Virus record (IMG/VR): IMGVR_UViG_3300021090_000078
Coordinates: 1 to 32,037 of that record
Source: a virus
Strand: one strand, 5' to 3'
DNA: 32,037 bases
The notes beneath the pieces are model-generated. The model did not search any database and was not told where the DNA came from. It worked only from the letters and a program-made list of their open reading frames with translations. Every line of letters begins with the position of its first letter. The first letter of the stretch is position 1. Positions 1 through 32,037 of this stretch are shown here, piece by piece. The translations under genes were made by a program, and so were the position numbers.

Positions 1-1
1 G

Positions 2-64
2 GTTCCTCCGGCTGGCCGCGAAATGAACTTTGTAGGGCGAAGAACTTTTGGGGCCACGCGGTGA
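2..64 (+). other. possible 3' end of an upstream gene
   Basis: The first bases before the terminase are open in one frame that ends with TGA at 62-64, directly before the terminase start. Twenty codons are visible and they contain no recognisable motif. Another frame closes at 24-26. Either could be the tail of a gene cut by the window edge. In HK97-like phages an HNH nuclease often sits here, but nothing in the sequence shows that. Confidence 0.2.
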
Positions 65-67
65 TTG

Positions 68-544
68 ATGGCTGGACGTCGACCGAAATCTGCCGCGCTG
101 AAACTCGTGACCGGCAATCCGGGCAAACGCCCCGTGCCCGACGACGAGCCGGTCCCGGTGCCCGGCTGGCCGATCAAGCCGGCTGGTCTCGCGAAAGGCG
201 CCGCGGAGGAATGGCAGCGGCTTGCGGAACTGCTCGACGGCGAGCTGCGGTTGTCGCCGGCGGACGGGCCGCACTTGTTGGGCGCAGCGATCGCGTATCA
301 GGGCGCGAAGGATTTCGAGAAGCGCGCGAAACAGCGGGGGTTACCGCACGACGAATGGCGGCGGTTCAAAACCGGCGAGCGCATTCAGTGGGACACATAC
401 CGGAAATTTACCAATGACCTCTGCCTCAGCCAAGGCACCCGGGCGCGGGCGAAAGTCGGCGGCCGCGGGAAAGAGACGAGCAAAATCGGCTCGTTCCTCG
501 CGCGCCGGCGGGAAGGCCCGCAGGCCAAAAAATCCGCCTCTTGA
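68..544 (+). CDS. terS: terminase small subunit, P27 family
   Basis: This 158-aa protein is the DNA-recognition subunit of the packaging motor. It binds phage DNA and delivers it to the large subunit. The N-terminus carries the GRRPKSAALKLVTGNPGKRP signature typical of the P27 small terminase family. It is followed by a proline-rich DDEPVPVPGWP stretch and a helical core that ends in a Lys/Arg-rich tail. I chose ATG at 68; a TTG at 65 is also in frame, and no strong ribosome binding site separates them. The 3' end overlaps the large subunit reading frame by about 130 nt. Length and neighbour order match the family well. Confidence 0.9.
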   Translation: MAGRRPKSAALKLVTGNPGKRPVPDDEPVPVPGWPIKPAGLAKGAAEEWQRLAELLDGELRLSPADGPHLLGAAIAYQGAKDFEKRAKQRGLPHDEWRRFKTGERIQWDTYRKFTNDLCLSQGTRARAKVGGRGKETSKIGSFLARRREGPQAKKSAS

Positions 545-2396
545 TCCGGTCACCGCGTATGCGCGTGATGTCGTGGCCGGTCGGGTCGTCGCAGGTCGAT
601 TGGTGCGGTTGCTCTGCCAACGGCACCTGACGGATCTCGATCGACAAGGCACGAAGGCGTTTCCCTATCGATGGAATCCGGCGCGCGTCCTCGAACTGGT
701 GGAATTCTTCGACACGTTCTTGACGCTCGATGATACCGACGCGGACGGGCGGCCGTTGCCGTTCACACTCGTGCGCTGGTTACAGTTTTCGTTCGGGTCG
801 CTCTTGGGATGGGTTCACCAGGAGACCGGACATCTGCGATTTGTCGAGGCCTATCTGGAAAGCGGAAAAGGTACGACCAAAACTCCGGCCGCCAGTGGCT
901 TCGGACTGTATCGACTCGTGGGTGAAGATCGCACCGCCGTGGAAATCTATTCCCTGGGTGTCAACGCCGATCAGGCGAATTATCTCTACGGGTTCGCGAA
1001 GCGCATGATCGAGCGGTCACCGGATCTGCGCGATCTGCTCGAGACCGGCGAGTACAATACCGCGTGGATTGAGCGCAATTCCTTCTTCCGCCCGCTGACC
1101 TCCGAAGGACGCAGCCTCGATAACAAGCGTGTCTTTTTGGCGCTGATCGACGAGCTCCACGAGCACCCGAGTCCGGTCATCTCCGAAAAGATGCGGCTCG
1201 GCATCAAGAGCCAGGTCGACGCGCTCGTGGTGCAACTCACCAATGCCGGCTTCGACAAAACCTCCGTGTGCTGGGCGAAGCATGACTACGGCGTAAAGGT
1301 CCTCGAGGGGACGATCGTCGACGAGGAATACTTCCCGTACATCTGCCAACTCGATCCGTGTGAATCCTGTCGGAGCAAGGGGGCGACCCAACCGCAGGAA
1401 GGCTGCAAGACATGCGACGACTGGACGGACGAGCGCGTGTGGCCGAAAGTGAATCCGGCGCTCGACGACTTACCGCAGCTCTACCCATACTTACGCGGCG
1501 TGGTGAAGCAGGCGATCAATCAGCCGTCGATGCTCGCGCGGGTGCAGCGGTTGAATTTCTGCATCTGGACCCAGGGGCATTCCGTGTGGATCCCAATGGA
1601 TGTCTGGGAGTCCTGCAAGTCCGATCGTTTGGCGACCATCGCGGCTGGCCGCGCGAGTGCGGCGGCGTTCGATATGTCTGAGAAGTTGGACCTGACGGCG
1701 TGCGCCATCGGTGTGCGCGTGGAGGACGAGGCGGACGCGAAGGCCGACGTGGTCGAGATCGTTGACAATGACAATGGGACTGAGGTCCGCAAGACGCTGA
1801 ACATCAACTTCTGTGTGGACCTGCATACGTTTTTCTGGCTCCCACGGGACACGCTCAACCAGCGCGTAAAGAACGAACACATTCCGTTCGACGTCTGGGA
1901 GAAGATGGGCGCCCTGCGTGTGACCGATGGCCCGGTCATTGACTACGACCAGATCTATGACCAGTTCCGACTGGAGATCGCGCCGCCGTTCCGCCCGGAT
2001 CGGGTCGGCTACGACAAGCACAACGCGTCGCAGTTCGCGCTGCAGCTGCGTGACAAGGCGCGGTTTACGACCGCCGAAGTCGCGCAAGGTCGGGCGCTCT
2101 CGGAGTCCTTCAAACTGTTCGATGCGCTGGTGCGGCTCCGGCGCATTCGGCATAACGGCAACCCGGTGATGGGGTGGTGCGTCAGTAACGGCGAACCGAA
2201 GACGGATCGGTACGAAAATCTCTGGCTCGAAAAGCCATCGAAGACCAAACGGATTGACGGCGTGATCGCGGCCGTCATCATGCTCAGTCAGCTCGTGCTG
2301 CTTCCGGCGCGCCGAAGCACCAGACCCAGGGGCAGGGGATTGATGTACACGCCACAAGGATTCAAGGACATCGATGGTGGACACCCTGCGCCGTAA
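414..2396 (+). CDS. terL: terminase large subunit (ATPase and nuclease)
   Basis: This is the 660-aa packaging motor and headful or cos nuclease. A Walker A-like loop SGKGTTKT lies at residues 150-157, and a Walker B LALIDE lies at 242-247 followed by LHEHPS. The C-terminal RNase H-like nuclease shows the expected acidic residues: D420 in AAFDMSEKLD, D534 in VGYDKHNA and D615 in KTKRIDGVIAA. An odd feature is a CxxC-x11-CxxC cluster (C316, C319, C331, C334) placed just before the DDWTDERVW motif, which looks like a small zinc knuckle. The first ~40 residues are basic low-complexity sequence read across the terS 3' end, so the true start could be later, for example GTG at codon 54. The next gene starts inside its last codons. 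Confidence 0.95.
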   Translation: MTSASAKAPGRGRKSAAAGKRRAKSARSSRAGGKARRPKNPPLDPVTAYARDVVAGRVVAGRLVRLLCQRHLTDLDRQGTKAFPYRWNPARVLELVEFFDTFLTLDDTDADGRPLPFTLVRWLQFSFGSLLGWVHQETGHLRFVEAYLESGKGTTKTPAASGFGLYRLVGEDRTAVEIYSLGVNADQANYLYGFAKRMIERSPDLRDLLETGEYNTAWIERNSFFRPLTSEGRSLDNKRVFLALIDELHEHPSPVISEKMRLGIKSQVDALVVQLTNAGFDKTSVCWAKHDYGVKVLEGTIVDEEYFPYICQLDPCESCRSKGATQPQEGCKTCDDWTDERVWPKVNPALDDLPQLYPYLRGVVKQAINQPSMLARVQRLNFCIWTQGHSVWIPMDVWESCKSDRLATIAAGRASAAAFDMSEKLDLTACAIGVRVEDEADAKADVVEIVDNDNGTEVRKTLNINFCVDLHTFFWLPRDTLNQRVKNEHIPFDVWEKMGALRVTDGPVIDYDQIYDQFRLEIAPPFRPDRVGYDKHNASQFALQLRDKARFTTAEVAQGRALSESFKLFDALVRLRRIRHNGNPVMGWCVSNGEPKTDRYENLWLEKPSKTKRIDGVIAAVIMLSQLVLLPARRSTRPRGRGLMYTPQGFKDIDGGHPAP

Positions 2397-2613
2397 CGTC
2401 CGCGTCGTCGTGGCGCGCGTGGCGACCGCCATTGCGAGCGAGATCGGGCGTGACGAGATCTACTTCTACGGCGGCCTCGTGCTGGTCGCGATCGGCTGCT
2501 GGGATCTGTGGCGCCCGGGCGCCTTCATCGTGCCGGGCGTGGCGTTGATCTGGGTGTCAATGCCCTGCCGCGCCGCGTTTGTCGATCGCCCACAGGAACC
2601 GAAGAAGGGATAA
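2374..2613 (+). CDS. small two-helix membrane protein
   Basis: This 79-aa protein of unknown function has a basic N-terminus, then a hydrophobic stretch from about residue 29 to 63 (IYFYGGLVLVAIGCWDLW and AFIVPGVALIWVSMP). It can form one long or two short membrane helices. The tail is short and basic. It overlaps the end of terL by 23 nt and ends three bases before the portal start, so it is translated as part of the packaging operon. Small membrane proteins between terL and portal are common in HK97-like phages but have no assigned role. The codon use resembles its neighbours. Confidence 0.7.
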   Translation: MVDTLRRNVRVVVARVATAIASEIGRDEIYFYGGLVLVAIGCWDLWRPGAFIVPGVALIWVSMPCRAAFVDRPQEPKKG

Positions 2614-2616
2614 CCG

Positions 2617-4239
2617 ATGGGGTCACTCGCGAAACTGCACACCGTGCGGAGTCCGGCGCGCGCCCAGGCCGGCACCGGCCGGCAGCCGTCGATGTGGACG
2701 TCGCCCGAAGGCTTCATGCTTCCGAGCTCGGCCTATTACGTGACGCCGGAACTGGCGCTCACGCTGTCGCACGTGTACTGCGCCGTCGACATCATCAGCG
2801 GGGACTTTGGCACCATGACGTGCCAGTTGTTCCGCGATCTGGGTAATGACCAGGGCCGGGCCAAGGTGCGATCCGGGGACGCGGGGATTGGCCGACTCGC
2901 CTACCAACTCCGCTGGGCGCCGAACGCCTGGCAGACGGCCAAGGCGTTCTGGAGCACATTGGCGTGGCAGTACTGTCTTCGGCCAGCATGCTTTGCGGAA
3001 ATTGTCTATCGGCCCGGGTCCGATAGCTTCATCGACCAGTTGATCCCGCGGCATCCCGATCGCGTGCGGCAGGAGCGCCTGCCGAGCAGTCGGGTGCGCT
3101 ATCGCCTCACCGAGCTGGACGGCACGTTTCGCTACGTGACACAGGACGAGATGCTTTGCGTCCGCAACACCTCGAGCGATGGGCTCAATGCGGTCAGCCG
3201 GATTCAATATGGGGCCAAGGCCCTGGCGGCCGGACTGGCGCTGCAGGAATTCACCCGTAACTATTTCGAGCATGGGGCGACCGCCGCGCTCATCGCCACC
3301 TACAAAGGTGGGCGGATGGAGGACCTAGAAGAGGCGAACTTACACGCGCGCATTACCCGGTTCCTGTCTGGGTCCGAGAACGCCGGCGGCGTGTTCATCA
3401 CGGACGAGGACATGAGCATCGCCAACCTCGGCGTCGAACCGGAAAAGGCCCAGCTCCTCGGGCTCAAGAACATCAGCGGCCGTGACATCGCCCGTCTGTT
3501 CAAGGTGCCCGCGAACTGGTTGGCGATCGAGGGGGCGCAATCCTACAACTCGAGCGTCCAAGATACGTTGTATTACTCGCAGCGCTGCCAGACGCCGATC
3601 GTCGTCGAGTTCGAACAGGCGATTCAGCGCGATCTGATCGTGGCCCCCAACGATCTCTATGTTGCCAAATACAACATGAACTACCTGATGCGGGCGACCC
3701 TCAAAGAGCGCATGGAGTCCTACGAAATCGGGATTCGTGCGCGCGTCATGCGTCCGAGCGAAGCCCGGCAGCTCGAGGACATGAATGCCGATGACGAACT
3801 CGATCAGTTGTCCGCGTTGGATCATCGGGCCGGCAGCCAGCGAGACGGGGCCGACAACAAGCCGCCAAGTGCCCATGTGCCGACGTCAGCCGCCTCGGTC
3901 CGGACGATGCTGTTCGCGCAGGATAGCGCCAGGCGAGTGCTCGGTCGTGAAAAAGCCGCGGTCGAGAAGATCGCCAAGAAGCACGCAGACAACGTCGACG
4001 CCTGGAAGGCGGAGCTAAAGGTCTTCTACACCGATCACGCGGCCTACATCGCCCAGGAGATGCGGTTGCCGCTCAACACGTCGCGGGCCGTCGCGGCCAA
4101 GCACGGCCACATGCTCGACGATGGCGGTTTGCTCGTGATGGACGAGCATTGGGAGCGGTCGGAAGTAGAAGCGCTCATGACGCTGGCCCTCGATCCGGAT
4201 TCATCGTTAGACCGCCTGGCGGCGGTATCGGAGGAATGA
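2617..4239 (+). CDS. portal protein, HK97 family
   Basis: This 540-aa protein forms the dodecameric ring at the packaging vertex through which DNA enters and to which the connector binds. Residues 40-400 carry the HK97-type pattern: SSAYYVTPELALTLSHVYCA at the start of the core, LIPRHPDRVR, and the SGRDIARLFKVPANWL motif followed by an SYNSS/QDTLYYSQ segment before the C-terminal stem helices. The C-terminal 130 residues (about 410-540) are an extra Lys/Glu-rich helical extension that typical portals of this family lack or have shorter. Start is the ATG 3 nt after the previous stop, with a GAAGAAGGGA-type site upstream. The stop overlaps the ribosome binding region of the next gene. Confidence 0.92.
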   Translation: MGSLAKLHTVRSPARAQAGTGRQPSMWTSPEGFMLPSSAYYVTPELALTLSHVYCAVDIISGDFGTMTCQLFRDLGNDQGRAKVRSGDAGIGRLAYQLRWAPNAWQTAKAFWSTLAWQYCLRPACFAEIVYRPGSDSFIDQLIPRHPDRVRQERLPSSRVRYRLTELDGTFRYVTQDEMLCVRNTSSDGLNAVSRIQYGAKALAAGLALQEFTRNYFEHGATAALIATYKGGRMEDLEEANLHARITRFLSGSENAGGVFITDEDMSIANLGVEPEKAQLLGLKNISGRDIARLFKVPANWLAIEGAQSYNSSVQDTLYYSQRCQTPIVVEFEQAIQRDLIVAPNDLYVAKYNMNYLMRATLKERMESYEIGIRARVMRPSEARQLEDMNADDELDQLSALDHRAGSQRDGADNKPPSAHVPTSAASVRTMLFAQDSARRVLGREKAAVEKIAKKHADNVDAWKAELKVFYTDHAAYIAQEMRLPLNTSRAVAAKHGHMLDDGGLLVMDEHWERSEVEALMTLALDPDSSLDRLAAVSEE

Positions 4240-4241
4240 CC

Positions 4242-4511
4242 ATGAGCGGTCCCATCCCATTTCCATCCGCGAATCATCTACCGATCGTGGGGCAACCTTT
4301 CACGATCAAAAGTTGGCTCGCCTGCGTCAACGTGGTGTGCAACTGTGAGGCTAAGGAGCCCGTGCTGATCGTCGGCTTCAACATGCCCGCCTTCTGCCCC
4401 GCGTGTCGGCGCGGCTTCGCGATTGGCGTGATTCAATTCAACGGGCAGACCGGCCAGAACCATGTCGGTATTGGCGTCATCATGGCGCCACAGGAGAAGC
4501 AGCCATCATGA
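4242..4511 (+). CDS. small cysteine-rich protein, putative zinc finger
   Basis: This 89-aa protein of unknown function contains CVNVVCNC near residues 28-35 and CPACRRGF near 53-60, four or five cysteines spaced as in a zinc ribbon. A GGAGGA ribosome binding site at 4230-4235 lies six bases before the ATG at 4242 and fixes that start over the ATG at 4236. The stop codon overlaps the protease ATG (ATGA at 4508-4511), so translation is coupled. No known head assembly role fits by sequence. A small zinc-bound accessory protein for portal or protease assembly would be a guess. Confidence 0.7.
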   Translation: MSGPIPFPSANHLPIVGQPFTIKSWLACVNVVCNCEAKEPVLIVGFNMPAFCPACRRGFAIGVIQFNGQTGQNHVGIGVIMAPQEKQPS

Positions 4512-5680
4512 AGGACTTTGCCAAGATTCTCGGTTCACGCTGGCTGATCGACCCCATCCATCTGCGTCCGCTGATGGAGCGGGTGGCCACGGCGACGCCC
4601 GAAGCGGTCGCGGCGGCGGTCGCGGCGTACCACGATCCACAACCGAAGGTGATCGGGGACATCGCGCTGATCGAATGCAGCGGCCCGATCACGCATCGGT
4701 GCTCATGGTTCTCGATGTGGTACGGCTCCTCGACGATCGAGAGCATGCAGGCCCAGTTGCGCTCGGCGCTGCAGGACCCGGCGGTGAAGACGATCGTCTG
4801 GCGCGTGGACTCGCCCGGAGGCGTGATCGACATGGTCCCAGAATTCGCCGACGAGCTGTTCGCCGCGCGCGAGATCAAGCCGATGATTGCGGTCTCGGAC
4901 ACGATGATCGCCTCGGCGGCGTCCTGGCTGTTCATGCAGTGCAACCAGGTGATCGTGCCGAAGAGTGGCTCGATAGGCAGTATCGGGACCTATATGCTCC
5001 ACGAGGACATCAGCCAAATGCTCGAAGAGTGGGGCATCAAGTTGACGTTCATTTATGCCGGCGAACACAAGGTTGAGGGGAACCCCTACGAACCGCTCTC
5101 GGACGAAGCGCGGGCCCACTTTCAATCGGAAGCCAATCTCATCTTTGGCTGGTTCAATGCCGCGGTCGCGCGCGGTCGCGACGTCACCACGAAGGTCGTG
5201 CTCGATACCTTTGGCCAGGGGCGGATGTTCTACGGGCAGACGGCCGTCAAATTGGGGATGGCAGATAAGGTTGGGACGTTCGATTCGATCATCGGCCGGC
5301 TGCAGGGTCGGAAGCGTGCGGGCGCGCAAGCCTTCGTGATCGGCGGCAAGGTCGAGGGTGCCGCGCTCGCGCTGGCAGCGAAGAAGGCCGTCGACCCCGA
5401 CGAGGACGGCAATTGCCCGGACGGTTACGAGAAGCGCGACGGCATGTGTCACTGGATCGAACCAGACGACGAGGACACGGAAGCCAAGGCTGAAGCGACG
5501 GCCACGTGCCCGGCGTGCAAGGGTAGTGGCTTACAGCCAGAGCGCGCGATGGGTGACCCACAGGGCCAGGAGAAGTGCGACACCTGCAAGGGGGCCGGCA
5601 CGAGCGTCGATGCGGACGCGGCGGCGCGCACGGCCGCGGACGAGGACGCGATCAACATCGCGATCGCGCTCGGAGAGTAG
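4508..5680 (+). CDS. prohead protease, S49/SppA-like, with C-terminal zinc domain
   Basis: This 390-aa protein likely cleaves the capsid protein delta domain and internal proteins during head maturation. Residues ~50-265 form a ClpP/SppA-fold serine peptidase: VDSPGG at 100-105, the nucleophile region IASAASW with S136 as the likely catalytic serine, SGSIGSIGTY at 153-162, and GEHKVEGNPY with K188 as the likely general base. This Ser-Lys dyad is typical of S49 phage proteases. The C-terminal 90 residues are unusual. They are acidic and carry two DnaJ-like CxxCxGxG motifs, CPACKGSG (C334, C337) and CDTCKGAG (C357, C360), plus C303 and C314. No separate scaffold gene is seen, so this tail or the capsid N-terminus may serve for scaffolding. 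Confidence 0.9.
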   Translation: MKDFAKILGSRWLIDPIHLRPLMERVATATPEAVAAAVAAYHDPQPKVIGDIALIECSGPITHRCSWFSMWYGSSTIESMQAQLRSALQDPAVKTIVWRVDSPGGVIDMVPEFADELFAAREIKPMIAVSDTMIASAASWLFMQCNQVIVPKSGSIGSIGTYMLHEDISQMLEEWGIKLTFIYAGEHKVEGNPYEPLSDEARAHFQSEANLIFGWFNAAVARGRDVTTKVVLDTFGQGRMFYGQTAVKLGMADKVGTFDSIIGRLQGRKRAGAQAFVIGGKVEGAALALAAKKAVDPDEDGNCPDGYEKRDGMCHWIEPDDEDTEAKAEATATCPACKGSGLQPERAMGDPQGQEKCDTCKGAGTSVDADAAARTAADEDAINIAIALGE

Positions 5681-5683
5681 CTG

Positions 5684-5914
5684 ATGGCCAAGACTACGCT
5701 TTGTTATCGTCAGGATTGCGAGAATCGCTACCGGAGGCTGGTGCGCTTGCTGGCGCAGACGATGAATCTGAATCGGAAACTAATGGGCGATCTGTTGATG
5801 ACGCCAGCGTCTCGGCTGGCGGTGAAGAAGTTCGCTTCCGGTAAGCGGCGGTCAGCAACTCGGCGAGCTGCTCAACCAACGCCGTCTCGATCGCGGCCTT
5901 CCGTGCGTCGGTAG
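5684..5914 (+). CDS. hypothetical small protein
   Basis: This 76-aa ORF begins three bases after the protease stop and has a GGAGAG site seven bases upstream, which supports translation. The first ~50 residues (CYRQDCENRYRRLVRLLAQ and following) look like a normal amphipathic helical protein. The last 25 residues are Arg/Ser/Pro-rich and look like a shadow of coding on the other strand. A minus-strand ORF of the same length overlaps it almost entirely. I do not recognise the protein, and the true extent of the coding region is uncertain. Confidence 0.45.
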   Translation: MAKTTLCYRQDCENRYRRLVRLLAQTMNLNRKLMGDLLMTPASRLAVKKFASGKRRSATRRAAQPTPSRSRPSVRR

Positions 5915-5924
5915 GTGTGTCCAT
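5694..5924 (-). CDS. possible minus-strand small protein overlapping 5684-5914
   Basis: This 76-aa minus-strand ORF starts at ATG 5924-5922. Its first 30 residues (MDTPTDARKAAIETALVEQL and on) form a convincing amphipathic helix with GC-rich third positions, while the remainder is Ser/Ala/Pro-rich. It may be the last gene of the minus-strand island, or an antisense shadow. The start overlaps the start region of the RHH gene on the opposite strand, and no strong ribosome binding site is seen. Function unknown. Confidence 0.3.
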   Translation of the reverse strand: MDTPTDARKAAIETALVEQLAELLTAAYRKRTSSPPAETLASSTDRPLVSDSDSSSAPASAPASGSDSRNPDDNKA

Positions 5925-6162
5925 GCTGATGGCATCTGATCCGAAACGACGAGGACGACGGCCACGCGCCGGAGAACCGGCGACGGAACGGGTCGAGTTC
6001 CTTGTGACGAAAGCCGAGCGCAAGGAACTCGATCGCGTCGCTGATGAAAACAAGCTACCACTAGCGACGGTGATCAGAGAAGCCGTCAACAGCTTTGTTG
6101 CCGACTACTCTGATCGACGGGTATTCCAACTTACCGATCGGCTAAAGACTCGATTTCATTAA
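5923..6162 (+). CDS. ribbon-helix-helix DNA-binding protein (CopG/Arc-like)
   Basis: This is a ~79-aa basic protein. A disordered Lys/Arg-rich arm (PKRRGRRPRAG) precedes the segment TERVEFLVTKAERKELDRVA, a beta strand and first helix, followed by ENKLPLATVIREAVNSFV, the second helix with the usual hydrophobic pattern of RHH dimers. Such proteins dimerise and insert a beta ribbon in the DNA major groove, usually as repressors of small operons. In-frame starts are GTG 5917, ATG 5923 and ATG 5929; I cannot separate them because the upstream SD is weak. Its 3' end overlaps a convergent minus-strand gene by 21 nt. It is a candidate regulator of the palindromes at 7549-7571, by inference only. Confidence 0.75.
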   Translation: MLMASDPKRRGRRPRAGEPATERVEFLVTKAERKELDRVADENKLPLATVIREAVNSFVADYSDRRVFQLTDRLKTRFH

Positions 6163-6639
6163 CTCCAATGATTCCTTCGGCTTAAACGCCTTCGTCTCGT
6201 CGCCGATCTTCCCTTCAAGTGTCTTCGTTGATTTCGTGCTCGTCATGTGCAGCAACGCACCAGCCTGCGCGACGATGACGTTGTGTTCCAGCTTGAGATG
6301 GTTTGGCAGTTTACCGAAGTCGTCTACCGCAGTCGCGGTTGTGCGCGCTTGGCGGAACTGATTACGCCCGCGATTGACGTGGCCGCGTGCGGCCGCGATC
6401 TTGCCTTCGTCCGTCAACCGCTTTACGCCGACATTCGTTACCGCCCCAAAGACCATATGATCGTACTTCCGTAGTCGGTGGCGCGCCGTCCTCAAGTTTC
6501 CGCGCGCCTCGCGCTGGACGTCGCGCTTAATGGCGGTCGAGATCTGTGCGAAGGTGACGATCTCTCCGATGGCGGTGGAGCGCAGTAAGCGTTCGATCGT
6601 TTGTGTGTCGATGCTAAGTTCTGGAATCGCTCTTGTCAT
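6142..6639 (-). CDS. hypothetical protein with possible winged-helix N-terminus
   Basis: This 165-aa protein starts at ATG 6639-6637. Its SD is AAGG, supplied by the last units of the pentamer array eight bases upstream. Residues ~12-70 (IGEIVTFAQISTAIKRDV, then a helix with ARHRLRKYDHMVFG and a VGVKRLTDEG turn) resemble a winged-helix DNA-binding domain, with a recognition helix followed by a beta wing. The second half is Lys/Arg-rich and helical, ending in KPKESLELMKSSL. No catalytic motif is seen. It is the third gene of the minus-strand island behind the zinc ribbon and RAMP-like genes, so a role in regulating early functions is a reasonable guess. The family name is not known to me. Confidence 0.8.
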   Translation of the reverse strand: MTRAIPELSIDTQTIERLLRSTAIGEIVTFAQISTAIKRDVQREARGNLRTARHRLRKYDHMVFGAVTNVGVKRLTDEGKIAAARGHVNRGRNQFRQARTTATAVDDFGKLPNHLKLEHNVIVAQAGALLHMTSTKSTKTLEGKIGDETKAFKPKESLELMKSSL

Positions 6640-6650
6640 TATGAAACCTT

Positions 6651-6725
6651 GCCTTGCCACGCCCAGCCGCGCCACGCCAAGCCAAGCCCTGCCATGCCAC
6701 GCCGAGCCCGGCCCAGCCGGGCCGA
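6651..6725 (-). repeat. pentanucleotide array, 15 units of GCCNN (NNGGC on the minus strand)
   Basis: From 6651 to 6725 the trinucleotide GCC recurs at exactly every fifth base, 15 times without a phase slip (6651, 6656, 6661 and so on to 6721), while the other two bases vary. The array fills the spacer between the two minus-strand genes almost completely. The unit nearest the downstream gene reads AAGGC on the minus strand and merges into that gene's ribosome binding site. The period is not a codon period, and no ORF explains it. Confidence 0.9.
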
Positions 6726-6726
6726 G

Positions 6727-7302
6727 TTAGTTCCACTCGATCCGGTTCACTTTGAATCTGCCGTAGTAACCGTTGTTCCTTGGTCTAAATCGACCGATGC
6801 CGATAAAGTTTCCAGCGTCTTTCAGGTGCTGCTCGAACACTTCAGGACTGATCGTGTCGTCGAGCACGTGGAAGGTGACCGGCCCTTTCCACGATTGAAT
6901 CACTGGGAAGCATTTCGAGACCCGCTTGCCCGAGCCACGACGCCCATCGGCCGGCACGAACAGCCATTCGCCCGGCACGTCCTCTTTCTTGATCGGCAGC
7001 GTGAGACCGTCGAGCACCATCACGCCCGCCTCGAAGTGTTTGGTGTAGGTGCTCTTTCCCTTGCCGGGAATCTGGACGCTGAGGTACTTGGCGATCTCCG
7101 CGAGACAGTTCTTGAACGCCATCGGCGGCATGAAGATGTAGCCATCCTGGTTGACGTGGCACCGCTCGCGCCACGTGCGCTTCTCGTAGTCGGCGCTCGA
7201 TTCTGTTTTGGAACCGGTTGGCCTAGCTTGTTGATCGGATTCGTAATGCTTCGATTGACTGTATGGGGAAATGCTTTCGATGTGCGCGATTGCTACTCTC
7301 AT
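6727..7302 (-). CDS. conserved-looking phage protein with RAMP/Cas7-like motif layout
   Basis: This 191-aa protein of unknown function starts at ATG 7302-7300 with AAGGGAG about ten bases upstream. Visible features are an N-terminal strand with ISPYSQSKHYE (11-21), a helix after a short turn (GYIFMPPMAFKNCLAEIAK, 54-72), a central strand pair, and a glycine/arginine-rich C-terminal loop GIGRFRPRNNGYYGRF (168-183) followed by a strand. The order of a proline-led helix resembling 'IPGSSLKGALR' and a C-terminal G-rich loop recalls RAMP-superfamily (Cas5/6/7-like) RNA-binding proteins. That resemblance is my inference from motif layout, not a demonstrated homology. It sits in a minus-strand operon with a zinc ribbon and a putative winged-helix protein and is flanked on both sides by pentamer arrays. 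Confidence 0.8.
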   Translation of the reverse strand: MRVAIAHIESISPYSQSKHYESDQQARPTGSKTESSADYEKRTWRERCHVNQDGYIFMPPMAFKNCLAEIAKYLSVQIPGKGKSTYTKHFEAGVMVLDGLTLPIKKEDVPGEWLFVPADGRRGSGKRVSKCFPVIQSWKGPVTFHVLDDTISPEVFEQHLKDAGNFIGIGRFRPRNNGYYGRFKVNRIEWN

Positions 7303-7318
7303 TTTAGAAAACTCCCTT

Positions 7319-7393
7319 GTCTTGTCTCGCCTCGCCGCGCCAAGCCCGGCCGCGCCCTATTTCGTCGCTCCCGGCCTCGCCCTATTTCGTCGC
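7319..7393 (-). repeat. second pentanucleotide array, 5-nt periodic
   Basis: G(C/T)CNN units occur at 7319, 7324, 7329, 7334, 7339, 7344, 7349 and 7354 in perfect register. The register continues through a 25-bp duplication (exactly five units) up to 7393, so the whole tract is 75 nt like the array at 6651-6725. It lies upstream of the 191-aa gene and overlaps the last codons of the zinc ribbon gene. On the minus strand the final units read GAGAC AAGAC AAGGG and become the ribosome binding site. Confidence 0.8.
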
Positions 7394-7394
7394 T
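7345..7394. repeat. 25-bp tandem duplication
   Basis: Bases 7345-7369 and 7370-7394 are adjacent copies of a 25-bp sequence with a single mismatch (G versus T at the eighth base). The right copy contains the stop codon region of the zinc ribbon gene, and the left copy lies just after its stop. The unit is five pentamers long, so the duplication kept the 5-nt phase of the array. Confidence 0.9.
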
Positions 7395-7543
7395 GTTTTT
7401 CTTGGCCTATTCCAGTACGGGCTCTTGCACTTTGGACAAATGATCGGTCGATCCGTCATGGTCCGAGGCACCCACTGATGCGCGCACCGCTCGCACTTCC
7501 AGCCGTCGATCTTAACCTTTGCCACGCGCGCTGAGTGTGCCAT
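7382..7543 (-). CDS. 53-aa zinc ribbon protein
   Basis: A short gene read on the minus strand from ATG 7543-7541 to TAG 7384-7382. The product has WKCERCAHQWVPR (C17, C20) and IICPKCKSPYWNRPR (C36, C39), a clean two-CxxC zinc ribbon with a basic tail. Small proteins of this pattern are common in phage genomes and have no fixed role; nucleic-acid binding is likely. It is the first gene of the minus-strand island, about 25 nt after a predicted transcription start. The upstream ribosome binding site is weak. The stop region lies inside a 25-bp tandem duplication. The tight CxxC spacing and exact frame make a chance ORF unlikely. Confidence 0.85.
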   Translation of the reverse strand: MAHSARVAKVKIDGWKCERCAHQWVPRTMTDRPIICPKCKSPYWNRPRKTATK

Positions 7544-7547
7544 AAGT

Positions 7548-7571
7548 GGGTATACCTAACGGGTAATACCC
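7548..7571. promoter_or_regulatory. paired palindromic operator-like sites
   Basis: Two palindromes lie next to each other: GGTATACC at 7549-7556 (perfect) and GGGTAATACCC at 7561-7571 (perfect around one central base). Their related half-sites (GGGTA/TACCC) and centre distance of about 13.5 bp suggest cooperative binding of a small dimeric repressor. They cover the predicted transcription start of the minus-strand island and sit 5-28 bp before its first start codon. Confidence 0.55.
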
Positions 7572-7603
7572 ATGAACATATTCCCGTAAAGAACTGAAGT
7601 CAA
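7568..7603 (-). promoter_or_regulatory. sigma70-like promoter of the minus-strand island
   Basis: On the minus strand a TTGACT -35 element (7603-7598) is separated by exactly 17 bp from a TATGTT -10 element (7580-7575). Transcription would start near 7568, inside the GGGTAATACCC palindrome. The local sequence is distinctly more AT-rich than the flanking genes. Distance to the zinc ribbon start codon is about 25 nt. Confidence 0.6.
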
Positions 7604-7890
7604 GGAAAGATTTCCTCCGGTAGTAATTCGGCGCGTCCATCAAAATTTCCACATCGAACCAAAGGCCGTCCGGCCCTGCCACTCTGACGAGCGGTCATCC
7701 GGGCGGTAACACAGGGTCCCGCGAGTTCCGACGAACGCGCGGCCTGTTCGGGCGCTTCAGTTGTTCACGTGCCGTCTCTCGCCGGGGCCAATCCCTCCGC
7801 CGATCCGGTTCGCTGAGCGTGGTGAAGCCTCGAATAGGCCGCGCGTTTTTCATTTGGAACGAACGGGCCATTGTCAGGGAGCACACCGCA
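7604..7890. other. intergenic stretch before the capsid gene
   Basis: I see no convincing gene here. The frame of the capsid gene is open back to 7819, but the best start with a ribosome binding site is at 7891. A CAGGGAG site at 7875-7881 precedes that start. A promoter for the capsid genes might lie here, but I cannot point to one. Confidence 0.4.
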
Positions 7891-9558
7891 ATGGACCGAC
7901 TTCTCACCCGGCTGCCGTTTCTCGCCGCGTTCTTCATTGCCGTCGCGGCAATGCCCACCAACGTGGTGGTCGTGAACGCGCACCAGATGGGGACCGAACA
8001 CGCGCAGCCGTGGAGGGCCAAGGCGGTTCTCGGCCTCGGCCTAGCCGTCAACGCCCTGAAGAGTCGCTGCGTGGCGCTCATCGAGGCGACATGCGGGCAT
8101 CCCCTGCGAGGTCCCGCGTTGATGGGGGCCGCCGTGCTCGTGGCCGCCCTGGTGGCCCCGGAGCATTGTGGATACGCCATGGTCGGTGTCATGGGCTCGC
8201 TGAAGCTCTATCGCCAGCAGGCCGCCGACCTCCACACCGAACTGAAGACGAAAAAGAAAGAACGCGCGGCCATCGGCGATAAGGCCCTGAGCGAGAAGCG
8301 GGCCCTGAACGACAAGGAGCGTGCGGATTTCACGGCAAAGGGCGTCGAGATCGCCGTCATCGAAGCGCGCGTCGAGGACAACGCGATGCTCCTGAAGGCC
8401 GCGGAAGAGGCCAACGAGGCCGAGCGTGACCCGAAAGCGACGCCGGCGATCGCTGATGGTGACACCAAGGCGAGCGTCACGGCCGTCAGCCAGGTGCAGC
8501 TAGGCGCGAACCTGGCTGATAAGGATCCGAAGCGCGGGTTTGCCGATCATCGCGACTTCCTGTCCTCCGTGATGGCGGCCGGCCGCGGCAAGCGGATCGA
8601 TGCGCGCCTGAAGCCTCTGGCCACCCAGGGCTCCGACGAGCAGGGCGAATATAGCGACCCGGCGGGTGGCTTCCTCGTGCCCTCTGGTGTCGCGTCTGGC
8701 ATTCTCTCAATTGCGCCGGAGAATGACCCGCTCGACAGTCTGATCACGCACGTGCCCATGACGGCCCCGACCGTCGCGTTCAACGCGCGGGTCGACAAAA
8801 ACCACGCCACGAGCGTCAGCGGTGGCTTCACGGTGACGCGCCGGCCGGAGACGGTCGACGGCACGGCGAGCCGGGGCTCCTTCGAACAGGTCACGCTGGT
8901 CGCCAACGAGGAATTCGGCCTCGCCTTTGCCAGCGAGCGCATCATCAACGATTCGCCGACGTCCTTCGTGGCCATCATTCAGGCGGGCATGGCGAGCGAG
9001 TATGTCGCCAACGCGATGAACGAGCGCATCAACGGCTCGGGGACCGGCGAGCGGCAAGGCGCGCTCAACGCCGGCTGCAAGATTGCCGTCACCAAAGAAA
9101 CCAATCAGAACGCCGCGACGATCGTCAAGGAAAACATCGACAAGATGGCCGCTCGGTGCTACCGCTACAGCGGCGCCGTGTGGCTGGCCAATCACAACAC
9201 CCGTCCGCAGTTGAAGAGCCTCGTGCAGGTGGTCGGCACCGGTGGAAATGCGGTGCCCTACTTCACTGGCGTGCCCGGCGGTGCGGAATACCTCGACAAC
9301 CGTCCGCTCTTCTTCACCGAGTTCGCGAAGACGCTCGGCACCGAAGGGGACCTGATGCTGCTTGTGCCCTCCGAATACCTGGAAGGCACCTACCAGAGCG
9401 AACAGTACGCGGAATCCATTCACGTCCGCTTCGCGGCGGCCGAGCGGGGCTTCCGCTTCTATCGCCGCAACGATGGCCAATGGTGGTGGAGAAGTGCGCT
9501 GACGCCGAAGAACGGCAGCACGCTATCCCCCGTCGTCACGTTGGCCGCCCGCCCATAG
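7891..9558 (+). CDS. major capsid protein, HK97 fold, with hydrophobic N-terminal extension
   Basis: This 555-aa protein builds the icosahedral shell. From M101 (nt 8191) it looks like a standard HK97-type capsid: a Lys/Glu-rich coiled delta domain (residues ~107-190), a linker near LGANLADKDPKRGFADHRDF, then the SDPAGGFLVPSG entry to the mature shell domain, the TRRPE E-loop region, and a C-terminal FRFYRRNDGQWWW strand. The first 100 residues are unusual: two hydrophobic segments (FLAAFFIAVAA near 10-20 and GAAVLVAALVA near 79-89) and no stop before the delta domain. ATG 7891 has AGGGAG nine bases upstream; ATG 8191 has no clear site and would give 455 aa. GC-rich third positions suggest the extension is truly coding. 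Whether it is a fusion, a membrane-targeting arm, or a former separate gene is open. Confidence 0.9.
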   Translation: MDRLLTRLPFLAAFFIAVAAMPTNVVVVNAHQMGTEHAQPWRAKAVLGLGLAVNALKSRCVALIEATCGHPLRGPALMGAAVLVAALVAPEHCGYAMVGVMGSLKLYRQQAADLHTELKTKKKERAAIGDKALSEKRALNDKERADFTAKGVEIAVIEARVEDNAMLLKAAEEANEAERDPKATPAIADGDTKASVTAVSQVQLGANLADKDPKRGFADHRDFLSSVMAAGRGKRIDARLKPLATQGSDEQGEYSDPAGGFLVPSGVASGILSIAPENDPLDSLITHVPMTAPTVAFNARVDKNHATSVSGGFTVTRRPETVDGTASRGSFEQVTLVANEEFGLAFASERIINDSPTSFVAIIQAGMASEYVANAMNERINGSGTGERQGALNAGCKIAVTKETNQNAATIVKENIDKMAARCYRYSGAVWLANHNTRPQLKSLVQVVGTGGNAVPYFTGVPGGAEYLDNRPLFFTEFAKTLGTEGDLMLLVPSEYLEGTYQSEQYAESIHVRFAAAERGFRFYRRNDGQWWWRSALTPKNGSTLSPVVTLAARP

Positions 9559-9591
9559 TTCGCATTCCGTCACTGGAGGAGAAACAGAGTC

Positions 9592-10053
9592 ATGGCTTAT
9601 ACCGCGAACAAACTCCGGGCCCACTGCGAGCGCCGTCTGGTCGATTTCGATCCGGACTCCGGATCAGAAGTCATCGCGACACTCAATCCCGCCGCGACCG
9701 AAAAATGTCTGGCCATCGCCGCTCTGGGCGGTCTCCAGGCTGTACTCGCGTCGCTCATGCATTCGGTCGGCACCGGCAGCATTACCTCGTTCCGGATCTT
9801 CGTGTCAGACGATGCGGCGGGCGTCACCAACGCGACCAACGTCATCTCGCACGCGCTCGGCTCAGACCCGAACGCCGTCGGCGACACCCTCTTCCTCGAG
9901 GCCTCGGCCGAACAACTGCGGGCCGCGTCGTCGACGGCCGCGTATGTCGGCGTGAAGATCACGATGGGCACGAGCACCGATGAGTGCATCGTGGGCTTCG
10001 AGCGCCACGCCAAGCAGGCGTACGACGGGCTGACGGCTGACTACGTCTCGTAA
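9592..10053 (+). CDS. virion-associated protein of unknown role
   Basis: This 153-aa protein follows the capsid gene with a strong GGAGGAGA site before its ATG. It starts with a helical segment (ANKLRAHCERRLVDFD), then an alanine- and threonine-rich body with alternating hydrophobics, as in small beta-rich head proteins. No known motif is seen. Its place between capsid and connector genes suggests a head decoration or minor capsid protein, which is inference. Confidence 0.75.
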   Translation: MAYTANKLRAHCERRLVDFDPDSGSEVIATLNPAATEKCLAIAALGGLQAVLASLMHSVGTGSITSFRIFVSDDAAGVTNATNVISHALGSDPNAVGDTLFLEASAEQLRAASSTAAYVGVKITMGTSTDECIVGFERHAKQAYDGLTADYVS

Positions 10054-10066
10054 TTGAGGAGCTGAC

Positions 10067-10540
10067 ATGCCGTTCCTGAACGATTCACAAAAGAACGTCG
10101 CCAAGCTCTTTCAGCTTGGCATCCAGGTCTCGAAGGCGGCGGCGACGCTGCCGGCGACGACCACGCAGAACCTCTTCACGATCGTCGGCGGCCGCGTGCT
10201 TGTCACGTGCCTGGTGGGAGAAGTCACGACGATCTGTTCGGGGACAGCCTCGAACCTGAAGGCCACGTCCGTTCCCACTACGGGTTCGGCCGTGGACATC
10301 GCCGCGAATCTGGCGATCGCGAGCTTCGAGGCGGGCGCGCTGCTCGTGGTCGAAGGCGATGGCACGGCGATGATTGGCACGGCGACTGGCGCCGGCTTTG
10401 CGCCCGCGCTCAACGCGCTGCCGTTCATCCTGCCGATCGGCACGCTTCGGATCGAAACCAGCGGCACCAACACCGGCGCGACGAAGTGGGATTTATTTTA
10501 TTTCGCGCTGGACGATGGCGCCTACGTCGTTTCCGCGTAA
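10067..10540 (+). CDS. putative head decoration/structural protein
   Basis: This 157-aa protein has a GAGGAG site seven bases before its ATG. A short helical start (LNDSQKNVAKLFQLG) is followed by the pattern ATLPATTTQNLFTIVGGRVL and VTCLVGEVTT, a beta-rich motif that I have seen often in small phage virion proteins next to the capsid gene. The rest is Gly/Ala/Thr-rich, with LPFILPIGTLRIETSG near the end. It likely forms beta sandwiches on the capsid surface. The assignment rests on position and composition. Confidence 0.75.
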   Translation: MPFLNDSQKNVAKLFQLGIQVSKAAATLPATTTQNLFTIVGGRVLVTCLVGEVTTICSGTASNLKATSVPTTGSAVDIAANLAIASFEAGALLVVEGDGTAMIGTATGAGFAPALNALPFILPIGTLRIETSGTNTGATKWDLFYFALDDGAYVVSA

Positions 10541-10552
10541 GGAGTCAGGCAC

Positions 10553-11188
10553 ATGGCTGACGCAATTCAGATCGCACGGCGCCTCGGGAACACGGTCGCG
10601 CAAGTCACCGCCGCAGGCAATGAACTCGGCGAACAGCTCGTCGCGCAAGGGCTCCCGCCCTACGCCGAGATGACCCGGAAGGGCAACGGCTGGCAGGTGA
10701 TGAGCGTGGTCGCCGTTGCTGGGCTGGTCGTGCGCCCCTCCACCGTCGCGGCGTTTGAAGTGTGGAACGGCAACAACGTCGGCGGCAAGAGCTTGATCGT
10801 CACGCGCCTGTTCTGGTTCAACCTCGTCAGCGCGCAAGTCGCGCAGGGGTTCTCCGGCTGGGCGTCGGTCACGGCCGCCAAGGCCGCCCCGACGGCGGGT
10901 GCCAACGTGATCGTGCGCGGCAATTCCGGCAAGCCCTACAGCGGCTCGGTCATCGCGGCGTTGGGCACGACCGTGATCGACTCGGGCTGGTTTCCCTGGG
11001 CGATTGGCTCGACGAAGCCGATTGAAGCGACGGTGACGCCGAACGGCGGCGCCATGTCCTCGGATCTCGGCGGGTTCCTGATCGTGCCGCCACAGTGCTC
11101 GCTCTGCCTCCATGCCGTGTCCCAAACGACGGCGTCGACCTTTACGCAGGGCGCGAGCTGGTACGAAGAACTTCTGACGATCGAGTAG
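10553..11188 (+). CDS. putative structural protein
   Basis: This 211-aa protein has a GTAAGGAG site before its ATG. It starts with a helix (DAIQIARRLGNTVAQVTAAG), then shifts to beta-rich sequence around VRPSTVAAFEVWNGNNVGG and GGFLIVPPQCSLCLHAV. The pattern resembles other phage virion proteins coded between capsid and connector. It is the last of three consecutive similar-sized small genes that may encode decoration or fiber proteins of the head. No enzymatic motif is seen. Confidence 0.75.
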   Translation: MADAIQIARRLGNTVAQVTAAGNELGEQLVAQGLPPYAEMTRKGNGWQVMSVVAVAGLVVRPSTVAAFEVWNGNNVGGKSLIVTRLFWFNLVSAQVAQGFSGWASVTAAKAAPTAGANVIVRGNSGKPYSGSVIAALGTTVIDSGWFPWAIGSTKPIEATVTPNGGAMSSDLGGFLIVPPQCSLCLHAVSQTTASTFTQGASWYEELLTIE

Positions 11189-11200
11189 GGAAGGCGCGCG

Positions 11201-11839
11201 ATGGGATTGGCGTGGGCGACGGGGCTCGACCAGGGACCCGAAGACTGGGTCACCCAGGCCGCCGCGGATGCGCCCGTCAACGAGCCCCTGACGATCGAGG
11301 AGGCCGGACGTCAGGTCCGCATGTCGGCATCGCAAATCATCGCGAGCACTGAGGATTTGACCGACGCGATCACGGCCGCGCGTCAGATTGGCGAGACCTG
11401 GATGGGCCGCCGGTTCATCACGCAGACCGTCGACTGGGTGCGGAACCGGTTTCCCTGTGGCGCGATCAGTCTGCCGTTCGCGAACGTGACGGCGATCGTC
11501 AGCATCACCTACATCGATACCGCGGGTGCGACCGTCACGCTCGCCGCCGATCAGTATCGGGCCGTACTCCCGGTGGGCGCGAAATGCGCTCGCGGCCGAC
11601 TGGAACCCGCCTACGGGGTGACCTGGCCAGCGACGCGCGCCGTGATCGGCGCCGTCACGATTCGTATGACGGCCGGGTATGGCCCCACGGGCGCTGATGT
11701 GCCGGCGGCCATCAAGACCGGGATGAAAGCCCTGATCGCGCATTGGGATCGCAGTCGCGAAGCGGTGAACGTGGGCAACATCACGTCGGAATTACCCTTC
11801 GGTGTGAAGTGGGCCTGGTGGCCCTTCCGGACGTACTGA
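11201..11839 (+). CDS. head-tail connector, gp6-like (phiE125 gp8 type)
   Basis: This 212-aa protein docks below the portal ring and links it to the stopper. LTIEEAGRQVRM and DLTDAITAARQIGETWMGRRF (residues ~29-70) match the helical start of the connector family, where each subunit has a DL..AI..A....E...GR pattern. A beta region follows (SLPFANVTAIVSITYID), then the helix KTGMKALIAHWDRSREAV common at the C-terminus of phiE125 gp8-like proteins. A GGGAAGG site precedes the ATG. It is followed two bases later by the head closure gene, the expected order. Confidence 0.85.
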   Translation: MGLAWATGLDQGPEDWVTQAAADAPVNEPLTIEEAGRQVRMSASQIIASTEDLTDAITAARQIGETWMGRRFITQTVDWVRNRFPCGAISLPFANVTAIVSITYIDTAGATVTLAADQYRAVLPVGAKCARGRLEPAYGVTWPATRAVIGAVTIRMTAGYGPTGADVPAAIKTGMKALIAHWDRSREAVNVGNITSELPFGVKWAWWPFRTY

Positions 11840-11841
11840 CC

Positions 11842-12168
11842 ATGAATCTTGGGGACCTCAACGAAACCGTGACCGTGTTGCGGCGCGTGGTGACCGGACG
11901 AGATGCCGTCGGGGGCGAGATCGCCGAATGGACCTCGATCGACGACTGGCCGGTGCACGTGCTGCTGCTGACGGGTGCGGAACGCGTCGGCGTCAGCGAC
12001 GCCCCCACGAACGTGAATGTCTACCGGATTACCGGGCGCAACCGCTCCGACCTCCAGCCCTCGATGCGTCTGCGGCGGGGCAGGTCGGATCTCGAGATTG
12101 CCTCGGTTCCCCAGATGCCACGGTCGCCGTGGACCGCGGTCGACTGTCGCGAGGTGGTCCGTGGCTAG
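11842..12168 (+). CDS. head closure (stopper) protein
   Basis: This 108-aa protein starts at ATG 11842, two bases after the connector stop. The order of motifs, LNETVTVLRRV, GGEIAEWTSI, HVLLLTGAERV and NVYRITGRNRSD, matches the small beta-barrel head-tail joining proteins of the HK97 gp7/SPP1 gp16 type, which seal the portal until tail attachment. The 3' end overlaps the next gene by eight bases (GTG start inside the terminal codons), so the two are coupled. Confidence 0.8.
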   Translation: MNLGDLNETVTVLRRVVTGRDAVGGEIAEWTSIDDWPVHVLLLTGAERVGVSDAPTNVNVYRITGRNRSDLQPSMRLRRGRSDLEIASVPQMPRSPWTAVDCREVVRG

Positions 12169-12727
12169 GCCCAACAATGCGTCGGCCATCAGCGCGCATA
12201 TTGACGGCCTGCGTGCGGCGAAGGCGAAGTTCCAAGCGCTGCCGACCTTCATGCAGGAGAAGCGGATCCAGGTCAATAGCGCGACGGCGGCGGCCATCGT
12301 GCTCGGGGCGAAGCAACACCTGATTGCGAGTCCGTCGATTCAGACGCGCTCGTTGCTGAATCATGTCCAGTGGTCGATCTCGAAGACCAACGGCCAGGCC
12401 AAAGCCGGTGTCACCAGCGGCTCGACCATGATCGCGTTCGGGCATATGGGTGGCATCACCAAAAAGATCAAGGTCAAGGGCCTCATCATCGCCGGCAAGG
12501 GGGGCAGCGCGTTGACATCCCGAGGCGCGAAGCTGATTCGGCCGTCGCGCTACGCGCACCTGGTGGAATTCGGCACCGTGCACTTCGAGGCCGAGGCCTT
12601 CATGATCCCGGCCACGAACGCGCAGAAGGAACCCCATTTGCAACGGTGGCGTGCCGCCGGCAAGCAGCTCGAGCGGGACATGGCGTGGCTGTCCTCGTCA
12701 CCGTCCAGCGGGGGAGGGTTGTTGTAA
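12161..12727 (+). CDS. HK97 gp10-like tail component
   Basis: This 188-aa protein starts at GTG 12161, with a GAGGTGG site just upstream and eight bases overlap with the head closure gene. N-terminal helix GLRAAKAKFQALPTFMQEKR and the following INSATA-like helix, SIQTRSLLNHVQWS, and the YAHLVEFGTVHFEAEAFMIP motif (residues ~128-147) are hallmarks of the gp10 family, in which a YA..VEFGT..... PF..PA segment is conserved. It acts in tail completion or neck assembly. The Ser/Gly-rich end is probably disordered. Confidence 0.88.
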   Translation: MARPNNASAISAHIDGLRAAKAKFQALPTFMQEKRIQVNSATAAAIVLGAKQHLIASPSIQTRSLLNHVQWSISKTNGQAKAGVTSGSTMIAFGHMGGITKKIKVKGLIIAGKGGSALTSRGAKLIRPSRYAHLVEFGTVHFEAEAFMIPATNAQKEPHLQRWRAAGKQLERDMAWLSSSPSSGGGLL

Positions 12728-13192
12728 ATGGCCGTCACCGTGGGACGCAGCGCGGAGAAGGCCGTCAAGGCTGCGGTCTACGCCGTGCTCAATGTGGCGG
12801 CGTTGACGACGACGCTCGGCGCCGCGGCCGCCCAACCCTACACGGTGGTCGTGTACGGGCGTGTCCCGCAGACCTTGACGTATCCGCACGTGCGTGTGGA
12901 TGCGGCCGGCGAGTTGTCGAATAGCACGTATGGCGTGAACGGCAAAGATTGCCGGTCCTATGTGCAGGTCTTCGACGATGACCCGAGCGACCTGCGCGTG
13001 CTCGACATCCAGAGCCAAGTGATCGCGCTCCTGAATCCCGTCGGCAGCTATCACGCGCTCGTCGTCACGGGCTATACGACCATTCACGTGAACTATGACG
13101 GCACGCAGGTGCGCGAGCCCGGTGACGAGGGGAACGCGATCGCGATTCATCAGCGCACGGTGATGTTCACGATCACGGTGGAGGAAGCCTGA
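12728..13192 (+). CDS. tail terminator/completion protein (DUF3168-like)
   Basis: This 154-aa protein begins directly after the previous stop. N-terminal helix EKAVKAAVYAVLNVAALTT, then YTVVVYGRVPQTLTYPHVRV and LDIQSQVIALLNP match the DUF3168 fold, a lambda gpU-like ring that caps the finished tail tube. The position between gp10-like and tail tube genes is the normal one. It ends in a beta strand (TVMFTITVEEA), with a GGAGGAAG site inside its last codons serving the next small gene. Confidence 0.85.
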   Translation: MAVTVGRSAEKAVKAAVYAVLNVAALTTTLGAAAAQPYTVVVYGRVPQTLTYPHVRVDAAGELSNSTYGVNGKDCRSYVQVFDDDPSDLRVLDIQSQVIALLNPVGSYHALVVTGYTTIHVNYDGTQVREPGDEGNAIAIHQRTVMFTITVEEA

Positions 13193-13354
13193 ATGGTGCG
13201 CATCCTGCTCTCGATCGGAATCGTCGGCCTGGAAGTCGAGACCGTCATGGACGTTGAATCCGACAAGGCCGGTTCGATGTGGGCCATTCACCGGCCGACT
13301 GGCCGGCGCCGGTTCCGAGTGCTCGGTGTGCCGATGTTATGGGGGCACCGCTGA
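13193..13354 (+). CDS. small hypothetical protein
   Basis: This 53-aa gene starts directly after the tail terminator stop, with GGAGGAAG at 13180-13187 correctly spaced before the ATG. The product starts MVRILLSIGIVGLEVETVMD and ends in an Arg-rich RPTGRRRFRVLG segment. It shares a TGATG junction with the next gene. No motif is recognised. The strong ribosome binding site and exact fit between stop and next start argue that it is expressed. Confidence 0.65.
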   Translation: MVRILLSIGIVGLEVETVMDVESDKAGSMWAIHRPTGRRRFRVLGVPMLWGHR

Positions 13355-13614
13355 TGGCGCTCGATTACGAGAAACTCAAGACCGCATCGGCATATGAATT
13401 AGCCGCGCTCGCGCTCTGCGAATTCAGCCGGTTCGTGGATGCAATCGAGCGCATCGCGCCGGACATCGTCGCGGCGCCGGCGACGACGGAGCCGCCGACC
13501 GCCCCACTGGTCTGCCCGCATCCGGCGGAGCTGCGGATCAACAAGAGCACGATGGGGCAAGAGGCGTTCCAGGTCTTTCAGTGCGGCGTGTGTCAGGAAG
13601 TAGTGGGGGGCTAG
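13354..13614 (+). CDS. small protein with CxxC motifs
   Basis: This 86-aa protein starts at ATG 13354, overlapping the previous stop; ATG 13339 in the same frame is an alternative. A helical N-terminus (SAYELAALALCEFSRFVDAI) is followed by a Pro/Ala linker and a C-terminal segment with CPHPAELRI and CGVCQEVV. The CPHP...CGVC arrangement suggests a small metal-binding site. It lies just before the tail tube genes. Function unknown. Confidence 0.65.
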   Translation: MALDYEKLKTASAYELAALALCEFSRFVDAIERIAPDIVAAPATTEPPTAPLVCPHPAELRINKSTMGQEAFQVFQCGVCQEVVGG

Positions 13615-13617
13615 ACC

Positions 13618-14355
13618 ATGGCCAGTCCGGTCCTCACGAACGTCACGGTCTATCTCGCGCAATTCGACATCAGCGGCTTCCTGAATAGCGTGAAGCTCGA
13701 TTACGCCGCCAAGCCCCTGAACGATACCCGCTACGGGCACACCACTGAGGTCAACAAGGGTGGCGCCAAGGGCGTCAACTTCGCCATCGGGGGCTTTGGC
13801 GATCCCGCCACCGCAGGGATGGAAGCGATCGCCTTCAATCGCATCGGCACGGCGAATCTCCCGTTGACGGTCTCACCGCTTGGTGCGGCTGCCGGCGACG
13901 TCGCGTATTTCTTCCATGCGCTGAAGGCCAGCCTGAAGACCTTCGGCAACCACGGGGAGCTGATGCCGTATCAGGGCACAGCCTCGGCGAGTGGGACGCC
14001 TCTGGTCAGAGGGAAGGTCTTCGTCTCGGCGGCGACGGCGAAGACCGCGACCGGATCGAGCAGCATCCTGCAACTGGGCGCCGTCGCGGCCGGCAAGCGC
14101 GTCTACGCCTCACTGCACGTGCTGGCTCCGGTGGCGGGATCGTTGCCGACCCTGGACGTCATCGTGCAGAGTGCGGCCCTGGTGGGCTTCGGGAGCCCGG
14201 CCACGCGCCTCACGTTCACGCAGGCCACGGCGCCGACCAGTCAACTGCTCTCGGCGGCCGGCGCGATTACCGACGCCTTCTGGCGGGTCACCTACACGAT
14301 CGGCGGCACAGGCAGCCCCTCGTTCCCTATTGTTGTGGTCGTAGGAATCATTTAG
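13618..14355 (+). CDS. tail tube-like protein with C-terminal beta-sandwich
   Basis: This 245-aa protein starts MASPVLTNVTVYLAQFDISG and its first ~120 residues follow the same plan as the next gene (start with VLTN, a DIS motif, KPL..TRYGHTTEVNKGG). This is the compact fold of siphovirus tail tube subunits. Residues ~125-245 form an added domain (RGKVFVSAATAKTATGSSS, then AVAAGKRVYASLHVL and FWRVTYTIGGTG), probably an Ig-like decoration facing outward. With the paralogue downstream it may make a tube from two subunit types, or be a tube variant. A role in the tail is secure; which gene is the main tube protein is not. Confidence 0.8.
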   Translation: MASPVLTNVTVYLAQFDISGFLNSVKLDYAAKPLNDTRYGHTTEVNKGGAKGVNFAIGGFGDPATAGMEAIAFNRIGTANLPLTVSPLGAAAGDVAYFFHALKASLKTFGNHGELMPYQGTASASGTPLVRGKVFVSAATAKTATGSSSILQLGAVAAGKRVYASLHVLAPVAGSLPTLDVIVQSAALVGFGSPATRLTFTQATAPTSQLLSAAGAITDAFWRVTYTIGGTGSPSFPIVVVVGII

Positions 14356-14366
14356 GAGCAACGCAC

Positions 14367-14777
14367 ATGGCGAGTCTGGTCTTAACTAACTGTAAGGTCG
14401 TCGTCGGCGGCAGTGACATTTCCGCTTACGTCACGGGCATCACCGTCCCCTACGAAGCCTTACCGGTGGAGGAGACGGCCATGGGGGACGACACCCAGAA
14501 AAACAAGGGCGGCGTCAAGAAATGGGGCGGCACGATCTCCTTCAAGAACGACTACGCCGATGGGCTGGTCGACGAGATCGTGTTCGGACTCATCGGGACG
14601 CAAGCGTCGTTTTCCGGCGTGCCCGTCAACACGACTGTGTCGGCCGACAATCCCAACTACAACGGGACAGCGCTGTTCACGAAGTACGCGCCCCTCAGCG
14701 GTCAGCATGGCGAGCTCGCCAAGAGCACGCTGGAATTCATGTCGGCCGGGACGCTCGCCCGGTCGGTGGCGCCGTAA
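14367..14777 (+). CDS. tail tube protein (paralogue of 13618-14355)
   Basis: This 136-aa protein starts MASLVLTNCKVVVGGSDISA and continues with YEALPVEETAMGDDTQKNKGG, the same motif order as the upstream protein but without the extra C-terminal domain. The length fits a minimal tail tube fold. A TAGGAG site precedes the ATG. The two genes most likely arose by duplication. It is followed directly by the G chaperone gene, the position of the major tail protein in lambda-like tail operons. Confidence 0.82.
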   Translation: MASLVLTNCKVVVGGSDISAYVTGITVPYEALPVEETAMGDDTQKNKGGVKKWGGTISFKNDYADGLVDEIVFGLIGTQASFSGVPVNTTVSADNPNYNGTALFTKYAPLSGQHGELAKSTLEFMSAGTLARSVAP

Positions 14778-15182
14778 ATGATCGAGCAGGCGCCCGTGAT
14801 TCGGCTCGATCGGCTGCGGACGTTGCGCTACTCGTGTCGCTCGCTGCGGCTCGCGGAGGATGGCGCGAAGAAGCACCTCGGCGAGCTGCTGATCACGCAT
14901 GCCGGCGTGGCGTCCGCGGCCTGGCTGCTCTGGGGCGGTCTCATCCACGACGACGAGGCCTTCCAGAAGCGCCAGGACCCGACGCTGACCGTGGACGACG
15001 TGTGCGACCTCCTGGACGTGTATTGGTTCAGCCAGGGCCGGACGCTCAAGGAGCTGTCGCCGCTCTATACCGAGGCGATTGTGCAGTGCGGCATTTTCTC
15101 GCGGCCGCCCGCGGGAAAAGCACCGCCGGAGGCCGCGCTCGAGCCGCTCGCTTCCGGTTCCGAGACTGGCTCGACGACGTGA
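14778..15182 (+). CDS. tail assembly chaperone, G-like
   Basis: This 134-aa protein starts directly after the tail tube stop. It is helical, with RLDRLRTLRYSCRSLRLAED and TVDDVCDLLDVYWFSQ, as in lambda gpG-type chaperones that bind the tape measure protein and recruit tube subunits. Near its end lies a GGGAAAA slippery site in the right frame (15113-15119). Ribosomes that slip back one base make a longer G-T product. The last 20 residues after the slip site are low-complexity. Confidence 0.85.
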   Translation: MIEQAPVIRLDRLRTLRYSCRSLRLAEDGAKKHLGELLITHAGVASAAWLLWGGLIHDDEAFQKRQDPTLTVDDVCDLLDVYWFSQGRTLKELSPLYTEAIVQCGIFSRPPAGKAPPEAALEPLASGSETGSTT

Positions 15183-15409
15183 CGCCCGTGGCGTATGGGC
15201 CGTTGGCGCTGAAGCCGTGGGAATTTGAGGCCTTGACGCCCGGGGAAGTGTTGCAGCTGCACGCGGGCTACCAATGGCGCCTGACGCATCCGGCGCCGGA
15301 GGCCGTCTGGTTGGCGACGGTGATCGTGAATTTGTTCGGGCCCGATTTGCCGTGGACGCCCGAGACGATGTTGGGACGGAGGCCGGACGGCCTCGCGAAC
15401 AATGGCTGA
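14778..15409 (+). CDS. G-T tail assembly chaperone made by -1 frameshift
   Basis: The fused product would be 114 residues of G up to the lysine at 15117-15119, then 96 residues read in the -1 frame to TGA 15407-15409. The T part (FRFRDWLDDVTPVAYGPLAL, then KPWEFEALTPGEVLQLHAGY and APEAVWLATVIVNLFG) looks like normal coding sequence and has no good start of its own. LTPGEVL and the preceding WEF motif are typical of phage GT fusion C-termini. The T frame overlaps the tape measure start by eight bases. Frameshifted G/GT pairs in a fixed ratio are a general feature of long-tailed phages. Confidence 0.82.
15113..15119 (+). promoter_or_regulatory. -1 ribosomal frameshift site
   Basis: G GGA AAA in the frame of G is an X XXY YYZ heptamer like lambda GGGAAAG. 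A possible stem, CCGGA at 15126-15130 pairing with TCCGG at 15153-15157 and GC-rich inside, begins seven bases downstream, a normal spacing for a stimulator. After slipping, the next codon is AGC at 15119 and the frame stays open to 15409. Confidence 0.85.
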
Positions 15410-16880
15410 GCCGATTGCGGCGTTGATCGTGCGAATTCTCGCGGACACGGCCGATATGGTCGTGGGCGTGAAGCAAGTGACCGGGCAGCTCGACACGCTC
15501 GAAAGTCGCGTCGGGAAGTTCGGCCAGGCGCTGGCCGGCTATTTTTCTGCACAGGCCATCATCGGATTCGCGAACGAGATCCTGCACGAAACCCAACAGA
15601 TCGAGGCCGGGGCGAAACGTGTGGGCGCCGGCGTCGAGGAGTTCCAGAAATTTTCGTTCGCACTGAAACAGAACGGGATCGACGCGTCGGCGGCGGAGCA
15701 AGCCATCAGCACGCTCAACGCACGGGTGGGCGAGGGGGATGCCGGGCTGTTGGGCGTGCTCCGGAAACTGAACATCAATTTCGACGAGTTCAAAGCCAAG
15801 GATCCCATCCAGCGCTACATCGATCTCGGGGTCGCGATTGCCGGGATTGCCGATCCGGCCGAGCGCACGGCGATGCGCGTGGAAGCGTTGGGCGCCAAAG
15901 GCGAGAAAGCGGCTGCACAGATCGATGCGGCGTTTGCGGAGGTCGCGAAGAACGCCCCTGTCTACAGTAAAGAGGCTGTGGCGGCGCTGGAGAAAGTCGG
16001 CAACAAGCTCGACGAACTCTACACGCGTGCGAAACAGACGGCCGCGCAGATCGCCCTGGCGCTGGCCACGAATCCGCCCTTGAAGCCGGGCGCCCTCGGG
16101 ATGGGCGAGTTTGGCGATACGGGGCCGGTGCCGGGTGGCGCCTCTGATCCAGGCGTGGATCTCTCAAAAGTTACACCGGGCTCCCCGAAGGGCCTGCAGC
16201 CGGACGGCCTCTCGCCTGCCGTATCCGCCCAGTATGCGATGGACCTTGCCGACCAACTCGCCAGGAACAATAGAGAGCGGGAACACGCCATAGAAGTGAT
16301 TCGCGAGAACAACGAGGAGTGGAAGCGCGAGATAGACATCTTTCGCCTATTGAAGGTCGAAACGCCGCCGGTGACCGACGCGATCGGGAAGCTGATGGAC
16401 AAGATGGATACCACGAACAAAGTGGACCGATTCATCCAGCGCATCACGGACGCCGCTCTCCGGATCGCCGTGCTCGATCGCGAGGCCGAGCAACTGCTCG
16501 AACGACTGAACCCCGGGTCCACGAATCTCGCCGGTGATGACACCGATGCCGCGATTTTCAAGCTCCGGAGCGATCCAAACAGCTGGACCAGGGATCGTCA
16601 ATTCCTCACCGATCAAGCCACGGCCGAAGAGGCACGGCTGATCGATAACGCCAACCTACGTCAGTTGGTCAGTCAAATGAGGCCGACCGGCGGGACGCCA
16701 TCGGCCCCCTGGGGCAGCAACGTCCCCGGGTTCGCCAGTGTGCTGAATCCAACCAGCCTCACGATCAATGCCCAGGGCTCGTACTTGGGTGACCCGGAAT
16801 CGATGAATCGCTTCGGCCGCCTGATCGAAGACATCTTGGCTAGCCGATCGAGCGGCACCCAACAGTATTCACGGCGATGA
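15402..16880 (+). CDS. tape measure protein, short
   Basis: This 492-aa protein sets tail length and is ejected during infection. The start (AEPIAALIVRILADTADMVV and VKQVTGQLDTLE) is the common N-terminal pattern of phage tape measures with a helix and then a coiled stretch. Most of the rest is Ala/Lys/Glu/Gln-rich helix (EKAAAQIDAAFAEVAKN and similar), with a Pro/Gly-rich break near residues 230-275 and a non-helical end. At about 0.15 nm per residue it predicts a tail near 74 nm. No muralytic domain is seen. It begins inside the end of the G-T frame. Confidence 0.85.
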   Translation: MAEPIAALIVRILADTADMVVGVKQVTGQLDTLESRVGKFGQALAGYFSAQAIIGFANEILHETQQIEAGAKRVGAGVEEFQKFSFALKQNGIDASAAEQAISTLNARVGEGDAGLLGVLRKLNINFDEFKAKDPIQRYIDLGVAIAGIADPAERTAMRVEALGAKGEKAAAQIDAAFAEVAKNAPVYSKEAVAALEKVGNKLDELYTRAKQTAAQIALALATNPPLKPGALGMGEFGDTGPVPGGASDPGVDLSKVTPGSPKGLQPDGLSPAVSAQYAMDLADQLARNNREREHAIEVIRENNEEWKREIDIFRLLKVETPPVTDAIGKLMDKMDTTNKVDRFIQRITDAALRIAVLDREAEQLLERLNPGSTNLAGDDTDAAIFKLRSDPNSWTRDRQFLTDQATAEEARLIDNANLRQLVSQMRPTGGTPSAPWGSNVPGFASVLNPTSLTINAQGSYLGDPESMNRFGRLIEDILASRSSGTQQYSRR

Positions 16881-16902
16881 CCCAGAGATAGGACCGATCG
16901 AC

Positions 16903-17325
16903 ATGGCTAGCTACAATAAGTTTCAGCAATTCGCCGAAGACCTCGTGAAGAAGGTGCACGACCTGCACGCGGACACCCTCAAGGTCTATCTGTCGAATGC
17001 CGCGCCCTCGGCCTCGCTCGACGCCGTCAAGGCGGACCTCGCCGAAATCAGCGCGGGCTTCGGCTATACCGCGGGCGGGGCTGATACCACGAACACCGTC
17101 TCCGAAACCGGCGGCACCGCGACTGTCGCCGCGGTCGATGTCGCGTGGACGGCCGCCTCCGGATCGATTGGCCCCTTCCAGTACGTCGTGCTCTACAACG
17201 ACACGCCGACGTCGCCGGCGGATCCCCTGATTGGTTGGTGGGATTACGGCACCCCCTTGACGCTCGCCGATGGCGAATCATTCACCGTCGATTTTGCCGG
17301 CAACGCGCTGATGACGGTGGTCTAG
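16903..17325 (+). CDS. small tail structural protein
   Basis: This 140-aa protein begins MASYNKFQQFAEDLVKKVHD, with LHADTLKVYLSNAAPS following. This opening (a helix and then DTLKV.L.N..P) is one I recognise from small phage virion proteins of unknown placement. The remainder is beta-rich with VQWTAASGS-like and QYVVLYNDTP strands. It lies between tape measure and hub genes, so it likely belongs to the distal tail. A weak AGAGATAGGA site precedes the ATG. Confidence 0.75.
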   Translation: MASYNKFQQFAEDLVKKVHDLHADTLKVYLSNAAPSASLDAVKADLAEISAGFGYTAGGADTTNTVSETGGTATVAAVDVAWTAASGSIGPFQYVVLYNDTPTSPADPLIGWWDYGTPLTLADGESFTVDFAGNALMTVV

Positions 17326-17332
17326 AGCCGCG

Positions 17333-17620
17333 ATGTCAGCCCTCCAGACGATCGGCACACGCAAAGCCTGCTGCTCGGACCCGGCCCATCTCACGCGCCG
17401 GCCATCGGGACAACCCGATCTCGTGCTCGACGTGTGCACCATCTGTGGATGCCGGCATTTCCGCTTGTCGCTGGACCCTGCACGGCTCGGCGCGCGCGGT
17501 GCAGCCCTGGGCCGACCGGCTCGGCCGGTAGAGGTCAGAGGACTGATGGGGATGTCGCAGTGGTTCCGGAGGCGTGCGGCGATCATACGCACGCGTGTTC
17601 GCGAAAGGCTGACGCTCTAA
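17333..17620 (+). CDS. small cysteine-rich protein
   Basis: This 95-aa protein starts seven bases after the previous stop. ACCSDPAHL and VCTICGCRHFRLSLDP carry at least five cysteines plus histidines, spaced for one zinc site. The C-terminal third is Arg-rich. No enzymatic motif is seen. Small zinc-binding proteins recur at several points in this operon (4242-4511, 13354-13614, 7382-7543). Function unknown. Confidence 0.7.
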   Translation: MSALQTIGTRKACCSDPAHLTRRPSGQPDLVLDVCTICGCRHFRLSLDPARLGARGAALGRPARPVEVRGLMGMSQWFRRRAAIIRTRVRERLTL

Positions 17621-17639
17621 GGCCGGGCGGCTTCCGTCG

Positions 17640-20600
17640 ATGAACATTGCCTTTGATGCAGCGACGCGGTCTGGGTTCGGTGGCAGCACGCCCCGGTCGA
17701 TGGCCCATACCTGTTCGACGGGCGTCAGCCGCGCACTGTGGGTCGGCGTCGTCGGGCACACCACCGACATCATCACGGGTGTGACCTACAACGGCGTCGC
17801 GATGACGCTGGTCGGCCACGATCAGGGCCCGAGCGCCCGGTGGCATTACCTCTTTCGCCTGGAAAACCCCGCCAGCGGGACGCATGACGTCGTGGTCAGC
17901 GCCTCCTCGTCAGTAGCGGTCGGGATCTATGCGGCCTCCTACACGGGGGTGTCCCCCACAGGCCAACCCGATAGCGCCGTGGCCGGCAATGCCACCAGCG
18001 CCACCGCCGCGCTCTCGACGACGACGGTGGCGAACAATTGCTGGACGATCATGTTCGGGAAGAATGACGTCGGGGTGGTGAGCGCCGGCGCCGGGACGAC
18101 GGTACGGCTGACTGGGAGCGACGATGGCGGCTTCCTCGTCGATAGCAACAGCGCCAAGACCCCGGCCGGGTCGGTGACGCTCACCGCCACCATCGATGGC
18201 GGTAGCGGCCCCTGGGTCGCCACCATCGCGTCGTTCAAGCCGGATTTAAACTTCGCGGTGACGGCAGATGCGGGGGCCTACGCGCTCACCGGTGCCGTCG
18301 CCGCCCTATTGGCGGCACGGCGCTTCGCTGTCGATGCCGGCAGTTACACCCTCACCGGTGCCGTCGCCGCCCTATTGGCGGCACGGCGCTTCGCTGTCGA
18401 TGCCGGCAGTTACGCGCTCACCGGTGCCGTCGCTACGTTTCGGCACGGCTTTACGATGCTCGCCGACGCCGGCAGTTATGTCGTCACCGGCAGCCAGTTT
18501 ATTCGCACGCTCCGTTTGGCCGCCGTCACCGCGGCGTTTGTCATTACCGGGGCCCTGGCGGGCATTCGCCGCGTCACGGCCAGTACTGTCGGCATCAGCA
18601 TCGCAGGCACGGACCAAACGGGAGCGGTTCGGCTGGGGTCGATCGAGGTCGAAGACGTCCTGAACGATGCTCCCAACCGCTGCACGTTCACGTGTGCGGG
18701 CCTCGTGCCCCTCGAGGGCCAGGCCGTGAGCATTACGCGAGGGGTCACGGCCGTCGTGGAATTTGCCGGACATATCCTCTCGGTTCAACAAATCTACGAA
18801 GGCATTCTTCAGAACGTCGCCTATCACGTCACCTGTCAGGACTACACCTGGAAATTTGATCGCGACCTCGTGACCTGGCGGTGGGTCGGCGCCACGGCCT
18901 CAGAAATCGCGCAGACCATCACCGCGACCTGGGGCGGTGTGGATTTCACCTACGCCAATATCGTGGCCGGCTTACCGGTCATTCCGGAATTTGAATGTGT
19001 CCTGGAGCGGCCCAGTCGCGCGCTCACGCGCCTCTGCGCGGAATTCGGGGGGAATTGGTACATCGACTACACCGGTGATGTCCATGTGTTTATTACCGAG
19101 GCCACCGATGCCCCGGACGATCTCTCGGATGTGACCCTGCCGACGACGACGGCGCGCGGCCTCCGGCATACGGGCGATCTCGTACAGGTCCGGACCCGTG
19201 TCGTCGCGCTCGGCGGCGGGACAACGGCCGTGGAAAACGCCGAGGTCGGACAAACGTCGTTGCCCGTTGATGATGCCTCGATGTTCGAGTCCGCCGGCGG
19301 GCAAGCGATCTCCGGCCCGAACATCCTCACCTACACCGGCAAGCACAACGGGGGCATTGCCAGCACGGTGGCCGGCAATGTCGCCGGCCCGACGGGCGCG
19401 CCGACCGCGGCCGTCACGCCCAACGTCGTCGGCGATCTCGTCGGCGCCTTTCAATACCAAGTCGCCTTCGCGAATTCGCAGGGCGAAACCACGCCAGGCC
19501 CAGCCTCCGGGACGGTCACCGGTGTGGCCTTTACCCCACCTGGCGCGGCGTCCGTGGCGGCCACCAGCAGCGTGATCGGGAAACTGTTCGGGATCTATTT
19601 GTATGTCGTCACCTACGTGACGTCACTGGGGGAGACCACCGCGGGGTCCTCGTTTGGTCGGACGGCGGTCGCGGTCGCGGCGCCGGGTGTGGCCACGCTC
19701 GCCGCGGGATCCACGATTGGCCGGCTGATTGGCACCTATGGCTATCGGGTGACGTTCGTGACACCGGTCGGAGAAACCGAAGGGGGGACCACCTTTTCGC
19801 GTGCGGCAGTCGCGACGTCGACGCCCAGCGCGCCCTCCGTCACAGTGGTCGATACCGGCGTCAATACGGACCTCGGCAAACTGATTGGTGCCTACGGCTA
19901 CAAGGTCACCCTGGTCTCCGCGTTCGGGGAATCAGCGGCGTCCAGTGCGGGATCGCGCACGGCGGTCGCCCAAACCGCTCCCGCTGCGCCGTCGGGGCTG
20001 TCTTCCGCCGCGCCCGGACCGCTCCTGGGCACATATGGCTGGAAGGTCGCGTTTGTCGGTCCAGATGGCAAGGAAAGTCTGGGGACCGCCCTCAGCGGTC
20101 AGGTGATTGCCGCGACGACGGCCGCGATCGCGAGTGTCGATGGGTCGGGCGGATCCAATATCGATTACCGCGTCAGCTTCTTCCATCCGACGTTGGGAGA
20201 GACGGCCTGGAGCGGGATCACCACCGTCGGGACCGGCAGCCATACCGTGACCGTATCAGGTCTGCCGACCGGCTGTGGATGGAAACTCCATTCAACAGGC
20301 GGCGGGTCGTCCGGGAGTGGCATCTTCTACACCGTCGCGACCATCAACCCGGGCACGACCACGTTTCTCCACGGGAGCGATACAGGACCGCGCGAGGATT
20401 CGCCATTGGCGACGCTCGGGAAGACGGCGACGTTCACGATCCCGGTCGGACCCACGGGCACCATCGCCCGACGGATCTACCGCACGCGGGCCGGCGGGTC
20501 CGCCTATTACTTGTGCGGTGAAGTGGGCGACAACTCGACGACCAGTTTCACAGACGAGACGCCTGATACCTCGTTGGTTGTGGGCGCGCCTACGCAAAAT

Positions 20601-22022
20601 CTCAACGGCGAACAGCACACCGTCAGCAGCCTTGGCACCGGGCCGACGGGCACCACGAAGCGGTATCTCTATCGCACGGAAGCGGGCGGGTCGATCTACT
20701 ACTTCCACAGCGAGATCCCCGACAACGCGACGACCAGTGTCACCGATAACAAGACGGACGCGGAGCTGGATAAGGGCCGTACGGCGCCCGTCACGGCCAC
20801 GATGGGCGATCAGCACGCGCTCACAAGCATTCCCACGGGACCCACCGGCACTCTCGGGCGACGGATCTACCGCACCCTGACGGGTGGCAGCATCTATTAC
20901 CTCCTGCACGAGATCCCGGATAATTCCACGACCAGTTACACCGACAACAAGGCGGACGTCGAACTGGTGGCAGTCACCGCGCCGGCGACGTCGACCGCGG
21001 GTGGCGAGTCCCATTCACTCACGAGTATTCCGACGGGGCCGACCGGCACGCTTGCGCGCAACGTGTATCGCACGATCGCCGGCGGCAGTTCGTTCAAATT
21101 TGTCGGCCAGTTGACCGACAACGTCGCGACCACCCTCACCGACAATCTGGCGGACGCCGAATTGGGCGGCTACGTGCCGGTCGTGAATACGGCCGGGGCC
21201 AACACGATCACGGTGAGCAGTATCCCGACGGGTGGGGCTGGCGTGACGCAGCGCATCCTCTACCGGACCGATCCCGGCGGATCGATCTTCCGCTACCTGA
21301 CCACGATCGACGACAACGTGACGACGTCGTTTGTCGATAACCTCACCTCGCTCGGACGCTTGCCGCAAGTCACCAGCACGATCGGCGCGCTGGCCGGCGA
21401 CACGACGTTGGTGCTGAACGGCGTCACGGGCTTGCCGACCGCGGGATGGTTCTATGCGGATAGTCAACTGATTCGCTACACCGGCATCAGCGCCACGACG
21501 CTCACGGGGATTCCGGCGTCGGGCCTTGGGGCGATTCTCGGCGCGATCAAGGGTGGGCTGACCGTGGTCTCCGCGCCGTTCTTGAGCGGCGTGTCGGGGA
21601 TTGGCTGGGCGATCGAGCGCGGCGCCTCCGTACGGCTCTACGTCCAGCGGGACGATGCGGCGGCTCAAGCCACCTTGGCGGCACGCGAGGGCGGGAGCGG
21701 CATTCACAAGGGGGTCATTGACGATGACTCGATTATCACGGTCGCCGGGTTGACGGCTGCGGCCGATGCCGAGCTCGCCGGATACAGCAGCGCACAGCGG
21801 TCCATCACCTTCCGATCGCGCGATCCGAAGTTACGGTCGGGCAAGACACTGGTCCTGAATCTGGGCGCGCCGACCGATCAAGCGGGATCCTTTTTGATTC
21901 AGCGTGTCGTGAGTAGCGAATTTGACATTGCGGCCGATCTGAACCCGATGCGCGATGTCATGGCGGCGCCGGTACGGCTCTCGTTTCAAGACGTCCTGCG
22001 CCGCAACAAAGCGAGGATCTGA
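17640..22022 (+). CDS. giant tail tip/hub protein with inserted repeat arrays
   Basis: This 1460-aa protein probably forms the distal tail hub and host-binding tip. Residues 1-205 are a beta-sandwich (VTYNGVAMTLVGHD, then LFRLENPASGTHDVVVSAS). Residues ~207-320 hold about five 22-aa repeats of DAGSYxLTGAVAALLAARR type. Residues ~320-577 look like a gp27-like hub domain (GSIEVEDVLNDAPNRCTFTC, RPSRALTRLCAEFGGNWYID). About 650 residues of repeats follow: six copies of a ~45-50-aa GxYxYxVTxVxxxGET unit (577-873) and five of a ~60-aa unit with GPTGTxxRRIYRTxAGGS (930-1240). The C-terminal part (QRDDAAAQATLAAREGG, RDPKLRSGKTLVLNLGAP) closes the hub fold. Repeats inserted into a hub domain are a known way to extend receptor-binding arms. 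No strong SD is seen. Confidence 0.85.
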   Translation: MNIAFDAATRSGFGGSTPRSMAHTCSTGVSRALWVGVVGHTTDIITGVTYNGVAMTLVGHDQGPSARWHYLFRLENPASGTHDVVVSASSSVAVGIYAASYTGVSPTGQPDSAVAGNATSATAALSTTTVANNCWTIMFGKNDVGVVSAGAGTTVRLTGSDDGGFLVDSNSAKTPAGSVTLTATIDGGSGPWVATIASFKPDLNFAVTADAGAYALTGAVAALLAARRFAVDAGSYTLTGAVAALLAARRFAVDAGSYALTGAVATFRHGFTMLADAGSYVVTGSQFIRTLRLAAVTAAFVITGALAGIRRVTASTVGISIAGTDQTGAVRLGSIEVEDVLNDAPNRCTFTCAGLVPLEGQAVSITRGVTAVVEFAGHILSVQQIYEGILQNVAYHVTCQDYTWKFDRDLVTWRWVGATASEIAQTITATWGGVDFTYANIVAGLPVIPEFECVLERPSRALTRLCAEFGGNWYIDYTGDVHVFITEATDAPDDLSDVTLPTTTARGLRHTGDLVQVRTRVVALGGGTTAVENAEVGQTSLPVDDASMFESAGGQAISGPNILTYTGKHNGGIASTVAGNVAGPTGAPTAAVTPNVVGDLVGAFQYQVAFANSQGETTPGPASGTVTGVAFTPPGAASVAATSSVIGKLFGIYLYVVTYVTSLGETTAGSSFGRTAVAVAAPGVATLAAGSTIGRLIGTYGYRVTFVTPVGETEGGTTFSRAAVATSTPSAPSVTVVDTGVNTDLGKLIGAYGYKVTLVSAFGESAASSAGSRTAVAQTAPAAPSGLSSAAPGPLLGTYGWKVAFVGPDGKESLGTALSGQVIAATTAAIASVDGSGGSNIDYRVSFFHPTLGETAWSGITTVGTGSHTVTVSGLPTGCGWKLHSTGGGSSGSGIFYTVATINPGTTTFLHGSDTGPREDSPLATLGKTATFTIPVGPTGTIARRIYRTRAGGSAYYLCGEVGDNSTTSFTDETPDTSLVVGAPTQNLNGEQHTVSSLGTGPTGTTKRYLYRTEAGGSIYYFHSEIPDNATTSVTDNKTDAELDKGRTAPVTATMGDQHALTSIPTGPTGTLGRRIYRTLTGGSIYYLLHEIPDNSTTSYTDNKADVELVAVTAPATSTAGGESHSLTSIPTGPTGTLARNVYRTIAGGSSFKFVGQLTDNVATTLTDNLADAELGGYVPVVNTAGANTITVSSIPTGGAGVTQRILYRTDPGGSIFRYLTTIDDNVTTSFVDNLTSLGRLPQVTSTIGALAGDTTLVLNGVTGLPTAGWFYADSQLIRYTGISATTLTGIPASGLGAILGAIKGGLTVVSAPFLSGVSGIGWAIERGASVRLYVQRDDAAAQATLAAREGGSGIHKGVIDDDSIITVAGLTAAADAELAGYSSAQRSITFRSRDPKLRSGKTLVLNLGAPTDQAGSFLIQRVVSSEFDIAADLNPMRDVMAAPVRLSFQDVLRRNKARI
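18285..18440 (+). repeat. 66-bp in-frame direct repeats in the hub gene
   Basis: Bases 18285-18350 and 18351-18416 are consecutive copies of a 66-bp unit. The first 63 bases are identical; only the last codon differs (ACC versus GCG). A third partial copy begins at 18417 and diverges after about 18 bases. Each unit encodes 22 residues, so copy number can change without breaking the frame. Confidence 0.95.
20437..21360 (+). repeat. five protein-level repeats in the hub gene
   Basis: Five copies of a unit near 60 residues follow each other, each with a TGPTGT turn, an (R)xxYRTxxGGSxYY strand pair and an (I)PDNxTTSxTDN turn, then DAEL. The copies are diverged at DNA level, so this array is older than the 66-bp repeats. 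The pattern is Fn3/Ig-like beta-sandwich. Confidence 0.85.
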
Positions 22023-22277
22023 ATGGGCATTCCGTTGTTCGACAACACGATTCACTTGAGCGACCTCCTGATCTTCGGCGGGGGCGTGCTGGCGTTTTTC
22101 AAGGTGTTCCTCAGCCTGCGTGACGAAATGCGCGACCTGCGCAAAGCGGTCGGAGGCGTGGATCCCCCTGAAGGTCTCGTGGGTGACGTGCATCACTTGA
22201 AGCGGGAGAGTCGCCAGCATCGAGAGTGGTTGATTCGGGCGGGCATTGACCAGCCCGTGAGCGAGGATCGGCGATGA
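22023..22277 (+). CDS. single-pass membrane protein with coiled coil
   Basis: This 84-aa protein begins directly after the hub stop. A hydrophobic helix (LLIFGGGVLAFFKVFLSL, residues ~15-32) is followed by a charged heptad-like stretch (RDEMRDLRKAV and DVHHLKRESRQHREWLI). The stop overlaps the start of the endolysin gene (ATGA at 22274-22277). A pinholin-like or inner-membrane spanin-like role is possible given its neighbour, but the sequence alone does not decide. Confidence 0.7.
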   Translation: MGIPLFDNTIHLSDLLIFGGGVLAFFKVFLSLRDEMRDLRKAVGGVDPPEGLVGDVHHLKRESRQHREWLIRAGIDQPVSEDRR

Positions 22278-22756
22278 CCGCGAGCTCACTCCCGAACGAT
22301 CTCGTGGCGGCGCTGACCGACCCGCAGATCCTCACGATCACGCTGTTCGGGGAGACCCGCGGCGAACCGATCGAGGGCCAGATCGCGGTCGGCTGCGTCA
22401 TCCGCAACCGGGTGCACAGCGGGCGCTGGGGCGGGTCTTACGCGAAGGTCTGTCTCGCCCCGTGGCAGTTCTCGTCCTGGCTGCCTCAAGGCGGTCGGGC
22501 AAACTACGAGCTGGTCATGGAGACCGCGCGGCAGATGGCGACGTCGACCCAGCTGCCGGACGATCCGCTGCTGCGACAATGCGCGTGGGTGTCGCAGGGC
22601 ATCATCGGCGCTTGGATCATCGACACCGTCAAGGACGCGACGCACTATTACGCGCCGGCCGCGATGGCACCCAAGGGGGCCGTGCCGAAGTGGGCCGTCG
22701 GCCGCACGCCCGTGGTCAGCAAAGGTCAACACCTGTTTTTTGTAGGAGTCGCGTGA
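22274..22756 (+). CDS. endolysin, SleB-like cell wall hydrolase
   Basis: This 160-aa protein has the SleB/CwlJ hydrolase pattern ITLFGETRGEPIEGQIAVGC, VIRNRVHSGRWG, and a CLAPWQFSSW motif (residues ~60-69). The glutamate in the GETRGE segment (E27) is the expected catalytic residue for cleaving the glycan strand of peptidoglycan. There is no signal peptide, so export would need a holin; small membrane proteins at 22023 and 25629 are candidates. It is the last gene before a strong terminator, consistent with the end of a late operon. Length is typical for a single-domain enzyme. Confidence 0.9.
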   Translation: MTASSLPNDLVAALTDPQILTITLFGETRGEPIEGQIAVGCVIRNRVHSGRWGGSYAKVCLAPWQFSSWLPQGGRANYELVMETARQMATSTQLPDDPLLRQCAWVSQGIIGAWIIDTVKDATHYYAPAAMAPKGAVPKWAVGRTPVVSKGQHLFFVGVA

Positions 22757-22771
22757 CGTAACACCCAGGTT

Positions 22772-22844
22772 GTCTCGGCTAGGCGCTCAGCGGGTGGCCA
22801 CCCGTCGAGCGTTCGACACGCGCTGGGCTTCAGCGCGCTGAGAC
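22772..22844. other. structured intergenic element with three stems
   Basis: Between the endolysin and the terminator an 8-bp stem (GTCTCGGC 22772-22779 with GCTGAGAC 22837-22844, one G-U pair) can close a junction of two hairpins: one around the perfect palindrome CGGGTGGCCACCCG (22791-22804) with CGCTC/GAGCG below it, and one GCGCTG/CAGCGC (22820-22836) with a 5-nt loop. It is not a tRNA: the arms do not fit. It could be a structured 3' UTR, a small RNA, or a DNA-level site. Confidence 0.5.
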
Positions 22845-22869
22845 CACAAGAAGCGATCGGGCACTGAAG

Positions 22870-22913
22870 CGGCCCGTAGGTTCGTGCGCCATGCACGTCC
22901 TGCGGGCCGTTTT
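22870..22913 (+). terminator. rho-independent terminator
   Basis: A stem of about 11 pairs at the base (CGGCCCGTAGG against CCTGCGGGCCG, one G-U) continues after a small bulge with CGTGC/GCACG around the loop GCCAT. It ends in TTTT followed by GCGTTT. It would stop transcription of the packaging-to-lysis operon after the endolysin and leave the glycosidase genes with a separate or read-through transcript. Confidence 0.85.
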
Positions 22914-22953
22914 GCGTTTGGTCGCTTCGCTTTCTTGAAAGAACGGTGCGGGA

Positions 22954-23310
22954 ATGATGACACACAACAAACGCGTCCACCTCTCTCTGTTGATACAGAC
23001 GCGCACGATCAACGTCGAGGGCCGCTTGATCGGCACGCGCGTCGTGCGGCAGCCGACCAAGCTGCACAGCGGCCCCAACCAGTGGTACGAGACGCTGAAG
23101 TCCAACCTCCGCAATCTCGGGTTCAAGGTCGACGACGTTGAGCCTTTGCCGGAGGTTTCCGAGCCGCCAGACGCCACGGCGGACGAGGTTGCCCATGCAC
23201 TGTGTCATGGCATCGACAGCGGGCTGGAGTCCGCGCCCGAGGACGCCCAGCGGGTTGCCGCGTGGCTTTTGCACCGCTACCGTCTCGTGGCGCGGGGTGA
23301 CGCCTCATGA
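22954..23310 (+). CDS. hypothetical protein
   Basis: This 118-aa protein starts at ATG 22954 or 22957, with a weak upstream site. It has an N-terminal beta region (VHLSLLIQTRTINVEGRLIG and TRVVRQPTKL), a WYETLKSNLRNLGF helix and a C-terminal helical part ending AWLLHRYRLVAR. Its stop overlaps the next start (ATGA at 23307-23310), linking it to the first glycosidase gene. I do not recognise the family. Confidence 0.7.
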   Translation: MMTHNKRVHLSLLIQTRTINVEGRLIGTRVVRQPTKLHSGPNQWYETLKSNLRNLGFKVDDVEPLPEVSEPPDATADEVAHALCHGIDSGLESAPEDAQRVAAWLLHRYRLVARGDAS

Positions 23311-24113
23311 TCCCCGCCGCCGCCGGCCTGCACTGTGGCTTTGGCGATTTCTTGGGCCCGGAGACCCTGACGCAGGTGCGGGAGGAACGTCTCACGATCC
23401 CGCGCATCACCGCCAACCGGCCGGATGCCACGCAGCACCATGCCGCCAATATGGCGAGTCCGGAACGCTGCCGCGATCTCGCGCAGGAAGTCGTCGACGC
23501 CGGCCTACAGCCGTTCCTGAGCGTGGTCCGGGCCGAGCAGGTCGCGCTCGTCCATCCCGGCACGCTCATCGAGGCCGGGAACGAGCCCGACATTGAGAAG
23601 TTCGGCTGGAGCAAGGCGACCTACCGCTCCGAGTTCTTACGCATCATCGAGGCGTGCGACCGCCGCGGCCTCAAATGCTATGGCCCCGCCATCAGCAACC
23701 TCCACAAGCGGGGGTTCGACTTCCTGCAGTCGATCCCGTGGTCGGCGATCCCGCTCCACGTCGGGTGCAGCTTCCACTGGTACCCGCACGGACACTCGCC
23801 GACGATCGGGCACGACGGCCGCACGCGCGAGGAAGAAGTCGCCAAGCTCCGGTCGATCGTCGGCCAGGGCCGCCCGCTCGCCGTCACCGAGATCGGGTAC
23901 CACCAACTCGAATGGGACGAGCAGGAGACCGCCGACAACATGGCCTGGGAGCGCCGCTTTTGGTCGGGGCAGGACATCGAGGTCGTGGTGATGTTTCAGA
24001 TCAACGATGGCGCCGCCGAGGACCGGAGCACCGACTCGCACTTCGGCGCCCGTGATCACACGGGCCGATGGAAACCCGCGGTCCGCGCGTTTGTCGACGC
24101 GCTGAATTTCTAA
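23307..24113 (+). CDS. clan GH-A-like glycoside hydrolase, 268 aa
   Basis: A TIM-barrel glycosidase candidate. LIEAGNEPDIEKFG carries N92-E93-P94, the standard acid/base glutamate after strand 4. CSFHWYPHG at 154-162 fits strand 6. PLAVTEIGYH carries E196, the expected nucleophile after strand 7, and VVVMFQINDG fits strand 8. This arrangement matches retaining clan A enzymes such as GH5/GH39-type folds; I cannot name the exact family or substrate. There is no signal peptide. Its place after the tail module suggests a virion-bound polysaccharide depolymerase, although a lysis role is possible. Confidence 0.75.
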   Translation: MIPAAAGLHCGFGDFLGPETLTQVREERLTIPRITANRPDATQHHAANMASPERCRDLAQEVVDAGLQPFLSVVRAEQVALVHPGTLIEAGNEPDIEKFGWSKATYRSEFLRIIEACDRRGLKCYGPAISNLHKRGFDFLQSIPWSAIPLHVGCSFHWYPHGHSPTIGHDGRTREEEVAKLRSIVGQGRPLAVTEIGYHQLEWDEQETADNMAWERRFWSGQDIEVVVMFQINDGAAEDRSTDSHFGARDHTGRWKPAVRAFVDALNF

Positions 24114-24123
24114 GGAGACCCCG

Positions 24124-25626
24124 ATGTCCTTCAACGCGCCGCCCCATGACCTCCTGCTCGACGTCCGGAACTGGCTCGGGGACCCGTCCTATCCGCACGG
24201 CGGCATCTACCCGCACTTCCTCCATGAGGACTTCGATCCGCTCGCCGCCGCGGTGTGGGTAGATGGCGTCTACGTCGAGCTGTGGCAGACGATGGGGCCC
24301 GAGAACGATCCGCTGGCGAAGCATCAGGCCATCAAGGACGAAATCTTCCGCCGCATAGAAGCGCAGAAGCGTGTGCGCGATGCCGCGAACCAGCCGGCGC
24401 CGGCGCCGACACCCGTCGGCCTGCCGATCCGCGGCGTGCTGCGCCTCGTCGATGGCGGCCGCGGCGGCCTGGCTGACGATCTCGGCCGGCGGATCTTCAC
24501 CGGCTGCCACGCGGGCGATCTGCTGTCTCGCTTTTATCGCTATCCCGATGCGGTGCGCGCGCACCTTGACACGATCTCGGCCGCCGGGTGTCAGTTTGTC
24601 CGCACGTGGACGATCCTCGACGGTCCATGGTGGGCCGAGCGCACCGGCGAGATCCATCCGGAGATGCCGGGCTACTGGCAGGCAGTGCACTTCTTCGCGC
24701 GCGAGCTCGTCACGCGCGGCTTGCGGTGGCTCGTCTCCCAGGGCGATGCCATGCGCCATTACCAGGGCGATGGCCAGCGGCGCTTTTTCATGCGCAACCT
24801 CGGGCTCACCCTCGGGGAGGAAGGCGGCATCGAGCGGCTGGTGATCGGCGTCGACGGCGGCAATGAGGCGTGGCAGATCGGCGAGCCCGATCCGGATCGC
24901 CTGGCGACGGCCCTGGCCGCGTTCCTCGAGGTCCTGCCGGTGCCGATCGCCTCGCTGACGTCGTGCGCCGACGAGGGCGAACTGAATCGCTACGCGCGGA
25001 CCCCGTCGACGGTGATCGACTACCACCTCTCGCGGATGCCGTTCCGCCACGCGATCGAGCGGTGCTTCACCGCCTCGTATTGGGACGGCAAGCTCTTGCC
25101 GTTCCTGGTGTCCTCGGAGCCGCCAGGCGGCGGGCCGCACGTGTCCGCGACCAACCACCCCGAGGAATGGCTCGACCTCGAAGTCACGGGCACGCTGGCG
25201 CTTGTGCACTACCTGACGAAGCAGCTCTATGTGCACATGAGTTCACCGGGTGTCATCAGCGACGAGCCGTTCGATCGGTATCCCGCGTTGGCGCAAGGGC
25301 CGAAGCTCGCCGCCATGCTGCCGGCGGACATCCAGTCGTGGCGGGCGTTTCACGGCGGGGAAGGGCGCGCGTCGAGTCCGGAGCGAATCCTCGCGGCGCC
25401 GCCCGGCAACTTCCGGTGTGACCACGTCAAGGCACCAGATGGACGCATCGCCTGCCTGGTCTACGTCGACGAGCCGTGCCACCTGGACCTCTTCGCCGTC
25501 AACGGCTTCGAGGGCGACGTCATCCACCCGGGCACGCTCGAGCGCGTGCCGTTCCAGTTCACCCAGGGCCAGCGCGTGCCGGTCGACCTGCGACGCGGCC
25601 GGCTCTTTCTCGGGAGGACGCGATAG
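24124..25626 (+). CDS. second TIM-barrel glycosidase-like protein, 500 aa
   Basis: A AAGGAGA site precedes the ATG. Residues 1-88 form a small N-terminal domain (LLLDVRNWLGDPSYPHGGIY, then AVWVDGVYVELWQT), followed by a Pro/Ala linker (91-99). The barrel has VRTWTILDGPWW (159-170), VIGVDGGNEAW with N247-E248 as possible acid/base, IDYHLSR (298-304) and LVSSEPPGGG with E332 as possible nucleophile. A C-terminal beta domain follows (ACLVYVDEPCHLDLFAVNGF). The order of acidic motifs matches clan GH-A. Together with the preceding gene it suggests two-step breakdown of host surface polysaccharide. The domain at the N-terminus may attach it to the virion. Confidence 0.7.
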   Translation: MSFNAPPHDLLLDVRNWLGDPSYPHGGIYPHFLHEDFDPLAAAVWVDGVYVELWQTMGPENDPLAKHQAIKDEIFRRIEAQKRVRDAANQPAPAPTPVGLPIRGVLRLVDGGRGGLADDLGRRIFTGCHAGDLLSRFYRYPDAVRAHLDTISAAGCQFVRTWTILDGPWWAERTGEIHPEMPGYWQAVHFFARELVTRGLRWLVSQGDAMRHYQGDGQRRFFMRNLGLTLGEEGGIERLVIGVDGGNEAWQIGEPDPDRLATALAAFLEVLPVPIASLTSCADEGELNRYARTPSTVIDYHLSRMPFRHAIERCFTASYWDGKLLPFLVSSEPPGGGPHVSATNHPEEWLDLEVTGTLALVHYLTKQLYVHMSSPGVISDEPFDRYPALAQGPKLAAMLPADIQSWRAFHGGEGRASSPERILAAPPGNFRCDHVKAPDGRIACLVYVDEPCHLDLFAVNGFEGDVIHPGTLERVPFQFTQGQRVPVDLRRGRLFLGRTR

Positions 25627-25628
25627 CT

Positions 25629-25973
25629 ATGGACCCGACGACTTTCTATATCGACCTGAAATCCATCGCCGGCATCGTCGCGCTGACGATTGTCATCGTC
25701 CAGGGCCTGAAGACCTGGTTCTCGAGCGTGCCCTTCCTGCAGCGCGCCCCGGTGGCGCTCTATGTCGTCCTGGTGTCGATGGGGCTCACGTTGTTTTCGC
25801 ATGACATCCTGCACTGGATTGCCGGCGATCGCTGGGAGCTGGCCCTGCAGGCCGTCGTCCAGGCACTCGTCGCCTCTGGAGTTGTCGAATGGTGGCGCGC
25901 CGGCGCCAAGCCGCTCGAGGATTCGAACAAGGCGCGCGAGGCACAGGACGCCGCTTTCACACGCAAGTTGTAA
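25629..25973 (+). CDS. holin-like membrane protein
   Basis: This 114-aa protein starts at ATG 25629 with GGGAGGA upstream. Hydrophobic segments lie at residues ~13-27 (IAGIVALTIVIVQGL) and ~40-57 (APVALYVVLVSMGLTLFS), with a third weaker one near 73-88. The C-terminus is charged (EDSNKAREAQDAAFTRKL). Size, two to three membrane helices and a hydrophilic tail fit class I or II holins, which release endolysin. The lipoprotein gene next to it would complete a lysis cassette. Confidence 0.65.
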   Translation: MDPTTFYIDLKSIAGIVALTIVIVQGLKTWFSSVPFLQRAPVALYVVLVSMGLTLFSHDILHWIAGDRWELALQAVVQALVASGVVEWWRAGAKPLEDSNKAREAQDAAFTRKL

Positions 25974-25991
25974 CCAAAGGAGAACGTCGAC

Positions 25992-26450
25992 ATGAGATTA
26001 CGAACATTGATCGTTGTCACCCTCATCGCCGCGGCGGCCGCCTGTGCCAAGTTGCCGCCAAACACGAGTCCCGAAGCCTCGGTGGCGATTCGCGGGTCTC
26101 AGGTGATCGCCGCCTTGCGTGCCACGCTGCCGGCGCTCAAGCAAGCGACCTGTCAGCCTGGCGTCGCGCCACCCTGCGTGCCGCCGGGGGACATGGACAA
26201 GGTCGTCGGCCACATCCAGCAAGCCGCCAAGGTGTCCGAGCAGCTCGCCGTCGCGCTGCAGGCCGTCGACGCCGCCACGACCGCGGCCGACAAGCAGATC
26301 GGGATGGACAAGGCGCGCGCCTTGATCGTGTCCATTCAAGCCTCGCTGACCCAAGCCACCGTGTCGCCCAGCGCCGAGGCCGGGCGCCAACAAATCGTCT
26401 CGCTGCTCGGCAGCGTCACCAGCCTGCTGTTCGTGATTTCAGCCTTCTAG
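25992..26450 (+). CDS. lipoprotein, possible outer-membrane spanin
   Basis: This 152-aa protein has an AAAGGAG site and a lipoprotein signal: a basic MRLR, hydrophobic core TLIVVTLIAAAAA and lipobox ending AAAC with C18 as the acylated residue. The mature part is helical with Gln/Ala-rich stretches (HIQQAAKVSEQLAVALQAVD) suited to coiled coils. Position after a holin-like gene suggests an outer-membrane lysis lipoprotein, but the length is greater than usual for such spanins. Two cysteines at ~54 and ~61 may form a disulfide. Confidence 0.7.
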   Translation: MRLRTLIVVTLIAAAAACAKLPPNTSPEASVAIRGSQVIAALRATLPALKQATCQPGVAPPCVPPGDMDKVVGHIQQAAKVSEQLAVALQAVDAATTAADKQIGMDKARALIVSIQASLTQATVSPSAEAGRQQIVSLLGSVTSLLFVISAF

Positions 26451-26461
26451 GAGAACCGTTC

Positions 26462-27076
26462 ATGAATGTCAACGTCACCACCATCAACTCCATCATCGGC
26501 ATCGCCGTTCAGGCGATGACCGCGGCGCGCGTCGCCCGCGACGCCGCACGCGCGGCCAACCCGACGGCGCCAGACGGATCGCTGCCGAGCGATGGCGAAC
26601 TCATCGAGAAGTTTCTGACCGACGCCAAGCTGCTCGAGCAGGAAGCCACGGACCTGCGCGCGTGGTTGAAGACGCTGCCGGTGCTGTTTCTTCTCGTCCT
26701 GATGCCATCGATCGCCTTCGCGCAGCATCTCAACATCTACACGCTGCCCCATGCCGTCGGGGCCACCCCGATCACGGAAGCGGAGTTTTCACCCGCCGCG
26801 GTCAACTGCAACCAGTTGCCGCCCCCGCCGACGGCCAGCACCATCAATCCGACGCGGGTGACCTGGGACGATCCCGCCGTCGCGGGTCGCGTCTGTCAGT
26901 GGACCGATGCCACAGGCGGTCCATTACTCGGCCTGCCGATTGGGCCGTATGAAGCCACGCTCCAGTTCACGAACATGGTCGGCCGAGGTCCGGAGTCGCC
27001 AGTCGCCCCTTTTTCGCGGCTGAGCCCGCCCACGACTGCCCCGGCGGGACTCAAGTTGACACGGCCCGGATCGTAG
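26462..27076 (+). CDS. hypothetical protein with internal signal peptide-like segment
   Basis: This 204-aa ORF starts at ATG 26462 with AGGAGA upstream. The first 68 residues are helical and soluble-like (INSIIGIAVQAMTAARVARD, DAKLLEQEATDLRAW). From residue 69 comes KTLPVLFLLVLMPSIAFAQH, a textbook Sec signal with an AFA cleavage site, followed by a beta-rich domain (TRVTWDDPAVAGRVCQWTDA). The codon just before is TTG (26666), which can act as a start and would give a normal secreted protein of 136 aa. Either one protein has a mid-chain membrane segment, or two products come from nested starts. Confidence 0.65.
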   Translation: MNVNVTTINSIIGIAVQAMTAARVARDAARAANPTAPDGSLPSDGELIEKFLTDAKLLEQEATDLRAWLKTLPVLFLLVLMPSIAFAQHLNIYTLPHAVGATPITEAEFSPAAVNCNQLPPPPTASTINPTRVTWDDPAVAGRVCQWTDATGGPLLGLPIGPYEATLQFTNMVGRGPESPVAPFSRLSPPTTAPAGLKLTRPGS

Positions 27077-27165
27077 GGTCGTTGGGGGTGTTGGGAATGA
27101 TTGATCTGACGATCGTGCGTTGTCGAGTAGGGAATTGACCATAGGTTGAAATTGAGGAGCGAGCG

Positions 27166-30102
27166 ATGATGACCCGAATCCGAACCTGTTTCTTGCTGAT
27201 CGCGTTGTGCGTCGTCGGCGCGTGGCCGGCACAGGCGCAGGTGTTGACCGGCTCGCCAAAGACGATTACATCCTCAAGCGCGAGTTGCCTGACGGCCAAC
27301 TGCCTTGAGGTCTCCACCATCGGCGTCCTTGCGATCGGGATCAACGTCGAAGGCAGTGGCACGTACACGCTGCAAATCGAGGGCTCGAAAAACACCGGAA
27401 CGACATGGTATGCCCTGAACGCCGTCGACGAGAGCGGACCGTCCGCGCTGGTGACCAGCATCAGCGCTGCCGGCAACTTCTCGACGACGAACCTTGGCAT
27501 CACAAACCTGCGCATCCGCGCCTCCGCCCTGTCGGCCGGGACGCCCGTGGTGACGTTGACGCGCGGGTCGTTGCCGCCCTTGACGACGCTGGGCGGAACG
27601 GGCAGCGCGGGCACGGAGTATACCGAGAGCGCGACCGACGCGTCGATTACTGGCGTGGCAGCGATGATGGAAGGCGCGGCGAACACGTTGCTGCCGATTC
27701 AGGGCACCGTCCTAGATGGCCTGCTGGTGAACTTGGGCGCGAATAATGACGTCACGGTCACGAGCGGCAGTCTCACCGCGAACGCGGGCACGAACCTGAA
27801 CACGTCGCTGTTGGCGTTGGAGTCCGGCGGGAACTTGGATGCCATCGCCGCGTCACTGGCGGCTCTTGACAATACCGTCGCCGGCACTGAACTCCAGGTC
27901 GATGTCCTCACCATGCCAACCGTAACGGTCACGGGTACGGTGACGGCCAATCTGTCTGCCGTTGACAATGCCGTGCTGGATGACATCGCAGACGGGATCG
28001 CCGTGTCGTGTTCAAACTGCACGGGGTCAGGCGCCAGCGATGTGGAGGGCTCCACCTTCGCCCTCGGTACGGATTCAGTCGCGCCGGCTGGGTTCTACTT
28101 CGACGACGTCGCGCCGACGGCCGCGACCGAAGACCGGATCGTGCTGCCACGCGTGTCTGGCAATCGCAATATGTATTCGCAGATTCGTGACGGCGCCGGC
28201 AACGAGCGCGGCGCGATCGTCACGGCGAACAATGAACTGCTCGTCGAGCTCGGCGCCGGCGCGGCATCGATCGGCACGCTCGGTGCCAACAGCGGCGTGG
28301 ACATCGGCGACGTGACCCTAACCGCAGGGGCGGCCGACATCGGGAACGTGAATCTCGAGATCGGTGGCACGGCGATCACGGCGGGTGTCGGCGCGGTGGC
28401 GGCGACGACGCCCCGGATGACGCTGGCGAGCGACGATCCAGCCGTGACGTCGCTCAGCGCGATTGCGGCATCCGTGGATACAGTCGAAACGATCATCGGC
28501 ACCACGAACAGCAGCCTGACGACAATTGACGGGCGCGTTGATGGACTCGAAACCTTACTCGGCACGACCAACACGAGTCTGGCGATCATCGACAATATCG
28601 TCTTCGGCCCTGGCACCGAAGCGGCGGCCGTGCGCGTGACCCTAGCGACAGACAGCACGGGCGTCATCAGCATCGACGATAACGGCGGGGCGATCACCGT
28701 TGACGGATCGATCAGTTGCTCGAACTGCACGGGTTCAGGCGCCAGCGGGGTCGACGACGGCGCCTTCGCGATTGCCACCGACTCTGTGGCGCCGGCGGGC
28801 TTCCTCTTCGACGATGTGGCGCCAGATAGCGTGGATGAGGGTGACGTCGGATTGGCGCGCATGTCCGCGAACCGCGTGCCCTACAGCACGATCCGGGATG
28901 CCGCCGGGAACGAGCGCGGCGCGAATGTCAACGCCAGTAACCAACTCACGATTGCGGGGCCCGTGACCAATGCGGGCACTTTCGCCGTTCAGGTCGACGG
29001 GGCGGCCCTGAGCTCGCTCCAGATTATCGACAATATGGTGTTCGGCGCCGGCACGGCCGCGGCGGCTCAGCGCACGACGCTGGCGAGCGACGATCCCGCT
29101 GTGGCGCTCTTGACCACGATTGACGCGGACACGGGCAACCTGGCGGCTATCGCGGCTTCCCTGAGCGTGTTGGATGACACGGGCGCCGAGACGGCCGACG
29201 AATACCTCACCGTGCGTCTGACGGACGGCACCAGCTTCCTGAGCTTGGGGGCAGACTGGACGGTTGGCACGGCCATCGGCACCGGGGCTCCGGGTAACGT
29301 CGCCGTCTACAGCGACTTCGATGGCGCGGCCTTACCCACGATCACCAACGTCGACACCGAAGGCGAGGCCGTCCCAATTGCGGCCAGCATCAAGGGCGTG
29401 CAGTACATGATGCTCGTAAGCGAGGACGGCTCGCTGCAGTACGGCACGGCGACGACACCCCTCGTGGTGGGCGACGGGTCCGGCGTCTTCAACGTGATCG
29501 TCGACAGCATCACGGGGTTTCCAGACAATGAGCCGTTCAATGTGGCCCAGATCAACGGCGTGACCGTGCTGATGGGGAACGGCGCGACGGGCACCGGGTC
29601 GCAACGCGTGACACTCGCGAACGACAACACGATCCCAACGGGCTGGCCAACGGCGGCGAATCAGACCACTGAGCTTGGCTACCTGGACGGCGTCGAAGGG
29701 CTGATCGGCACGACGAACACCAACACCGGCAACGTGGCCACCGCAGTTGCGGCCTCCACTACGCTCTATCGCACGAGTGCTGGTACCACCGAGGATGAAT
29801 GGGAAATCAAAGCCACCGCGGGCGTGTTCACCGGCGGACTGGTAACGAACACGGCGGCGACGGTGAGCTACTTGAAATGCTACAACTTGACGGCGGCCAA
29901 CACGACACCAGGCACGAGCGCGGTCTTTTTCGCCGCCGCCATTCCGGCCCAGACCATCGGCGCCGGATTCAACATTCCCATTCCTCCGGGCGGAGTGACG
30001 TTTTCGACGGCCTTCACCTGTACATTCGTGAAGGGCGCGGCGGATACCGATGTCGCGGAAGTAGGGGCCAATGAAATCAAAGCGAATTTGTATTTCAGGT
30101 AG
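27166..30102 (+). CDS. large exported repeat protein, 978 aa
   Basis: A GAGGAG site precedes ATG ATG. Residues 1-24 are a Sec signal peptide (hydrophobic CFLLIALCVVGAW and AQA cleavage site). The mature part is Thr/Ala/Gly/Asp-rich and beta-repetitive. It includes two long copies about 235 residues apart, each starting with a SCSNCTGSGAS motif (~280 and ~515), then FDDVAP and a (G/A)xxNERGA turn. Shorter units such as IIDN(I/M)VFG(P/A)GT and (M/T)TLASDDPAV recur. Such repeats resemble those of large phage virion fiber proteins seen in environmental phages, but a signal peptide is unusual for a virion component. Function unknown; an adhesin is likely. Confidence 0.75.
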   Translation: MMTRIRTCFLLIALCVVGAWPAQAQVLTGSPKTITSSSASCLTANCLEVSTIGVLAIGINVEGSGTYTLQIEGSKNTGTTWYALNAVDESGPSALVTSISAAGNFSTTNLGITNLRIRASALSAGTPVVTLTRGSLPPLTTLGGTGSAGTEYTESATDASITGVAAMMEGAANTLLPIQGTVLDGLLVNLGANNDVTVTSGSLTANAGTNLNTSLLALESGGNLDAIAASLAALDNTVAGTELQVDVLTMPTVTVTGTVTANLSAVDNAVLDDIADGIAVSCSNCTGSGASDVEGSTFALGTDSVAPAGFYFDDVAPTAATEDRIVLPRVSGNRNMYSQIRDGAGNERGAIVTANNELLVELGAGAASIGTLGANSGVDIGDVTLTAGAADIGNVNLEIGGTAITAGVGAVAATTPRMTLASDDPAVTSLSAIAASVDTVETIIGTTNSSLTTIDGRVDGLETLLGTTNTSLAIIDNIVFGPGTEAAAVRVTLATDSTGVISIDDNGGAITVDGSISCSNCTGSGASGVDDGAFAIATDSVAPAGFLFDDVAPDSVDEGDVGLARMSANRVPYSTIRDAAGNERGANVNASNQLTIAGPVTNAGTFAVQVDGAALSSLQIIDNMVFGAGTAAAAQRTTLASDDPAVALLTTIDADTGNLAAIAASLSVLDDTGAETADEYLTVRLTDGTSFLSLGADWTVGTAIGTGAPGNVAVYSDFDGAALPTITNVDTEGEAVPIAASIKGVQYMMLVSEDGSLQYGTATTPLVVGDGSGVFNVIVDSITGFPDNEPFNVAQINGVTVLMGNGATGTGSQRVTLANDNTIPTGWPTAANQTTELGYLDGVEGLIGTTNTNTGNVATAVAASTTLYRTSAGTTEDEWEIKATAGVFTGGLVTNTAATVSYLKCYNLTAANTTPGTSAVFFAAAIPAQTIGAGFNIPIPPGGVTFSTAFTCTFVKGAADTDVAEVGANEIKANLYFR

Positions 30103-30106
30103 GTCC

Positions 30107-30886
30107 ATGATGCGTGGCTGGATCGGTCGAATCTGTCTCACTGTGGCCCTTGTGGGCACGGCCTCAATGGCCCAGGCGCAAGTCGTGTTCGATGCCTGCA
30201 CGGAGTCGCACACCGGCGGCACCGGGTCAGCGAGTGAAGCCTCGTTCACCTGGAACCATGATCCCGTGGGGGCCCCGCGGGGCCTCATCATCTGGACGAT
30301 GGTCTTGACCAATAGCACGGATCTCGCGGGCACGGTGACCTATGACGGCACGACCATTCCCCCACTCACGGGCGGGGCTGCGGTGGACATCAACGGCGAA
30401 GCACTCCATCTTAAAGCCTATTTTCTCGGGTCGAATGTCCCCGCCACAGATCCGGCTGCGGTCGTGATCAACCGGACCAACAACGCCGACGTGATGTACG
30501 CCGTCGCCTGCACGGTGACTGCCGGCGGCGATACCGAAACCAACGGCATCGTGCTCTTGCAGGAGGATCAATCACTGGCGGAACAGTCAGTAGATGACGG
30601 ATCACCCGGTACCAATAGTGTGCGGTTCGCGGGCATTGCTTCCGGCATAGGCAACGCTCCACCCACCGTCGGGGCGGCGTCCACGCTCGGGCAAGAGATT
30701 GACATCGGTGGACAAACGGCATCGGTGGTGCGCGAAACGACGGCTGGACAGGGCGCGCGGTCTGTCGGGTGGACGGAGGCGGCACCGGATGACGTCGCGG
30801 CGGTGCATCTCGCGATTCGCCAGGTGGCGGCGGCTGGTGGCGTCATCAAGCAATTGCTGCTGATGGGGGTCGGTCCACAGTGGTAA
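30107..30886 (+). CDS. exported beta-sandwich protein
   Basis: This 259-aa protein starts at ATG 30107 (or 30110). Residues 1-24 are a signal peptide with TVALVGTASM core and AQA cleavage site. The mature part has PRGLIIWTMVL, GTVTYDGTTIPPL, LKAYFLGSNVPATDP and a strand region with VMYAVACTVTAGG. The same motif order (R/L-rich strand, VTYxG, YxL..P, VVV) occurs in residues 1-205 of the tail hub protein, so the two domains are probably homologous. It may be a secreted or surface-displayed version of the phage adhesin domain. Confidence 0.7.
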   Translation: MMRGWIGRICLTVALVGTASMAQAQVVFDACTESHTGGTGSASEASFTWNHDPVGAPRGLIIWTMVLTNSTDLAGTVTYDGTTIPPLTGGAAVDINGEALHLKAYFLGSNVPATDPAAVVINRTNNADVMYAVACTVTAGGDTETNGIVLLQEDQSLAEQSVDDGSPGTNSVRFAGIASGIGNAPPTVGAASTLGQEIDIGGQTASVVRETTAGQGARSVGWTEAAPDDVAAVHLAIRQVAAAGGVIKQLLLMGVGPQW

Positions 30887-32037
30887 GGCGAAGTCTGATC
30901 ACGCTCGTGATCTTGCTCGGGCTCGCCGGGAGCGCCGATGCTGCGAACAAGTGCGTGAATCCCGCAGCGAGTGGCGACGACACCACAAGTTACGCGGCCA
31001 ACAACGGGACGACGGTCTGCTGGGATACGCTGGGTCGCGCGGTTTGGGGGAATGCCTCCCGCAGTGCGCCCGATGCCACCGAAGCCGCCAAGGCGGGCGA
31101 TACGGTGCTCGTGACCGGTGGCACCTACCATTCCGACGCGACGACAGGCGTCAACTCGACTCCACTCTACAATCCTGCGGGCACCGGCACTGCCGGGAAC
31201 TACATCACGTTCACGTGCGTGGGCACCTGCACGATTGAGGCGCCCGTGGCCCGTGGCCCGGCCATTGGGGCCGACGGCAAGGACTACATCAAGTGGTATG
31301 CGGATGTCACGCTGGGCTACTCCTGGACGATGGTGTCCGACGCGGCTGGCGGCAACACCGCGGATACGAGTGCGAACTCAACTTGGGTGAACGTCAAGCC
31401 GGATACCGGCCCGGTCGTGCTCAACAACACGACCGGCTCCTGGCTCGAAGGGCTCATCCTTGATGGCGGGGCGCAGCAGGAGCAGGAAGACAACTACCCA
31501 GGGATCGAGCTGGAAAACTGCACGTCCTGTGTCGTGCGCAACAATGTCATCTTTGGATTTCAGTGCGCCTCCGGGAACCACAACGGCGCGGGCATCATGC
31601 TCTACTCGGCGGCCGACCCGATCATCGAGCACAATCTGTTCTACGGGTCTGGCGTCTCGATCTACATCAAGGGCGAGACGACCTTTGCGCAGACCGGCGT
31701 CATCTTCCGCTACAACCTGATCACGAGCTGCCTCGCCGCCAACTCCGGCTGCATCTTCGTCTACATTTCCAATGCGGCCCGGATCTACCAGAACATCATC
31801 TCGGGCGGTCCCGCCTGCATCGAATTTGGCGGGCTGGACGCGGTGAATGCCTCGGACGCGGACTGGGCGTTCAATAACACCTGCATCTCGCCTTCAGTGG
31901 CCGGCATCCTCTACAACGGCAGCACGACGCCGCCGTGGTTCTCTGGCGGGCGTGCTTGGAACACCATCGTCTACAACGCGCCGACGGTGATCCTCTGGGC
32001 GGATTCGACCTTTCAGGTCGATACGTATCTCGACTAC
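30880..32037 (+). CDS. exported beta-helix protein, partial
   Basis: This gene runs open to the window end (386 codons). GTG 30880 lies seven bases inside the previous gene and is followed by a signal peptide (VRRSLITLVILLGLAGSADA with ADA cleavage). The mature part reads as a right-handed parallel beta-helix: ELENCTSCVVRNNVIFGF, ADPIIEHNLFYGSG, GVIFRYNLITSC and ARIYQNIISGG are successive rungs with Asn and aromatic ladders. Such folds occur in polysaccharide lyases and phage tailspikes. Catalytic residues cannot be assigned from the visible part. Confidence 0.75.
   Translation, partial: MVRRSLITLVILLGLAGSADAANKCVNPAASGDDTTSYAANNGTTVCWDTLGRAVWGNASRSAPDATEAAKAGDTVLVTGGTYHSDATTGVNSTPLYNPAGTGTAGNYITFTCVGTCTIEAPVARGPAIGADGKDYIKWYADVTLGYSWTMVSDAAGGNTADTSANSTWVNVKPDTGPVVLNNTTGSWLEGLILDGGAQQEQEDNYPGIELENCTSCVVRNNVIFGFQCASGNHNGAGIMLYSAADPIIEHNLFYGSGVSIYIKGETTFAQTGVIFRYNLITSCLAANSGCIFVYISNAARIYQNIISGGPACIEFGGLDAVNASDADWAFNNTCISPSVAGILYNGSTTPPWFSGGRAWNTIVYNAPTVILWADSTFQVDTYLDY

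Follow-up and report, generated by a model that had tools for sequence, protein, structure and literature searches.

The late operon of the tailed phage analysed here ends in three adjacent genes with clean Sec signal peptides (27166-30102, 30107-30886, and 30880 to the end of the record), whose products, a fibre, a sugar-binding, and a beta-helix protein, are, judged from sequence, probably sent out of the cytoplasm, folded with disulfides, and not built into the virion in the usual way. Tail adhesins are thought to assemble in the cytoplasm. Export of a module of tail-adhesin type that appears widespread among tailed phages is well supported by signal prediction and cysteine pairing, and on balance we favour reading the genes as an exported version of this module, which would be produced late in infection and would target sugars of the envelope or matrix away from the virion.

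Genes with export signals at the end of the late operon

The window, i.e., the whole stretch of DNA that was analysed (32,037 nucleotides), is the entire linear 32-kb IMG/VR record of the phage and carries, in this order, genes for TerL, portal, head protease, coat, tail, and a tape-measure-like protein. The endolysin-like gene (22274-22756) is followed by two larger ORFs, a holin-like gene (25629-25973, called by eye), a lipoprotein gene, and the fibre, beta-sandwich, and beta-helix genes. The two larger ORFs (23307-25626) bear no signal, appeared glycoside hydrolase-like by eye (the first has NEP and TEIG motifs), and had no significant match in Pfam or PHROG.

The initial annotation had described a run of consecutive Sec- or lipoprotein-exported genes beginning with the lipoprotein. 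This held for the genes starting at 27166, 30107, and 30880, each of which has an n-, h-, and c-region and an A-x-A type cleavage site at its true start, and needed correction for the first two members of the run. The lipoprotein (25992-26450, + strand) is a candidate u-spanin of the lysis cassette based on sequence and hydrophobicity: a lipobox (AAAAAC) is combined with a hydrophobic, candidate transmembrane segment at the C-terminus (IVSLLGSVTSLLFVISAF), and searches of Pfam and PHROG returned no significant match. Because of this u-spanin layout and its position behind the holin-like gene, it was assigned to lysis and is most likely a u-spanin outside the exported adhesin set. The subsequent 204-aa ORF (26462-27076, + strand) has no N-terminal signal and only a mid-chain, signal-peptide-like segment, which becomes N-terminal from an internal in-frame TTG at 26666; the resulting protein of 136 aa would carry the signal MKTLPVLFLLVLMPSIAFA with cleavage before QHLN and two cysteines in its mature part. 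Since the ribosome binding site (RBS) of this TTG is weak, both a second gene starting there and a membrane-anchored fusion were retained as readings. No homologue of this ORF was found among the phage records searched.

The fibre gene (27166-30102, + strand, ATG start, good RBS) encodes a 978-aa fibre-repeat protein, for which the signal scorer placed the signal peptide MMTRIRTCFLLIALCVVGAWPAQA at 27166-27237 with cleavage before QVLTG. The protein is composed of phage fibre repeats with the motifs FPDNEPxNVAQxNG and RDAAGNxRGANV, and its mature part has 8 cysteines including C-x2-C pairs (SCSNCTGSG, two copies).

For the beta-sandwich gene (30107-30886, + strand; 259 aa), the start at 30071 given in the first reading was wrong, and the correct start is the ATG at 30107. 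Its Sec signal peptide (MMRGWIGRICLTVALVGTASMAQA, 30107-30178, + strand) has its predicted cleavage site before QVVF, while the scorer cuts two residues earlier, after ...SMA. An AlphaFold2 model (15 sequences, pLDDT 60) showed the helix of the signal peptide followed by an all-beta structure, the C-terminal tail being modelled at low confidence. This model matched entries in BFVD at a TM of about 0.5-0.6, namely uncharacterised phage proteins and annotated minor tail proteins, these targets being predicted structures named by annotation; a fold search of the PDB gave no match at an E-value of 0.001 or better. The protein ends in a conserved LLxGVG motif (LLLMGVGPQW, 30854-30883, + strand) that is common to otherwise divergent cassette partners and possibly serves as a docking motif.

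The beta-helix gene (30880-32037, + strand) has a GTG start and its frame is interrupted by the end of the record. It matched Pfam Beta_helix/NosD (about 8e-7), indicating a right-handed beta-helix, and begins with the Sec signal peptide MVRRSLITLVILLGLAGSADA (30880-30942, + strand; cleavage before ANKC). The adhesin-like folds proposed initially were thus supported for the gene set, by fibre repeats (27166), a predicted all-beta structure (30107-30886), and the Pfam match (30880).

Signal peptides and cysteine pairing in fibre relatives

A DNA search of the phage collection detected no relative of the last 10 kb of the window, and querying IMG/VR with individual proteins (fibre, beta-sandwich, beta-helix, two more window genes, and P0005) likewise found none. 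An alignment (A1) of the FPDNEPxNVAQxNG motif, which is common to the window fibre and P0003 of a Manatee Spring podovirus (MW202554, locus L004), was used against IMG/VR and yielded 80 loci; a scan of genome contigs gave only two, both in MAGs. Signal peptides were called not by SignalP but by a home-made rule-based scorer, which had been tried out on 12 established signal peptides of bacteria. By scorer only, 37 distinct fibres were called exported and 29 were not; the window itself and three phage records with annotation belong to this set. Among 72 distinct intact fibre relatives, a signal peptide was present in 47 and absent in 25, ten of the 47 having been added by eye after cysteine counts had been seen; because these counts were known beforehand, scorer-only and eye-corrected versions are both given. 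Signal-bearing, fibre-like genes, which the first reading had suggested looking for in other phages, are thus present there. Chance signal peptides were rejected as an explanation, since the same scorer found a signal in only 5 of 304 non-fibre genes of loci with a signal-less fibre homologue. In exported-fibre loci, 52 of 441 non-fibre genes had a signal peptide, and the gene that follows an exported fibre often has one.

Paired cysteines are typical of proteins folded outside the cytoplasm. Exported fibres contained 11.2 cysteines per 1000 residues vs. 1.5 in signal-less homologues (47 vs. 25 proteins), and even, odd, and zero counts were distributed 43/3/1 among exported and 5/12/8 among signal-less proteins (Fisher p 8e-7), i.e., 43/46 and 5/17 even among cysteine-bearing proteins; the fibre proteins are not fully independent in this comparison, because cysteine motifs recur in related repeats. 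In the scorer-only classes (37 vs. 29), counts were even in 92% vs. 38%. Signal-less genes in the same loci had no even bias (61/75 and 53/83), and neighbouring exported genes had a weaker one (23 even, 15 odd, 4 zero). For a second test with a different motif (A8; 10 exported, 37 not), the scorer alone was used and the prediction was written beforehand. Counts were even in 9 of 9 complete exported proteins, with 11.1 vs. 3.0 cysteines per 1000 residues; three proteins scored as non-exported (L088, L119, L128), which by eye look like missed signal peptides, also had even counts. As paired cysteines track the signal peptide, export of the fibres is independently backed. The paired-cysteine signature is also a simple sequence test for phage proteins working outside the cytoplasm.

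In diverse tailed phages, the late strand carries grouped genes for a fibre-repeat protein and an LLxGVG beta-sandwich, frequently joined by a beta-helix gene; their signals are of the signal peptidase I type. In MW202554, fibre and lectin-like genes likewise begin with signal peptides, and the exported fibre of L013 is 42% identical to the window fibre over the alignment. The window beta-helix has a signal-bearing homologue beside the exported fibre of L135 (33% over 354 aa, E-value 2e-41). LLxGVG partners keep the C-terminal end and are otherwise about 13-22% identical to the window beta-sandwich; partner and fibre shared their export state (21 and 8 loci), part of the partner signals being judged by a relaxed rule or by eye. 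LLxGVG C-termini were seen on beta-sandwich proteins with and without signals (window 30854-30883; L003, L029, L036, L040), and in most signal-less forms GVG is the very end of the protein. KGLGLF is the C-terminus of some beta-helix partners. In L113, a signal-less homologue of the window beta-sandwich lies beside a signal-less fibre; L013 has an additional LLxGVG gene with a cut 5' end and no signal seen. Cultured Synechococcus phage S-SRP01 has a related domain without a signal peptide, a point against the favoured reading.

Function of the module and competing readings

We infer the function of the exported proteins to lie among a released adhesin or depolymerase, later virion attachment, and a cell coat. 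The signal peptide argues against cytoplasmic incorporation as a virion tail fibre. According to the reading we favour, the host Sec machinery would move the module proteins to the periplasm, where they would fold, form disulfides, and assemble; released at or before lysis, they would serve away from the virion as adhesins and depolymerases for sugars of the envelope or matrix, e.g., by clearing matrix or by masking receptors on debris and neighbouring cells. Export to the periplasm alone would keep the proteins inside until lysis, which counts against this off-virion action. The earlier suggestion of a secreted depolymerase is plausible for the beta-helix gene, whose equivalent in MW202554 matches glycosyl hydrolase family 28; for the window gene itself, the match concerns the fold.

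Exported fibres might instead acquire their disulfides while folding in the periplasm and bind to virions once lysis has set these free, possibly via LLxGVG. The same module and LLxGVG tail also occur without signals in phage genomes, and the beta-sandwich model matches annotated minor tail proteins; however, exported fibres lack the MADNxxL...ATDD-type N-terminus of many signal-less homologues, the docking site is only putative, and L013 has same-kind genes without signal peptides directly upstream of its exported set, so that we regard this route as unlikely. In L013 (1131-4503) and L135 (3825-4307), MADN-type signal-less genes precede an exported fibre encoded on the same strand.

A coat on the lysogen that alters attachment or blocks superinfection, as raised in the initial annotation, is improbable. 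There are precedents for phage proteins that reach cell surfaces (PblA/PblB, PMC9917116), and some records encode an integrase, 7 of the 19 above 40 kb. Overall, an integrase was detected in 8 of 45 records, many of which are fragments, and in all 27 records compared for gene layout fibre and TerL shared a strand (the fibre being downstream in 24), with module genes near portal or coat genes in several loci; because of this late-strand location and the few integrases, a lysogen coat is disfavoured as the general case. TerL was found in 29 of the 45 records (three PHROG models/families) and portal in 10, and nearby genes had matches in many families of terminase, portal, and coat proteins; non-phage contigs were rejected as a source of the loci based on TerL.

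A reading of the N-termini as hydrophobic parts of virion proteins, or as propeptides removed by a prohead protease, is very improbable. For it, PMC10367356 explains predicted signals on phage major capsid proteins by prohead protease cleavage, and the window's own capsid ORF has a hydrophobic N-terminus; against it stand the positive n-region, hydrophobic core, A-x-A type sites, Q at +1 in 21/37 fibres (where A, Q, D, or E receive a slight scoring preference), and cysteine pairing that follows signal presence.

The favoured reading of an exported, off-virion module can be widened, tentatively, to many tailed phages having both a cytoplasmic virion adhesin version and a Sec-exported, disulfide-bonded off-virion version, with export state as an evolvable switch. 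If such a common exported class were true, many phages would condition the cell surface or surroundings with dedicated proteins during infection.

Comparison with known systems

A literature search largely confined to non-subscription journals returned no account of the class itself; the precedents include the signal-peptide genes of Porphyromonas phages. Lom of phage lambda is a Sec-exported outer-membrane beta-barrel encoded beside tail genes; it resembles the window genes in export and neighbourhood and differs in being a beta-barrel without a fibre/lectin/beta-helix module. PblA and PblB of a temperate Streptococcus mitis phage (SM1, named SF100 in PMC9917116) are of tail origin and are not known to carry a signal peptide. 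They are freed by lysis of some cells and bind the remaining ones (PMC9917116). Like the window module, they are phage proteins acting as adhesins at cell surfaces, but they depend on lysis for release and belong to a Gram-positive host. Tail-spike depolymerases spread from plaques and affect neighbouring cells independently of the virion (PMC9917116), similar to the proposed module in sugar-degrading tail-spike type and off-virion action; free tail spikes are structural proteins made in excess that lack a dedicated export signal, whereas the window module has export signals.

Porphyromonas gingivalis phages (proposed Nixviridae) have five signal-peptide genes of unknown function, which share with the genes described here Sec signals in tailed phages and many cleavage sites with Q at +1 (PMC10367356); Q at this position after cleavage is the Bacteroidetes Q-rule (PMC5837995). 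In the section that describes these genes, neither a fibre/beta-sandwich/beta-helix cassette nor cysteine pairing nor a distribution over several phage lineages is mentioned (PMC10367356).

Additionally, the PHROG match of the major-capsid ORF of the window (7819-9558) starts at residue 128, behind a long N-terminal stretch with hydrophobic segments that may stem from a misplaced start or belong to an atypical prohead domain. Exported proteins in L135 (7956-9575) and L047 (6619-7785) end in a hydrophobic stretch and an arginine/lysine cluster, recalling C-terminal sorting tails.
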